From NCBI GenBank assembly GCA_030425045.1, contig JAUHVL010000022.1, positions 1-53,807 of the forward strand: a stretch of 53,807 nt of DNA. The letters run 5' to 3'. The position numbers and the translations under genes were made by a program. Below the pieces are notes generated by a model that was not told where the DNA came from, did not search any database, and was given only the letters and a program-made list of their open reading frames with translations. Below, piece by piece: positions 1-53,807 of the stretch; the first letter of the stretch is position 1, and each line of letters opens with the position of its first letter. Origin of the DNA: a bacterium (GTDB taxonomy: Bacteria > Bdellovibrionota > Bacteriovoracia > Bacteriovoracales > Bacteriovoracaceae).

Positions 1-81
1 TTAGACATTTAAAATGCTCCCGTCATGGTCGCACCCACTTCGTGGGCAAGTTTTAAACATCTTTTTTTTAAATAGGAGATG

Positions 82-127
82 ACCAATACTTGCCCGAAGG
101 GTCGGGCATGGATGACCCGATATTGGT
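82..127. repeat. Nested inverted-repeat (REP-like) element
   Basis: Seen directly: ACCAATA (82-88) is the exact inverse of TATTGGT (121-127), and inside it TGCCCGA (91-97) pairs with TCGGGCA (102-108) around a four-base loop. TCGGG can alternatively pair with CCCGA at 116-120. A second small hairpin, CCCAC-TTC-GTGGG, lies at 34-46. The element sits downstream of the minus-strand ComEC-like gene, so it could form its mRNA 3' end, although only the T-run at 62-69 is near. No gene is recognised in 1-243. Whether other copies exist in the genome cannot be seen here. Confidence 0.45.
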
Positions 128-243
128 TATCGCAAAACATGGAAGTTTTAATTTATTCTCTGTAAGTATTTGTAACCTTAGAGACATTACGAATTTACGT
201 TGAAAACGTATCTCCAACTAGAGAGATCAGTTTATAAATTTTA

Positions 244-1206
244 CTAATGTTTCTTAAATTTACATCGAGTTGACCAGCCAGATGAATAGAGCCTCATTCG
301 GCATAGGAGATCATTATCATAGGCTAAAATATAGCCACTTTTGGTTCTTTTGATGCTTTTATAGTTAGCAGGAGCAGGAGAGTGAAATGCCTTTTTATTG
401 AGATGGTGTTTGGGGAGGTTCGTGATCGCTTCCGGCCAAAGTAAGAAACAAAAGGGTAAGAAGTAAGGAATATAAAAAAGTGAAAGAAAAAAAAGAGCAA
501 TAAAGGGAGAGACTCCTTCAAAGGTAAAGTGACAAAAAAAGAGCAAGGTGGTTTCCGTTATTTTAGAGATAGGTGAAATTCCTGGAAAAAGAAAGTCGAT
601 AAGATAAAGGGGAAAAAGACTTGAAATGATAGGAGTGAGAAAAAAGCCAATAAAAAAGCCAATGGGGTAAACTTGCTGTTCAAAAAAATAAGCGATTAAG
701 ATTTGTGCTATAAAAAAATCTCTCGCTAAAATTTTCTTCGGATTATTTTTGTTAATAAGGATGAGACCTAGAAAAAGAAAACTAAGAGCAAAACTAAAAG
801 GAGACTGATGCCATCCACCTAGAAAAAAATCAAAAATGAACGTGACGATGAAGTTTTTTGTTAAGCCAAATATCGCCATTCTTCTTAGCGCATTATAATC
901 TCCCATAAACAAGGTCATAATGGAAATCAATAATAATAAAAGTTGAAGGATGATTTTCTTTTTAAAGTATTTTTTAAAAATGAGAAGGGCCACACTTAAA
1001 TGAAGGCCCGATGGTGTCATTAGGTGGAGTAGATGAAGTTTATGATGTGCTTTTTTTATCTTTCGTGAAAGTCCTTTTTTTTGTCCCAATAAGTATGACT
1101 TCGCGATATTACTTTTTGATGTTTTCAGCGAATAATTCATTGTTTTTGGCATTAAAGAGGCCATGAAAAAAAGAATAAAACTAAAGAGGAAGAGTTTTAT
1201 ATGCAC
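244..1206 (-). CDS. ComEC/Rec2 competence-domain membrane protein (domain-only form)
   Basis: A 320-residue polytopic membrane protein. Residues 61-71 carry HLMTPSGLHLS, the hallmark of the ComEC competence domain (family form H-L-x-x-x-S-G-L-H), and ALRRM at 106-110 matches the conserved R-A-x-x-M region before the next helix. Full ComEC proteins are about 700-800 residues with an N-terminal OB-like part and a C-terminal metallo-beta-lactamase domain; neither is present, so only the membrane channel core remains. By family it would take part in DNA transport across the inner membrane. The start is GTG at 1206. It is divergent from nadC. Function as a true DNA channel is inferred. Confidence 0.7.
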   Translation of the reverse strand: MHIKLFLFSFILFFMASLMPKTMNYSLKTSKSNIAKSYLLGQKKGLSRKIKKAHHKLHLLHLMTPSGLHLSVALLIFKKYFKKKIILQLLLLLISIMTLFMGDYNALRRMAIFGLTKNFIVTFIFDFFLGGWHQSPFSFALSFLFLGLILINKNNPKKILARDFFIAQILIAYFFEQQVYPIGFFIGFFLTPIISSLFPLYLIDFLFPGISPISKITETTLLFFCHFTFEGVSPFIALFFLSLFYIPYFLPFCFLLWPEAITNLPKHHLNKKAFHSPAPANYKSIKRTKSGYILAYDNDLLCRMRLYSSGWSTRCKFKKH

Positions 1207-1301
1207 AGAGTAAGTTTTGCACCTCTAATTTTGACACATGATCTTAAACTAAGGAAATATAGGGTATTAAATTTGAACTTATTAAGAATTGACGGGCATC
1301 T

Positions 1302-2141
1302 ATGAGTATCACCAACAGAGCATTAGAAAGACAAATGGCAAACTTCTTCGAGGAAGATGATCTCTCCCGGAATATCACTTATCTCAACTCGTTACCAAAT
1401 GAACTTGTTCAAGGTGAAATTTTTATTAAATCAGATTTGGTCTTAGCTGGGCTGCCTTGGTTTCAAGCGGCATTAGAATTTATTGGCCGCGAACAATATG
1501 AAATCGATTCTTCTTTTGAGGGAAAAAAGTTAAGACAGGGTGAAATGATTAAGTTGGGAAAAATTCCTTTTTCTGTCGCATTGACTGGAGAGAGAATCGC
1601 CTTAAACCTTCTTCAAAGAGCATCCTCGATCGCGACTTTTACCAACTGTTTTGTTGAAAAGGCTCAAAAATATAATATTGCAATTTTAGATACAAGAAAA
1701 ACCACACCGGGATTAAGAGCATTAGAAAAATATGCGGTTAATAAAGGAGGTGGTTACAATCATCGCTTAGGTCAAACCGATGCCTTTATGGTGAAAGACA
1801 ATCACAAGACTTTCTTTGGGGGAGTTAAAGAAGCGATATCGTTTTTTAAAAATCAAAAAGGATTTTATACTCCGTTAATTTTAGAAGTTCATAATCTTAA
1901 AGAACTTAAAGAAGCTGTGGACCATAACGTTTCTCATGTTATGTTGGATAACTTTTCACCTGAAGAAATTAAAGAAGCGGTTGAGATGAAACCTAAGAAT
2001 ATGACCTATGAAGTTTCAGGAGGAATAAACTTAGAGTCAATTGAAAACTATTTAATTGAGGGAGTTGATGCCATCAGTATGGGATGTCTGACTTATGATG
2101 CTCCTCAAGTGGATATTTCTTTTAAATACAAAAAACAATAA
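1302..2141 (+). CDS. nadC: Nicotinate-nucleotide pyrophosphorylase (carboxylating)
   Basis: Converts quinolinate and PRPP to nicotinate mononucleotide, CO2 and pyrophosphate in de novo NAD synthesis; cytoplasmic. At 279 residues it is the normal family length. Seen: the quinolinate/PRPP-binding TRKTTPGLR at 131-139, GGGYNHR at 149-155, the acidic barrel strands ending LEVHN and MLDNF, and a C-terminal EVSGGIN phosphate-binding turn. No nadA or nadB is nearby. It is followed after 8 bases by the adenine deaminase gene, so the two are probably co-transcribed. The ATG has only a weak upstream GACGGGC. Confidence 0.95.
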
Positions 2142-2149
2142 GAGGAAGT

Positions 2150-3145
2150 ATGAGAGATTTTATTAAAAAGTTACCGAAGGCGGAGTTGCATCTGCATATT
2201 GAAGGAAGTCTTGAGCCGGAGTTAATGTTCGAGTTAGCGAAACGAAATGATATTCGTTTAAATTATTCGAGTGTTGATGAGATCAGAGCTGCTTATAATT
2301 TTTCAAATCTTCAAGACTTCCTTGATATTTATTACGCTGGAGCAGGTGTCTTACAAAAAGAAGAGGACTTCTTTGATCTCACTTGGGCTTACCTAAAAAG
2401 ATGTAAAGAGGACAATATCGTTCACACTGAAATTTTCTTTGATCCACAAACTCACACCGATAGAGGAATCTCCTTTGCGACAGCTTTCAATGGAATTAAG
2501 AGGGCCTTAAAAAAAGCAGAAGATGATTTTCAAATAAGCTCAGAAATAATTATGTGTTTCTTACGCCACCTTGACGAAAAAGCTGCTTTTGAAACATTAG
2601 AACAAGCTAGTGAATTTAAAGACGACATTATAGCGGTGGGGTTAGATTCTTCTGAAGTGGGCCATCCTCCTTCAAAATTTCAACGAGTTTTTGAAAAAGC
2701 TCTCGGTGAAGGTTATTTGACTGTCGCCCATGCTGGAGAAGAGGGAGACCCTTCTTATATCTGGGAAGCTCTTGACCTATTAAAAGTAAAAAGAATCGAT
2801 CATGGTGTTCGCTGTTTAGAAGACAAGGAACTCGTTGCAAGATTAAAAGAAGAACAGATTCCTCTTACCGTCTGTCCTCTTTCTAATATTAAATTAAGAG
2901 TTTTTGATCAGATGAAAGATCATAATATTAAAGCTCTTCTAGATGAGGGATTGATGGCGATGATTAATAGTGATGACCCATCATATTTTGGGGGCTATTT
3001 AAATGAAAATTACTTTCAAGTAGCAGAGGCGCTAGATTGTTCTAAAGAAGAAATAAAACAACTTGCGATGAATAGTTTTAGTTCAAGTTTTTTAAGTGAA
3101 GATAAAAAGAATATTTATATCCAGAAAATAAAAGAGGAGCTTTAA
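2150..3145 (+). CDS. Adenine deaminase (adenosine deaminase superfamily, Aah1-like)
   Basis: A metal-dependent purine deaminase of 331 residues. The zinc ligands are seen in HLH at 14-16, HAGEEG near 194, and [10 protein letters not shown] near 275. The forms [17 protein letters not shown] and DDPSYFGGY are those of the fungal/bacterial adenine deaminase branch rather than true adenosine deaminases, so adenine to hypoxanthine (purine salvage) is the preferred reaction. Many databases would label it adenosine deaminase (add). It follows nadC by 8 bases with an AGAGGAAG ribosome site overlapping the nadC stop. Its stop codon lies inside a perfect terminator palindrome. Confidence 0.9.
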
Positions 3146-3160
3146 AGCTCCTCTTTCTTT
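3131..3160 (+). terminator. Perfect palindromic terminator overlapping a stop codon
   Basis: Bases 3131-3156 form a perfect 26-base palindrome whose centre TTTAAA contains the TAA stop of the adenine deaminase gene, followed by CTTT. Because it is symmetrical with A and T tracts on both sides, it can serve the plus-strand operon and also the convergent minus-strand gene ending at 3183. Confidence 0.8.
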
Positions 3161-3182
3161 ATATTTAATTTTTAATTAAAAA

Positions 3183-3449
3183 TTAAAGACATTCAGTCTT
3201 AGCGAAAAGACCAGTTTTTAAAGCAGCTGCAACTTCTTCTCCGCTGTTGTTAAGAACAGAAAATACTTTACCTTCTGCAGTTTTTTCAATTGTTCCTGTG
3301 TAAGATGCTGGGAATTTCATGTCACAAGCTACTGAAACTCTATGTTTCGCCCAACCACTTTCTGTAGGCATATCACTTGGAAAGTCTGCTGGGTTACCGA
3401 TGGCAAAAGCACTTGATGAAATAAGAGCAGCTAAAATTAGTTTTTTCAT
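3183..3449 (-). CDS. Small secreted protein of unknown function
   Basis: An 88-residue product starting at ATG 3449, chosen because CAGGAGA lies 7 bases upstream and the first 16 residues (MKKLILAALISSSAFA) are a textbook signal peptide; an upstream extension has neither. The mature part is about 70 residues with two cysteines (SVACDM and the C-terminal TECL) that may form a disulfide in the periplasm. No family is recognised. It converges with the adenine deaminase gene and shares its terminator region. Confidence 0.75.
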   Translation of the reverse strand: MKKLILAALISSSAFAIGNPADFPSDMPTESGWAKHRVSVACDMKFPASYTGTIEKTAEGKVFSVLNNSGEEVAAALKTGLFAKTECL

Positions 3450-3582
3450 TAAAATCTCCTGTTGTTTTAATAATCTCTGTTTGTTCAATTTGTAACAGGG
3501 ATATATCACCTAGAAGAGAACGGATCAATTCTTATTGTGCAGTGGGTTGTTTTTTACAGGTGTGGCAGATGTTGGCCGTGGC

Positions 3583-3612
3583 AAAAAAGATACGGCCCTC
3601 CGAAGAGGGCCG
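3583..3612 (-). terminator. UUCG-loop Rho-independent terminator
   Basis: On the minus strand an 8-base stem CGGCCCTC/GAGGGCCG closes a UUCG tetraloop and is followed by TATCTTTTTT. This is a strong intrinsic terminator for transcripts coming from the pentapeptide-repeat gene upstream or from a small RNA located at 3613-3754. Confidence 0.85.
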
Positions 3613-3754
3613 CTTAAGGTGGGGTAAAGATGTGTCCAGTGAGATTCCTTTCTCTTTATCTGGATAAGAAAATATAGCTGTCTCTCCAAATGTGTAGGCC
3701 GGGTTGCCAGTGGATAAATCCTTGAGACAGCTGGCGTCTATCCCTTACTGACGT
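3613..3754 (-). ncRNA. Possible structured RNA or 3' UTR ahead of the terminator
   Basis: This 140-base gap between the pentapeptide-repeat stop and the terminator folds in several places on the minus strand. GCTGTCTC-type arms at 3678-3686 and 3724-3732 are a perfect 9-base inverted repeat with a 37-base loop. A second stem follows, TCCAG/CTGGA extended by GAGA/TCTC around AAGGAA (about 3637-3669). Ending in a strong terminator, it may be a 3'UTR-derived small RNA. No known RNA family is recognised and no separate promoter is obvious. Confidence 0.35.
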
Positions 3755-4336
3755 TTACGCTGCAATTTTGCTTAAAATGTCGACCCAAGTTTGAGTCTGA
3801 TCGTTGTTAATAGCTTCCTTAGCTATAATGGTTGATTCAACCTCATCCTTTGAGGCGGGGAGAACGTCTGACCATTCAAGTTCAGTGATTTCGCTTTCCC
3901 ATAAGATATTTGTCTTCTCTTTTTTCACAAAAAACTGAGTTTTTGCGTCTAATTCACAATAAGAGAACTTAGTTGAGCGAACTGGTGAGCATTGCCATGT
4001 GCAATTGATAAACTCACTCGTTGCAAATTCGCAGTGGCTCACGTTTGTGAATTCGAAAGAGCAATTGATAAATTTACACTGTTGAAAGTTGCAATTTTCT
4101 AGCTTGCTAGCATAAAAAGTGCAGTTCTCAAAAGTAACTTCTTTAAAAGAAGAAAGAGAGAGGAGAGCACCTGAGATTGTTAACCCATTGATTTTACGGC
4201 CTTCAATGGCACTGTTTTCAATTACTTCGTAAAGAGAATCTTCACAATTTCCTTGGCCACAAATACTTTCTTGGGCCTTAACGTCAACAGGCTGGGTTGT
4301 GTGATTTTGATAGATAAAGGTTGTTAATGTGTTCAT
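3755..4336 (-). CDS. Pentapeptide-repeat-like protein
   Basis: A 193-residue cytoplasmic protein, with ATG 4336 chosen as start because a promoter lies just upstream (-10 at 4394-4399) and GGGGGAG precedes it. An in-frame TTG at 4426 would lie upstream of the predicted transcription start. Residues about 45-140 repeat every five positions with F/C/L centres (for example EVTFENCTFYASKLENCNFQ), the pentapeptide quadrilateral beta-helix pattern. The rest is acidic. Such proteins are often protein-binding or DNA-mimic scaffolds; no target can be named. It is divergent from, and probably controlled by, the XRE regulator at 4553. Confidence 0.75.
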   Translation of the reverse strand: MNTLTTFIYQNHTTQPVDVKAQESICGQGNCEDSLYEVIENSAIEGRKINGLTISGALLSLSSFKEVTFENCTFYASKLENCNFQQCKFINCSFEFTNVSHCEFATSEFINCTWQCSPVRSTKFSYCELDAKTQFFVKKEKTNILWESEITELEWSDVLPASKDEVESTIIAKEAINNDQTQTWVDILSKIAA

Positions 4337-4393
4337 GCTCTCCCCCTTCTCTCGTCCTTGTTGAAATGCTGTTGCATATTCAAGGACAATTTC

Positions 4394-4422
4394 AGTATAG
4401 AATAATTGACTCTTTGCGTCAA
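4394..4422 (-). promoter_or_regulatory. Sigma-70 promoter of the pentapeptide-repeat gene
   Basis: Minus-strand TTGACG (4417-4422) and TATACT (4394-4399) are separated by exactly 17 bases. The predicted start of transcription, near 4387, leaves about 50 bases of leader before ATG 4336 and rules out translation from 4426. Confidence 0.7.
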
Positions 4423-4538
4423 GCAATAAAATTGCATTAAGAAATAATTTTTCAATCCGATAATAATATTAAGCAATTGCAGATGGAATTATTGCAATTG
4501 GTGGCTGCTAAATTATTGAAAATACATATTGCAGCAAT
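4423..4538. promoter_or_regulatory. Cluster of GCAAT/ATTGC operator-like palindromes
   Basis: Four dyads made of the same half-site lie in the divergent region: GCAAT-AAA-ATTGC (4423-4435, abutting the -35 box of the minus promoter), GCAATTGC (4473-4480), ATTGCAAT (4491-4498) and ATTGC-A-GCAAT (4528-4538, three bases before the ribosome site of the XRE gene). That is eight half-sites in 116 bases. The likely ligand is the XRE protein encoded next door, giving autoregulation plus control of the pentapeptide gene; this is inferred. Confidence 0.55.
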
Positions 4539-4552
4539 TTGAGGAGGCCATC

Positions 4553-5194
4553 ATGGCGCAATTTAGAAAAGATCAACTTGAAATGTTTCTGGGTGCAGTT
4601 CGCAAATATATGCAGGTGAGAGGGCCGATGAGCCAAAAAGACCTTGCTGAAGCCACTGATACAGGTGTTTCGACTATGAGCCGCTTTCTTAATCTTCAAA
4701 CTAAAGAGTTAAATCCCCAGCTTATTGCGAAAATAGCTGCTTATTTGCAGATCCCGCTTCACGAGATCATCGATTTTGTCGATGAGGGTTTTACAGAGCA
4801 GTTTATTCGCTTGGTGAAGTTCTATAAAGGCGATGATACGGCAGCAGCTCAAATGACTCAGACTCAAACAGTGACGAAAACAGAAGTTGGTGTTGATGAA
4901 GATGAGGACGATATTCTGGCAGAGGCCCTCGATGAGGGAGGTAAAGCAGGAGGATCGAGAAAAGGATTTGATGCTGGAATAAAGATTGGTAATAAAAAAG
5001 TATCAATGCCTTTTAGAGAAGATAATGATCACCACGCCAGCTCTGAATTAAAAGATAAACTGAAGCGGTTGTCTTTAAAGCAGAAGGGTTTTCTCAATGA
5101 GTTTTTAAACCTCGATTCTGATGGCCGCGATCTGGTTGCAGATGTTGGTCGAAATATAATTTCTTATCTGCGCCAAAAAGGCATCGATTTTTGA
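4553..5194 (+). CDS. XRE-type helix-turn-helix transcriptional regulator
   Basis: A 213-residue protein starting at ATG 4553, with GAGGAGG five bases upstream. Residues 25-75 form a Cro/CI-type helix-turn-helix (MSQKDLAEATDTGVSTMSRF, then an IPLHEIIDF helix). A linker at 105-165 is rich in Asp, Glu and Gly, with a conserved-looking C-terminal helical part (LKRLSLKQKGFLNEFLNLDS, then a C-terminal IISYLRQKG) that may dimerise or bind a partner. Its gene overlaps the next gene: the TGA shares bases with a TTG start. GCAAT/ATTGC palindromes surround its start and probably serve as its operators. Confidence 0.8.
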   Translation: MAQFRKDQLEMFLGAVRKYMQVRGPMSQKDLAEATDTGVSTMSRFLNLQTKELNPQLIAKIAAYLQIPLHEIIDFVDEGFTEQFIRLVKFYKGDDTAAAQMTQTQTVTKTEVGVDEDEDDILAEALDEGGKAGGSRKGFDAGIKIGNKKVSMPFREDNDHHASSELKDKLKRLSLKQKGFLNEFLNLDSDGRDLVADVGRNIISYLRQKGIDF

Positions 5195-5970
5195 AATTTT
5201 TGTTTCTCTTTTTTTACACTCTTTCAGCCTTTGCTACTCCCGAGCAAATTGAAGTGGTGTTTCTCAGTCATAAACAAATAAATGCTTTACTTCAAAGAAT
5301 CGATTCTGGTTTTGAAAAATCTCCATCTCAGTTTGCTCAAGCTAGTAAAGAAAACTGTATTCCAATGGGAGAAGGGTGTTTTCATCCACAGTTTGGGATG
5401 ATTCCATATGATGAAAAAGAGCAGAAGAAAAGAAGGCAAGAGCCTGAATCGGAAGCTAAGGTTGAGGTAAAGACAATTGGTGATATTGATACTGACTCCA
5501 TTAAGTGTGAGAAGGGGAGCTTCTTTGACGTTTATTGTGGAAAATTTGAAAAGAAAAAAAGATCACCAACATATGAAGTATGGATTGATACCAGTAGTAG
5601 TTTCAAAAATGTTGATTACTCTAAAGAGATGAAACATTGTGAGAGAAGATATTTTGTCTCAAAGATAAGAGACCTCTGTGGAGATAAAGTGATGTTTTCT
5701 ACTTTTGATTCTATGCTACTTGCCCTCGGGAGTGATCAAAACCTTTGCCAATACGCAGGTATGAATAATAAAGACCAGTTAATTCAAGCGATTAAAAACT
5801 CTGCAGCTAAGTATCTTCTCATCGTTACAGATGTTGAAGAATATACAGATGAGTTTCGAATTTATGTAGACTCTATTGGTGCACAGCTTAGAGGAGTAGA
5901 CGCAACGTCTATTTATGCTAACCAACTTTCAGATATCTATTCAAGTAAATTTAAAAGTTTGTGTAAGTAA
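5191..5970 (+). CDS. Secreted protein with VWA-like (MIDAS) domain
   Basis: A 259-residue exported protein beginning at TTG 5191, overlapping the TGA of the preceding regulator gene, which implies translational coupling. A short signal peptide (residues 1-15) ends at AFA. A charged linker follows, then from residue 128 a Rossmann-like segment YEVWIDTSSSF whose DTSSS fits the D-x-S-x-S metal-ion-dependent adhesion motif. The later strand YLLIVTDVEEYTD supplies a further T-D. Ten or so cysteines suggest disulfides in the periplasm. This matches a small von Willebrand factor A fold; adhesion or partner binding is only inferred. The link with the upstream HTH gene is unusual. Confidence 0.6.
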   Translation: MKFLFLFFYTLSAFATPEQIEVVFLSHKQINALLQRIDSGFEKSPSQFAQASKENCIPMGEGCFHPQFGMIPYDEKEQKKRRQEPESEAKVEVKTIGDIDTDSIKCEKGSFFDVYCGKFEKKKRSPTYEVWIDTSSSFKNVDYSKEMKHCERRYFVSKIRDLCGDKVMFSTFDSMLLALGSDQNLCQYAGMNNKDQLIQAIKNSAAKYLLIVTDVEEYTDEFRIYVDSIGAQLRGVDATSIYANQLSDIYSSKFKSLCK

Positions 5971-6016
5971 AAATTTTTTTCTTTTCTAATTCTCTCGACT
6001 CGTTTAGACCTAGATC

Positions 6017-7024
6017 ATGAAAAAAGTTATCGACTGGTCCTTAGCAGAATTTTCTCATTTACCGTGGAGAAAAAACCGCTCGCTTTATAACACACTCGTC
6101 TCAGAGATTATGTTGCAGCAGACGACAGTGGGTACAGTCGTCAATAAATTTGATCCCTTTATTAAAAAATTTCCTACAATAAAAAAATTAGCCGAGGCAA
6201 AAGAAGAAGATGTTCTTATGGCTTGGGAAGGTTTGGGTTACTACCGTCGAGCAAGAAATCTTCATAAAGCAGCTCAGACTATTGCGCAAAACTTTAAGGG
6301 CGTCATTCCAAAAGACTTCGATCAATTGATTTCGATACCAGGTATTGGAGATTATACTGCCAACGCTTTATTATCAATTGGCCATAACGAAAGAGCACTT
6401 GCCATTGATGCCAATATTGAGCGCGTGCTAGCAAGATATTATGGTGTAGAAGATAAGACGGCTCTTCAGTTAAAAAAATATTTTAAAGAGGAGTTTAAGG
6501 GTAACTTTCTTCGACGGATGAACTCGTGGGGACCGAGGTCTTTTCATGAAGCAATAATGGATTTAGGGCGAACTTATTGTCAGGCTAAAAAAGTTGATTG
6601 TGAAAGTTGTCCAATAAAGACTGGCTGTGTAGCTCGAAAAAATGATAATCCTCTGAGTATCCCTAAAATCATCAAGAAGAAAGATGAAAACTTCGAATTG
6701 ATTTTATTAAGAGTGATCTCAAAAAAAGGTAAAAAGTTATTAGCTTATAAAAAAGATAAAAGTGAATGGCTGAGCGATCAGTGGGAAGTGCCAACTTTTG
6801 TGTTAAAAACAAATGATAAAAGTCTTAAACAATATCCCAAAGCTCCATTTAAGAAATACAAAGAAATTGGAATATTTAAATCTGCGATCACAAAATATAA
6901 AATTCAAAATATTGTGGTTGAAGTGGAAGACATTGATCGCTTTGTCGACACGCGATTTCGTTATATCGACTCCAGTAAAAGTCACCTTTCAACGGCCACC
7001 AAAAAAGCCTTAAAGCACCTCTAA
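6017..7024 (+). CDS. mutY: A/G-specific adenine DNA glycosylase
   Basis: Removes adenine mispaired with 8-oxoguanine in base-excision repair. Seen: catalytic Glu30 in SEIMLQQT, the helix-hairpin-helix IPGIGDYTANAL at 107-118, catalytic Asp131 in AIDANIERV, and the 4Fe-4S ligands C188-x6-C195-x2-C198-x5-C204. The C-terminal 120 residues are the NUDIX-like 8-oxoG recognition domain. Length 335 is typical. It sits between genes for secreted proteins, 47 bases after the VWA-like gene, so it may be read from the same message. Confidence 0.95.
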   Translation: MKKVIDWSLAEFSHLPWRKNRSLYNTLVSEIMLQQTTVGTVVNKFDPFIKKFPTIKKLAEAKEEDVLMAWEGLGYYRRARNLHKAAQTIAQNFKGVIPKDFDQLISIPGIGDYTANALLSIGHNERALAIDANIERVLARYYGVEDKTALQLKKYFKEEFKGNFLRRMNSWGPRSFHEAIMDLGRTYCQAKKVDCESCPIKTGCVARKNDNPLSIPKIIKKKDENFELILLRVISKKGKKLLAYKKDKSEWLSDQWEVPTFVLKTNDKSLKQYPKAPFKKYKEIGIFKSAITKYKIQNIVVEVEDIDRFVDTRFRYIDSSKSHLSTATKKALKHL

Positions 7025-7084
7025 AAAGCCTGTTGACATAGTGAATCAGGTTCTTGAAACTATTAGTGTAGAGAGGGAATTCGC

Positions 7085-7528
7085 ATGCACAAAATATTAA
7101 TGATTCTTATTAGTCTTACACTTTTTAATTCTTGTTCATCAATTACAAAGTCTCAGATGAACCAATCGATAAATGTGACAATTGATAGTCCAATGAAGGC
7201 CAAAATTGATGTCGATATGTCACGGCAGTTAACCGGTTATGCTTCAGGTGGTTACCTCTTTCATGTTTTTAAAGTAAGTGGTGATAGTAAGTTTGCCGAA
7301 GAGATTCGATTCAACGGAGAAGATCCAGGTTGGTTTTCTTTTTTAAGTCGTGTGAGAACAGTTCAGTCGGCAGCCGCCTATAATGCTATTAGAGGAACAA
7401 ATGCAGATATCCTCGTGAATCCTCAGTATGTGCTTGAGGAAAATCACTGGAATCCATTTTATAAACAAATAAAAGTTAAGGTTACAGGGTTTCCCGGAAA
7501 AATTGTTAGTATAACTAATCAGCAATGA
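7085..7528 (+). CDS. Small lipoprotein of unknown function
   Basis: A 147-residue predicted lipoprotein: the signal peptide ends in LFNSC, giving Cys17 as the lipidated residue. The mature protein is a compact beta-rich domain whose second half, SAAAYNAIRGTNADILVNP, resembles repeat-like segments of small lipoproteins that list residues as AYNAI-x-x-x-x-AD. No function is known to me. Its stop overlaps the start of the next gene (ATGA), so the pair is translationally coupled. Confidence 0.7.
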   Translation: MHKILMILISLTLFNSCSSITKSQMNQSINVTIDSPMKAKIDVDMSRQLTGYASGGYLFHVFKVSGDSKFAEEIRFNGEDPGWFSFLSRVRTVQSAAAYNAIRGTNADILVNPQYVLEENHWNPFYKQIKVKVTGFPGKIVSITNQQ

Positions 7529-8139
7529 TAAAAACGTGTTTTCTATTTATCTTTATGCTTGGGCAAACATTCGCTTTGCCGCTAGACTCTAAAGTTCTCG
7601 GACGTATTATTGGAAGTTCAGATAGTAAGAGAACAATTCTTGTTAATAGAGGAAAAGAGCATGGTTTGCGAGAGGGAGACCATGCAAAAGTTTCATTACC
7701 TTCGGGAATGGTCGCTAGAGGTGTTGTGGTGAAACTTTCTCCCGGTCGCTCTGTGTGGTCAGTCTATCGTTTTTTTGATGCCGAAAAAGTAAATAATAAT
7801 ATGGTTTATACTTTTAAAATTGCAGAGCCTGTTAAGCTGACCTCTGATGAAACAAAAGCACTCGGAGCATTGGCCAAAAAAGAAATCAAGAAACGTGAAA
7901 GAATCCCAAAGGCAAATGTTAAATTGACTCCTGCAGAAATTAAGCGGCAAAAAATTATGAAAAATGATCTGATTCGAAAAGAGAGAGTTCTTCATAAGCC
8001 TGATGGAATTGATTATACCAAGCTTGAGGACCACACTGTTCCTTTGAATAAAAGAGACCCTTCTATCGACTGGAGAGGTCTTGATGAAAAAGGAAAACAT
8101 GATTATTTTAATAGGGTAGACTACTCTGCCTTGCATTAA
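7525..8139 (+). CDS. Secreted protein with FlgT-C-like beta domain
   Basis: A 204-residue exported protein; the signal peptide ends about residue 17 (TFA). Residues 24-85 have a small beta-barrel pattern (NRGKEHGLREGDHAKV, followed by ARGVVVKL) like the domains found at the C-terminus of FlgT and in other surface proteins where N-x-G-x-x-x-G-x-x-x-G-D recurs. The rest, residues 100-204, is highly charged and probably extended. Coupled to the upstream lipoprotein through a 4-base overlap, suggesting the two products work together in the envelope. Family assignment is weak. Confidence 0.55.
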   Translation: MIKTCFLFIFMLGQTFALPLDSKVLGRIIGSSDSKRTILVNRGKEHGLREGDHAKVSLPSGMVARGVVVKLSPGRSVWSVYRFFDAEKVNNNMVYTFKIAEPVKLTSDETKALGALAKKEIKKRERIPKANVKLTPAEIKRQKIMKNDLIRKERVLHKPDGIDYTKLEDHTVPLNKRDPSIDWRGLDEKGKHDYFNRVDYSALH

Positions 8140-8271
8140 TTTCACTGTTAAATGCAATTAATTTCCAATATTTAAGCTTATTTTTCACTTTTGACATTCT
8201 TTTAACAATTCCATGACTAGCTTTACATTTCTTTCATGCATGATGGATTCATAGATTTGAGGGAGGTAATA

Positions 8272-8457
8272 GTGACTCATTCTAATTTTCTCGTATTTTT
8301 AATAATGTTTGTTTCTCCTCTCCTGTATTTATCCCTTGGTTTAAGACCACGTGTAGTCAAAGTCTTGTCTTTTGGGAAAGTAAATTCTTTCCGACCTCAC
8401 ACACACAAGACCTCCCTCAAATCTTTCAATAAAGTTTCTCCTCAAGAACACATATAG
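8272..8457 (+). CDS. Small single-span membrane peptide
   Basis: A 61-residue product from GTG 8272, preferred because GGGAGG lies five bases before it; an ATG at 8236 lacks a ribosome site. Residues 5-24 (NFLVFLIMFVSPLLYLSLGL) form one membrane helix, followed by a basic tail. A strong terminator 37 bases downstream supports a short independent transcript. A TTGACA at 8191-8196 may be its -35 box, but no good -10 is seen. No family is recognised. Confidence 0.5.
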   Translation: MTHSNFLVFLIMFVSPLLYLSLGLRPRVVKVLSFGKVNSFRPHTHKTSLKSFNKVSPQEHI

Positions 8458-8493
8458 TTCATCCCATCAAGGAGTATTACGGATGACAAAAAG

Positions 8494-8520
8494 CGCCTCT
8501 CAATGAGAGGCGATTTTTTT
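8494..8520 (+). terminator. Rho-independent terminator
   Basis: An 8-base stem CGCCTCTC/GAGAGGCG with an AAT loop is followed by ATTTTTTT. It closes the small membrane-peptide transcript and isolates the GT-C-like gene downstream. Confidence 0.85.
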
Positions 8521-8570
8521 ATTTGAGTAATTCATACTTTTTCAAGAGATAAGCATGTATCATAGAGATA

Positions 8571-9887
8571 ATGTCTAAAAAGTATTTAGTATTTTTCTTT
8601 GTCTTTATTGTGATTTGCCTTTTAACGCCAGTTTATTTTATGGCCGACGATTGGGAGCATCTCAATTGGTACCATCAGGGATTACCACCTTATACTTTGA
8701 TTCAACTTTTTTATCGGCATACCGGCCTTTATATAGTTCATCAGCTCTTCTTTCCTCTCTTTGCAGAGGGATACTTCTTCTTCGCAAAGATTTTGATATA
8801 TGGAATGCTGGTAAGTAGCTCTTTTTTAATCTGTGATCTTTTTATAGAAGACTTTCGATTAAAAATGAAAAACTCTTATCTTTTTATTTTGCTTCCTCTT
8901 TTTATGTCATTTGCCCCCAATCAGTACGAGTGGAATTATTGGCCTACGAATATGACCTGTATTTCCTCGATGTTTTTAATGGTTTTATGTTTTTGGCTTG
9001 AGAAGAAATATAAATACTACTCTTTAGCCTTTGTTAAAAATATTGCATATATTTTTGCAGGCTTTACTTTCGAAAGTTTAATTCCTCTTGCCGTACTTTT
9101 AGAGCTTTCTTTTATTATCTATAGAGAGAAAAGATCCTTTGAAGATATGATCAAAAAAATTCTCAACCGAACCCTTCCTTTTCTCATTATTTTTTTATTA
9201 GCGAAATATAAGATGAACTCCCTGGCGCCTTTTCCTTATGATGCGAAATGGGGATTCAAACTTCATCTTTTCCAACAGTGGTTATCAATATTTTTTTCTC
9301 ACGATTATTATAAAACGAGACATCTCACTGGGAGCGTTGTCGCTCTTTGTCTTTTGTTTCTTGTTGTGATGAGATGGAGGAAAATCGAAAAAGATTTATT
9401 CTTTAAAGAGTTATTTCTTTTCTTTGCCCTCATTGTGGGAAGTAGTTACTACTGGCTAATTCAAGATTATTCATCTCGAAGAGCACTTGGAGGACAACTT
9501 TATTTTTACTGGGGTTGGGTCTCTCTCTTTCTATTTTCAATATTAGAAAAGAGAAAAGAAGTAGGAAGGCCAATTTATAGCATAACACTTGTCTTTATCC
9601 TTTTTACTTTTATTCACCACGGGCATGTCTTTCATACAAAATATAATGAGAAGTTTGCTATTGATCGAAATGTGAAGAAAGCCAAGTCGATGTTGAAAAG
9701 TTATGAGGGCAATAGTTTTCATTTTGATGCTCATTTTCCAAGGCAGGGGATAGGGCGAGCTTGGAACTTTATCGGCGTCCGGCAACTAAATGGATTTTTA
9801 AGACATTCTTTAACAAAAGAAGAGCAGGCTAAAATTAAATTTGAAGATGCTTCACATAAAAGAAAGGTACCACCACCTCCCTTTTAA
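8571..9887 (+). CDS. Polytopic membrane protein, possible GT-C glycosyltransferase
   Basis: A 438-residue protein with about ten membrane helices. After the first helix, residues 25-30 read ADDWEH, an acidic motif at the position where GT-C enzymes (ArnT, PMT, DUF2079-like) carry their catalytic Asp/Glu in the first periplasmic loop. The C-terminal 80 residues form a soluble periplasmic tail ending in a proline run. It would transfer a sugar from a polyprenyl-phosphate donor at the outer face of the inner membrane, but the acceptor is unknown. The gene stands alone: a terminator lies before it, and a convergent gene abuts its stop with no spacer. Confidence 0.5.
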   Translation: MSKKYLVFFFVFIVICLLTPVYFMADDWEHLNWYHQGLPPYTLIQLFYRHTGLYIVHQLFFPLFAEGYFFFAKILIYGMLVSSSFLICDLFIEDFRLKMKNSYLFILLPLFMSFAPNQYEWNYWPTNMTCISSMFLMVLCFWLEKKYKYYSLAFVKNIAYIFAGFTFESLIPLAVLLELSFIIYREKRSFEDMIKKILNRTLPFLIIFLLAKYKMNSLAPFPYDAKWGFKLHLFQQWLSIFFSHDYYKTRHLTGSVVALCLLFLVVMRWRKIEKDLFFKELFLFFALIVGSSYYWLIQDYSSRRALGGQLYFYWGWVSLFLFSILEKRKEVGRPIYSITLVFILFTFIHHGHVFHTKYNEKFAIDRNVKKAKSMLKSYEGNSFHFDAHFPRQGIGRAWNFIGVRQLNGFLRHSLTKEEQAKIKFEDASHKRKVPPPPF

Positions 9888-10712
9888 TTAACCTGGAAAC
9901 TTCCCGCTGCTTAGTTTGTACTCAAAGGTAAAAACTTCATTGAAACTACCTTCGTCCATTTCATCTGAGATCCGAATCACACCATCAATATTATCAAGTA
10001 AGCCGAGAATTAAATCTAAGTGACGTTTTGATGTACGTTTGACAAAGAATTTTTTCTTATTTTTTTTGAAGTGAAGTCTGCTTTCTATTTCTCGATCCCA
10101 TTGATCTAGCTTCCCATAAATAAGGGGAATACTGGAATCGAAATCAGCGGGAGGGAAGCGTTGCTCTTTAGATATAGATTTCAATTTTCCCTCATCAAGA
10201 TCAATAACTTTCACTTCTTTAAGTTCATTAATTGCTTGGGTAATATCGCGCTTTAAATAATTCTTAAGTTCCTCTTGTGAAATGACTTTTCTAGAAAGGG
10301 TGATAATAAGAAAGATGACATAATGTTCGAAACTCTTTCCGATTGTGGCCACCTGTCTCAGTGTCAACATATTCTGCTTAACAGGAGTACTCGCCAGAGC
10401 TGGCTTTGATTCTTTTTTATTAATAAGGCTTTCATCAATTGAGACTTGCTGTTGTTCGAAGATAAATTTCTGCTCAGGAAAAAGCTCTGAGCAATAAGAC
10501 ATAACTAAGTTCTTAGCCGAGTCATCACTTAAGAAAGAAGCGATTTCTTGAACAACTTTATGAGAGGGAAATGCTGAACCGGATTCCATTCTCGTAAAAT
10601 AAGAATAGTTAAAAGAAAGTTCTCTCTTGCTACTAATGAATTCATAAAAAGACTTTGCGCTTTTATAACCATTGGCTTTTCTCAAGAATTTCAACGAGTC
10701 GGCAAAGTTCAT
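9888..10712 (-). CDS. XRE-like regulator with C-terminal effector domain
   Basis: A 274-residue protein. Residues 3-70 match a loose helix-turn-helix (LKFLRKANGYKSAKSFYEF, then SYFTRMESGSAFPSHKVVQE), as in the short XRE regulators common in Bdellovibrio-type bacteria. A linker at 85-115 precedes a C-terminal winged-helix-like part (SQEELKNYLKRDITQAINEL) and a mixed domain, resembling the DUF4423 architecture but not clearly that family. No strong ribosome site is seen. It is divergent from the secreted-protein gene at 10807 and could regulate it. Confidence 0.6.
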   Translation of the reverse strand: MNFADSLKFLRKANGYKSAKSFYEFISSKRELSFNYSYFTRMESGSAFPSHKVVQEIASFLSDDSAKNLVMSYCSELFPEQKFIFEQQQVSIDESLINKKESKPALASTPVKQNMLTLRQVATIGKSFEHYVIFLIITLSRKVISQEELKNYLKRDITQAINELKEVKVIDLDEGKLKSISKEQRFPPADFDSSIPLIYGKLDQWDREIESRLHFKKNKKKFFVKRTSKRHLDLILGLLDNIDGVIRISDEMDEGSFNEVFTFEYKLSSGKFPG

Positions 10713-10806
10713 ATGTTTACTATCGGTAAAATGTTTAAAATCTTTAACATTGTAAATTTCTCTGGAAATGGTAAATAAAGTCTCGTTGATTTAGAACTGA
10801 GGAATT

Positions 10807-11223
10807 ATGAAGCACTTACTACTTATTTTATCACTACTGTTTATTGTTGGAGCTGAGGCTTATAGAGGTGATATCAAAACAATACACGAAGTAGAAGATG
10901 GCTTTATGGCTGGTTTAACAAACAGTTACCACAGAGCTGATAGATGGGTTGGTTTAAAGAATGAAGGTCTACTTAAGACAACAGAGGTAGATGTTCTTCT
11001 CGATAGTAATTCTGGTGAATATAAGATTAGGTTAGTTCAGTGCCAAAAAGATATTCTAGCTGGAAAAACCGACATTGAAGGTAAGATGCCTTGTGCGGAT
11101 ATCTTTAGAAATACCATCAATAGATTTTTGAAAAGTTATAACGGTTCAGTCGCAGATACCGTTGTAAAGTCTGCATTGAAAGTCCTGAAAAATGAAACTA
11201 AGGGCTACACTGTAGAGAGATAA
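10807..11223 (+). CDS. Small secreted protein of unknown function
   Basis: A 138-residue exported protein with signal peptide residues 1-18 (ending EA-YRG) and GAGG five bases before the ATG. The mature domain is about 120 residues with one possible disulfide (VQCQKD, MPCADI). No homologous family is recognised. It is divergent from the XRE-like gene at 9888-10712 and followed by a strong terminator at 11296-11338, so it forms its own transcription unit. Confidence 0.7.
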   Translation: MKHLLLILSLLFIVGAEAYRGDIKTIHEVEDGFMAGLTNSYHRADRWVGLKNEGLLKTTEVDVLLDSNSGEYKIRLVQCQKDILAGKTDIEGKMPCADIFRNTINRFLKSYNGSVADTVVKSALKVLKNETKGYTVER

Positions 11224-11295
11224 ACTTTGTTTGTTGGGAAGTAGAGTTTCTTGTGTCCCTCTCTGCTTCCCTTCCCCCTTTGAAGCTAAAGAAAG

Positions 11296-11338
11296 CATTG
11301 AAAAGCCGAATTCCCCCTCGGCTTTTCAATGTTTTTTT
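11296..11338 (+). terminator. Rho-independent terminator
   Basis: A perfect 14-base stem CATTGAAAAGCCGA/TCGGCTTTTCAATG with an 8-base loop is followed by TTTTTTT. It ends the 10807-11223 transcript and shows that the open frame running back from 11384 through this hairpin is not translated. Confidence 0.9.
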
Positions 11339-11383
11339 GTTAATAACCGATATTGTTTAAGAAATGGGATCGAAAACAGCATA

Positions 11384-12220
11384 ATGAGACATTTTTTACT
11401 TTTACTATTTATCGTAACGTCACTGAATTCTCAGGCAAGTTGTGTCTCTAAGTTACTCAAAATATTTAAACCAGCTCAAGAAACTTCTGAAGAAGCCTTT
11501 GATGAGTCTAGACGAAGCTTTCTTAGAGGTGGTGCTGCTGCCGTTGCGGTAGCTGCAGCTCCTGGCGGACTTGTAAAAGTTGCTTCCGCGGCTGTAAACG
11601 AAGCTGTTAATAGAACGGCCCTGCTCAGAAGAGCAGCACAGATGAGAAATGGTGTGAACGTTTCCGGTATGGGAGATTATGCTGGATCACTAGAGAGAGC
11701 AGCATCTCAAGCGGACTTTTCAGGAGTAGGAGAAATTCTTCAAAGAAGAGCGCAAATGTTAAGTGAAAGGTTATCAAAGGGGAGTGATCTCTTTAGCAAA
11801 CTTCCCGAGAGGATTATCACTGAAGGTCAAAGACCTGATTTGAGAACCGTTCTCAATAGTCCTAATTATCAAGCACGTATTCAGCGATCGTTGCGATCTG
11901 CGAGAACCAGTACTCTCATTACAGTAAAAGAAGAAGTGACAGCGACAAGAGAAGAGTTGATGCAACTTATTTTAGAAAATCAAAATTTAAGCATTCAGGC
12001 TTTTGCTGATAATAATATGGCGCTCGCTCAAGTACTATTTGAAATGGACACTATTCTTTTGAGTCAATGGAAACAAACATTGGAAGAAACAAAAATGGCT
12101 TATCAAGAACATAGTGAATTGGTCCCTAGTTTAAACACACTTCTCGATGAATATATTGAGGAGGTCGATCAAGTGCTTCGTTACCTAGAAGATCCTCAAG
12201 CCGATGAAGCTGTGGAGTGA
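11384..12220 (+). CDS. Exported protein with a Sec-type leader and an internal Tat-like motif
   Basis: A 278-residue product. ATG 11384 is chosen because the frame upstream runs through a terminator hairpin and because MRHFLLLLFIVTSLNSQA is a good signal peptide. Unexpectedly, about 45 residues in, SRRSFLRGGAAAVAVAAAP has the form of a twin-arginine signal (S-R-R-x-F-L-R plus an Ala-rich segment). The remaining 190 residues are helical, rich in Arg, Glu and Gln and probably coiled. Either leader could act; the Ala-rich stretch could also be an internal membrane anchor. No enzymatic domain is visible. It lies upstream of a papain-like protease gene. Confidence 0.6.
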   Translation: MRHFLLLLFIVTSLNSQASCVSKLLKIFKPAQETSEEAFDESRRSFLRGGAAAVAVAAAPGGLVKVASAAVNEAVNRTALLRRAAQMRNGVNVSGMGDYAGSLERAASQADFSGVGEILQRRAQMLSERLSKGSDLFSKLPERIITEGQRPDLRTVLNSPNYQARIQRSLRSARTSTLITVKEEVTATREELMQLILENQNLSIQAFADNNMALAQVLFEMDTILLSQWKQTLEETKMAYQEHSELVPSLNTLLDEYIEEVDQVLRYLEDPQADEAVE

Positions 12221-12339
12221 CCACAAAGCTTGTCTTGTTAAAATCATCTATCCCTTTGAAAGTTCGTTAATATACTAGTTTGTTTAGTGATATTAGTAAG
12301 TTGGCTTATACTTTTATCAATATTATCCGATAAATTTTT

Positions 12340-13728
12340 ATGAGATTACGAATGATAAAGGTCGTCCTTACTCTACTTATTATTTTCAATTGGAGTTGCT
12401 TTTCACAAGGGAAAGAACAACAGCGTACGTTAGCAACATGTACTTCGGCTGAGGAAGGCTTTGAAGCAATTAATACCAAACTCAACGAGCAAGCTTCATT
12501 TCGTGATGTAGAATTTTTAAGTGATTTTAATCGTTTCGATGAAACGTGCCAGGCACTTATTCAGACTCATCCCGAGTTTCAAGGTTTTTTAAATGAAGTC
12601 ATTCGTTTATCTGAACAAGCTTATAGTGCACAAGAGAATAATCTAAATTTTGATCTAACAAGTTTGGAAAGACTTCATTCAATGAGAGGAACAGAACTCT
12701 CTGAAGAATTTACGAGTTCTGTGAATGAGCGAATGGAAGAGGCACGAAATAATTGTGGCCCAATCGATAGAAGATCTGAAATGCCACCTGTAAGAAATCA
12801 AGGAAATGTAAATTGGTGTTACGCTTATACGGCGGCAGATTTGGTAGGTCATCGTATTGGTGAGCATATCTCAGCTTTTGATATGGCCTTAAATTATAAC
12901 GGATCTGTGAATGTATCGTTGTACTCACAAGCTTTATTCAGACCTTCAAGACCAACGGCTGCGAGTAGTAACCAAGAGGGGGAACAACCTCGAGGTATTA
13001 TTCAAGAATATATAACTCGATTACAGCAAGCTCATGATAGAACTCAAAGTGTTTTTGACCGAGAGTATGGCTTCTCCCAAGGGGCCATTGAGGCTACTCG
13101 CTTTATGGGGTTTTGTCGTGAAGCGGATCTTCCATCAGATACCGTGGAGTCTCGTTCTCTAGCTGAGTTATTAGAAAATATAACGGCTTTTGAGGATGAA
13201 GTTGAAGCATTAGAGAGTCGAGATAATGCAGATTATTTAGCTTTAGCTTTTTGTATGGAAAATGCAGAGTTGATGGGACAATTTCTTCCCGGAGTTCCCT
13301 TAAGTGAAGTAGCCGAGGCAACCAGGAGTCTTTCAACATCAGCTTACTTTAGACAAATTGTGAATAGACAATGTGAAAATAGAATTCAATTTAATCAAGA
13401 AAGTGTTTTTCAAACATCTGTTCAGTTTCCTGATGGTGAACTTACCTCTCAGCTTGATCAAGTGTTAAATAGCGGCCAAGTCGTGGGCATACTTTATAGT
13501 ATGGGGATGATTAGTCATAATGGTAGTGGGAACCATGTTTCTTCTGTTGTGGGAAGACGTTGGGATGAGAACTCTCGTAGTTGTCGCTATCTCGTTCGCA
13601 ATTCATGGGGCGAAGGTTGTCATCATTATACGAGCAATATTGAATGTAATCCGCAAACAGATTCAGGACACTTCTGGGTAAGTAGAGAAGACCTTAATGA
13701 GCACCTCCATCGCATCACTCATTTTTAA
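12340..13728 (+). CDS. Secreted papain-fold (C1-like) cysteine peptidase
   Basis: A 462-residue exported protein with a hydrophobic leader at 5-22. The C1 triad can be read: Gln154 (oxyanion) and Cys160 in RNQGNVNWCYAYTAADL, His399 in GNHVSSVVG, and Asn421 in LVRNSWGEGC. This is the C1A/bleomycin-hydrolase-like arrangement with a 130-residue N-terminal pro or helper region. Residues 180-380 carry a large acidic insertion. Expected to cleave proteins outside the cytoplasm, consistent with a predatory or protein-degrading life style (inference). A start at ATG 12352 is possible. Confidence 0.85.
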   Translation: MRLRMIKVVLTLLIIFNWSCFSQGKEQQRTLATCTSAEEGFEAINTKLNEQASFRDVEFLSDFNRFDETCQALIQTHPEFQGFLNEVIRLSEQAYSAQENNLNFDLTSLERLHSMRGTELSEEFTSSVNERMEEARNNCGPIDRRSEMPPVRNQGNVNWCYAYTAADLVGHRIGEHISAFDMALNYNGSVNVSLYSQALFRPSRPTAASSNQEGEQPRGIIQEYITRLQQAHDRTQSVFDREYGFSQGAIEATRFMGFCREADLPSDTVESRSLAELLENITAFEDEVEALESRDNADYLALAFCMENAELMGQFLPGVPLSEVAEATRSLSTSAYFRQIVNRQCENRIQFNQESVFQTSVQFPDGELTSQLDQVLNSGQVVGILYSMGMISHNGSGNHVSSVVGRRWDENSRSCRYLVRNSWGEGCHHYTSNIECNPQTDSGHFWVSREDLNEHLHRITHF

Positions 13729-13730
13729 AA

Positions 13731-14044
13731 AAGATTGAGAAGAAGGATAAGCCGGATTCTGTCGTTGAAGCATCATTCATCTTGGCCTAGTGTTGCCACT
13801 AAGCTCATGCGCTCTACCCGTTCTCTCTAGCTGGCCGCCTTCTGGTTTGACCCGTCGAGAACCTATTTGAGCTTGCACCACGTAGAGTTTACCTGATTTC
13901 ACTACAGCTTAACCTGTACATTCTTTCTGTTGCACTTGTCCTCACCTCACGATGGATGGGCGTTACCCACTACGCTGCCATACGGTGTCCGGACTTTCCT
14001 CTAGTAGGAGAACCTACCAGCGATGCCTTCTCCTTCTCAATCTT
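13731..14044 (-). ncRNA. rnpB: RNase P RNA component
   Basis: On the minus strand, near the 5' end, GAGGAAAGTCCGGAC is the conserved P4 5' strand, and ACAGAATCCGGCTTAT near the 3' end is its partner; GATGAATG and GTGCAACAGAAAG are other universal blocks. The 5' end AAGATTGAGAAGGA pairs with the 3' end TCCTTCTTCTCAATCTT as helix P1, followed by TTTTTT, so P1 may double as a terminator. About 314 bases is shorter than the 377 bases of the E. coli type A RNA, implying reduced peripheral helices. Ends are estimated from P1. Confidence 0.93.
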
Positions 14045-14160
14045 AATTCGTTTATGCACCATGTCTTATTTCCTGTCAAGATTGTCTAAAGTTTAAGATT
14101 CGGCATGGGCATACGCTGGAGAAGTAGGTATATATATGTGGTCAAAAATTTGGAGTTCCC

Positions 14161-15573
14161 ATGAAAACTATCAGTTTACTGCTTTTCATTTTTATCAGTG
14201 CTAGTTTACAGGCCAATTTTAAAAAAATTGCCGACGAATGGGATCAGCAAAATATCAATCTTATTGATAGCCGTACTCAAGTAGACCTAAAACGTTATGA
14301 TTATGAAAGAGTGGATCTTCAGCGAACTTGGAATTTAAATTACGAATATAATTTTAGTGATAGTGATAAAGAAAATAGTCCCAGTGCTTTTATTCCGGTC
14401 TCATCAAAGTCTGATTACCATAACCTCTCTTTAACAAAAGATTTTTTCTGGGGGGGATCACTTGCTTTTAATAATTATCTAAGTTCGACGGATTTTGGAA
14501 CATCCTCTTCCTTGGCCATTCCAAAATTTTATCAATTTAATCAGGGTTTTACATACAGCCAAAGTCTTGGTGCCGATTTTCTTGGACGGCTTTATCGAAA
14601 AGAAAAAGATATTGCTAGTGAGAATGTAAACTTAGCTAAACTCGAATACGATGAAAAAAGAGAAGAAGGTCTTTTTAATTTATTAAATCAATATACTCGC
14701 GCCAGTTTAACGAAATCGTTGATAACATTTCAAAAAGAAGCAAAAGTCAGAGCAGATAAAAGATTAAACCTCATTCGAAAATGGGTACGTGATGGACTTC
14801 GTGAGAGAGTTGATCTTTTTCAAGCTCAGGCAGCGGCATTGGCTGCACAAGAGAACGTCAAAATTGCGATGATCGATCTCGATAAAGCACTTCAAAGTCT
14901 TGGAACTTCTTTACATCGTGATGTTAAAGAGAGAGAGGTTGATCCTCTTGCTGAAAAAGAAAATGTTCTTAAAAATAAAAACCTTGAAGCGAAAGAGAAT
15001 AAAAACTTAAAAGTTTTAAAAAGCAGAATGAGAATTTTTAATAAGCGTTTATCTCAAGCAGAGGATGGAGTGATGCCATCTATTTTGTTAACACTTGGAT
15101 GGAACTCAAACGACTACGATGCTGATCGCTCAACGGCTTTTTCTAATGGCCGGTTTATGGAGGATCATGATGAGAAACTTGTTAAGTTAACAGTGTCATG
15201 GCCTTTGGGATCTCTGGCAAAAAAAGTAGAAAAAGAACAAGCGGCGATCAATTACAATCTTGCACAAAAAAGATTCGAAAAATACTCAAGTGATGTTGTG
15301 GAAATTAGAGAAAGCTTAAAAAACCAACTTTATATCTTAGAGAAAAACATTGCTTCCATTAAAAATAGAGTTGAACTGAATAAGAAATCACTGAAAGAAT
15401 ATAATCGACTTTATAATCGTGGTCGTGCAGACCTCGATCAAGTGATTAGAGCTGAAGAAACACTTATCAACTCAGAAATAAGTCTTATTAGACAACAAGC
15501 TGAATTCGAACAACGTTTTGGAGAGTTAAGTTACTTAAATGGAACACTTATCTCGACAGTATTGGAAGACTAA
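14161..15573 (+). CDS. TolC-family outer-membrane efflux protein
   Basis: A 470-residue exported protein with signal peptide 1-18 (ending LQA). The body shows the OEP pattern of long amphipathic helices: residues 155-255 (ENVNLAKLEYDEKREEGLFN, later REEVDLFQAQAAALAAQENV-like helices) and 330-470 (NKKSLKEYNRLYNRGRADLD, a TolC repeat signature). It would form the outer-membrane duct of an efflux system. It is separated from the RND gene by zero bases, the GTG start following directly on its TAA, so the two are translated together. Confidence 0.88.
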   Translation: MKTISLLLFIFISASLQANFKKIADEWDQQNINLIDSRTQVDLKRYDYERVDLQRTWNLNYEYNFSDSDKENSPSAFIPVSSKSDYHNLSLTKDFFWGGSLAFNNYLSSTDFGTSSSLAIPKFYQFNQGFTYSQSLGADFLGRLYRKEKDIASENVNLAKLEYDEKREEGLFNLLNQYTRASLTKSLITFQKEAKVRADKRLNLIRKWVRDGLRERVDLFQAQAAALAAQENVKIAMIDLDKALQSLGTSLHRDVKEREVDPLAEKENVLKNKNLEAKENKNLKVLKSRMRIFNKRLSQAEDGVMPSILLTLGWNSNDYDADRSTAFSNGRFMEDHDEKLVKLTVSWPLGSLAKKVEKEQAAINYNLAQKRFEKYSSDVVEIRESLKNQLYILEKNIASIKNRVELNKKSLKEYNRLYNRGRADLDQVIRAEETLINSEISLIRQQAEFEQRFGELSYLNGTLISTVLED

Positions 15574-18500
15574 GTGAGAAAGCTGATCGACTTTTTTATT
15601 GAGCGTTCACTACTGGTGAATCTCTTTACCGTTATGGTCCTCTTAATTGGATCCCTTTCTCTTTACCTTTTAAAGAAAGAAACATTTCCGCAAGTTGATT
15701 TTGACGTAATTGTGATCACCACACCGTACCCAGGCTCTTCGGCAGAGGATGTCGAAAAACTGGTGACGATACCAATTGAAAGAAAACTTAAAGGCATTGG
15801 CGGAATAAAAACGACAAACGCCCTTTCTACTGAGAACTCATCAATTATCTATTTAGAAGTTGAAGCTGATAACGATCTCGACCAAGTTTTAAATGATGTA
15901 AAAAATGAAGTTGATACTGTAAATGATCTTCCTGACGACGTCGAAGTTCCCATTATTAGAAGTATTAATAATAAACTCCGGGGTGTCATGAAAATTACGT
16001 TGACCGGTGGAACCTACGACGAGCTTCGCTTTTTTTCTAAAAAGCTGAGAGATAAACTTGAAGTTTTGCCGGGGATTGCTGACATCTCCTTACCTGGATA
16101 TCAAGTCGATGAAATTAGAGTTGAATTAGATGCTAACAAATTAAGTCGTTATGAAGTTACAGTTAGTGATGTTTTTAATGCCTTAAAGCAGCGAAATCTA
16201 AATCTATCTTCCGGTAGCATCAAAGGGAAAGCCGGAGATATTTTTGTTCGGACTCAAGCTGAATTTGAAAGTCTCGACGAGATTGAAGCAGTGGTTGTTC
16301 GTTCGAACACTTCTGGAAGTAAGGTGACGATCTCCGATATTGGAAAGGTTGTGAGAGGTCCTGCCGAGGGAACGACATTACAGCGCGCCAATGGAAAAAG
16401 AGCTGTTTTCCTCGATATTAAAATTCAAGAAAATGCTGATATTTTAACCAGTACCAGATTAATAAAAGCAAAGAATGAGCAGTTTTTTAAAGATCAAGAT
16501 CATCAAAAGTTTACCTATCATTACACAGACGATTCTTCGTATTACGTAAAAAGAAGACTTAATATTTTAAAAGATAATGGGTTCATTGGAATAGGGCTTG
16601 TTTTTATTTGTTTACTCTTTTTTCTCAACTTTAGAACATCATTTGTTACATCTCTTGGGGCACCGATCGCTTTTATGTCCGCCTTTATTGTGATGGGGAT
16701 GACAGGAGTCTCCGTTAATCTTATCTCCATGTTTGCCTTAATTCTTGTGCTGGGTATGTTGGTTGATGACGCCATTATTGTTTCGGAGCAGTTTTATCAA
16801 AAGCTTGAGCAGGGTATGGAGCCTAAAGAGGCGGCTAAGCAAGCAAGTTATGAAACCATAAAACCCGTGACCACAACCATTTTAACCACCATTGTCGCCT
16901 TTGGTTCTCTCTTTTTCATGGGAGGAATCATGGGTAAGTTTCTGTGGTCTGTTCCGGCAGTGGTGATTATCTGCTTACTCGCTTCTCTTTTTGAATGTTA
17001 TTTTATTCTCCCTTCTCACCTTGCTGACTTTTGTAAATTATCAAAGAATCACAGCGGGAGAAGATGGTATGACACGCTTACTGATTTTTATGTGAAGTCC
17101 CTTCAGTTTTTTATAAAAGCACCTTGGTCCGTTCTTTTTGTGTTTGGTGGAATTCTGATCGGCTCTTTTGTACTAGCAGCAAAAAAGATGGATTTTGAAT
17201 TATTTCCCGGTGACGATGTGAGAACCGTTTTTATTCAAATGAAAGGAGAGGTCGGAACTCCTTTTGATGTGACAAACGAAGCAGTTAGAAAATTAGAAGA
17301 GATTGCCATCTCAGAAGTTAAAAAAATTGAACTCGATCAAATTCGCTCTCAAGTAGGTGTTCTGGTTGGAGATCAAGGAAATAAAACTGGTGATCATTAT
17401 GGCTCTGTTATTGTTTACTTAACTCCTCCCGGTGATAGAGAGCGATCTACTGATGAAATCATTGATGCGATTGTTGAGCCGGCCAAAAGTATTGTGCCTA
17501 ATTTTGTCGTGACGGTTAAAAAACAACAAGGGGGACCACCAAAAGGGAAGCCCGTTGATATTGAGCTGACAGCCGACAACTTAGATACTTTGCGATTGGT
17601 ATCGAAAGAAGTACGAGATGAATTAGAAAAAGTACCTGGTGTTACTAGCACTGAGATCGACTTCGAAGAGGGAAAAAAGCAATACCTCGTTAAAGTTAAT
17701 GATACTGAAGCAAGAAGATTAGGGCTTAGTACATCTCAAATTGCATTAGAGTTTAGGCGTTTTCTTTCCGGTGATGCGGTAACAGAGATTAGAGAATCTG
17801 ATGAAGATATTGAAATCAAGATTTACCCTATCGCTGAGCAAAGAGGGAGTTTAGATACTCTTGGCAAGCTTTATATTAGTAATGCCCAAGGACGCTTAAT
17901 TCCTATGAATAAAGTGGTGTCTTTTGAAGAAAAGCCTGGCGCTTTTGTTATTCGAAGACAAGATCGTAAAAGAATTATTTCTGTTTCAGCTTCTCTTGAT
18001 AAAACAAAAGCAACCCCTGTTAGTGTTGCCAATGATATGAAGCCTAAGATTGAAAAAATCATTGAAGATCATCCTGACGTGGCCTTCTTATTTGGTGGAG
18101 AAAATAAAGACACAAAAGAGTCGATGATGAGATTAGGTAAGTCTGCTTTAATCTCTTTGTCGTGTATTTTTCTTATTTTGGTTTTTCTCTTTAATAATTT
18201 TCGTCATCCCGCTGTGGTCATGAGTGCGATTCCACTAGGGTTTATTGGTGTTATCTGGGCTTTCTTTGTTGCCAATCAAGCACTTGGCTTTATGGCCATG
18301 ATGGGAGTTGTGGGACTTGTCGGAGTGGTGGTGAACGACTCAATTGTTCTCGTCAATTTTATTAATGTAAAAAGAAAAGAAGAGGATGATTTAATCTCAG
18401 CTGTTATTGCTGCAGCAAAAAGCCGATTTCGCGCTGTCATTTTAACAACATTTACAACCGTTGCTGGTTTACTTCCCATTGCTCATCCCACCGTTTCGAA

Positions 18501-18687
18501 AATACTTTCTTTTGGATTTAACAACGATAGTGATCCCTTTTTACAACCAATGGCCTTGAGTTTTGCGTGGGGCTTAATGTTTGCCTCAATGGTGACACTC
18601 ATTTTTGTCCCATGTAATTATATTGCTTTTGAGGCGGCGAGAACGAAGTCGATTGCTCTTTTTAAAAAATTATTTAGAGTAGCCTAA
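15574..18687 (+). CDS. RND efflux transporter (AcrB/MdtB-like)
   Basis: A 1037-residue inner-membrane proton antiporter with the usual 12 helices and two large periplasmic loops. Seen: PGSSAEDVEKLVT and PIERKLKG near residues 50-70, the TM4 motif LGMLVDDAIIVSEQFY with the proton-relay Asp pair, and the TM10 GVVVNDSIVLVNFIN. It starts with GTG immediately after the TolC gene. The substrate could be a drug, lipid or other molecule; the hydrophilic-substrate motif of metal pumps is not evident. No HlyD-type adaptor gene lies next to the pair in this window. A minus-strand gene overlaps its last 14 bases. Confidence 0.92.
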   Translation: MRKLIDFFIERSLLVNLFTVMVLLIGSLSLYLLKKETFPQVDFDVIVITTPYPGSSAEDVEKLVTIPIERKLKGIGGIKTTNALSTENSSIIYLEVEADNDLDQVLNDVKNEVDTVNDLPDDVEVPIIRSINNKLRGVMKITLTGGTYDELRFFSKKLRDKLEVLPGIADISLPGYQVDEIRVELDANKLSRYEVTVSDVFNALKQRNLNLSSGSIKGKAGDIFVRTQAEFESLDEIEAVVVRSNTSGSKVTISDIGKVVRGPAEGTTLQRANGKRAVFLDIKIQENADILTSTRLIKAKNEQFFKDQDHQKFTYHYTDDSSYYVKRRLNILKDNGFIGIGLVFICLLFFLNFRTSFVTSLGAPIAFMSAFIVMGMTGVSVNLISMFALILVLGMLVDDAIIVSEQFYQKLEQGMEPKEAAKQASYETIKPVTTTILTTIVAFGSLFFMGGIMGKFLWSVPAVVIICLLASLFECYFILPSHLADFCKLSKNHSGRRWYDTLTDFYVKSLQFFIKAPWSVLFVFGGILIGSFVLAAKKMDFELFPGDDVRTVFIQMKGEVGTPFDVTNEAVRKLEEIAISEVKKIELDQIRSQVGVLVGDQGNKTGDHYGSVIVYLTPPGDRERSTDEIIDAIVEPAKSIVPNFVVTVKKQQGGPPKGKPVDIELTADNLDTLRLVSKEVRDELEKVPGVTSTEIDFEEGKKQYLVKVNDTEARRLGLSTSQIALEFRRFLSGDAVTEIRESDEDIEIKIYPIAEQRGSLDTLGKLYISNAQGRLIPMNKVVSFEEKPGAFVIRRQDRKRIISVSASLDKTKATPVSVANDMKPKIEKIIEDHPDVAFLFGGENKDTKESMMRLGKSALISLSCIFLILVFLFNNFRHPAVVMSAIPLGFIGVIWAFFVANQALGFMAMMGVVGLVGVVVNDSIVLVNFINVKRKEEDDLISAVIAAAKSRFRAVILTTFTTVAGLLPIAHPTVSKILSFGFNNDSDPFLQPMALSFAWGLMFASMVTLIFVPCNYIAFEAARTKSIALFKKLFRVA

Positions 18688-19168
18688 AATATAAAAAAGC
18701 AGACTTATTACTTCTGTAAACAAACTCACCTAAAATTTCATCATTTTTAAATGTCATGATCTTAACGTTGTTTGAGCTAACTCTGCTAACTTTTCTTCCA
18801 AAATCATTAGCATCAGCTAAACACTCGTCTGTACCAGGACGATATCCGTTTTGAAAAATATAGGGCGTGATACTAAAACCAAAACGATTACTAAAAGAAG
18901 AAACATCATCTTCTTTAACGTCATTAATATTGGCCACAGATTGAAGGAGGGTATTTAAAATAGCGAGCCTTTTTTTCCTCGAAGTATTTTTAAGATTAAA
19001 AGCATGAATTTGAATTGTACTAAGATTACAATTTACATCGTAGATTTCTTCAAAGAGTGGCCTAATGACAGAACTATCAATATCTCTTGCGCTAAAAACT
19101 TCTTCAAATTCAAGTGCGTGGCCAAGTGTACTAAAAAATAACGTTGAAATTAACAATAAGTGCTTCAT
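18674..19168 (-). CDS. Secreted protein of unknown function
   Basis: A 164-residue exported protein starting at ATG 19168, with AGGG six bases upstream; an ATG two codons earlier overlaps that site. The signal peptide is MKHLLLISTLFFSTLGHA. The mature domain is mixed alpha/beta with cysteines (DVNCNL, TDECLA) that may pair. No family is recognised. It converges with the RND gene and overlaps its last 14 bases. Confidence 0.7.
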   Translation of the reverse strand: MKHLLLISTLFFSTLGHALEFEEVFSARDIDSSVIRPLFEEIYDVNCNLSTIQIHAFNLKNTSRKKRLAILNTLLQSVANINDVKEDDVSSFSNRFGFSITPYIFQNGYRPGTDECLADANDFGRKVSRVSSNNVKIMTFKNDEILGEFVYRSNKSAFLYFRLL

Positions 19169-19312
19169 TTCCATCCCTTATAATAGTTGTTTACGATCTC
19201 TCATATAAAAGTTGAAGCCATAAGGCGAGAGGACTCGGTAAAACTTATAGATGTTAAAGTATTAAAATTTGGTTAGGATAAGGGTTTTTGAAGGAGTTAT
19301 TAATAATAGTGA

Positions 19313-19582
19313 TTATTTTTCGTAAACATCTTTGCGCTGACCAACTTTTATTACATGAACAGTTACAACTTCCTTATCGATAGAATAGATTATTCGATAG
19401 TCACCTACGTGTAATTTCATATAACCTTTTAGAGTTCTTCTAAGTGGAAGGCCAAACTTAAGAGGATCGGTCATTAACTTCTCTTCTATGGCCCGACGTA
19501 TGATGTATTGGATATCTTTTGAAATTTTTTTTAAATCTTTTTGGACAGACTTTTTATAAGTGACTTTCCAATTCACTTCCAT
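19313..19582 (-). CDS. RelE/ParE-family toxin
   Basis: An 89-residue protein of the RelE/ParE fold. VTYKKSVQKDLKKISKD begins the first helices, GLPLRRTLKGYMKLHVGDYR is the beta-hairpin that is the family signature (L-x-G-x-x-x-L-R-x-G-x-Y-R), and VHVIKVGQRKDVYEK is the C-terminal strand with the typical H/K/R cluster. Family members cut mRNA on the ribosome (RelE) or poison gyrase (ParE); sequence alone favours the RelE side weakly. It overlaps the antitoxin gene by 10 bases and is translated after it. Confidence 0.88.
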   Translation of the reverse strand: MEVNWKVTYKKSVQKDLKKISKDIQYIIRRAIEEKLMTDPLKFGLPLRRTLKGYMKLHVGDYRIIYSIDKEVVTVHVIKVGQRKDVYEK

Positions 19583-19791
19583 AGTTCCTTATGAGATATC
19601 TCTTTTTCACTTTCACGTTCGTCAGCTACTTTTGCAAAATAAATATCTTCTTGTAACTCAAGGGCCTCTTTAGTTAACTCTATTACTATTGATGAAAGAG
19701 AAGGTGCACCTCTCAACTTCTGAAGTTCTTCAAGTTCTGTATAGAGAGAATCATCAACAGATAAGTTTATTCTTTTTTTAGCTGTGGGCAT
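19573..19791 (-). CDS. Ribbon-helix-helix antitoxin
   Basis: A 72-residue protein with an N-terminal ribbon-helix-helix (KRINLSVDDSLYTELEELQK) for DNA binding and an acidic C-terminal tail (EALELQEDIYFAKVADER) that would wrap the RelE-type toxin. It precedes the toxin gene in the usual order. The promoter upstream contains two tandem 11-base copies of a near-palindrome between its -35 and -10 boxes, matching autoregulation by RHH dimers. Confidence 0.85.
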   Translation of the reverse strand: MPTAKKRINLSVDDSLYTELEELQKLRGAPSLSSIVIELTKEALELQEDIYFAKVADERESEKEISHKELWK

Positions 19792-19812
19792 ATATTTACT
19801 CCCTTTAAAGGC

Positions 19813-19841
19813 GTGTTACACCGGTGTTACACCATTGTCAA
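19813..19841 (-). promoter_or_regulatory. Toxin-antitoxin promoter with tandem operator
   Basis: On the minus strand TTGACA (19836-19841) is followed after exactly 17 bases by TAACAC (19813-19818). The spacer holds GTGTTACACC twice in a row (plus-strand 19813-19822 and 19824-19833, period 11). One helical turn between sites fits cooperative binding of two RHH dimers that would block RNA polymerase. Confidence 0.65.
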
Positions 19842-20031
19842 GGTAGGTAGTAATTTAAGTATGTTTTGATTAAGGTTTGTTTATTGGAACTTATTTCATA
19901 AAGCTCTGATTTTAGTTTTATATTAATTAATTTATCATTTCTACTAACCGAAGCTTGTATTATTTTCCGTATTTTAAGATGGTGCCGAGTATAAGTTTTC
20001 TTACTATCAATAAGAATGATATGAATCTCTC

Positions 20032-20676
20032 ATGATAAGAACAATATTTTTACTAGCTTACTTATTTACAATTAATCATAATGCTATTGCTTCAACGTCA
20101 GCTCTTTTGCTTCTTGATATGGAGAAGTACTTTATAATTGAGTACGAAGGGAGTGAAGACTTAGTACAAAGAAATAAAGAAAAGCTTCAAGCATTAATTA
20201 AGGAACAGATCTTCTTAATAAGACTTGCGAAGAAAAATAATATACCTATATTAGCAACACTTTATGGAACTTGGGGGAAAGTATTGCCCTCACTTCAAAA
20301 AGAGCTTAATGGCTACAACAAACTAACGATTGTCAGAAAGGAGAATAATAACCTTTTTGCAAATGAACCTGGAAATGAGGAACACAGAGAGCAAGCACTC
20401 AATTTTCTAAGAAAATACTCTGTATCAAGTTTGGTCGTAATCGGAGCAAATGGTGGTGCATGTGTGAAGTCGACAATTGTTGGGGCTTTAGAGCATAGTT
20501 ACGAAATCAAAGCTTATCCAAAAGGCATTATTGATTTCAATCACTCTGAGTATTTATACCCTTATTATCTGAATGACTTTGCAAAAATTGATGGCGAAAA
20601 ACTCTTAGACTTATCACCCATGCCATTTGAAGAGTTAGATGATGCTATTTTTATAGAAAAATTGTTCACTAATTAA
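20032..20676 (+). CDS. Isochorismatase-like cysteine hydrolase, exported
   Basis: A 214-residue protein with a signal-like leader at 1-20. The isochorismatase-fold triad is visible: Asp29 in LLLLDMEKYF, Lys103 in VRKENNNLF, and Cys144 in GANGGACVKSTIVGAL (after the hydrophobic LVVIG). Members hydrolyse isochorismate, nicotinamide or other small amides; a periplasmic location is unusual and no neighbour tells the substrate. Divergent from the toxin-antitoxin operon. Confidence 0.75.
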   Translation: MIRTIFLLAYLFTINHNAIASTSALLLLDMEKYFIIEYEGSEDLVQRNKEKLQALIKEQIFLIRLAKKNNIPILATLYGTWGKVLPSLQKELNGYNKLTIVRKENNNLFANEPGNEEHREQALNFLRKYSVSSLVVIGANGGACVKSTIVGALEHSYEIKAYPKGIIDFNHSEYLYPYYLNDFAKIDGEKLLDLSPMPFEELDDAIFIEKLFTN

Positions 20677-20907
20677 ACTTATAGAGATACTTGTTTCAAA
20701 CTTTAACCTCTCAAAGTTAATAGTTCTTACTTCAATAAACTAAACTTAATAAGACTAAACTGGAGTATTGGACATTATAAAACAAATAGTCTTTATAGGT
20801 TGTGTTCCCAAAGAGCTTTTTTCTACACTAATAATTGGGCAGTACTATGTTGTAATTTAGGTTTAAGTATTTTTTGTAGTTTGAGACGTAAAGTCATCGA
20901 CAATGAT

Positions 20908-21630
20908 TTAAGATGAGTGGTTTGTTGTTAATATTCGTCCACAACCATGACAAAAACATAAAGCGGTAAACCTTTCTATCTCTAGAATCATTCCTTGATC
21001 TACTTGGAAGCGGCATTCGCGACAGTCTTTTCCCATCAAAAAAGTGACAGGTTTATTATATTGATATTTTTGATTTAATTGATGGAAGCTTTGATAGACT
21101 TCTTTTGATGTTTGCTCGACGAGTAGGTTAATTCTGGATTTGAGTTGTTCAATATGTTTATTTTCGACATTTTTTACATCTTCAATTTCGCTCTCAATTT
21201 CTTTAATGGTGTCACTTGATCCATTTAAAAATTCTTGAAGCTCAATGGCTTCATTTTCAAAGTCTTCTAGTCTTTCTAATTGAGCAAGTCCATGATCTTG
21301 AAGTTCTTCAAGTTTTGGCTTTAAACTTTTTAGCTCATTTTCAAGAGCACCAAGTTCTTGTTGCGTGCTCACCATTGCGAGGTGTGACTCTGTTTGCTTT
21401 AATTTACTTTCAATCGAAAATATTTCTTTTTCATTTTTATTAATAAAATCATTTAGGTTTTTAATTTCCGACTCTACTTCTTCACGTCGTTTTGTCTTTG
21501 CTTCTCTAAATTTCTCTACTCGGTTCAATCTCGACTTTTCCTCTTTTATTGTGTCGAGATGAGCTTTGATTTTCATTTCGAGTGACTGTATTTCTAATAA
21601 ATTTCCTAGATCGTCTTGCAAGGTGCTCAT
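20908..21630 (-). CDS. C4-type zinc-ribbon coiled-coil protein (DUF164/CT398 type)
   Basis: A 240-residue protein starting at ATG 21630 (MSTLQDDLGNLLEIQSLEMK). Residues 8-180 are a nearly continuous antiparallel coiled coil, followed by GKDCRECRFQVDQG and CFCHGCGRIL, four cysteine pairs forming the zinc ribbon at the C-terminus. This is the layout of the conserved DUF164/CT398 proteins of uncertain function, often near ribosome- or cell-division genes. Longer frames reach 21753 but run into the aroC start region. It is divergent from aroC with 66 bases between the starts. Confidence 0.8.
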   Translation of the reverse strand: MSTLQDDLGNLLEIQSLEMKIKAHLDTIKEEKSRLNRVEKFREAKTKRREEVESEIKNLNDFINKNEKEIFSIESKLKQTESHLAMVSTQQELGALENELKSLKPKLEELQDHGLAQLERLEDFENEAIELQEFLNGSSDTIKEIESEIEDVKNVENKHIEQLKSRINLLVEQTSKEVYQSFHQLNQKYQYNKPVTFLMGKDCRECRFQVDQGMILEIERFTALCFCHGCGRILTTNHSS

Positions 21631-21696
21631 TGTCTTGACTCTGTGTTTCATTTGTAGCAAAAACAATAGCTCTAAGTGAAAGATTAAGGCAAGAAG

Positions 21697-22635
21697 ATGC
21701 GCGGTAATACATTTGGTAAACTTTTTTCGATCACCAGTTTTGGTGAGTCTCATGGTAAGGCCATGGGGGTTGTGATTGATGGGATGCCTTCAAATATTGA
21801 AATAGATGAAAGTGAACTCCATCGCTTTATGTTGAGAAGAGCTCCTGGACAAACAAAGGGAACAACCAATCGAGTAGAAAGTGATCGGCCTCAGGTTTTA
21901 TCAGGACTTTTTGAAGGTAAAACGTTGGGAAGTCCTATCGCTGTTATGATCGAAAATACAAATCAAAAAAGTAGTGACTACGATAAATTAAAAAAAGAAT
22001 ATCGTGCGGGTCATGCCGATGAAACGACGATGATGAAATATGGTATTCGTGATCATCGAGGTGGTGGCCGTGCTAGTGGGCGAGAAACTGTTGCCCGAGT
22101 TGTGGGTGGCTTTTTTGCTTCTCAAATTATTCCTGATGTTTCAATTAAAACTGAATTAGAAAAAGTTGGAGATCTACTATCGCCATCTGAAGACGAGGCG
22201 ATTGAGTATTTAGAAAAATTAAAAGCTGATGGTGAGTCATGTGGTGGTGTTTGTGTCATACGCATCCAGCAACCCCCTCGCGGATTGGGAGAGCCTTGCT
22301 TTGATAAATTAAAAGCAGACTTGGCAAAGGCCATGATGTCGATTGGTGGTGTTGTCGCTTTCGAGTATGGTCTTGGAAAAGAGTTTGCTGATAAAAAAGG
22401 TTCAATGATTTCATCTGACGAAAATGCTTTTGGCGGAATTGAGGGTGGAATAAGTAATGGAAAAGAAATTGTTCTCAAGGTAACCTTTAAGCCAACTTCG
22501 ACAGTTGGCGATAAGGCAAAATCTGGACGTCACGATCCCTGTATCATGATGAGGGCACGAGTTGTTCTTGAAAGTATGGCATGGATGACATTAGCAGATC
22601 ATTTTTTGAGACAGAGGGCCTATGAAGGCAGATGA
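21697..22635 (+). CDS. aroC: Chorismate synthase, compact form
   Basis: Makes chorismate from EPSP using reduced FMN, the last step of the shikimate pathway. Signatures are present: GESHGKAMG at 17-25, the YRAGHAD block near 107, KYGIRDHRGGGRASGRET near 119-136, and SGRHDPCIMMRA near the end. At 312 residues it lacks about 40-50 residues compared with the usual 350-370; the middle and C-terminal insertions are trimmed but catalytic blocks are kept. It overlaps aroB by 14 bases. Confidence 0.95.
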   Translation: MRGNTFGKLFSITSFGESHGKAMGVVIDGMPSNIEIDESELHRFMLRRAPGQTKGTTNRVESDRPQVLSGLFEGKTLGSPIAVMIENTNQKSSDYDKLKKEYRAGHADETTMMKYGIRDHRGGGRASGRETVARVVGGFFASQIIPDVSIKTELEKVGDLLSPSEDEAIEYLEKLKADGESCGGVCVIRIQQPPRGLGEPCFDKLKADLAKAMMSIGGVVAFEYGLGKEFADKKGSMISSDENAFGGIEGGISNGKEIVLKVTFKPTSTVGDKAKSGRHDPCIMMRARVVLESMAWMTLADHFLRQRAYEGR

Positions 22636-23653
22636 TACGAAAATTACCTACTTAAATTTAGAGCAAATAAAAACGGCCATTGCGGATTTAGATACGGATA
22701 ATATTGTCATCATTACTGAGCCAAATGTTTGGTCTCATGTGAGAGCTCATTTCAAAGACTTTAAAATCGACGGAAAAATTATTCATCAGTATAAATTACC
22801 ATCCGGTGAGGCTGCTAAAAATTTTCTTGAGTATGAACGTTGTATTCAATTTCTTATTTCAAAAAAAGTTCATCGAGGAGCACATCTTGTGGCCTTTGGC
22901 GGAGGGGCCCTTAGTGACCTTGCCGGTTTTGTTGCAGCAACATACTTAAGAGGTGTAGGCTGGAGTGTTGTACCCACATCTTTATTATCGATGATAGACG
23001 CTTGTCTTGGAGGAAAAGTCGCGATCAATGTTAGTGAGACCAAAAATATGGTTGGAGCTTTTCATCATCCTCATAATATTTTTATTAATTATGAATTTCT
23101 CTCAACACTTCCAAACGAGGAAGTGAGAAGTGCTCTGGGAGAAGTCGTTAAATATGCTCTGCTCGAAGATAAAATCTATGAGAAACTATCAATGGGCCAT
23201 CCCGTGGATAGTATTATTAGTGATTGTCTAAATTATAAAAGAAATGTGGTTGTGAAAGACCCTAATGAGAATCAACTTCGAAGACTTTTGAACCTAGGGC
23301 ATACGTTCGGTCATGCCATTGAAAACTTTTATAAGCTTTCTCACGGGACAAGTGTATTTTGGGGAATGGTTGTAGAGTCAATTATTTTTGATAGTAAAAA
23401 GTCACTAGAAAAGTTAATCGAGTTGAATAAGAAGTTAAATATTACAAACGGTGAGCCACCTTGGTTAAATCGAACATTTCCTAAAGATGACCTTATTCAC
23501 TATATAAGAAATGATAAAAAAGTAATTTCGAATAAAGAAATCAATTTACCCGTTATTAAAGATAATGGTGTAGAATTAGAAACAATCCCTTTGGATACTA
23601 TTGAAGAAAAGTTGAGTTATAAAATTGAGTTTATCAGAACCTACAAGTTATAA
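22622..23653 (+). CDS. aroB: 3-dehydroquinate synthase
   Basis: Converts DAHP to 3-dehydroquinate with NAD and a divalent metal. Seen: VAFGGGALSDLAGFVAATYLRG near 97-118 (NAD-binding), VPTSLLSMIDACLGGKVAIN near 121-140, the metal ligands in ALGEVVKYALL, and NLGHTFGHAIE near 225. At 343 residues it is of normal length. It overlaps both neighbours, aroC by 14 bases and aroA by 29, so the three shikimate genes are translated as one coupled unit. Confidence 0.95.
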   Translation: MKADDTKITYLNLEQIKTAIADLDTDNIVIITEPNVWSHVRAHFKDFKIDGKIIHQYKLPSGEAAKNFLEYERCIQFLISKKVHRGAHLVAFGGGALSDLAGFVAATYLRGVGWSVVPTSLLSMIDACLGGKVAINVSETKNMVGAFHHPHNIFINYEFLSTLPNEEVRSALGEVVKYALLEDKIYEKLSMGHPVDSIISDCLNYKRNVVVKDPNENQLRRLLNLGHTFGHAIENFYKLSHGTSVFWGMVVESIIFDSKKSLEKLIELNKKLNITNGEPPWLNRTFPKDDLIHYIRNDKKVISNKEINLPVIKDNGVELETIPLDTIEEKLSYKIEFIRTYKL

Positions 23654-24836
23654 AGTCGAACCAGCCCTATTTGATTCAGTCATTACACCTCCCTCATCAA
23701 AATCTTATTCAAATAGAGCGCTTATATGTGCTGCCTTTTCTCAAGATGAGGTAAGGGTTTTAAATCTTTCTGATTCTTCTGATGTTGTTACTCTTGTGGC
23801 TTGCTTGAAAAAAATTGGGGTGGTGATAGAGAAAAAAGATCAAGAGTGGCTTGTTAAAAACTCCTTTCCCGAATGTGAGAAGGTTTCTGAAGAAGAGATT
23901 ATTTTGGAAACAGGTGATGGAGGAACAACAAATAGGTTTTTGCTCGCCTTGCTTGCTCTTGGTAAAAATAAATATGTTTTAAAAACAAGTTATGGCATGA
24001 AAAAAAGACCTATGGGTGAATTGATTACTGCTCTTAGGGAAATTCCTGTCAATGTCGAAATAAACGATGAGAATATTACGATTCAGGGTCCACCTCCTAA
24101 AAAGTTTGGTAGAATTGAAGTTGATTGTTCAAAGTCTTCACAATTTGCTTCAGCATTACTAATGGCCTTTCCCACGGCCCATTTAGTTTTTAATAATCTC
24201 AATACCTCTAAAAAATATTTTGATATGACGAGACTTGTCTCAAGAGAAATAGCTCAAAAGAGACTGTTTGAAATTCCCTATGATTGGAGTTCTCTTTCTT
24301 ATCCTATTGCTCTTGGGGTAACGCTCGGAAAGGTTGTTTTGAAAAACGTTAAATTGATCGATGAGCTACAAGCAGATTCAACACTTATGAAAGTGTTGAG
24401 AGGGTCGGGAGCAAAAATTTCTAGATCAGACGATGGGTTGGTTGTCGAAAAATCGGATTTAAAACCTTTTGATGTTGACTGTCAGGACTGCCCTGATCTC
24501 GTTCCAACGTTAGCTTTTATTGCTTCAACCATTAAAGGCGAATCGAAACTTAAAAATATAAAAGTTTTAAAATATAAAGAGTCTGATCGACTTAGGGAGC
24601 TCTTTCATTTATTTGATGAATTTAAAGTTCCTTATCAATACAACGAGAATGAAGACACCTTGACTCTTGAAAAAGGAAGTGAGGCGGTAGAATTTGTAAC
24701 GTATAAAGCTCCTGATGATCATCGCATGATTATGACGGCTTATCTTTTTATGAGATACCATAATGGTGGTGACATTTTTAATTATCGTCATATCGAAAAA
24801 TCCTTTCCACATTTTTTTAAAGAAATGGAGTCATAA
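23625..24836 (+). CDS. aroA: 3-phosphoshikimate 1-carboxyvinyltransferase (EPSP synthase)
   Basis: Joins PEP and shikimate-3-phosphate. Seen: PPSSKSYSNRALICAAF near residue 22-38 (substrate lysine and arginine), GDGGTTNRF near 97-105, GPP-KK linkers and the C-terminal KESDRL and DDHRMIMTAYL blocks. The first possible start is TTG 23625; there is no in-frame ATG upstream of the conserved N-terminus, so initiation probably relies on coupling to aroB, which it overlaps by 29 bases. Length 403 is slightly below the usual 430. Confidence 0.95.
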   Translation: MSLSEPTSYKVEPALFDSVITPPSSKSYSNRALICAAFSQDEVRVLNLSDSSDVVTLVACLKKIGVVIEKKDQEWLVKNSFPECEKVSEEEIILETGDGGTTNRFLLALLALGKNKYVLKTSYGMKKRPMGELITALREIPVNVEINDENITIQGPPPKKFGRIEVDCSKSSQFASALLMAFPTAHLVFNNLNTSKKYFDMTRLVSREIAQKRLFEIPYDWSSLSYPIALGVTLGKVVLKNVKLIDELQADSTLMKVLRGSGAKISRSDDGLVVEKSDLKPFDVDCQDCPDLVPTLAFIASTIKGESKLKNIKVLKYKESDRLRELFHLFDEFKVPYQYNENEDTLTLEKGSEAVEFVTYKAPDDHRMIMTAYLFMRYHNGGDIFNYRHIEKSFPHFFKEMES

Positions 24837-24893
24837 ATCTTATTAACAATTAGTTATATTATTATCGTTTGTGTCATTGATAATATATCAAGA

Positions 24894-25454
24894 ATGGGAG
24901 GCCCTCTCTCATTTCTAGCTTGGCAACATTCCTCAGGCTTTGAAATCTTTCCTTTTGTTTTTTGGCTGATCTTACCAGTCATCATTTGGAGAAAGATGTT
25001 AGATAAAAGCTATTTTAGTTTTAAAGGAATTAAAAAAATTGATTGGATGATTCTATTTGGAGTTCTTGCCTTAAGTTTTATCGTTATGTTTATTATTCCA
25101 CATATCGAAAGTTTGAAAGATTACTATATGCCTCCTGAAAACTTTGGAACGGCAAAGAAAATTGCTTTTGCTAAAAAGATTATGATCTGGAACTTTTCTT
25201 GGTTAATTGGTTATGAGTTTTTATTTAGATATGTTTTTTTCAAAAAATGCTTAGAGCAAGATAAATACTACTATCTCATCACTCTTTTTGAGGTTCTTTA
25301 TCACTTTAATAAACCTTATCCTGAAATGGTGGGGGTTTTCTTTTTATCTATTTTCTTAACTTATTGGACGAGGTTACGAAGGAATTTTTTAATTCCTCTC
25401 GTGGCCCATTTTTTAATTGAGCTTTCTCTACTGCTATTTATTGTAAGTGTCTAA
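24894..25454 (+). CDS. CPBP (Rce1-like) intramembrane protease family protein
   Basis: A 186-residue membrane protein with about five helices. CPBP motifs are seen in weakened form: YEFLFRYVFFK (family E-E-x-x-x-R; the first Glu is Tyr here), FEVLYHF (F-x-x-x-H region) and LVAHFLIELSLL (H-x-x-x-D/E). Activity as a peptidase is uncertain because of the lost Glu. There is no ribosome site before ATG 24894, and the frame stays open upstream to the aroA stop, coding for a hydrophobic stretch that looks like an extra membrane helix, so the true start may be a rare codon near 24837-24870. Confidence 0.65.
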   Translation: MGGPLSFLAWQHSSGFEIFPFVFWLILPVIIWRKMLDKSYFSFKGIKKIDWMILFGVLALSFIVMFIIPHIESLKDYYMPPENFGTAKKIAFAKKIMIWNFSWLIGYEFLFRYVFFKKCLEQDKYYYLITLFEVLYHFNKPYPEMVGVFFLSIFLTYWTRLRRNFLIPLVAHFLIELSLLLFIVSV

Positions 25455-25517
25455 ATGTATTATCTTATGTCAGTAATTTAAAAGCCGATAAGATGTCATA
25501 CAAACTAAAGGATATGA

Positions 25518-26474
25518 ATGAAACTCTTAGCGTTACTTTTTATTTTTGCCCTACTCTATAGCTGTAATAATCTGAATAATAGAAAGATTTCTTCATTAGA
25601 AAATACGAAGACACTTCAGAAAATAGACAGCACAAATTGGATTGCATTTTGTGAAGACGGAACCAGAGAGGATGTCACTCAGGAAATGATACTAAGTAAT
25701 GAAGTATGTGTTGGAGACTCTTTTGATAATAAAGGAATTTGTCTTGAAGAAGCTAAGAAAGGTTTAAATAGTGGTTGGTATGACAGCCCTAGTGAATTAA
25801 GTCAGCTTAGTAATGCTTGTGAGGGAGCAAAAGCAGATGTTGGTGGTTGTCTAGATTCAGCAAAGTCTGGCATGAGTAGCGGCTGGTATGATAGCCGTGA
25901 CGAAATGATTCAGTTAATAAATGCTTGTAAAAATGCTGAGCATGGAGCGCATAAATGTCTTGAATCTGCCAAGTCAGGAATGAGTAGTGGTTGGTATGAT
26001 AGTCGAGATGAAATGATTCAATTGATTGATTCTTGTAATAAATCATCTGTTGGAACAAGTGAATGTCTAGAGTCTGCAAAGTCTGGGATGAGTAGCGGCT
26101 GGTATGATAGTCGCGATGAGATGATTGTTCTGATAAACGCATGTCGTGAGGTTAATATTGGGGCCAATGGTTGTCTTGAGTCGGCAAAGTCCGGCATGAG
26201 TAGTGGCTGGTATGATAGTCGTGACGAGATGATTGTTTTAATTGATGCATGTAAAGAGTCAAAGTCTGGGGCTGAGGGATGTCTAAAATCGGCTAAGAGC
26301 GGATTGAGCAGTGGTTGGTATGATAGCCGTGATGAAATGGTCGAAATTATAAATGTTTGTAAAAAAGCTACAACCTCAGTTGTCAGTTGTATTGAATCTT
26401 CAAAAAAGAGCATGAGTAGTGCTTATTATGATAGCCGTGCCGAGATGATTAACTTAATAAATTCATGCTTATAG
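25518..26474 (+). CDS. Lipoprotein built of seven 36-residue repeats
   Basis: A 318-residue predicted lipoprotein: lipobox LLYSC gives Cys16 and AAAGGA precedes the ATG. After a unique region of about 58 residues, seven copies of a 36-residue unit run to the C-terminus. A consensus core is SAKSGMSSGWYDSRDEMI, with Cys at unit positions 1 and 27. The first and last copies are the most diverged, which suggests growth by internal duplication. No known repeat family (TPR, Sel1) fits exactly, though each unit could be a helical hairpin held by a disulfide. It would sit at the cell envelope; its role is unknown. Confidence 0.8.
   Translation: MKLLALLFIFALLYSCNNLNNRKISSLENTKTLQKIDSTNWIAFCEDGTREDVTQEMILSNEVCVGDSFDNKGICLEEAKKGLNSGWYDSPSELSQLSNACEGAKADVGGCLDSAKSGMSSGWYDSRDEMIQLINACKNAEHGAHKCLESAKSGMSSGWYDSRDEMIQLIDSCNKSSVGTSECLESAKSGMSSGWYDSRDEMIVLINACREVNIGANGCLESAKSGMSSGWYDSRDEMIVLIDACKESKSGAEGCLKSAKSGLSSGWYDSRDEMVEIINVCKKATTSVVSCIESSKKSMSSAYYDSRAEMINLINSCL
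25740..26471 (+). repeat. 108-bp coding tandem repeats (6.8 units)
   Basis: Units begin at 25740, 25848, 25956, 26064, 26172, 26280 and 26388 with no insertions or deletions; the last lacks 8 codons. The middle copies share the segment coding SGMSSGWYDSRDEMI with only silent third-base changes, showing selection on the protein. Confidence 0.9.
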
Positions 26475-26614
26475 ATTATGCACACTGTAACACAACACCT
26501 GTAGCGAGCGTGACATTAGATAAAACAAAAAAGTTTGAAGAGAACGAAAAAGTTTGTAAAGCTCTAACTGAAAAAAATCTCAGAATCGTAGAAGTATCTA
26601 TTGTGAAAAAGTGA
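26465..26614 (+). CDS. Short open frame, possible frameshifted tail
   Basis: A 49-codon frame from ATG 26465 overlaps the end of the repeat lipoprotein in another frame. It carries two cysteines (AHCNTTPV, EKVCKALT) and ends IVEVSIVKK. There is no ribosome site. It may be a lost C-terminal domain of the lipoprotein cut off by a frameshift, or chance; evidence is thin. Confidence 0.25.
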   Translation: MLIDYAHCNTTPVASVTLDKTKKFEENEKVCKALTEKNLRIVEVSIVKK

Positions 26615-26703
26615 ATGGAAAGTGTACTGATATTACAGATAATAGTTAGGGGCCTGCCTTTATTATTATTGAAGTCTGGATTCGATTGAAAAAGAGTAGT
26701 AGT

Positions 26704-28692
26704 TTATCTCTTCAAAGCTGGAACAATATATAAGTCAAACAATAGACCGAAAAGTATAGTTATACTCATCAGTACGCCAAATTGTTTTATTGGTAAGAAA
26801 TCGTTGAAACCTATGATAAGAAAAGAGAAAATGAGTAATAATGATACATAGAAAATGGGACCAATTGTGGCCACTTTATAATTTTCTATTTCCTCATTCT
26901 TCCTAATTGAAAATAAAATATGAATGGTGCTATCAACAATGATTCCAAATGACACGCTAAAGGTCATAATTGTAGCAACATTGAGACTGAATCCAGCTAT
27001 ATTCATAAAAAGAAGAGATAATGATGGTGGCCCAATATTTACTAAAATAAAAATAAAGAAATCTGATAGTGACTTAAAGCTAAAAGCAATAATTAAACAC
27101 ACGATTAAAAGACTTATTAAAAAACTTTTTACCAGCGTTTGAATCAAGTTTTTTTGTGAAGTCATAAGGTGATAATAAATTCCATTAAACTCATACTTGA
27201 TATTATTCTTTTTTAGATAATTATCTACAGCGCCGACAAACTGGAAATATTCTTCTGTATTTAATAATTTTCCATAGATGGTTATTCGATAATCGTTTTC
27301 ATCAGTGTTTCCATAGCTTAGTAGAATCTCTGGAATTTTCGACTTTAAGGTATAGTAGGCGACAGAAGCTCTCGGGAGGACTTGTTGACCTAAGTATAAG
27401 TAATTTATATCTTTGATGATGGTGTTTAATGATGCGATACTGTTAATGCTTTTATGAACAAGCTTCAAATCTTGCTCTATCTTGTCAATCTCTAATACTT
27501 TTTTAAAATTGTCTTGATCAGCTTTTATTATAATTTCTAGGTTGGGATTACCTAAAAAGTGATGATGAAGCTTATCTATACTCGTTCGAACAATATGTTT
27601 TTGAGGGAAAAAGTATGATGCTTCTACTAAAACAGGAACTTTGATAAATGACCATAGTCCAAAAAGAATACTAATTGTCGTAATCAACAATGCTAAAGTT
27701 TTTCGGGGAAGAATCAAGAGAAATTTTGTACCTTTTAAATTAAGGTTTTTTTTGGGGGAGATATTATCAAAAAACATAATCCAAAAAACGATGGTGAAAG
27801 ATGAAGAGACAAAAATAGAAAACGAAGAGATTAAGGCAAATTGTTTGATGGCCAGAATATCGCTTAAGTAAAGGCTTCCAAAACCAATGACAGTAGTAAG
27901 AATCATTAGCAAAAATGGATGTAATTTCCATTTTAAAATTTCTTTCTTACTTTTATAGACCAATGAAGAAAAGTAAAAATGAAAACTGACTGCTAGTGTA
28001 ATAACAAAAGAGACTAGTGGTGAAATGACAGTGACCATATTAGAATGAGTATAAAAAACTTTTGTAACAATTAGAGTTAAACCGACAGAAAAAAGAGATA
28101 TAAAAAAGATATAAAAAGAGGGAATGAGTGATCTTATTAAAATAACGATAAAGATAAATGAAAATATAAATAATAATGGGAAAACGATAGTTTTAATTTC
28201 TAGTGATTGTTTATCTAGGTAGAAGTTTGTAAAACTTGGACCTATAAGTTTTACATTTTTTAAGTGTTCTAATATATCAGAAAAAAGCCTGTTTAGCTCT
28301 GTTGGAAACATTTTGGGGTGAGTAAAGATAAAAAAATGTCCTTTTTTATCGATTAGTTTTAGCGATAAAAGATTATTTTTTTTATAAAACTCTCGAATAT
28401 CATCATTATATTGTTTTTTGGTAAAGTTCTTCGCCCAGGCAAGTTTAACTTGAGGGTATTTTTGCTTAATCTTTTTAAAGGCTTCTTCAATAATGATAGG
28501 ATTATCTGTTTCTAAATACCCTAAGACAAATCTTTTGTCCTCATGCTTTTTCAAAAAGGACTTATATAACTTTAATGAGTTCTCGGTTAGGAAAACCTCT
28601 TCCTTATTATATTGGATAAGGTCATTACTAAAGCTCAGAAGGATTACCGTTATAAATGCGAGTAATCCTAAAGGGTAGTGCTTTTTGGTCAT
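26704..28692 (-). CDS. MMPL/RND-superfamily lipid exporter
   Basis: A 662-residue inner-membrane protein of the MMPL (HAE3) branch, half the size of AcrB. One helix at 10-26, a periplasmic domain to about 165, then a five-helix bundle; this plan repeats with a second periplasmic domain at about 355-510 and a last bundle. FGIIVDSTIHILFSI carries the proton-relay-like Asp of the family. It lacks the tail of mycobacterial MmpL proteins. Its ATG overlaps the YceI stop (4 bases). Being last in a type III PKS operon, it is the likely exporter of that product (inference). Confidence 0.85.
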   Translation of the reverse strand: MTKKHYPLGLLAFITVILLSFSNDLIQYNKEEVFLTENSLKLYKSFLKKHEDKRFVLGYLETDNPIIIEEAFKKIKQKYPQVKLAWAKNFTKKQYNDDIREFYKKNNLLSLKLIDKKGHFFIFTHPKMFPTELNRLFSDILEHLKNVKLIGPSFTNFYLDKQSLEIKTIVFPLLFIFSFIFIVILIRSLIPSFYIFFISLFSVGLTLIVTKVFYTHSNMVTVISPLVSFVITLAVSFHFYFSSLVYKSKKEILKWKLHPFLLMILTTVIGFGSLYLSDILAIKQFALISSFSIFVSSSFTIVFWIMFFDNISPKKNLNLKGTKFLLILPRKTLALLITTISILFGLWSFIKVPVLVEASYFFPQKHIVRTSIDKLHHHFLGNPNLEIIIKADQDNFKKVLEIDKIEQDLKLVHKSINSIASLNTIIKDINYLYLGQQVLPRASVAYYTLKSKIPEILLSYGNTDENDYRITIYGKLLNTEEYFQFVGAVDNYLKKNNIKYEFNGIYYHLMTSQKNLIQTLVKSFLISLLIVCLIIAFSFKSLSDFFIFILVNIGPPSLSLLFMNIAGFSLNVATIMTFSVSFGIIVDSTIHILFSIRKNEEIENYKVATIGPIFYVSLLLIFSFLIIGFNDFLPIKQFGVLMSITILFGLLFDLYIVPALKR

Positions 28693-29261
28693 TTAAGCTC
28701 AACCTGAAACTTTAAATTAAAGAGGTCTCTTACTTTAGCAATAGCTATTGACGGATCTGGAATTTCCAGTTTTTGAAGAGATACTTGAGTATTTCCTGTA
28801 ACTTTAATGATATTGCCATCCTTATATACATTAGCTTGAAGTGTAATAGGAAAGTCTTTACCTCTGATGTGTAAAACCGCAGGTATTCTTTGAGATATTT
28901 TTTTTGTATCAAAGATTCTTACAGCACTATTGATTTTGATTTCGATGTATTTAAATTTATCAGCACTCAAAGTTTGCTCATACATTTTCTCGTCTCTTGA
29001 TGAGTTGTCTGTATCAATGCTTTTTGCTTCGAATTTTACTTCAATATTTCTCAAAAAATTATGATCACCTTTAGCAGAAATTTGGAACCTCTTTACAAAT
29101 CCATCAAATGAAGTTGTTAATATTCCCAGTTTGGTACTTTCACTTTCTAATTTGATATAGTTTGCCGATTTTGAACTTTCTTCATAATCCTTGAAGCTAT
29201 AAGTCGTTGTTATAGCAAAATTATTAAAGCTTAAGAGAAATAGGATGATAAACATTTTCAT
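28689..29261 (-). CDS. YceI-family periplasmic lipid-binding protein
   Basis: A 190-residue exported protein with a signal peptide at 1-17 (NNFA). The mature part is a lipocalin-like barrel of the YceI type: residues 40-70 (SFDGFVKRFQISAKG), KFEAKSIDTDN, a KFKYIEIK strand and a closing LKFQVEL. Homologues bind polyisoprenoid or long-chain quinones in the barrel. Placed between a methyltransferase and an MMPL exporter gene, it is well suited to carry the lipid product through the periplasm (inference). Start 14 bases after the methyltransferase gene. Confidence 0.75.
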   Translation of the reverse strand: MKMFIILFLLSFNNFAITTTYSFKDYEESSKSANYIKLESESTKLGILTTSFDGFVKRFQISAKGDHNFLRNIEVKFEAKSIDTDNSSRDEKMYEQTLSADKFKYIEIKINSAVRIFDTKKISQRIPAVLHIRGKDFPITLQANVYKDGNIIKVTGNTQVSLQKLEIPDPSIAIAKVRDLFNLKFQVELK

Positions 29262-29275
29262 AAAGCACCTTCTAT

Positions 29276-29827
29276 TTAATTTATTTTTTTTAATGTAAGA
29301 GTATTTTTAAGAACTTTATTCTCAAGATCAATTCTACTTTTGATTATCCATAAGTTAACAAGTGAAAATAGAATTAAAGTGAAATAACATTGAAATACCA
29401 AAGGAATAAAAATAAACTCTAAGACTACAGCAAGGTAGGCTGGATGTTTAATTATTTTAAAAATCCCCGTGTTGATCTGTACTTGATAAGGAATTTTCAT
29501 TATTTTTACAGTCCAGTATTCGCCAAGCTCTTTAATAGATAAAAAACGAAGAGTTTGAGAAATAAGTATTGTTCCGTAGCTAATAAGAAGTAAACTCGTA
29601 TTTATCAGTCGTCCAAAAACAGCCCCCTCTACTATCAAGGCTATAAACCAAAGTGAATGAAATAGTTTTAGTTTTCTATTCTCACTAGGAGAAACAATTC
29701 TTGCGTTATATTTATTCTTTAATGTATTTTCATTTCTTGCTGATAGATTGAGTTCAAATAGTCTCTGAGCAATAATAACTGCGATTAAAGAATAAAAAAC
29801 GAAAATATCACTTTGAAAAAAAAACAT
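29276..29827 (-). CDS. Isoprenylcysteine-methyltransferase-like membrane methyltransferase
   Basis: A 183-residue membrane protein with four or five helices. The ICMT signature is in the C-terminal half: GIFKIIKHPAYLAVVLEF (binds the methyl donor S-adenosylmethionine) followed by DLENKVL. In bacteria such proteins, including B. subtilis BpsB and streptomycete SrsB, O-methylate the alkylresorcinol or alkylpyrone made by a neighbouring type III PKS; that is the likely role here. One base separates it from the PKS gene, which precedes it in transcription. Confidence 0.85.
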   Translation of the reverse strand: MFFFQSDIFVFYSLIAVIIAQRLFELNLSARNENTLKNKYNARIVSPSENRKLKLFHSLWFIALIVEGAVFGRLINTSLLLISYGTILISQTLRFLSIKELGEYWTVKIMKIPYQVQINTGIFKIIKHPAYLAVVLEFIFIPLVFQCYFTLILFSLVNLWIIKSRIDLENKVLKNTLTLKKIN

Positions 29828-29828
29828 T

Positions 29829-30881
29829 TTATATTCCTTTTAATAGCGTTGATTCCGAATTGAAGGCAGGCCCCATTGCCAGTGCAATAGCATAATCACT
29901 TTTCTTGACACCTTTATTAAGAGTTCTTTTCAGGACATCAAGTACAGATACTGAGGACATATTTCCTAGATCCTTTAGACTATCCCAGCTATGATTAAAC
30001 TTATTATCACTATATCCCGTCGCTGAACTTAGGGCCTTTAAAACCTTTGGCCCTCCTGGGTGCGATATAATATGCTCAATTTGATCGGTTTTTAGAAAGT
30101 TCTTATCTAAGAAATAAGATAAATCATCGGCGATATTTTCCTTTACGATTTCAGCAACATCACCACTCAATACAATTTTAAAACCATCTTTAGTAATATC
30201 CCACCCCATAGTCCTTTCTGTATTTGGATAGAAGTTTGAAATACTATCTAAAACTTCAATTTTCGCTTTTTTAGACAAGGGATGATCATTGCCACACATT
30301 AGTAGTGCAGCAGCCCCATCTGCAAAAAGTCCTGTCGAAACGAGATTAGCAACACTTTTATCATCAAACTGAAATGTTAAAGAACAAAGTTCACTTGCTA
30401 TAAATAAGACACATTGATCTGGGTAGGCCTTGAGATAATCATGTACTCGGTTAATCCCAGCGACACCTCCAAGGCAGCCAAGGCCAAAGTAGGGCATTCT
30501 TTTTAAATTTCGTTTAAATTTAAACCGATTCATTAAAAGGGCATCTACACTTGGAATAGAAATTCCTGTAATGCTAGTAAAGGCCATAGCATCGATTATT
30601 TCAGGATTAATGTTATGCTCTTCTAGTAAAGATTGAATAGCAGTTTCTAAAAGATCTGTCGTATGCTCTTTCCAAATGAGTGAACGATTACCAAAATCTC
30701 CAAGGTTCAAATACTCTTCAAGCTCTAAGGCCAGATGCCTTTTTTCCACGCAGACATTATTATGAAATTGTCTGATACGGTTTTCCTTATCAGGCCATAC
30801 CTTTGAGATAAAATCTACGATTTCATTTTGATCAAAATAGTTTTTTGGAAATGATGTTTTTAAATCAATAATATAGCTCAT
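29829..30881 (-). CDS. Type III polyketide synthase (chalcone/stilbene synthase family)
   Basis: A 350-residue ketosynthase that extends a starter acyl-CoA with malonyl-CoA units. The triad is readable: Cys136 in FGLGCLGGVAGI, His274 in SHPGGPKVL and Asn307 in LGNMSSVSVL. Bacterial relatives with long-chain starters make alkylresorcinols or alkylpyrones (phenolic lipids), and the surrounding genes fit that class, but starter and ring type cannot be decided from the sequence. The gene is two bases downstream of the FAD oxidoreductase gene and one base upstream of the methyltransferase gene. Confidence 0.92.
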   Translation of the reverse strand: MSYIIDLKTSFPKNYFDQNEIVDFISKVWPDKENRIRQFHNNVCVEKRHLALELEEYLNLGDFGNRSLIWKEHTTDLLETAIQSLLEEHNINPEIIDAMAFTSITGISIPSVDALLMNRFKFKRNLKRMPYFGLGCLGGVAGINRVHDYLKAYPDQCVLFIASELCSLTFQFDDKSVANLVSTGLFADGAAALLMCGNDHPLSKKAKIEVLDSISNFYPNTERTMGWDITKDGFKIVLSGDVAEIVKENIADDLSYFLDKNFLKTDQIEHIISHPGGPKVLKALSSATGYSDNKFNHSWDSLKDLGNMSSVSVLDVLKRTLNKGVKKSDYAIALAMGPAFNSESTLLKGI

Positions 30882-30883
30882 AA

Positions 30884-32062
30884 TTAACCTCTCCTCGATA
30901 CAAGAAGTCTCATTGCTCCTTGTAAGGGTGAATAAATATTTCCAACTATTCCTACGAACGCATCACCTCTATCTCTTTTTCTTGCCAGAAAGTTTGCAAT
31001 AAGCTCACAAAGCCAAGGCTTTTTTATTACAAATTGGAAAAAATTATTTAGAATTGTTTTTTGAAAGAAGAAAATGTTCTTTTTTCTTTTATAGTGCATT
31101 AGTGCCTTCGTAATGTCTTTTTTATCTTGAATGGATTCATATAGAAGAACACTACTTTTTAACGCATTATAAATTCCCTCGCCTGTTAGAGGGTCAATAA
31201 AGCCAGCAGAGTCTCCGACATAGACAAGGTTATCGCCAGCAACAAATGAATTTTTAGCGTTTAGGGGAAAAACGAGATTTACTTTTTCGTTTTCAGGAGG
31301 AATATTAAATTTACTTTTTAATAGATTAGATGAATTAATTGACTCAATAATTAATTCTCTTTTATTTTTAAACTTTTGTACTTTTGTATTGTCACAGACG
31401 ATTGAAAAATTGACTTCATTTTCATCAATCGGATTGATTCCACAGTAGCTATTATTTTTAAGTATATGCATTTCTCCAAAACGGTCATAAGAATCTCTCT
31501 TTTTTGTTAAATAGCAGTGAAGTGCCACACGCTTATTTTTCACAGCTTTAAGGTGACCAAGTTTTTTAGCAACAATTGAGCTTCTGCCATCTGCTGCAAT
31601 TAAAATATCACCTGAAACCGTTTTGTTATCTAATGAGTTAATGCTCCAAAAGTCTTTTTTCCTTAAAACCTCATTTACAGTAAAATTAAATTCAATATCA
31701 ATATTTGATTTTCCCCTAACAAGCTGAAGAAGCTTTTTCTCAAAAACTTCTCTATTTAAAGAAAGACCTTTAAATTTGAAATTTGATAACTCTGGAAAAT
31801 GGGTCTCAACCTCAGTCTCTTGAGGGGAAATAATGCGCATTCCGATTAGGTCATTAAACTCTTCAAATTTGTCGAGTATTTGAAGCTGAATTAATAACTC
31901 AACTCCTCTTGGGCAGAGATATTCTCCACAAGCTTTCCTTTTGATATACTTGAGCCTATCAACCAGCGTTATCTTTTTAAAAATATCTGACAATAGGTAA
32001 GCAGAAAGAAGTCCTGCTGGTCCTGCTCCAATAATGATAATTTCTTTATTTTTATAACTCAT
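30884..32062 (-). CDS. FAD-dependent oxidoreductase/hydroxylase (geranylgeranyl-reductase type)
   Basis: A 392-residue flavoprotein. IIIIGAGPAGLLSAYLL at 8-24 is the N-terminal FAD-binding Rossmann motif, ACGEYLCPRG near 43-52 is the family signature after the second strand, DILIAADGRSS near 150-160 and VYVGDSAGFIDPLTGEGI near 280 are the other FAD contacts. In streptomycete srs clusters a flavoprotein hydroxylase (SrsC) converts the methylated alkylresorcinol to a hydroquinone or quinone; this may be the same job. It is the first gene of the operon and its product has a C-terminal helical tail that may contact membrane. Confidence 0.8.
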   Translation of the reverse strand: MSYKNKEIIIIGAGPAGLLSAYLLSDIFKKITLVDRLKYIKRKACGEYLCPRGVELLIQLQILDKFEEFNDLIGMRIISPQETEVETHFPELSNFKFKGLSLNREVFEKKLLQLVRGKSNIDIEFNFTVNEVLRKKDFWSINSLDNKTVSGDILIAADGRSSIVAKKLGHLKAVKNKRVALHCYLTKKRDSYDRFGEMHILKNNSYCGINPIDENEVNFSIVCDNTKVQKFKNKRELIIESINSSNLLKSKFNIPPENEKVNLVFPLNAKNSFVAGDNLVYVGDSAGFIDPLTGEGIYNALKSSVLLYESIQDKKDITKALMHYKRKKNIFFFQKTILNNFFQFVIKKPWLCELIANFLARKRDRGDAFVGIVGNIYSPLQGAMRLLVSRRG

Positions 32063-32134
32063 ATTTAAGTTCCAAAGAGAATCTCTAAATAATATTACGC
32101 CAACTCAGAAATTTTCTTTATCCTTCATATGTTG

Positions 32135-32140
32135 TATAAT
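32135..32140 (+). promoter_or_regulatory. Probable -10 box of the LuxR-type gene
   Basis: A perfect TATAAT lies 31 bases before the chosen ATG. No clear -35 is seen upstream, which suggests activator dependence or a weak promoter. Confidence 0.35.
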
Positions 32141-32170
32141 CATAGAAATATCAGAGACTTAAGGTTTTAT

Positions 32171-32680
32171 ATGACAAAAGTCCATAGACAAGAACGTCTT
32201 GTAATCACATTCATCCTCGTTTTGATATCAGCTTTAACCTTAGTTGATGTATTTAATGATATTCAGGAAGGCCTACCTACTAAGCACTTGATACACGAGC
32301 TTGGGCTTGTCTTTATTTGTTTGTCCGGAATTGCCTATCAGTTATTTATTATCAAAAGAAAGAATACTGACCTCGTTAGTTTTGACCAAAAAAACCGAGA
32401 ATTAAGCCATGAAAATGCCGAGTTTAAAAAGCAATTACAAAATAGGCTTTTAGGTGCTCAGAGTTTAGTGGAAGAAATGTTTGAAAGGTGGTCACTTTCA
32501 AAAGGGGAGAAGGATATTGCTATCCTTTTAATCAAAGGCTGCTCTATGAAAGAGATCGCTGAAACTCGTAGTTCAAGCGAGAGTACAGTCCGTCAACAAG
32601 CTTCTAATATTTATAAAAAAAGTAAGCTCGAAGGAAGAAAGGAGCTTACGGCTTTTTTTATTGAAGACTTATTTGCTTAA
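32171..32680 (+). CDS. Membrane-anchored LuxR-type transcriptional regulator
   Basis: A 169-residue protein. ATG 32171 is chosen because AAGG lies six bases before it and a TATAAT -10 box (32135-32140) lies in the would-be longer start. Two membrane helices at about 10-30 and 40-60 are followed by a coiled segment and a C-terminal LuxR/GerE helix-turn-helix (SLSKGEKDIAILLIKGCSMK, then STVRQQASNIYKKSKLEGR). Anchored regulators of this kind sense an envelope or lipid signal. It is divergent from the phenolic-lipid-like operon and probably controls it (inference). Confidence 0.75.
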   Translation: MTKVHRQERLVITFILVLISALTLVDVFNDIQEGLPTKHLIHELGLVFICLSGIAYQLFIIKRKNTDLVSFDQKNRELSHENAEFKKQLQNRLLGAQSLVEEMFERWSLSKGEKDIAILLIKGCSMKEIAETRSSSESTVRQQASNIYKKSKLEGRKELTAFFIEDLFA

Positions 32681-32750
32681 CACTTTTGGTTTTCCAACCT
32701 ATTAGTCATCGATATAAAAATGATATTAAAGAAAACTGTTTAAGTAAAAT

Positions 32751-33743
32751 CTAGTTCGGAAAACACTTATTCCACTTTTCAACAAGTGAATAAACATCAT
32801 CAACTGACCATGGCTTGCTTTCTTTCCAGTCATCGATTGCGGCCATGGTGAATTTTATTCCATGCTCAAAAGAAACCTTTGGTGACCAAAGGGTTTTAAA
32901 TCCGGAGTTGGAGGTATCGAGCCATGTTTCTTTGGGAAGCATTTTCATTTCAGGGAGTGTTTTAAAATTATTACTAATTTTTTGAACTATCTCACTAATG
33001 GCAACCGGTTTACTCGTCCCGATATTATAGGTTTGTTTATTCTCTTCAATTTTAGCGAGTGCCAAACAAGCGTTGGCCACATCCGTACAGTAAATGAGAT
33101 CCCATTTATGATCTTGAGATCCAACAACGGTGAGAGGGACTTGATGAACTTTTTGGCCAATCCATACATCGAAGTATGATGCAAAATAGTTTTCAGGGTA
33201 TCGGCATCTCGGTCCGTAAGAATCGGCAACTCTTAAAATGCTAGCGGGAATATTGAAATTAAAAGACCATTGTTCAATGGCCCTTTCTGCTGAGATTTTA
33301 CTTAGAGCATAAGGAGTAAGAGGCCTGGGGCGATCTGTTTCTAAAGTGGGAATATTGGGAGCACCATAAATTTTATGAGTACTCGTATAAACCATTTTTT
33401 TTACATGCTGATAGCGACAGCATTCAAGAACTTTGATCGTTCCAAGAAAATTGACAGAAGTATAATGTGAGGGATTATAGAGAGAGTCGACTTCATTGTC
33501 GGCAGAGGCTAAATGAAAAACGAACTCAACATCTTTAAAAAATGATTCTTCCTCTTTTAAGTCGAGGATATCTTTTTCTAAAAGCTCAAAACGAGGACTG
33601 TCTTTCCATTGCTCGATATTTTTCTTACTTCCAGTGGAGAAGTTATCAATAACCCTGACATGGTATTCATGATTCATGAGATGATCGACAAGGTGGCTTC
33701 CGAGGAACCCGGCCCCTCCAGTAACGAGAGCAATTTTTTTCAT
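32751..33743 (-). CDS. NAD-dependent sugar-nucleotide epimerase/dehydratase
   Basis: A 330-residue extended short-chain dehydrogenase. TGGAGFLGSHL at 8-18 is the NAD-binding G-x-x-G-x-x-G, followed by LASADN, STHKIYG and the catalytic Y-x-x-x-K in PYALSK near 146-151. The substrate-binding half ends in NIGTSKPVAISEIVQKI, as in UDP-glucose 4-epimerases and related GDP/dTDP enzymes. A role in making a surface-sugar precursor is likely; the exact sugar is not readable. It stands alone between convergent or divergent units. Confidence 0.85.
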   Translation of the reverse strand: MKKIALVTGGAGFLGSHLVDHLMNHEYHVRVIDNFSTGSKKNIEQWKDSPRFELLEKDILDLKEEESFFKDVEFVFHLASADNEVDSLYNPSHYTSVNFLGTIKVLECCRYQHVKKMVYTSTHKIYGAPNIPTLETDRPRPLTPYALSKISAERAIEQWSFNFNIPASILRVADSYGPRCRYPENYFASYFDVWIGQKVHQVPLTVVGSQDHKWDLIYCTDVANACLALAKIEENKQTYNIGTSKPVAISEIVQKISNNFKTLPEMKMLPKETWLDTSNSGFKTLWSPKVSFEHGIKFTMAAIDDWKESKPWSVDDVYSLVEKWNKCFPN

Positions 33744-33803
33744 AGATTTATTTTAATGCCGTTAGCTATTGCAATCAAATAAAAAGAAATTAGTGGAGTA
33801 TTT

Positions 33804-35054
33804 TTATATCTTACTAATGGCGCGCAGGAGAGATTCGTAACTTAAATAACCAAAGAGCAGAAGGGCAATGACGAGCACGACAGTTGAAGGTATTTTGTTG
33901 ACGAGTTTTTGTCCAACCCACTCACTCTTACTATTCATATAAAGTAGAGTTCCCGCGAGAAAAGGCATAAACATAGCGCCAATAACAGAATAGATAATGA
34001 TAACGAGGACGGGCTTTTGAAAAAAGAGCAGGGGAATAGAGGCAAGAGTGATATAAATGAGATAGCCTTTGTACCATTTTGAATCAGTGCTTAAGATGGC
34101 TTCTCGTTTGTCCGGCCAATTGGTACTGATAAAGTCACAAAAAACATAGGGAATAGACTGCCAAACGCCAATGCTTGAGGTGAAAGTCGCGGCCCAAAAT
34201 CCAATGATAAAAATATATTTTCCAGCGCTGCCTAAATCACCTTCAAGCATATTTGCCATCTGGATAACACCTTGATTGCCTTTGATTTCAATGCCTCCAC
34301 CAAGAAGTGCTTTTGAAGCCAGCACGATGATGGAAAAACCAAAGATGCCTGTTAAGAGATAGCCAATAAATAAATCGATATGAACTTTTTCTAGATCTTC
34401 AGGTTTTTCCCATTTCTTTTCTTTGATCCAGTAACCATAACTTAATAAAGTTAGGGTTCCCCCAACTCCTCCAATCACACCTAGCAGAAACTTTCCACTT
34501 CCTTCTGGTATCGCCATATTAAAAACTGTTTCTTTGAAAACGACCAAAGGGTTTTGGATAGTAAAGGCCGTACCTATAAAAGAGAGAAACATGAGTCCGA
34601 TTAAAATTTTCATCACGGATTCAAAGCGTTCGTATTTACCCCAGTGAACAAAAAGGTAAGTAATGATAGCGTGTATAATTCCCCAGACGGTGACAGATAA
34701 AGAAGGGAATAGTGCGTGGGCCGCCATGCCACAACCAACAATTAAAGCGCCACTAACAACCACAGTCCAAATTAAAAGGTAGATAAAAAAATAATACTTA
34801 ACAGGCTTGCCGAGGTATTTTATCCAGCCATGTAAAATAGGCTCTCCATTTCCGAGTTGCCATCTTGCCAAGCCTTCAGAGAGGGCAAACTTTAAGATAG
34901 ATCCCACGATGGCCGCCCAAGCAACGGCCATTCCGTACTTGCTGCCGGCAATAGCAGCGGCAACCATATCTCCTGCACCGACACCTGTCGCGGCAACCGC
35001 GATTCCGGGGCCAATAATCTTGAGGGTATTTTTGATATCCATGCTGGTATTCAT
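33804..35054 (-). CDS. NRAMP-related transporter lacking the canonical metal motif
   Basis: A 416-residue protein with 11 predicted helices. TM1 reads GPGIAVAATGVGAGDMVAAA, aligned with NRAMP TM1, but the metal-binding D-P-G-N is replaced by G-A-G-D. In TM6 the usual M-P-H is also absent (GGTLTLLSYGYWIKEK). NRAMP-like proteins with such changes are known to move other ions such as magnesium, so manganese or iron import is not implied. Its gene is divergent from fumC. The upstream region has no strong ribosome site; ATG 35042 is an alternative start. Confidence 0.8.
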   Translation of the reverse strand: MNTSMDIKNTLKIIGPGIAVAATGVGAGDMVAAAIAGSKYGMAVAWAAIVGSILKFALSEGLARWQLGNGEPILHGWIKYLGKPVKYYFFIYLLIWTVVVSGALIVGCGMAAHALFPSLSVTVWGIIHAIITYLFVHWGKYERFESVMKILIGLMFLSFIGTAFTIQNPLVVFKETVFNMAIPEGSGKFLLGVIGGVGGTLTLLSYGYWIKEKKWEKPEDLEKVHIDLFIGYLLTGIFGFSIIVLASKALLGGGIEIKGNQGVIQMANMLEGDLGSAGKYIFIIGFWAATFTSSIGVWQSIPYVFCDFISTNWPDKREAILSTDSKWYKGYLIYITLASIPLLFFQKPVLVIIIYSVIGAMFMPFLAGTLLYMNSKSEWVGQKLVNKIPSTVVLVIALLLFGYLSYESLLRAISKI

Positions 35055-35178
35055 AACATAGTTTGGAGTTTTTGCACTGCTTATTCTTAATTTATCGTAG
35101 TATATTTTTGCCTCAGCTTTTCAAATGTCCCTATGGTAGCTAGAATGAGGCATCTTTAAATCAATCCTAGGAGTATAT

Positions 35179-36564
35179 ATGAGTCATAGAGTCGAAAAAG
35201 ACACCATGGGTGATGTTCAGGTTCCCGCTGATCGTTATTGGGGAGCTCAAACTCAACGTTCTATTCAAAATTTTAAAATCGGTGAAGATCGTTTCAACCG
35301 TTGTATGATCCGTGCCCTTGGTATTCTTAAAAAAGGTGCGGCGATAACAAATATGAAACTAGGAAAACTTGCTGAAGATAAAGCTAACTTAATTATGCAA
35401 GCGGCAGATGAAGTAATTGAAGGGAAGTTGGATGATCATTTTCCTCTCGTGGTTTGGCAAACGGGTTCTGGTACACAAACGAATATGAATTCAAACGAAG
35501 TGATTGCAAACAGAGCGATTGAAATTGCTGGCGGTGAAATGGGAAGTAAATCTCCTGTACACCCTAACGATGACGTCAATAAATCTCAATCATCAAATGA
35601 TACGTTTCCAACGGCTATGCATATTGCTGCTGTTGAACAAATCGAAGACTTATTGATTCCTTCTCTTGATCGTTTGATTAAAACATTTGATGAGAAGGCT
35701 ACGAAGTTTGAATCAGTTGTTAAGATTGGACGTACACACTTAATGGATGCAACTCCCCTTACTCTAGGACAAGAGTTTTCAGGTTATGCAACTCAATTAA
35801 AAAATGCCAAAACGTCAATTTTAGCAAACCTAGATTTTTTAAGAGAGTTAGCACTTGGTGGAACTGCGGTAGGGACAGGTTTAAACACACATCCCGATTA
35901 TGCAAAAATGGTTGCCGAAGAAATTAGTAAAATTTCTGGTCATGATTTTAAAACGGCGCCAAATAAGTTTGAGTCATTAGCGGCTCATGATGGAATTGTT
36001 GGGGCATCTGGCTCAATGAAAAGATTGGCTGCTTCATTATTTAAAATTGCAAATGACGTGAGATGGTTGGCCTCAGGACCTCGTTGTGGTATCGGCGAAA
36101 TCATGATTCCTGCTAACGAGCCGGGATCTTCTATTATGCCTGGTAAGGTTAACCCAACTCAATGTGAAGCTGTGACAATGGTTTGTGTACAAGTAATGGG
36201 TAACGATGCTGCCATTGGTTTTGCTGGTTCTCAAGGAAACTTTGAACTTAATGTTTATAAGCCGGTGATGATTCATAACCTGCTTCATTCAATAAGACTT
36301 CTTGCTGATAGTATGAATTCTTTTAATGACAATTGTGCTTATGGAATTGAGCCAAATGAAATAAATATTAAAAATCACCTCAATAATTCTCTAATGCTTG
36401 TGACGGCTTTGAATCAGCACATCGGCTATGATAAAGCCGCTGAGGTTGCGAAGAAGGCCCATAAGGAAAATAAAACGCTAAAAGAATCTATTTTGGAACT
36501 AGGTTATTTAACTGAAGAAGAGTTTGATAAGTATGTTGTTCCAGCGGATATGACTCATCCTTAA
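35179..36564 (+). CDS. fumC: Class II fumarate hydratase
   Basis: Interconverts fumarate and malate in the TCA cycle; iron-independent homotetramer. At 461 residues it is full length. Seen: [18 protein letters not shown] near 95-112, [17 protein letters not shown] near 130-146, the [10 protein letters not shown] block near 184, and the class II signature [11 protein letters not shown] near 316. A good AGGAG site precedes the ATG. Its TAA shares its last base with the ATG of the next gene (TAATG), so the glycosyltransferase gene is coupled to it, an unusual partner for a TCA gene. Confidence 0.97.
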
Positions 36565-37295
36565 TGAGTAGTGAGCAAACAGTTAAAATAGGCTTGGTGA
36601 TTCCTTGTTACAATGAAGCGAATCGCCTGCCTATTGGTCATATTAATCAATTTCTAGCCTCTGATCCTGTAACTTATCTTTTGTTCGTAAACGATGGAAG
36701 TCGTGATCAAACTCTTAATAAGTTAAAAAATTTAGCAGAACATGAAAGGGTAGATTTTCTCGACTTAAAGGAAAATAAAGGCAAAGCTGAAGCCGTTCGC
36801 TTGGGAATGATCAAAATGAATCATTTAGAAGTTGATTACTTGGGGTTTTGGGATGCCGATATGGCGACTCCTTTAACAGAAGTAGCAGAGTTACGTCGTT
36901 TTATCACAAGTAAAAAAGAATCTGATGCTATTCTTTGCTCGAGATGGCTGCGTTTAGGTTTTGAGATTAAAAGAAACCCATTGCGGCATTATTTGGGAAG
37001 GGTATTTGCTACCGTCGCTAGCATGATGCTGAAGCTTCCTGTCTACGATACCCAGTGTGGAGCTAAGCTTTTTAATAAAGAAACGATCAAGGCCATTACG
37101 GACAATAAGTTTGTTTCAAAATGGTTCTTTGATATCGAAATTCTTTTTAGATTAAAACAAGCTGGGTTTAAGAGGTTTTGGGAATATCCCGTTCAGTCGT
37201 GGGAAGATGTTAAGGGCTCTAAACTAAAAATTACTGATTTTATTTTTGTTCCCATTGAACTTTTTAAAATAAATCGTCACTACAATCATGATTAA
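36564..37295 (+). CDS. Family 2 glycosyltransferase, dolichyl/polyprenyl-phosphate glucosyltransferase type
   Basis: A 243-residue cytoplasmic-side enzyme of the Alg5/DPM1 group. Seen: VIPCYNEANRLP at 12-23, FVNDGSRDQT near 40, the DXD motif in GFWDADMATP near 95, and KWFFDIEILFR in the C-terminal part. It would load a sugar from UDP/GDP-sugar onto undecaprenyl phosphate. The next gene encodes a GT-C membrane glycosyltransferase, the natural user of such a lipid-linked sugar, and overlaps this one by 8 bases. Confidence 0.88.
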   Translation: MSSEQTVKIGLVIPCYNEANRLPIGHINQFLASDPVTYLLFVNDGSRDQTLNKLKNLAEHERVDFLDLKENKGKAEAVRLGMIKMNHLEVDYLGFWDADMATPLTEVAELRRFITSKKESDAILCSRWLRLGFEIKRNPLRHYLGRVFATVASMMLKLPVYDTQCGAKLFNKETIKAITDNKFVSKWFFDIEILFRLKQAGFKRFWEYPVQSWEDVKGSKLKITDFIFVPIELFKINRHYNHD

Positions 37296-38763
37296 AAAAG
37301 TAATTTTCTTTGCTCTCATTGTCTTTTGTATTTTTACCTATAAAGATTATTCAATTAGTCCAGACGAATATCTTCATATCGACTATGGAGAGTTGGTTTA
37401 CAACTACCTGACGACTTTTTTTCAAGATAAGTCATTTAAAACCTATCATAACTTAAAGTTTTACGGAGGCTGGCTTGATTTGGTTGCAACTGTCTTTGGA
37501 AAAGTTTTAAATATCGAAAAAGGTCTAGGCTTGTACTATCTAAAGCATTTGATTACGGCCTTGATTGGTGTGTTGGGTTGTTATGGAACATATTTATTAA
37601 GTAAAAAATTTGTATCTGAAAAGTCTGCGCTTTGTTCTGCCTTACTCTTGTTTACAGCGACGGCTTATAATGGCCAGCTTTTTTATAACCCTAAAGATAT
37701 TCCCTTTGCAGCGGGATATATTTTTTCAATTTATTATCTTCTCCAATATTTTGAAAAAAGTGATCGTAAAAATTTTATTTTTCTCATTATTTCTATCGGC
37801 TTAACATTAGGAATTAGAGCAGGTGGTGTTTTACTCTATCTGTATTTTGTTTTTACATATCTCTTTAAAAAAGATTTTTCCCAATGGTTTAAAAAAGATA
37901 ATCTTCTCTTTGCTGTTAAATCCGGAGTACTCTTATTTCTAGGTTCATATTTTATAGCAGCTCTTGCTTGGCCATACCTACTTTATAAGCCGTTTAAGGG
38001 ACTTTATGAATCAATTCTCGTGGTAAGTAATTTTGGTTGGGATGGAGATGTTCTCTTTTCTGGGAGGTATTTCTTTTCGAAGACTCCGCCTTGGAATTAC
38101 CTACCACAAATGTTTGCTATAAAATCTCCAGCATTAATTGCAGTGGGATTCTATGGGCTTCCTTTATTTCTTCTTTATCAAATGCTTATTAAGAAAAAAG
38201 GGAATAGAGATATTTCTCTTTTAATTGTGATAGCCATTTTTCCGATCTTTTATGCCATCATGAAAGGTTCAACAGTTTATAATGGCATAAGGCAATTTCT
38301 TTTTACGCTTCCTCTCATGGTTGTGCTCGCTGTGTATTTTTGGGAGCAGGTGATAGGAAAAAGAGCGGTATATTTTTTTATCACTCAAGTGATTGTGAGT
38401 TCAATTGCCATTTATCAGTACTATCCCTATCAATATATCGTTTATAACGAGTTCGTTGGTGGTACGAAAAAAGCAGACGGAAAGTATGAGCTTGAGTATT
38501 GGTCAATGAGCCGTGCTGAGGCAGCAAAAAGAATGTCAGGAAAGACGGGAACCTTTTTTGCCAATATGCCACTTGCAACATTTAATGATTACTTGCCAAA
38601 AGAGGTCGTTTTCTCAAGTAATAAAGATACTGTCGATTATCGTTATGTTTTGAAAAAAAGTGGAAATGAAGTTCAAAAAATTGAAGGCTATCGAGAGCTT
38701 GAGACTATCTCTATTAATGGAATCGTTTTGGGAAAAATCTTGAAAAAAACTACATCACAATAG
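37288..38763 (+). CDS. GT-C glycosyltransferase (PMT/ArnT-like)
   Basis: A 491-residue inner-membrane protein with about ten helices. After the first helix, SPDEYLHIDYG at 26-36 provides the acidic residues that in PMT/ArnT enzymes act in the first periplasmic loop; NPKDIPFAAGY near 137 is another PMT-like loop. It would take the sugar made by the upstream Alg5-like enzyme and attach it to a periplasmic acceptor (protein or lipid). The ATG overlaps the previous gene by 8 bases. Confidence 0.7.
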   Translation: MIKKVIFFALIVFCIFTYKDYSISPDEYLHIDYGELVYNYLTTFFQDKSFKTYHNLKFYGGWLDLVATVFGKVLNIEKGLGLYYLKHLITALIGVLGCYGTYLLSKKFVSEKSALCSALLLFTATAYNGQLFYNPKDIPFAAGYIFSIYYLLQYFEKSDRKNFIFLIISIGLTLGIRAGGVLLYLYFVFTYLFKKDFSQWFKKDNLLFAVKSGVLLFLGSYFIAALAWPYLLYKPFKGLYESILVVSNFGWDGDVLFSGRYFFSKTPPWNYLPQMFAIKSPALIAVGFYGLPLFLLYQMLIKKKGNRDISLLIVIAIFPIFYAIMKGSTVYNGIRQFLFTLPLMVVLAVYFWEQVIGKRAVYFFITQVIVSSIAIYQYYPYQYIVYNEFVGGTKKADGKYELEYWSMSRAEAAKRMSGKTGTFFANMPLATFNDYLPKEVVFSSNKDTVDYRYVLKKSGNEVQKIEGYRELETISINGIVLGKILKKTTSQ

Positions 38764-38804
38764 GCTTTTCAAATATAATAGTGAGAATAAACAGGGAGGT
38801 TTAT

Positions 38805-39632
38805 TTGAAGTTACTATTCATCTTTATTTTTAGTTCATCTATCTACGCTAATTACCTAACTGTTGTTCAAGAAAGTAAAATTGTCCAAAAAAGAAATGGG
38901 CAGGTTATTAAAATGCCTGCGGGCGCGAGCAATAATAGTATCGATAAAATGTATTATCACAATGGGAAGATGGCTTCCTATCAAGATGGAAAAATAGCAA
39001 TGATAATCGATGCAAATACTGGTGTCATGTATAACTTTATTAAGGGCAATCGATATATCGAAATGAACTTAAAAGATATGATGAAAAAAATTGCGGAGAA
39101 AATGGAGGCAAAGGGTGCCTCAGCTGACCAGTATGCTGCCGCACTATCGACTAAAATGGGAGTCACATTTAAAAGTCTTAATAAGTCTAAAACAATTAAA
39201 GGACATAAGTGTGATCTTTATCAAACGATCTCAAATACTAACTATACTCAAAATGTTAAAAAACAAAAGTGGAGTACAAAACATAAAAATACAACGACTC
39301 ACTGTTATATGAATAATCCTCCTGAAGCTTTTAAAGAGTACACAAAAAAGGTTGCAAAAGGTTATGGAGCAATTCCTAAAAATATATCTTCAAAAATTAA
39401 AACAGAGGGAAATCCTCATTTTGGTTTGGATATACATAATGAATCGGCAATGAGTATGTCTTTTACTCCACCTCCGGGAACAAAACCGGAGATTGCAGAA
39501 ATGATGAAAAAAATGATGCCCGTTACTTATAATATCAACACACTCAAAGAGCTCCATACGAAGCCTTTTGATAAAAGCTTGGTGAATCTTCCAAAAGGGG
39601 CGAAAAAATTCGAAAGGGCCAAGAAAAGATAA
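38805..39632 (+). CDS. Secreted lysine-rich protein (DUF4412-like)
   Basis: A 275-residue exported protein. TTG 38805 is preferred to an upstream ATG-type start (38781) because GGGAGG lies exactly five bases before it; the signal peptide is MKLLFIFIFSSSIYA. The mature part alternates basic and Asn/Met-rich stretches; a beta pattern MYYHNGKMASYQDGKIAMII then YNFIKGNRYIEMNL hints at the LolA-like DUF4412 fold, with a CDLY...HCYM cysteine pair. A role in the envelope is likely but unproven. Seventeen bases follow the GT-C stop before an earlier ATG-like start, so it may be in the same operon. Confidence 0.55.
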   Translation: MKLLFIFIFSSSIYANYLTVVQESKIVQKRNGQVIKMPAGASNNSIDKMYYHNGKMASYQDGKIAMIIDANTGVMYNFIKGNRYIEMNLKDMMKKIAEKMEAKGASADQYAAALSTKMGVTFKSLNKSKTIKGHKCDLYQTISNTNYTQNVKKQKWSTKHKNTTTHCYMNNPPEAFKEYTKKVAKGYGAIPKNISSKIKTEGNPHFGLDIHNESAMSMSFTPPPGTKPEIAEMMKKMMPVTYNINTLKELHTKPFDKSLVNLPKGAKKFERAKKR

Positions 39633-39808
39633 GCCCTTAGTTTCACTAAGAAGTTGCCCATTTTTTGTGTCCTCAATTCAGCTACCTGTTTTACCTGATT
39701 AATCTATTATTAGTATCTTATCTAAAAGTCTCTAATTCATTGAAAATAAAAGATTATTATATAATTAAGTGATTAAATTATTCGGTTAAAAAAACCGATA
39801 CGATTGTT

Positions 39809-40525
39809 ATGAAAAAATTAGGTATATCAATAGTTTTATTAGCTGGAATTGTCTTTGGTTATTTGAGTTTAACTTCTAAAGATAAATCTGTGGTTGTTAA
39901 AAAAAGTGTAAAAAAATATAAACCTATTCAAAGTGATCAAACAATAAATAAAAAAATTACAAAAAAGGTAATTGATAAGAAAGTTCCTGTTCAAAGAAAG
40001 ATCGCAAGTCATTCTAAAAAGAGAATAATTAAAAATAAGGGCAAAGCCCTCTCTAAGAAATCATTTCAAGATCCTCTTTATTCATATTTTTCAACGAGTA
40101 AAGTTGGCCTTGTTGTGAATGACACAAATTTGATTTTATCAGACTCTCTTAAGGCCATAGATCCAAATGATCATAATGGTGAAGATGTTCTAAAAGAGCT
40201 GGCTGGTTATTATATTGTGAGACATGATTACCAAAACTCTTTAACAGAAAATGATCATATTAGAGTTGTTTATAATAAAAGTACAAAAAGAGTGGGACTC
40301 CTCACCGGAAAAGTACTTTTAAGAGCACAGCAACCGATTGGAGAAGAGATGTTGGAGCAAGAGTTTGGTCTAGCAACTCTCAGTAGCATCACTCATCTCA
40401 AACTCACCGTTGCAAAGATTGAGTCGGGAACATCTCTTGCTGGCCTAGAACAAAAACTTAATCAAAGTGGTTATTTTGATAATGTTGAATTAGAAATTAT
40501 CGAAGGTGATATTCGTGCAAACTAA
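39809..40525 (+). CDS. Membrane-anchored protein, probable separate propeptide/chaperone of the subtilase
   Basis: A 238-residue protein with one N-terminal membrane helix (5-22), a very basic linker to about 85 and a C-terminal globular part. The last 60 residues (LKLTVAKIESGTSLAGLEQK, then SGYFDNVELEIIEGD) follow the pattern of subtilase prodomains, L-x-V-x-x-x-x-G-x-x-L-x-x-L-x-x-x-L-x-x-x-x-x-V-x-x-x-E-x-D. The gene ends inside the S8 protease gene (overlap of 11-20 bases), so both are made together. It may fold or restrain the protease in trans; this is inferred. Confidence 0.55.
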   Translation: MKKLGISIVLLAGIVFGYLSLTSKDKSVVVKKSVKKYKPIQSDQTINKKITKKVIDKKVPVQRKIASHSKKRIIKNKGKALSKKSFQDPLYSYFSTSKVGLVVNDTNLILSDSLKAIDPNDHNGEDVLKELAGYYIVRHDYQNSLTENDHIRVVYNKSTKRVGLLTGKVLLRAQQPIGEEMLEQEFGLATLSSITHLKLTVAKIESGTSLAGLEQKLNQSGYFDNVELEIIEGDIRAN

Positions 40526-42287
40526 ACACTTATTCATCAGTATGTTTTTACTATCTTCATGTGTTGATCTGAGTACATTAACTCCGTCCACCAGTAGCGG
40601 GAATAGTTCAAACTCACTAAATTCATCTTCAGGAAGTAACGAGACGACCACAAATACAGGAGGGAGTGACTCTTCAAGTAGTACTCCATCAGTACCAGAA
40701 GATAAATCTTCAACACCGACCTCTGGAACAGATCCATTATTATCTTTTCAGTGGCACTTAAATAATACAGGACAAAATTCTTTTTCTAGTGGTTCTGGCT
40801 CTTCAGGAAATGATATTAATTTTGATTTGGACGCGAGTAAAGATGGTTCAGGAATTATTGTCGCTGTTTCTGATGATGCTGTTCAAGTTTCACATGAAGA
40901 TTTAAGTGACAATGCTGTAAGCTCTCTTCATCGTAATTATCATCAATCTGGGCCAGTCTTTTCTGGTGACCCTAGCCCTGGTAGTGGTGATACCGCTCAT
41001 GGGACGGCCGTCGCGGGAATTATTTTAGCAAGTAGCGATAATGGAATTGGCGGTAGAGGAGTTGCTCCAAGTGCGCAACTAGCAGGGTTTCGCTTTTTAA
41101 ACTCTTTGCAGTCGACCGAAAAGTTTATAGATCAAGCAAATGGACCTATTGATGTTTTCAATTATAGTTATGGAGCAAGTACCTGTGTATTTGCGGAGTA
41201 TCCTAGCTCTTATATTGCTCAATTAGAATTTGGAGTGAACTTTTTAAGATCGGGTAAAGGAGCAATTTATGTTAAGTCTGCAGGTAACGATTTCATTTCA
41301 CCTTTGACTGCATGTTATTCTTCAGCGCCAAGTAATTTTGCTTTTCTAGGAAATGCAAATTTAGAAAACGTTAATAGTTTTCCTTTTAGTATAATTGTAG
41401 GAGCCTTTAATGCAACTGGAGTTGCTTCATCGTATTCAACTCCCGGCTCGTCGGTCTGGGTTTCAGCTCCAGGTGGAGAATTTGGTAAAGATAATCCTGC
41501 TATTGTGACGACAGACCTTGAAGGTTGTGATGTTGGAAATAGTGTTTCAAGTGCTACCGCAAATGATTTTGAAAAAGGGAATCAGCTCAATTCAAATTGT
41601 AATTATACATCGACAATGAATGGTACTTCATCGGCCGCTCCTATGGTCTCTGGCGTTGTTGCACTGATGCTTAAAGAAAACCCATCACTAACTTGGAGAG
41701 ATGTGAAGTATATTCTTGCAAAGACTGCTACTCATATAGATTCTAGTAGGGCCGCAACTACTCATCCTCTCGGAGCAGATCTTTCTGGTCACACCTATCA
41801 GGATGGCTGGGTTACAAATAGTGCAAGTTTTAATTTTCACAACTGGTATGGATTTGGCTCTGTAAATGCTGATGCCGCTATCTCTATGGCCTCAACTTAT
41901 AGCTCTGATTGGGGTGTCATGACGAAAATTTCTGAAACTAATCCTGCTCTTTCACTTTCGATTCCAGATAATCTTTCAAGTGGGGTTGAAAACACAATCG
42001 ATATTAGTTCTGAACTAGAAATTGAAGCAGTTCAAATTGTAGTTGATATTGATCATGAACTCGTCGGAGATTTGGGAATTGAATTAACGTCACCATCGGG
42101 TACTAAAAGTCAGCTTATGTTAATCAATAGTGGACTCGTTCAAACGGATATCAATAATGGCGTTCTACTTTCTAATGCTTTCTATATGGAGGAAGCAAAA
42201 GGTGAATGGAAAATTAAAGTTATCGATGGAGCAACTGGCGATACGGGTACATTAAATAGCTGGACTCTCAATATTTACGGTCATTAA
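40515..42287 (+). CDS. Subtilisin/kexin-like serine protease lipoprotein with P-domain
   Basis: A 590-residue lipoprotein. GTG 40515 is preferred (AAGGTG six bases upstream) over GTG 40506. Lipobox LLSSC gives Cys16, followed by a Ser/Thr-rich linker to about 75. The S8 triad is Asp120 or 121 in AVSDDAVQVSH, His162 in AHGTAVAGI and Ser372 in NGTSSAAPMVSG, with the oxyanion Asn in SAGND. The C-terminal 110 residues (SIPDNLSSGVENTIDI to LNSWTLNIYG) form a proprotein-convertase P-domain, as in kexins. There is no prodomain in this chain; the upstream gene seems to supply it. A secreted, outer-leaflet protease suits prey or protein degradation (inference). Confidence 0.88.
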   Translation: MQTKHLFISMFLLSSCVDLSTLTPSTSSGNSSNSLNSSSGSNETTTNTGGSDSSSSTPSVPEDKSSTPTSGTDPLLSFQWHLNNTGQNSFSSGSGSSGNDINFDLDASKDGSGIIVAVSDDAVQVSHEDLSDNAVSSLHRNYHQSGPVFSGDPSPGSGDTAHGTAVAGIILASSDNGIGGRGVAPSAQLAGFRFLNSLQSTEKFIDQANGPIDVFNYSYGASTCVFAEYPSSYIAQLEFGVNFLRSGKGAIYVKSAGNDFISPLTACYSSAPSNFAFLGNANLENVNSFPFSIIVGAFNATGVASSYSTPGSSVWVSAPGGEFGKDNPAIVTTDLEGCDVGNSVSSATANDFEKGNQLNSNCNYTSTMNGTSSAAPMVSGVVALMLKENPSLTWRDVKYILAKTATHIDSSRAATTHPLGADLSGHTYQDGWVTNSASFNFHNWYGFGSVNADAAISMASTYSSDWGVMTKISETNPALSLSIPDNLSSGVENTIDISSELEIEAVQIVVDIDHELVGDLGIELTSPSGTKSQLMLINSGLVQTDINNGVLLSNAFYMEEAKGEWKIKVIDGATGDTGTLNSWTLNIYGH

Positions 42288-42335
42288 TCTGTATTAAAAA
42301 CACGAGATAAGTATAATATAACTTACGGAGGAGTT

Positions 42336-42854
42336 ATGAATATTGTCTATTTCACACTATATGAAGTGGTGATCTCAACTTGTTTTGGCCTTTTATCAAT
42401 TTTTTTAAGTAATCTGTTTTTAAAAAAAATTATAATTCAATCAAATGTTTTTGAAGCAATAAAAGAGAGAAATGTGGCCACCGCTGTTTTTAGTGGAACA
42501 ATGATATTTTGTGTTTTGTTATTAACCAGAACAAGTATTGTACCTTCCGTGAACTTCTTGCAAGCGAGTGTGGTGAATCCATCGGGAGTTGATTTTGTTT
42601 TTTATTTAAAAGCATTTCTTTATTTTCTTTTATTTTTCTTTATCGCTTTTAGTGCTGCCGTATTTTTATTGTTTTGTTCGAGTAAAATCTTTGTACTTTC
42701 CACAAAGGATATTGATGAGATGAAAGAGATTGAAAATGGTAACCTAGCTATGTCAATATTAATCAGTTTTTCCATGCTGGCGTTCTCATTTTATTTAAAG
42801 CCTTCATTGGAGCATTTCCTCTCAGGAATCATTCATTATTTAACTACTTCATGA
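42336..42854 (+). CDS. DUF350-like four-helix membrane protein
   Basis: A 172-residue protein with four hydrophobic helices and no signal peptide; GGAGGAG is a strong ribosome site. IKERNVATAVFSGTMIF and IENGNLAMSILIS, one in each half, are the G/R-N-x-A-x-A segments of the duplicated DUF350 domain. Function unknown. The last four bases overlap the next gene, which encodes a transglutaminase-like protein, so the pair is translated together. Confidence 0.7.
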   Translation: MNIVYFTLYEVVISTCFGLLSIFLSNLFLKKIIIQSNVFEAIKERNVATAVFSGTMIFCVLLLTRTSIVPSVNFLQASVVNPSGVDFVFYLKAFLYFLLFFFIAFSAAVFLLFCSSKIFVLSTKDIDEMKEIENGNLAMSILISFSMLAFSFYLKPSLEHFLSGIIHYLTTS

Positions 42855-43888
42855 AAGTCATTTATCTCACTTTTTTCTTGATCTCTATAAGTTGCTTTTC
42901 AGCCGAACCGGAGCTGTATAGTAAAAAAAGTTATACTACTGAAAAAGTAGAAGAACTCGATGACAAGTATTATTTTACCTATAAATTTAAAGATGATTTT
43001 GGAAATATGAGAGAGTTAAAGTGGAAATTTGATAAATGGCGGATAGACCGATTTCTTTCCTATTTCGGATTACAAGCTCAAACAGGTGAAAAAGTATTCG
43101 CAACTGATAAAGAATACAGAGAAGGAATGATGAAGGTCACCGGTGGTGTCGTTGCCTTTGATTACGAAAGAATTATTGAAGATTCTCGAGAGCTTATGGA
43201 ACCACTTTTTAGAGTTCTTTATAACATAAAGAAAAAATATAATTTAAGTGAAAGAGAATTCGTTATTCTTATGATGAGGTTCTTGCAAGACATCCCCTAT
43301 GGTGTTCCACCACTAAACTATAATAATCGTTTTATTATGGGGCTTTTCCCACCTAGTGAACTAATGAAAAGCACTTGGGGAGACTGTGATAGTAAATCTC
43401 TTTTAATGGCGACTTTACTTTCTTTTGATCGCTATTATCTCGATCGACTGGCCATCATTCAGGTTCCTGGCCATGCCTTACTCGGAATACATATGAGTGC
43501 AGGACCTTATGATAAAACCATACAGTACAACTTTAAAAAATATATATATGTAGAGCCGGTTGGCCCAAAGCGAACTCTTTTTGGCCAGACAAATTCACCA
43601 TATTCAAATTCTATAAATGTCATTCCCTTGCAGCTTAAGTACTATCAGTTTGATCAAAAGAAAGTGAGTTCAGAGTCTTCTTCTGCAACTAGTTCTACAA
43701 ACGAAGATTTTAAATGTCCTGATAATGGACTTGAAGTGAAGTATGAAACACCATTTGATCAAAAAACAATTCGATCGTGTCAGCTTAAAATAGATGGCAT
43801 ATTTAAAAAACACGGGCCAACCCATATCTATGATAAGCAGGGGGTTTTATTAGAGAAATCAATCTACAAAAATGGTGAAAAAATTTAG
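42851..43888 (+). CDS. Exported transglutaminase-like protein
   Basis: A 345-residue protein with a signal peptide ending SCFSA. The papain-like transglutaminase triad is present: Cys in WGDCDSKSLLMATLL near 178, His in VPGHALLGIHM near 207, and an acidic third member in YIYVEPVG near 230. Residues 1-110 and 250-345 are extra regions, the last possibly a domain with a KYETPFD/CQLKIDG pattern. It may cleave or crosslink an envelope peptide. Linked by a 4-base overlap to a DUF350 membrane protein. Confidence 0.78.
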   Translation: MKVIYLTFFLISISCFSAEPELYSKKSYTTEKVEELDDKYYFTYKFKDDFGNMRELKWKFDKWRIDRFLSYFGLQAQTGEKVFATDKEYREGMMKVTGGVVAFDYERIIEDSRELMEPLFRVLYNIKKKYNLSEREFVILMMRFLQDIPYGVPPLNYNNRFIMGLFPPSELMKSTWGDCDSKSLLMATLLSFDRYYLDRLAIIQVPGHALLGIHMSAGPYDKTIQYNFKKYIYVEPVGPKRTLFGQTNSPYSNSINVIPLQLKYYQFDQKKVSSESSSATSSTNEDFKCPDNGLEVKYETPFDQKTIRSCQLKIDGIFKKHGPTHIYDKQGVLLEKSIYKNGEKI

Positions 43889-43944
43889 TTAAGAAAAGCT
43901 CTAAAGTATCCGACAAGCTTACTATAGATTTCAAAGGATTTAAT

Positions 43945-44124
43945 ATGTTACGTGACATCGGATATTTGCTCATGGCCCTCGGTGAAATACCAGGACTAAA
44001 ATTTCTAAAAGATATCGGCCCAAAAATGGCCAATGTCGGACGTAAAGCTGAAAGAATTCAAAATCGTGCACGATCAGTTAAAAGAAGAGTGGATAAATAT
44101 AGAGATAAAGACGACGCTGCTTAA
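43945..44124 (+). CDS. Small basic protein (59 residues)
   Basis: ATG 43945 has AAAGGA six bases upstream. The product MLRDIGYLLMALGEIPGLKF continues into a basic helical tail (NVGRKAERIQNRARSVKRRV) and ends DKDDAA. One amphipathic helix may lie on a membrane. It starts 56 bases after the transglutaminase-like gene and could be in its operon. No family is recognised; the ribosome site and codon use make it likely to be real. Confidence 0.55.
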   Translation: MLRDIGYLLMALGEIPGLKFLKDIGPKMANVGRKAERIQNRARSVKRRVDKYRDKDDAA

Positions 44125-44297
44125 TTATTACTATACTTTTCACTCTTGCTAATTTTCAATTCAATCATAGTTTACTATTATCTGATTACGAATAATTGAT
44201 ATATTTTTATTAATATTTTTGGAATTTCTTTATAAAAAATTTATATAAACCACACGTTATTGATTTTACTTTTTCACAGATAGTTATTACTCTCGCT

Positions 44298-45952
44298 TTG
44301 TCTCTTCATTATTACCTGGCACCTGCTCTTTATTTCAAGAGTGTCTCATATACTTTCATAGAGCACCTTTTGTGGTCGCTGAGTTATATTTTATTTATTG
44401 TTATATGTAAAAATCAAAAGATAAGGCTAATTTCTTTCTTTATATTTATTTTTACTTACTTTAGTATTTCCATTTCAAAGCAGATCTATTTGGGAAGTCC
44501 TATTCTCGTAGAAGACGTTATAAATATTAATAACTTTATAAAGGTAATATCTTCGGAGAATTTATTATTACTGAAGTTGGTTTTGTTTTTTAATATTATT
44601 TTAATTTTTTTGATGTTTTTACATACAAGTATACGCAGAATGTTCTGTGCTATTGTAATTTTATCAACGGTTTTTATTTTAAGTAATTCTTTTAAAACTT
44701 ATAGGTTTTTCAAGAATAATATTTCACGTTATCCAGAATTTCCTCAACGTTCTCTTAGTCAATATGGAGTATTATCTGCATTCTTTTTAGATGCTTTATC
44801 TAAAAATTTTTATAAAGAATTACCTACTAAAAAAGAAGTTGCAGTCGCTTTGGCGAGTTATGAAAATGCCTCAGAGATTAAATTTGAAAATAAACCCAAT
44901 ATATACTTAATTATTATTGAATCCTTGTGGATTGATAATGGAATCTTTTCGAAAGAAGGCTTTATCCATGATAGTTTTAGACAACTTCTAGATGATTCCA
45001 AAACAAGATATGCAATAACTAATGAAAGATTTGGAGGAACGTCAGTAACTGAGGCAGAAGTTCTCTGTGGATTTCCGAACTTATTTTTTGAGAAAATATT
45101 TAATATGAAGTTGAATAGTGGTCTTAGCTGTATACCCAACATACTTAAGAAGTATGGTTATAAAAGTTATGCTTTTCACCCTTTTACTTATACATTTTGG
45201 AACCGTAATTATGCTTATCCTCGTATTGGTTTTGACGAGTATTACTCTCTAGGAGATTTCGATAGGGTAGAGGATGAATTCTTTTTACCAGATAATTATT
45301 TTTTTCTCAGAGTCTAAACCGAATAAAAAAATTAAATCAACTTAATCACAGTAATTTTTATCATTTATTAACGGTGCGTACTCATTACCCCTTCCCATTA
45401 CCGAAGCAAGAAGAAATGTTAATACAACCTATAGTTAATAATGAGCTTTTATATAATTATGTAAACTCAATATTTTATACCACAAAATACTTAAGCAGCT
45501 TTATTAACGATATTAAAAAAATTGATAATAAAGCAAAAATTATAATTCTGGGCGATCATTCTCCACCGTTGGGGGTTAGTATATACAATGAAAGTTATCT
45601 AAAAAGTACTGGGAAAAACTTCGATTCTTATGATGCTTATCGAGTACCTTTGTTGTTATTAGGGTTTGATAAAAATAATCTTAATAAAAGAGATTATATG
45701 ACATACCAATTATTTGAGATGATTCTTAAAGAACTAGATTCAGACTTATATAAAGAAACGATTCAAGCAAAAATTGTGCCTAAAAAGAATATTAACTATA
45801 TTCATAATTTATCATATAGCGAAGTTGAAGGATTTAAAGAAATTAGAAAGGGTAATACCTATTTTAAAAAATATTTATTAGAAAAAGAGAATTTGAAAAA
45901 AGTTTTTTTAGATAAATTTATAGGGAATAAATATTACTTAAATTTAAACTAG
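44298..45952 (+). pseudogene. LtaS-like phosphoglycerol transferase/sulfatase, frameshifted
   Basis: One sulfatase-fold gene split in two frames. The first part (44298-45317) has four or five membrane helices, then NIYLIIIESLWIDNG with the metal-binding Glu, and GGTSVTEAEVLCGFP with the nucleophile Thr. It stops at TAA 45315 just after a T7 run (45299-45305). Adding one T continues in the next frame as SQSLNRIKKLNQ, then RTHYPFPLP and the GDHSPPLG metal site, to 45952. Before 44298 the frame is open to 44214 and codes hydrophobic residues but has no ATG. The loss of one T, with a missing start, argues for decay; slippage at T7 could still rescue some product. Confidence 0.75.
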
Positions 45953-46689
45953 TTAATGAGCTGGTTAGTCTTTAAGATAGTTTCACACTGTCTTGATGAA
46001 AATTCCGGATCATAATTTGGAATCTTGTCTGTAATTAAAATGCTATCTTGATCAAACTCAGCATCCTGCCAAAGTTTACCAGGATTCATAATATTGTTCT
46101 GCTGATAAGAGTGGTCGATATTAAAAACAGCATGAGCAATTTCGTGAACAACGGTCCACTTGGCGCGGAAATGTCCAATGATAGCAGTACCGAGCATTTT
46201 TTCTTTAAAGAGTTTTAAGTATTGAGTATTTTCTTTTGAGAAATAACTTTCAATAAAAGGAGCATAGCCAAAGCCCCACGTTCCTTGCCCTTCATAAGTC
46301 CAGTTCAAGCTATCGAGAAAGAGAACTTTATTCCCTTTTCTTGCTTTTTTAAAAAAACTTTTCTCCCATTCTGTGATTTTAAAATTATTAAAAGTGAATG
46401 TTTCCCAAAGTGAGAAATGCTCGGAGGCATTAACGTTAAAAATACTATTAACAACTAATTTAACACGACACTTTTCAAGTTTATCTTGAGCATATTGAAA
46501 AGATGATTTTAAGTGAGAAAGCTTATGATCCGCTGTTAAATAAATATCGATGGGAAAAGTTTTAAGGTAGGTATTTGATTTATAATGAAGCTTAATATGA
46601 TCATTGATTTTATTAATTTTAATATCGTCGAGTGCGAAGTTCGATACGCATAAAATGAGCAATGAAAATAAAGAAAACAAGATTTTCAT
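45949..46689 (-). CDS. Secreted metzincin-like metallopeptidase
   Basis: A 246-residue exported protein with signal peptide 1-19 (SNFA). The zinc motif HEIAHAVFNID near 182-192 has the metzincin spacing H-E-x-x-H-x-x-x-x-x-D, with Asp as third ligand as in snapalysin, followed by NNIMNPG, a good Met-turn candidate. The usual Gly of the metzincin motif is Phe. Probably a periplasmic or secreted protease. It converges with the split sulfatase gene and overlaps it by four bases. Confidence 0.75.
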   Translation of the reverse strand: MKILFSLFSLLILCVSNFALDDIKINKINDHIKLHYKSNTYLKTFPIDIYLTADHKLSHLKSSFQYAQDKLEKCRVKLVVNSIFNVNASEHFSLWETFTFNNFKITEWEKSFFKKARKGNKVLFLDSLNWTYEGQGTWGFGYAPFIESYFSKENTQYLKLFKEKMLGTAIIGHFRAKWTVVHEIAHAVFNIDHSYQQNNIMNPGKLWQDAEFDQDSILITDKIPNYDPEFSSRQCETILKTNQLIN

Positions 46690-46757
46690 GTGCTCTTTTT
46701 ATGGTTAGTTCTGTACTAAGTAAAAGCTATCTCCATTACTTTTCCTAACATTTAAAA

Positions 46758-47945
46758 TTAGGCTTTTCCCTTAAGCATACCGTGCCAGTAAAGCCTTGGA
46801 AGTGCGTAAGCTTTCATCATATACATACTGAAGCGCTCCTCGGCTTGATCGAAAGGGAATGATTCTGCAGGATTTCCATCGTAATCAAATTCGGCTAAAA
46901 TACATGAGCCATAACCTGTGACGAGTGGACATGAAGCGTAACCGTCATATTTTTCGTTGAGTTCGTCTCCCTCCATCAAATGAATGAGGTTTTCAACAAG
47001 TACAGGAACTTGCTTTCTGATGGCCGCTCCCGTTCTCGATGTTGGTAGTGAGCTACAATCTCCAAGGCTAAAAACATTAGAGTATCGAACGTGTTGAAGA
47101 GAGTATTTATCCACTTCTACCCAACCACCTTCGTTAGCTAGTTTACTATTTTTAATAAAGTCTGGTGAACTCATTGGAGGCACTACATGAAGCATATCGT
47201 ACTTAATTTCTTTTAAAGATTGATCTGCAAGATTTTTAAACACAGCAATTTGTTCATCGCCTCTAACTTCGACAAGATCATGTTCGTAAAGAGGATCAAG
47301 GTTTTTTCGTCTTAAGACTTCTTCTAGAGCAGCACGATATTTAGGCACTCCAAAAATTCTTGGGCCTGCTAGACAAAATGAAATTTCTATATCATTGCGG
47401 ACACCTTTTTTCTCAAAATAATGTTCAGCAAGATAGGTTATTTTTTGGGGAGCACCGGCACATTTGATTGGCATAGCCGGCTGGGTAAAAACAGCATGAC
47501 CTTTATTGAGGTTTCTCATAAACTCCCAAGTTTTATCAACTAAGTCATATCGATAATTTGAGCAAACTCCATTTTTTCCTAATGTTTCTTCAAGCCCTTT
47601 AATCTGGTTCCAGTTCATTTGAATTCCAGCGGCAACGATTAAGTATTCATACTCGAGCTTTTCACCACTTGATAACATCACATTGTTGTTTTCGGGATCA
47701 AAACTTGTAACGGCTTCTTTAATCCAAGTACATCCATAAGGAATAAAGTCTTCTTGATTACGTTCACTTTCTTCTTTTGGAAAAACACCTGCACCTACAA
47801 GTGTCCATAGAGGTTGGTAGTAATGCTTTTCTGAAGGATCAACAATAGCGATATCCCACTCTTTTTCTGGATGATCTTTTAGTATTCTTGAAGCAGTTGA
47901 GAGTCCCCCTGTACCTGCACCAATGATGACGATTTGATGTTTCAT
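46758..47945 (-). CDS. sqr: Sulfide:quinone oxidoreductase
   Basis: A 395-residue membrane-associated FAD protein oxidising sulfide to polysulfide and reducing quinone. IIGAGTGGLSTASRI at 6-20 binds FAD; PIKCAGAPQKITYLAEHYF near 157-176 and the ASCPLVTGYGSCILAEFDY segment near 335-353 are diagnostic of type II SQR, with VFSLGDCSSLPTSRT as the second FAD contact. It is probably used for detoxification here, as no sulfur chemistry neighbours are seen. Nine bases separate it from the DUF1641 gene, which is transcribed first. Confidence 0.9.
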   Translation of the reverse strand: MKHQIVIIGAGTGGLSTASRILKDHPEKEWDIAIVDPSEKHYYQPLWTLVGAGVFPKEESERNQEDFIPYGCTWIKEAVTSFDPENNNVMLSSGEKLEYEYLIVAAGIQMNWNQIKGLEETLGKNGVCSNYRYDLVDKTWEFMRNLNKGHAVFTQPAMPIKCAGAPQKITYLAEHYFEKKGVRNDIEISFCLAGPRIFGVPKYRAALEEVLRRKNLDPLYEHDLVEVRGDEQIAVFKNLADQSLKEIKYDMLHVVPPMSSPDFIKNSKLANEGGWVEVDKYSLQHVRYSNVFSLGDCSSLPTSRTGAAIRKQVPVLVENLIHLMEGDELNEKYDGYASCPLVTGYGSCILAEFDYDGNPAESFPFDQAEERFSMYMMKAYALPRLYWHGMLKGKA

Positions 47946-47954
47946 AGAGATCCT

Positions 47955-48629
47955 TTAGTTTTTAGAAAGTTTAATTGATTTTTTATTATCCAACGTTTTT
48001 CCAAAATGAGTTGCAAAAGTTAGAGCAAACCCTAACGTTCTTTGGATATCTTTATTAAATAGTGCCGCTAATGCCGTTGTTGGACCTGCACTGGAACGTA
48101 CTTCACTACTTATGGACATAGATTTTCCTAGGACGCCGACTGTCTCAATGGAGTTTGTATCGAGGATACCCGAGTCGAGTAAATCGGCGAGAGCACCAGA
48201 CTCAAAGACATCGATGAGTAGGTAAGAAAAACGCTTTAAATTTGTGGCAAACTCTTCAATATCTACCCCTTTTCTCATGGCGTGACCAAAAAATTCATCG
48301 ATAGCATCAACGCCCATTGAAACCCCGTTATCAAGTTGTTGAAGTTTGACAACGATTGTACTTAAGTTTTTCAAGTTATCGATAAGCGTCTCTAGGGCCT
48401 TGAGGTTTTCTTGCTCAGTTAGCTTTTCAAGAAGTGATTGAACTTTTTTAAATTTTTCCATGTTCTCTAAGCCGCCAACTTTCTCTGGATTAAATTTCTG
48501 ATCGATGGCATCTCCCGCGATACTTAATCCATTTAAGAAAAGTTCTTCAGACTCGTTAACTTTTTGTTCTAGCCTTTCTAGTCTTTGATCAATTTTTTGA
48601 AGTAGTTCTAATGTTGCCGGATCAGACAT
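47955..48629 (-). CDS. DUF1641 protein, SQR partner
   Basis: A 224-residue soluble protein. Residues 1-35 are a coiled coil (LEQKVNESEELFLNG), and the later half has the DUF1641 helical pattern LDNGVSMGVDAIDEFFGHAM. DUF1641 proteins are repeatedly found beside SQR or formate-dehydrogenase-type enzymes and are thought to help the flavoprotein attach or mature. Nine bases upstream of sqr. Confidence 0.8.
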   Translation of the reverse strand: MSDPATLELLQKIDQRLERLEQKVNESEELFLNGLSIAGDAIDQKFNPEKVGGLENMEKFKKVQSLLEKLTEQENLKALETLIDNLKNLSTIVVKLQQLDNGVSMGVDAIDEFFGHAMRKGVDIEEFATNLKRFSYLLIDVFESGALADLLDSGILDTNSIETVGVLGKSMSISSEVRSSAGPTTALAALFNKDIQRTLGFALTFATHFGKTLDNKKSIKLSKN

Positions 48630-48720
48630 AAGTTACCTTTAGAATTGTTATTTATTTATTATAAAGTTCGGTAAATAAGTTTAATATGACTTGGCACAAG
48701 GTTTTAAGGGGTTGATATTA

Positions 48721-49224
48721 TTAAAAACAGCATGTTTTTTTCAGCTTTTCAGGCTTCTTATTTTTTAACTTTTCTTCAAGAAAAGCAATTGTTTCGGGGT
48801 CACTAAAGTGAAACTTCCTAGCGAGTTCGAGGCAGTTTTTTTTGCTATGCCCGCAGGAAAAACATAGGGTTAATAAAAGAAGGATAAAGGTATTATCAGG
48901 CTTAGAGGAATAAATGAATTTTATGCCATCAAGCTGGCAAATAATCTTTTTAAACTCATCTAATTTTTCATGGTCAATATTTTTATAATCAGAAAATTCG
49001 AAGAGCTTATAATGATGAAGATCACTAGTGATATTATTTTTCTTTATTAGCTCAAGACTATTTTTAATTTCAATAACGTGAGAAGGACTTAAAGACTTTA
49101 GGTAGGAAAGCTGATCCTTCGTTTGGAGCTGAGAGCTAATATAGAGGTCATCAATTTGACTTAAAACTTCAAAGTAACCCTGTGATATTTTTGTTTGAAC
49201 TTTAGTGAGGTCTGTACATTTCAT
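48721..49224 (-). CDS. Unknown cytoplasmic helical protein with cysteine-rich tail
   Basis: A 167-residue protein without a signal peptide. It is helical throughout, has CFSCGHSKKNC near 121-131 and ends in KKTCCF; the cysteines may bind a metal or be redox-active. No family is recognised. It has a separate transcript start ahead of the DUF1641 gene (91 bases), and its own start ATG is 75 bases from the divergent GNAT gene. Confidence 0.55.
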   Translation of the reverse strand: MKCTDLTKVQTKISQGYFEVLSQIDDLYISSQLQTKDQLSYLKSLSPSHVIEIKNSLELIKKNNITSDLHHYKLFEFSDYKNIDHEKLDEFKKIICQLDGIKFIYSSKPDNTFILLLLTLCFSCGHSKKNCLELARKFHFSDPETIAFLEEKLKNKKPEKLKKTCCF

Positions 49225-49299
49225 AAAACCATCCTAAAGTAAAAAGAGAGAGCAAACATTGAGTGGGCTCATACTTTTTTAATTAAAAAGGATTAAATA

Positions 49300-49737
49300 T
49301 TGAAGATCATACAAATTAACTCAAAGGAAACGTTAGAGATACGAAGTAAAGTTTTAAGACCGAATTTACCAATCTCAACCTGTGAATTCTTAGGTGACGA
49401 TGATGAAAAGACATTTCATCTCGGTGGATATCTCGATGATAAGCTTATAGGAGTGGCTTCTTTTTACTCTGAAGATCATGACGAGGTTGAAAGGTACCAG
49501 AATCCTTATCGTCTGCGTGGTATGGCTACTCTTGATGAGTATCGTGGAAGAGGTGTTGGTAAAAATCTACTTAACGAAGCTTTTTTAGTTATTAAAGAAC
49601 GGCAGGGGGGTGTTCTTTGGTGTAACGCCAGAACGAATGCTATTGGTTTTTATGAAAAGTTAGGCTTTTCTGTTGTTGGTGAAGAGTTTGAAATTGAAGG
49701 GGTTGGTCCTCATTTTGTGATGGTTAGGGGGTTGTAA
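49300..49737 (+). CDS. GNAT-family N-acetyltransferase
   Basis: A 145-residue GNAT protein from TTG 49300 with AAAGGA seven bases before. The acetyl-CoA motif A is seen as YRGRGVGKNLLNEAF near 88-102 (R-G-x-G-x-G/A pattern) and motif B as NAIGFYEKLGFSVVG near 117-131. The substrate is unknown. A nearly identical but truncated copy lies 3.97 kb downstream (53332-53705), so this is probably the parent copy. Confidence 0.87.
   Translation: MKIIQINSKETLEIRSKVLRPNLPISTCEFLGDDDEKTFHLGGYLDDKLIGVASFYSEDHDEVERYQNPYRLRGMATLDEYRGRGVGKNLLNEAFLVIKERQGGVLWCNARTNAIGFYEKLGFSVVGEEFEIEGVGPHFVMVRGL
49364..49737 (+). repeat. 374-bp direct repeat, copy 1 (GNAT gene)
   Basis: Aligned without gaps to 53332-53705. 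The coded proteins differ at only nine of 123 positions. The two copies bracket the recombinase region. Confidence 0.9.
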
Positions 49738-49927
49738 TTTTTTTTCTATAATATCCTTTGAGTGCTCCGATTTGATTGCCAGTTAGACCACCTATATAAG
49801 TTTTTAGAACAAAAAAACGGTAAAGAATCTCAGCTGAAATTCTTCGGGCTTTTGGTCCAGGTAAGTAGTTATTTTCAATAAAGTTTTTACAAAAATCAAA
49901 TTTGAGTTCTGTGCTTGCCACTGGCAA
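49724..49927 (-). pseudogene. Possible truncated gene fragment
   Basis: A 67-codon minus-strand frame, KARRISAEILYRFFVLKTYI followed by GGLTGNQIGALKGYYRKK, looks protein-like at its end but its N-terminus runs into a dyad repeat at 49913-49929 and has no ribosome site. It overlaps the GNAT gene by 14 bases. It is most likely the 3' end of a gene broken when the neighbouring element arrived. No family recognised. Confidence 0.25.
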
Positions 49928-49929
49928 CC
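49913..49929. repeat. 17-bp dyad repeat, left copy
   Basis: TTGCCACTGGCAA is a perfect palindrome around one base; with its flanks it reappears at 50142-50158 with one change. It could be a recombination or protein-binding site. Confidence 0.4.
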
Positions 49930-50054
49930 AATGCCGCTCATGATTATGCTAAATGAGTTAGAGTTTAGACTTATGTTATTGACCGAACTTTAGAAAGAGT
50001 TACTTTCAAAGTTATGGGCTTTAATTGGTTTTGAAGTCGTGAATGCCGCGCCTT

Positions 50055-50150
50055 CGGCTGGATTCACTTTGATCTGGAACACTTCGCACTAAAGCTTGCC
50101 ACCGGCTGGATTCACTTTGATCTGGAACACTTCGCACTAAAGCTTGCCAC
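50055..50150. repeat. Two tandem 48-bp repeats
   Basis: Bases 50055-50102 and 50103-50150 are identical 48-base units (16 codons), each ending in the GCTTGCCAC half of the dyad found at 49913. The GC content is above that of the surroundings. They are open in more than one frame, which seems incidental. Confidence 0.85.
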
Positions 50151-50151
50151 C

Positions 50152-50631
50152 GGCAACCTTTATCGCGAATGTGGTGGGGCAACCGAAACGGTATACGAAC
50201 CAAACCCACACCTTAATTATCTATCTGTATTTATTACACATTTTCTGAATAATCCCAAGGAAAATCTCGGAATTTTACGGAAACTCTATTTTGATTTTGA
50301 CCTTTCTACGAGAGAAATCGAAAAAATAACCGATGGAAAGTGGTGTAAATCCAATATTGTTGATGCTCTTAGTAATTTCAAAGAAAAGAAGTTAATCCCT
50401 TCAAAGGCCAGATATGGTTATGGGGTTAAAGCAAATGAAGTAGTCCCAATTGAAAAAGAGCAGAAAGTTATAAAGCTGATTAAATCACTAAAATCCCAAA
50501 ATTTAGCCTTGAAGCAAATAGCTGAAGAACTAAACAAAAAGAAAATCAAAACAAGAAAAGGTGGCCCGTGGCAAGAAATGGTCATCTCAAGAATATTAAA
50601 AAGAGAGGTTCAAAATGAGAGCAGTAATTGA
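50152..50631 (+). pseudogene. Start-less fragment of a recombinase-associated DNA-binding protein
   Basis: From 50152 the frame is open for about 159 codons and reads like a real protein: a winged-helix-like LSTREIEKITDGKWCKSNIV near the middle, then LKQIAEELNKKKIKTRKGGP and WQEMVISRIL at the end. The latter matches the Recombinase domain of large serine recombinases (I-A-x-x-L-N-x-x-x-I-x-T-R-x-G-x-x-W). No ATG, GTG or TTG start precedes it; upstream lies the 48-bp repeat, in frame but not protein-like. So the 5' end was probably lost. It overlaps the next small gene by 17 bases. Confidence 0.5.
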
Positions 50632-50779
50632 AATTTGTATGGCCATAGCTTTTACAATAATAATGGGAGCCGGTGGGCTTTCAATAGCATCTAAAATCGT
50701 CAAGAAGGAGGCAATAATTAAAGTATCAGGAGGGCTTGGCTCTCTTGAATCCTTTACCAAAAAATTAACCCGAAAATAA
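50615..50779 (+). CDS. Small membrane peptide (54 residues) in the recombinase operon
   Basis: ATG 50615 has AGAGAGG six bases before. MRAVIEICMAIAFTIIMGAG begins a single hydrophobic span, followed by a basic end KKLTRK. It overlaps the upstream fragment and lies 56 bases ahead of the serine recombinase, so it belongs to that operon. No family recognised. Confidence 0.5.
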   Translation: MRAVIEICMAIAFTIIMGAGGLSIASKIVKKEAIIKVSGGLGSLESFTKKLTRK

Positions 50780-50835
50780 ATATTGAAATGTTCTCTTTGG
50801 CAGGTTTTTAACCTCAAAAATAAGGAGTACATTAT

Positions 50836-51527
50836 ATGTCTAACAATAAGAAAAAAGTTTTCCTATATGGCCGCGTATCCACAGATACCCAGCAAACGGG
50901 CCTAGAATCCCAGATACGAGCTTTAAAGAAGTTCTGTGAGCAAAATGATATAACCAACTATGAGCTATTCACTGATGAAAATATTTCTGGTGCAAAGGCT
51001 TCCCGGCCGGCACTAAATCGCATGATGGATGCTGTTGATAATGATGAAGCTTCACAGGTAATTGTATTTAGCTTTAGCCGTTTGCTCGTAGTACAACCCA
51101 TTTATTAACAGCACTTCAGAAATTTAAAGATAAAGGTGTATCATTTACTTCACTCACAGAGAAGATTGATACAAACTCCGCTATGGGTGTTGCCGTCTTC
51201 ACGATATTAGGGGCGATTAGCCAGCTAGAACGTGAATTAATTGCAGAGAGAGTTCGTGCAGGTCTTGCCAATGCAAGAGCCAAGGGCAAGCAAATAGGGC
51301 GACGTAAAGAAAGAAATTCTGAACTTATCAGGGCACTTTTAAAAAAGCGGCTTACCTACAGAATGATATCATCCATCTCAGGGGCATCCCATGGTTCAAT
51401 TTACGCTGAAAAAAAATTAATGTTGAAAGAGGAAGAAGAAGCTAATAAAGAAAAAATGAAGGTGGAAAAATTGAACGAACAAAAGTCCATTTTTCCAGAT
51501 TCTTTACCGCCACTTCCGGCAGCTTAA
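50836..51527 (+). pseudogene. Serine recombinase (resolvase), frameshifted
   Basis: The N-terminal half has the catalytic VFLYGRVSTDTQQ with Ser15, DENISGAKASRPAL and VIVFSFSRL. After CGTTTG (51079-51084) one base, G by comparison with the family S-R-L-A-R-S, is missing; the frame ends at 51108. The other frame then continues RSTTHLLTALQKFKDKGVSF, IDTNSAMG, the E helix LERELIAERVRAGLANARAK and a C-terminal helix-turn-helix. Total length would be about 230 residues, as in Tn3/Hin-type invertases and resolvases. Repair by a sequencing correction is possible. GGAGT precedes the ATG. Confidence 0.85.
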
Positions 51528-51535
51528 AATAAAAA

Positions 51536-51568
51536 GAGGGCCAACACAAGTTTGGCCCTTTTTTTTGG
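51536..51568 (+). terminator. Rho-independent terminator
   Basis: AGGGCCAA/TTGGCCCT stem with a 7-base loop is followed by TTTTTTTT. It closes the recombinase operon. Confidence 0.85.
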
Positions 51569-51695
51569 CTTATTTTGTTCATTAAAGCTAGTCTTTTGGA
51601 TTGATCAGTATTTTTGTTCAGTAAGTCTGTACTTTAATACCGATTAGTTTTTCCAAATTGAAGTGTTATAGACTACGCCTCGTGGCTAGATGATT

Positions 51696-52277
51696 TTATT
51701 GTATGCAATAATAGTAATTTTCAGGCGGAGAAATCATAGTGGAACCACCTTCATGGAGGACATTATTATCTACATCTAATAGAACAACGTGAGTTATAAA
51801 AGCAGGAGATGTAATAGCTTCAGGGTAAATAACTTTGTACAAAACCTTATGAAGGGTTCTACTTAGTTTGTTATAATCAATATTTTTATTCCAACGTTCC
51901 AAAAATCCTGTTCCTGATGACGGTACATTTTTTTCCAGCCACTTTCTCAAGTCTCCATCAAGGCTTGGCTCATAACCCAATTTATATTGGGCATATGATC
52001 TAACCTTATCAGGAGTTCCATAACTGCTTTCAACCGCAAGAAGTGTACCAATAGAATCTTTAATGTTTGCTGTCTGTCCATATAGTTGACTTTGTCCATA
52101 AGTAAAATTTTCATCTACGTTTACCCAAAGCTTTAAATAAAAGTCTTCCTCTCCACTGTCATACTTTGTCGTATGATTTGAATAAAAAGTTCCCTTACAG
52201 TCTACTATGTTTGCATTTGTGGTGAAGAGGCTAAATAGGTAGATGGCAAAAATTGTTATTACTTTAACATGATTCAT
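51696..52277 (-). CDS. Secreted protein of unknown function
   Basis: A 193-residue exported protein with a signal peptide ending TTNA. The mature N-terminus has a CKGTFYSNHT strand, followed by a beta-rich domain and a C-terminal cysteine in YYYCIQ that may pair with the first. No family is recognised. The GGGGGAAGT upstream of the ATG is an acceptable ribosome site. Lying between the two GNAT repeats, it may be cargo of the lost element or resident. Confidence 0.65.
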   Translation of the reverse strand: MNHVKVITIFAIYLFSLFTTNANIVDCKGTFYSNHTTKYDSGEEDFYLKLWVNVDENFTYGQSQLYGQTANIKDSIGTLLAVESSYGTPDKVRSYAQYKLGYEPSLDGDLRKWLEKNVPSSGTGFLERWNKNIDYNKLSRTLHKVLYKVIYPEAITSPAFITHVVLLDVDNNVLHEGGSTMISPPENYYYCIQ

Positions 52278-52643
52278 ATACTTCCCCCAAGATAAGTTTA
52301 TTTCCCACTATATATCAGCAAAATAGCTATTAGTGAAAGAAATCTTTTTAAGTCCAAATTTGCTCATTAAAGCACTATAGGTTGTCCGCCACCTTAAAAT
52401 GCGTTCAACAATCATCAGGATTTAGAAAACTATTGAAATTACGTTGAATTGGTCGAGGGATTTGGAAATTTAATTTCTGTCATATCGTCGAAAATAGGCC
52501 AGTGTTCTAAAAGACGCTAATATTTAGGACGGTTTTTCAAAAAATCATTAAGATGGGTATCTTTTTGGGAAAGGCCCTAAAATGTGTTCAGGGCCTAGTA
52601 AATTATTATCGATTTATTTTCTTAAATTCGAGTGGTAAAAATA
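52278..52643. other. 366-bp gap without recognised gene
   Basis: Both strands were read between the two secreted-protein genes. There are no frames with a ribosome site, no repeats and no clear hairpin. Promoters of the minus gene at 51696-52277 should be in its left part, but no convincing -35/-10 pair was found. Confidence 0.5.
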
Positions 52644-53078
52644 TTAAATCTTAGCAGCAATCTCACATATAGGTAAGATATCAAGCATTGAATTCTTTGA
52701 ACATTCGATATTAGCAGAACCTCTTTTTTTATTAAAAGTTCTTCCAGCTGATAGAATATCACCATCTTGAGTCAATTCTCCAACTTCCTCACAAGAACTA
52801 TTTCTCTTAAAAGCTTTATTAACTCTAGTCATATTTAGAGTGTATTCAAAAGTCATATCAGCGTTGGATTTTGCTATAACATAACCTTTTTCTGTCAATT
52901 TTTGATTTACTATAGCTTCAATACTTTTTTCTGAATCACTATCAATACTCCAGTTATTAACTTCAGCATCAACAATAACTCTAACTTTACAGTCAGAGCT
53001 TTGAATTTTTCTTTCTGAAGCAAATAAATTTGAAGCAATAAGCATTATCCCAGTAATCAGAATAAACGACTTTTTCAT
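52644..53078 (-). CDS. Small secreted protein of unknown function
   Basis: A 144-residue exported protein: AGGAGAACTT before the ATG and signal peptide MKKSFILITGIMLIASNLFA. The mature part has four cysteines (SDCKVRV, SSCEEVG, IECSKN, PICEIA) likely forming two disulfides, and a beta-alpha pattern KGYVIAKSNADMTFEYTLNM like small periplasmic DUF4136-type folds. Assignment is weak. Lies between the GNAT repeats. Confidence 0.65.
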   Translation of the reverse strand: MKKSFILITGIMLIASNLFASERKIQSSDCKVRVIVDAEVNNWSIDSDSEKSIEAIVNQKLTEKGYVIAKSNADMTFEYTLNMTRVNKAFKRNSSCEEVGELTQDGDILSAGRTFNKKRGSANIECSKNSMLDILPICEIAAKI

Positions 53079-53331
53079 AAGTTCTCCTTGTATGAGGTTT
53101 TCTCAAAACTGTGATGTTTATTCATCACCAGAGTTCGAGTGGTTTATAATTCTGAATCGATAATGCACTGCGTGATGACAAAAATCAAGGGTATTATAGG
53201 TAGTGTGTAAGAAGTATTAGGTTTTTGATTGATCAGGGGCCATCCCTCTAAATTTATGTAATTCAACAAACATAAAACTTATCAAAGAAGGGCTAATGAT
53301 CAGTAAGATTTTTGCTTTATTTCAAATCTTT

Positions 53332-53705
53332 ATTTACCAATCTCAAGCTGTGAATTCTTAGGTGACGATGATGAAAAGACATTTCATCTCGGTGGGTACC
53401 TAGATGATAAACTTATTGGAGTGGCTTCTTTTTACTCTGAAGATCATGACGATCTTGAAAGGTACCATAATCCTTATCGTCTGCGTGGTATGGCAACCCT
53501 TGAAGAGTATCGTGGAAGAGGCGTTGGTAAAAATCTACTTAACGAAGCTTTTTTAATTATTAAAGAAAGACAGGGGGATGCTCTCTGGTGTAATGCTAGA
53601 ACGAATGCAATTGGCTTTTATGAAAAGTTAGGCTTTTCTGTTGTTGGTGATGAGTTTGAAATTGAAGGGGTTGGTCCTCATTTTGTGATGGTTAGAGGGT
53701 TGTGA
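53332..53705 (+). pseudogene. 5'-truncated GNAT gene, direct-repeat copy 2
   Basis: Gap-free copy of 49364-49737. It lacks the first 22 codons including the start; in-frame codons upstream (from a stop at about 53303) contain no ATG, GTG or TTG, although ATG 53421 could make a shorter piece lacking the first strands. The reading frame is intact and nine of 123 residues differ, mostly conservatively, so the copy was functional until recently or the duplication is young. Confidence 0.8.
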
Positions 53706-53807
53706 TTTTTTTCTTCTAAAAATTTTCTTTAAGTTGTGAGACTTGTATGACTGAACAGTCTTCTCATTTCGCAAGAGTAAATCTAAAAAATGAAAGTATC
53801 CAAATTA

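Follow-up and report, generated by a model that had tools for sequence, protein, structure and literature searches.

Organization of the locus

Five genes lie on the minus strand of the window (the whole 53,807-nucleotide stretch of DNA that was analysed) between positions 26704 and 32062, encoding, in transcription order, a flavoprotein, a type III polyketide synthase (PKS), an ICMT-family methyltransferase, a YceI protein and an MMPL/RND pump. They are separated by 2, 1 and 14 bases, and the YceI and MMPL genes overlap by 4 bases. The gene of a two-helix LuxR protein is divergent from the operon, on the plus strand. A preliminary description had proposed this arrangement, and all six open reading frames were found in place with matching families:

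30884..32062, minus strand: flavoprotein, FAD-dependent monooxygenase-like, 392 aa, opening the operon; member of the GG-reductase/PHBH superfamily with the motifs CGEYLCPRG and DPLTGEG
29829..30881, minus strand: type III polyketide synthase, 350 aa; triad C136, H274, N307; W227
29276..29827, minus strand: ICMT-family integral membrane methyltransferase, 183 aa; Pfam ICMT 5.5e-19
28689..29261, minus strand: YceI-family periplasmic lipid-binding protein, 190 aa; Pfam YceI 4.1e-12, signal-peptide-like N-terminus
26704..28692, minus strand: MMPL/RND-type exporter, 662 aa, short HAE3/MmpL-like form; HAE3/HpnN models, AlphaFold2 fold
32171..32680, plus strand (open reading frame listed from 32129): membrane-anchored LuxR-type regulator; Pfam GerE 3.2e-07
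32121..32136, no strand: candidate operator, imperfect palindrome TCCTTCATATGTTGTA; motif support across relatives

The locus therefore contains the contiguous type III PKS, methyltransferase and flavin oxidoreductase by which the srs, pkq and hid phenolic-lipid operons are recognized.

The gene set is conserved among relatives

Relatives were found by a profile search of genome contigs; a single-PKS query found none. Among 57 PKS neighbourhoods of relatives, YceI was present in 39, the FAD-dependent flavoprotein in 36, ICMT in 35, MMPL in 34 and LuxR in 27. The next commonest family occurred in 11/57 loci, and the flanking genes are not conserved. About 18 of the 57 loci had no YceI nearby and 23 no MMPL, partly because of contig ends. 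The conserved association of type III PKS, ICMT, YceI and MMPL genes with a LuxR neighbour, as previously suggested, was strongly borne out across relatives, although gene order varies among them. Chance clustering was ruled out, since no gene set other than these six families is conserved around the PKS; the set is conserved far beyond chance.

Two named, cultured strains of the predatory Bacteriovorax carry the operon, sp. DB6_IX and BSW11_IV (loci L102 and L104, respectively); DB6_IX has the full set, and in BSW11_IV the genes are laid out differently. The window groups with Bacteriovoracaceae rather than with Bdellovibrio proper, which corrects the earlier label of a Bdellovibrio-like organism. 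Moreover, the same five functions occur in another layout in four metagenome-assembled genomes (L124, L152, L168 and L171), three of them from Planctomycetota, the methyltransferase being directly observed only in L171. No LuxR of the window's LuxR family was found in the planctomycete versions.

The PKS and the flavoprotein

Both the N and C domains of the type III PKS were matched above the Pfam cut-off (E 1e-15). The Cys-His-Asn triad of the thiolase fold is kept (C136, H274 and N307) and is whole in 135 of 137 loci. By sequence, the enzyme matches Pks11 (1.4e-73) and CylI (1.2e-61). Its W227, invariant in A2, is the equivalent of ArsB Trp281, as aligned via the 3VS8 and 3VS9 structures; at this position ArsC carries G (3VS8) and its G-to-W form carries W (3VS9), and in Azotobacter ArsB the Trp directs resorcinol cyclisation. 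In the Bdellovibrionota set, W was found at position 227 in 35/35 ICMT-bearing loci and ICMT was absent from every Y or F locus, a correlation that leans largely on one Y/F clade and not on many independent events. Trp at this position is not product-specific, as Pks11 (an alpha-pyrone synthase according to the PDB) has W and CylI has L. Trp227 favours resorcinols as the predicted product but is not decisive.

The flavoprotein matches Pfam FAD_binding_3 (9e-12) and reaches 123 bits with NCBIfam GG-red-SF, under its cut-off of 158.8. In an AlphaFold2 model (pLDDT 89.8), flavin halogenases and hydroxylases gave the best structural matches (Z 33–38); by fold, the protein could instead act as a reductase or even as a halogenase. 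It had been regarded as the usual partner of a type III PKS, as in srs/bps operons; this was not upheld, since it falls outside the clade of oxidoreductases beside actinobacterial type III PKS genes with 100/100 support. Identity to that type is 17–22%, in a comparison made without the HidB, SrsC and PkqC sequences. The clade of the window flavoprotein is itself linked to YceI and MMPL loci.

A pump and a putative periplasmic carrier are tied to the PKS

The window exporter has no Pfam match, MMPL not being reached, whereas HAE3/HpnN models match at about 1e-10; Pfam MMPL is reached by the copy in locus L027. Its AlphaFold2 model (pLDDT 86.8) was compared with MmpL4 and MmpL5, and 614–634 of its 662 residues could be aligned (Z 38–39, rmsd 3.8–4.1); for MmpL5 (MSMEG), Z was 39.4 and 39.2 across 626 and 622 residues. 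The predicted structure has the RND architecture, in which a pair of transmembrane bundles is combined with periplasmic domains. This MMPL subfamily was found in 38 genomes, 36 of which also carry the PKS, compared to 6.4 expected (hypergeometric p about 1e-32).

The YceI domain scores 47.1 bits against a Pfam cut-off of 23.7, and its hydrophobic N-terminal leader reads as signal-peptide-like. The nearest solved relative by sequence is a weak match (3q34, E 0.002). In six loci (L016, L054, L055, L056, L060 and L061), which form two separate lineages in the flavoprotein tree, the methyltransferase and YceI are fused. A signal-like helix is retained between the two domains in all six, so the YceI part of the fusion would reach the periplasm. 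Such fusions indicate which carrier serves which enzyme. Both YceI and MMPL are broad families, and sequence does not reveal what their members bind or transport.

The proposed logic of making, modifying, carrying and exporting a lipid is strengthened by the ICMT-YceI fusions and by the co-occurrence of pump and PKS, the flavoprotein being the part that departs from the usual partnership. These data also bear on whether YceI, MMPL and LuxR merely hitch-hike, acting in general envelope or redox stress unlinked to a phenolic lipid. Both YceI and MMPL are indeed common families, and gene order differs between relatives. Nevertheless, we hold this to be highly improbable, given that the set is conserved while its flanks turn over, that the pump subfamily co-occurs almost perfectly with the PKS, that the fusion is found in two lineages and that the set recurs in a second phylum.

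The LuxR regulator and a candidate operator

The LuxR protein consists of two N-terminal helices, a short linker and a C-terminal GerE helix-turn-helix. Its start is likely at ATG 32171, since the closest relative (L015) opens with MTKVH. Profile searches with Pfam and NCBIfam found no receiver or autoinducer-binding domain, and the protein thus differs from quorum-sensing LuxR regulators. We rejected the idea that it is operon-specific, as the family occurs in 114 of 291 genomes of the phylum, many without the PKS. Paralogues adjoin cytochrome b561 in L193, L197 and L199, and other YceI genes in L182, L183, L191, L194 and L196.

The candidate operator lies in the spacer between the LuxR and flavoprotein genes, 35 bases from the LuxR start, with the consensus TAGGACATATGTCCTA among relatives. 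A palindromic EM search scored above shuffles, though its input set held some coding bases, and homologous coding stretches score equally high for the motif. Support was therefore taken only from tests across subtypes, which gave p values of 1e-6 (A to B), 8e-4 (A+B to C), 2e-3 (B to A) and 5e-3 (C to A+B). The window's own site is weak and its support comes from relatives only. Promoter and terminator scans were near background (30 vs 27.4 and 6 vs 2.8, respectively) and were given no weight.

A regulator gene that constantly diverges from the operon and has a candidate operator beside it, together with a dedicated pump and a PKS of Pks11-like sequence, could indicate a self-controlled circuit in which an alkylpyrone or other type III PKS lipid is secreted by the pump as a diffusible signal and sensed by the membrane LuxR. 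This seems improbable to us, because the LuxR is without a known ligand-binding domain, many members of its family are unconnected with the PKS, the planctomycete versions have no LuxR of this family and Trp227 favours resorcinols.

Comparison with known systems

The trio of type III PKS, methyltransferase and oxidoreductase is a known and very widespread operon type (PMC10896814, PMC8086630, PMC9927152). Like the window, the srs/pkq operons of actinomycetes, which convert an alkylresorcinol into an alkylquinone, hold the three genes in one operon (PMC9927152), and their PKS has Trp at the ArsB-281 position. In contrast to the window, the type III PKS loci recovered in this analysis from Streptomyces and Mycobacterium species showed no YceI, MMPL or membrane LuxR match within 6.5 kb, and their flavoproteins belong to another clade.

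In mycobacteria and Streptomyces, the trio makes polyketide quinones for respiration (PMC9927152), and the lipid could likewise be an alternative respiratory quinone, an electron carrier of the inner membrane, with YceI as a quinone-binding accessory and the pump exporting another cargo or trimming quinone levels. The LuxR paralogues beside cytochrome b561 or other YceI genes hint at such a redox theme. We nonetheless consider this unlikely: an exporter would be superfluous for a respiratory carrier, yet this pump is very faithful to the PKS; the ICMT-YceI fusions would send the binding domain to the periplasm; and the flavoprotein belongs to a different clade from those that neighbour actinobacterial PKS genes.

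Planctomycete type III PKSs produce C15/C17 alkylresorcinols in a heterologous host, and their operons also have methyltransferase and oxidoreductase partners; the five-gene operon of 'Saltatorellus ferox' includes a lipoprotein gene and a lipid/isoprenoid-binding (YceI-like) gene (PMC10896814). Neither a pump nor a regulator is described there, MMPL being unmentioned (PMC10896814), whereas the window has both. The cyanobacterial hierridin (hid) clusters share the set of PKS, oxidoreductase and methyltransferase, and the section describing it mentions no exporter, carrier or membrane LuxR (PMC8086630), unlike the window. Azotobacter ars cyst lipids are likewise phenolic lipids of the envelope made by a type III PKS, according to the abstract (PMC4824345); the ArsB Trp equivalent is present in the window PKS, the ars sequence comparison being through ArsC only. 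The arsABCD genes are activated by ArpR, as the abstract states (PMC4314083), as opposed to a membrane LuxR in the window.

An analogous organization is that of aryl polyene ApeL-ApeM-ApeN, where biosynthesis is joined to an RND pump and a periplasmic carrier for a proposed placement of lipid in the outer membrane (PMC8253772). Those clusters rely on type II fatty-acid-like synthesis and LolA/LolB-type carriers, compared to a type III PKS and YceI here. The locus itself is not an aryl polyene cluster, as no type II ketosynthases, dehydratases or ACPs were found among the six genes.

We found no description of a type III PKS operon with MMPL and YceI in the open-licence literature, where low-ranked matches were possibly missed. 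The preliminary view of an undescribed system holds for the export and regulatory extension and not for the biosynthetic trio, which is known, a YceI-like gene having also been reported in one planctomycete operon (PMC10896814). What seems to be new, and apparently undescribed together with these enzymes, is the combination of pump, carrier fusion, flavoprotein clade and membrane LuxR.

A proposed role in phenolic lipid synthesis and placement

We favour, with some confidence, an operon that builds a phenolic lipid of alkylresorcinol type, O-methylated and probably hydroxylated, at the inner membrane and then puts it in place, the pump and YceI moving it into the periplasm or outer membrane under the control of a local membrane regulator. 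The roles suggested earlier, as a cyst, envelope or respiratory lipid, are conjectural. The PKS, as judged from its family and active site, would elongate a long-chain fatty acyl starter using malonyl units and cyclize the chain to an alkylresorcinol. The membrane ICMT-type enzyme would then O-methylate a ring hydroxyl, and the flavoprotein may hydroxylate the ring, so that the end product is either a lipid of methoxy-hydroquinone/quinone type or a hydroxylated one. Family, fusion and co-occurrence suggest that the MMPL/RND pump extracts this lipid from the inner membrane and that YceI, binding it in the periplasm, conveys it further, probably as far as the outer membrane. The two-helix LuxR, given its fixed divergent position, may switch the operon when it senses a cue in the membrane, possibly via the palindrome in the spacer.

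More generally, we tentatively propose, as a plausible but still doubtful extension, that the phenolic lipids made by type III PKSs in Gram-negatives have a trafficking route of their own, leading from an MMPL/RND pump through a YceI carrier, either soluble or tethered to the methyltransferase, to the outer membrane under a membrane LuxR. No description of how bacterial phenolic lipids exit the inner membrane appeared in the papers found. The operon joins this question to that of the role of the widespread YceI proteins; if the trafficking route is real, the large and functionally vague YceI family would gain a defined cargo and role.

Organization of the locus

The window carries five closely spaced genes, with gaps of 2, 1 and 14 bases between the predicted ORFs and a 4-base overlap of the last pair, and a divergent LuxR-type gene whose product combines a GerE domain with two hydrophobic helices at the N-terminus. 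This is the layout given in the preliminary description. Since the nearest relative of this LuxR begins with MTKVH, the LuxR start is likely at position 32171, which leaves a 108-base spacer to the operon.

32062 to 26704, minus strand: five-gene operon (flavoprotein, FAD; type III polyketide synthase, PKS; ICMT-type methyltransferase; YceI; MMPL/RND-type exporter)
32121-32136: candidate operator, an imperfect palindrome in the LuxR-flavoprotein spacer

The assembly containing the window is 3.97 Mb, and the closest match to its PKS is in an 'Oligoflexia' MAG (77%), followed by Bacteriovorax/Bacteriovoracaceae records. Just past the operon end lies a putative lipoprotein gene (25518-26474, plus strand) with about six near-identical Cys-bearing repeats (CLESAKSGMSSGWYDSRDEMI...), which is not conserved alongside the operon.

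Conservation of the gene set

The PKS search covered 59 relatives and 291 genomes of the phylum, and its neighbourhoods (loci of other genomes or MAGs, L-numbers) were retrieved. When every ORF surrounding 57 PKS genes was clustered without bias, strong recurrence was seen only for PKS (57), YceI (39), FAD (36), ICMT (35, fusions counted), MMPL (34) and LuxR (27), the next-commonest family occurring at 11 loci. The proposed T3PKS-ICMT-YceI-MMPL set with its LuxR neighbour recurs in relatives beyond chance, and is kept although gene order differs between loci.

Gene orders at PKS loci
FAD-PKS-ICMT-YceI-MMPL, as in the window: L015, L017, L018, L019
MMPL relocated behind LuxR: L016, L020, L056
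YceI-PKS-ICMT-FAD, MMPL behind LuxR: L063, L066-L070, L072
PKS-MMPL-FAD-YceI, without ICMT: L027, L082, L085-L087

Ten loci, most of which belong to the YceI-first subtype, carry an extra gene with a median length of 258 aa (L020:7760-8449; L022, L063, L065-L070, L072); its L020 copy shows only weak ICMT/PEMT similarity and is possibly a second membrane methyltransferase. In three T3PKS-ICMT clusters (L022, L105, L112) an AMP-binding ligase precedes the flavoprotein, and L022 and L105 additionally encode a small phosphopantetheine protein, which suggests a carrier-bound starter.

The window exporter has a strong and a weaker group of matches, with no E-values from 1e-50 to 1e-28 between them. 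The strong group covers 38 genomes, 36 of which have the PKS, versus 6.4 expected (p ~1e-32). A Pfam search with the window copy gave no match; HAE3/HpnN models match it at 1e-10, and most of the chain in its AlphaFold2 model can be aligned with MmpL4, MmpL5 and AcrB-like RND pumps.

ICMT-YceI fusions

At L016, L054, L055, L056, L060 and L061, ICMT and YceI form a single ORF of 362-384 aa. Each of the six has a hydrophobic, signal-peptide-like stretch preceded by basic residues between the two domains, so that the YceI part would be periplasmic and the methyltransferase membrane-held. The flavoprotein tree places the fusion loci in two separate groups (L016/L054/L055/L056 versus L060/L061), which suggests that the fusion arose in two events. 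Of all the evidence, the fusion points most directly to the YceI carrier serving the methylated product.

Two flavoprotein clades

The predicted structure of the flavoprotein (pLDDT 89.8) has a PHBH-like hydroxylase/halogenase fold (Z 33-38). In the tree, which covers 63 flavoproteins associated with T3PKS genes, two clades separate at 100/100 support. Members of one clade carry the motif CGEGLMP or CGQGIMP and adjoin the PKS in Streptomyces, Mycobacterium, Myxococcota, Spirochaetota and Planctomycetota. The clade of the window has DPLTGEG together with CGEYLCP or CGEFLSP and stands almost only alongside YceI, usually with MMPL too, in Bdellovibrionota and four other MAGs (L124, L152, L168, L171), three of them Planctomycetota; the set is therefore not limited to one phylum. 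In these four MAGs, MMPL-FAD diverges from a set comprising YceI, a methyltransferase where one is visible (L171) and the PKS; among the compared loci, the membrane LuxR was seen only in Bdellovibrionota. Because some Bacteriovoracaceae (L063-L072) pair YceI, MMPL and LuxR with the other flavoprotein clade, the transport part outlives a swap of the tailoring enzyme.

PKS active site

The window PKS retains the catalytic residues C136, H274 and N307; among proteins of solved structure, its closest relatives are Pks11 and CylI. The position described as ArsB Trp281 and as Gly in ArsC steers pyrone versus resorcinol cyclisation (PMC9927152); the ArsC structures 3VS8 and 3VS9 differ in the aligned stretch only there, G to W, and alignment with them maps it to W227. 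Since W is found in Pks11 too, and L in CylI, W227 is a hint, not proof, of resorcinol cyclisation. In the Bdellovibrionota set, W occurs in 35 of 35 ICMT-bearing loci and ICMT is absent from all 15 Y or F loci, a correlation that represents few independent events because the latter (29-36% identity to the window PKS) seem largely one clade.

This second PKS group (L026-L030, L081-L090), with Tyr or Phe at the cyclisation position and always without ICMT, mostly retains YceI and often MMPL, FAD and LuxR; L029 has a UbiE-type methyltransferase between PKS and YceI.

LuxR family and candidate operator

LuxR family members occur in 114 of the 291 phylum genomes, so the family is larger than the operon. 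The neighbours of 18 paralogues away from PKS were varied: three lie directly beside cytochrome b561 (L193, L197, L199), and at L182, L183, L194 and L196 (L191 is similar) the paralogue lies near a different YceI, which is preceded by a gene for a ~185-aa membrane protein without Pfam match. These neighbours hint that redox or quinone functions may be a theme of the regulator family. Ahead of the LuxR genes linked to the PKS, the palindrome TAGGACATATGTCCTA occurs repeatedly, and motifs trained on one locus subtype predict sites in other subtypes; it is at most a candidate operator.

Contig C24 of the same genome holds a LuxR 3' fragment (L031:4885-5220; 90% DNA identity over ~308 bases, two in-frame TGA), a degenerate, incomplete copy that lies outside the operon.

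Relation to known systems and proposed function

The preliminary description of a candidate for an undescribed system holds in part. The PKS-methyltransferase-oxidoreductase trio is well known, from srs and pkq operons (PMC9927152), from hierridin clusters (PMC8086630), and from planctomycete operons, among which that of 'Saltatorellus ferox' includes in addition a lipoprotein gene and a lipid/isoprenoid-binding gene (PMC10896814). In the open-licence papers searched, no T3PKS was found combined with an MMPL pump, a YceI protein and a membrane LuxR. The transport logic resembles that of aryl polyene clusters, which carry the ApeL/ApeM/ApeN set (PMC8253772).

The gene set, its conservation and co-occurrence, the fusions, the predicted folds and the active-site residues are shown by the analysis; all of the chemical steps, what the pump and carrier transport, and how the operon is regulated are inferred. 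The operon would make an alkylresorcinol that would be methylated and probably hydroxylated too, and the dedicated pump and carrier would move this lipid into the envelope. The main value of the operon lies in the testable function that it suggests for YceI.
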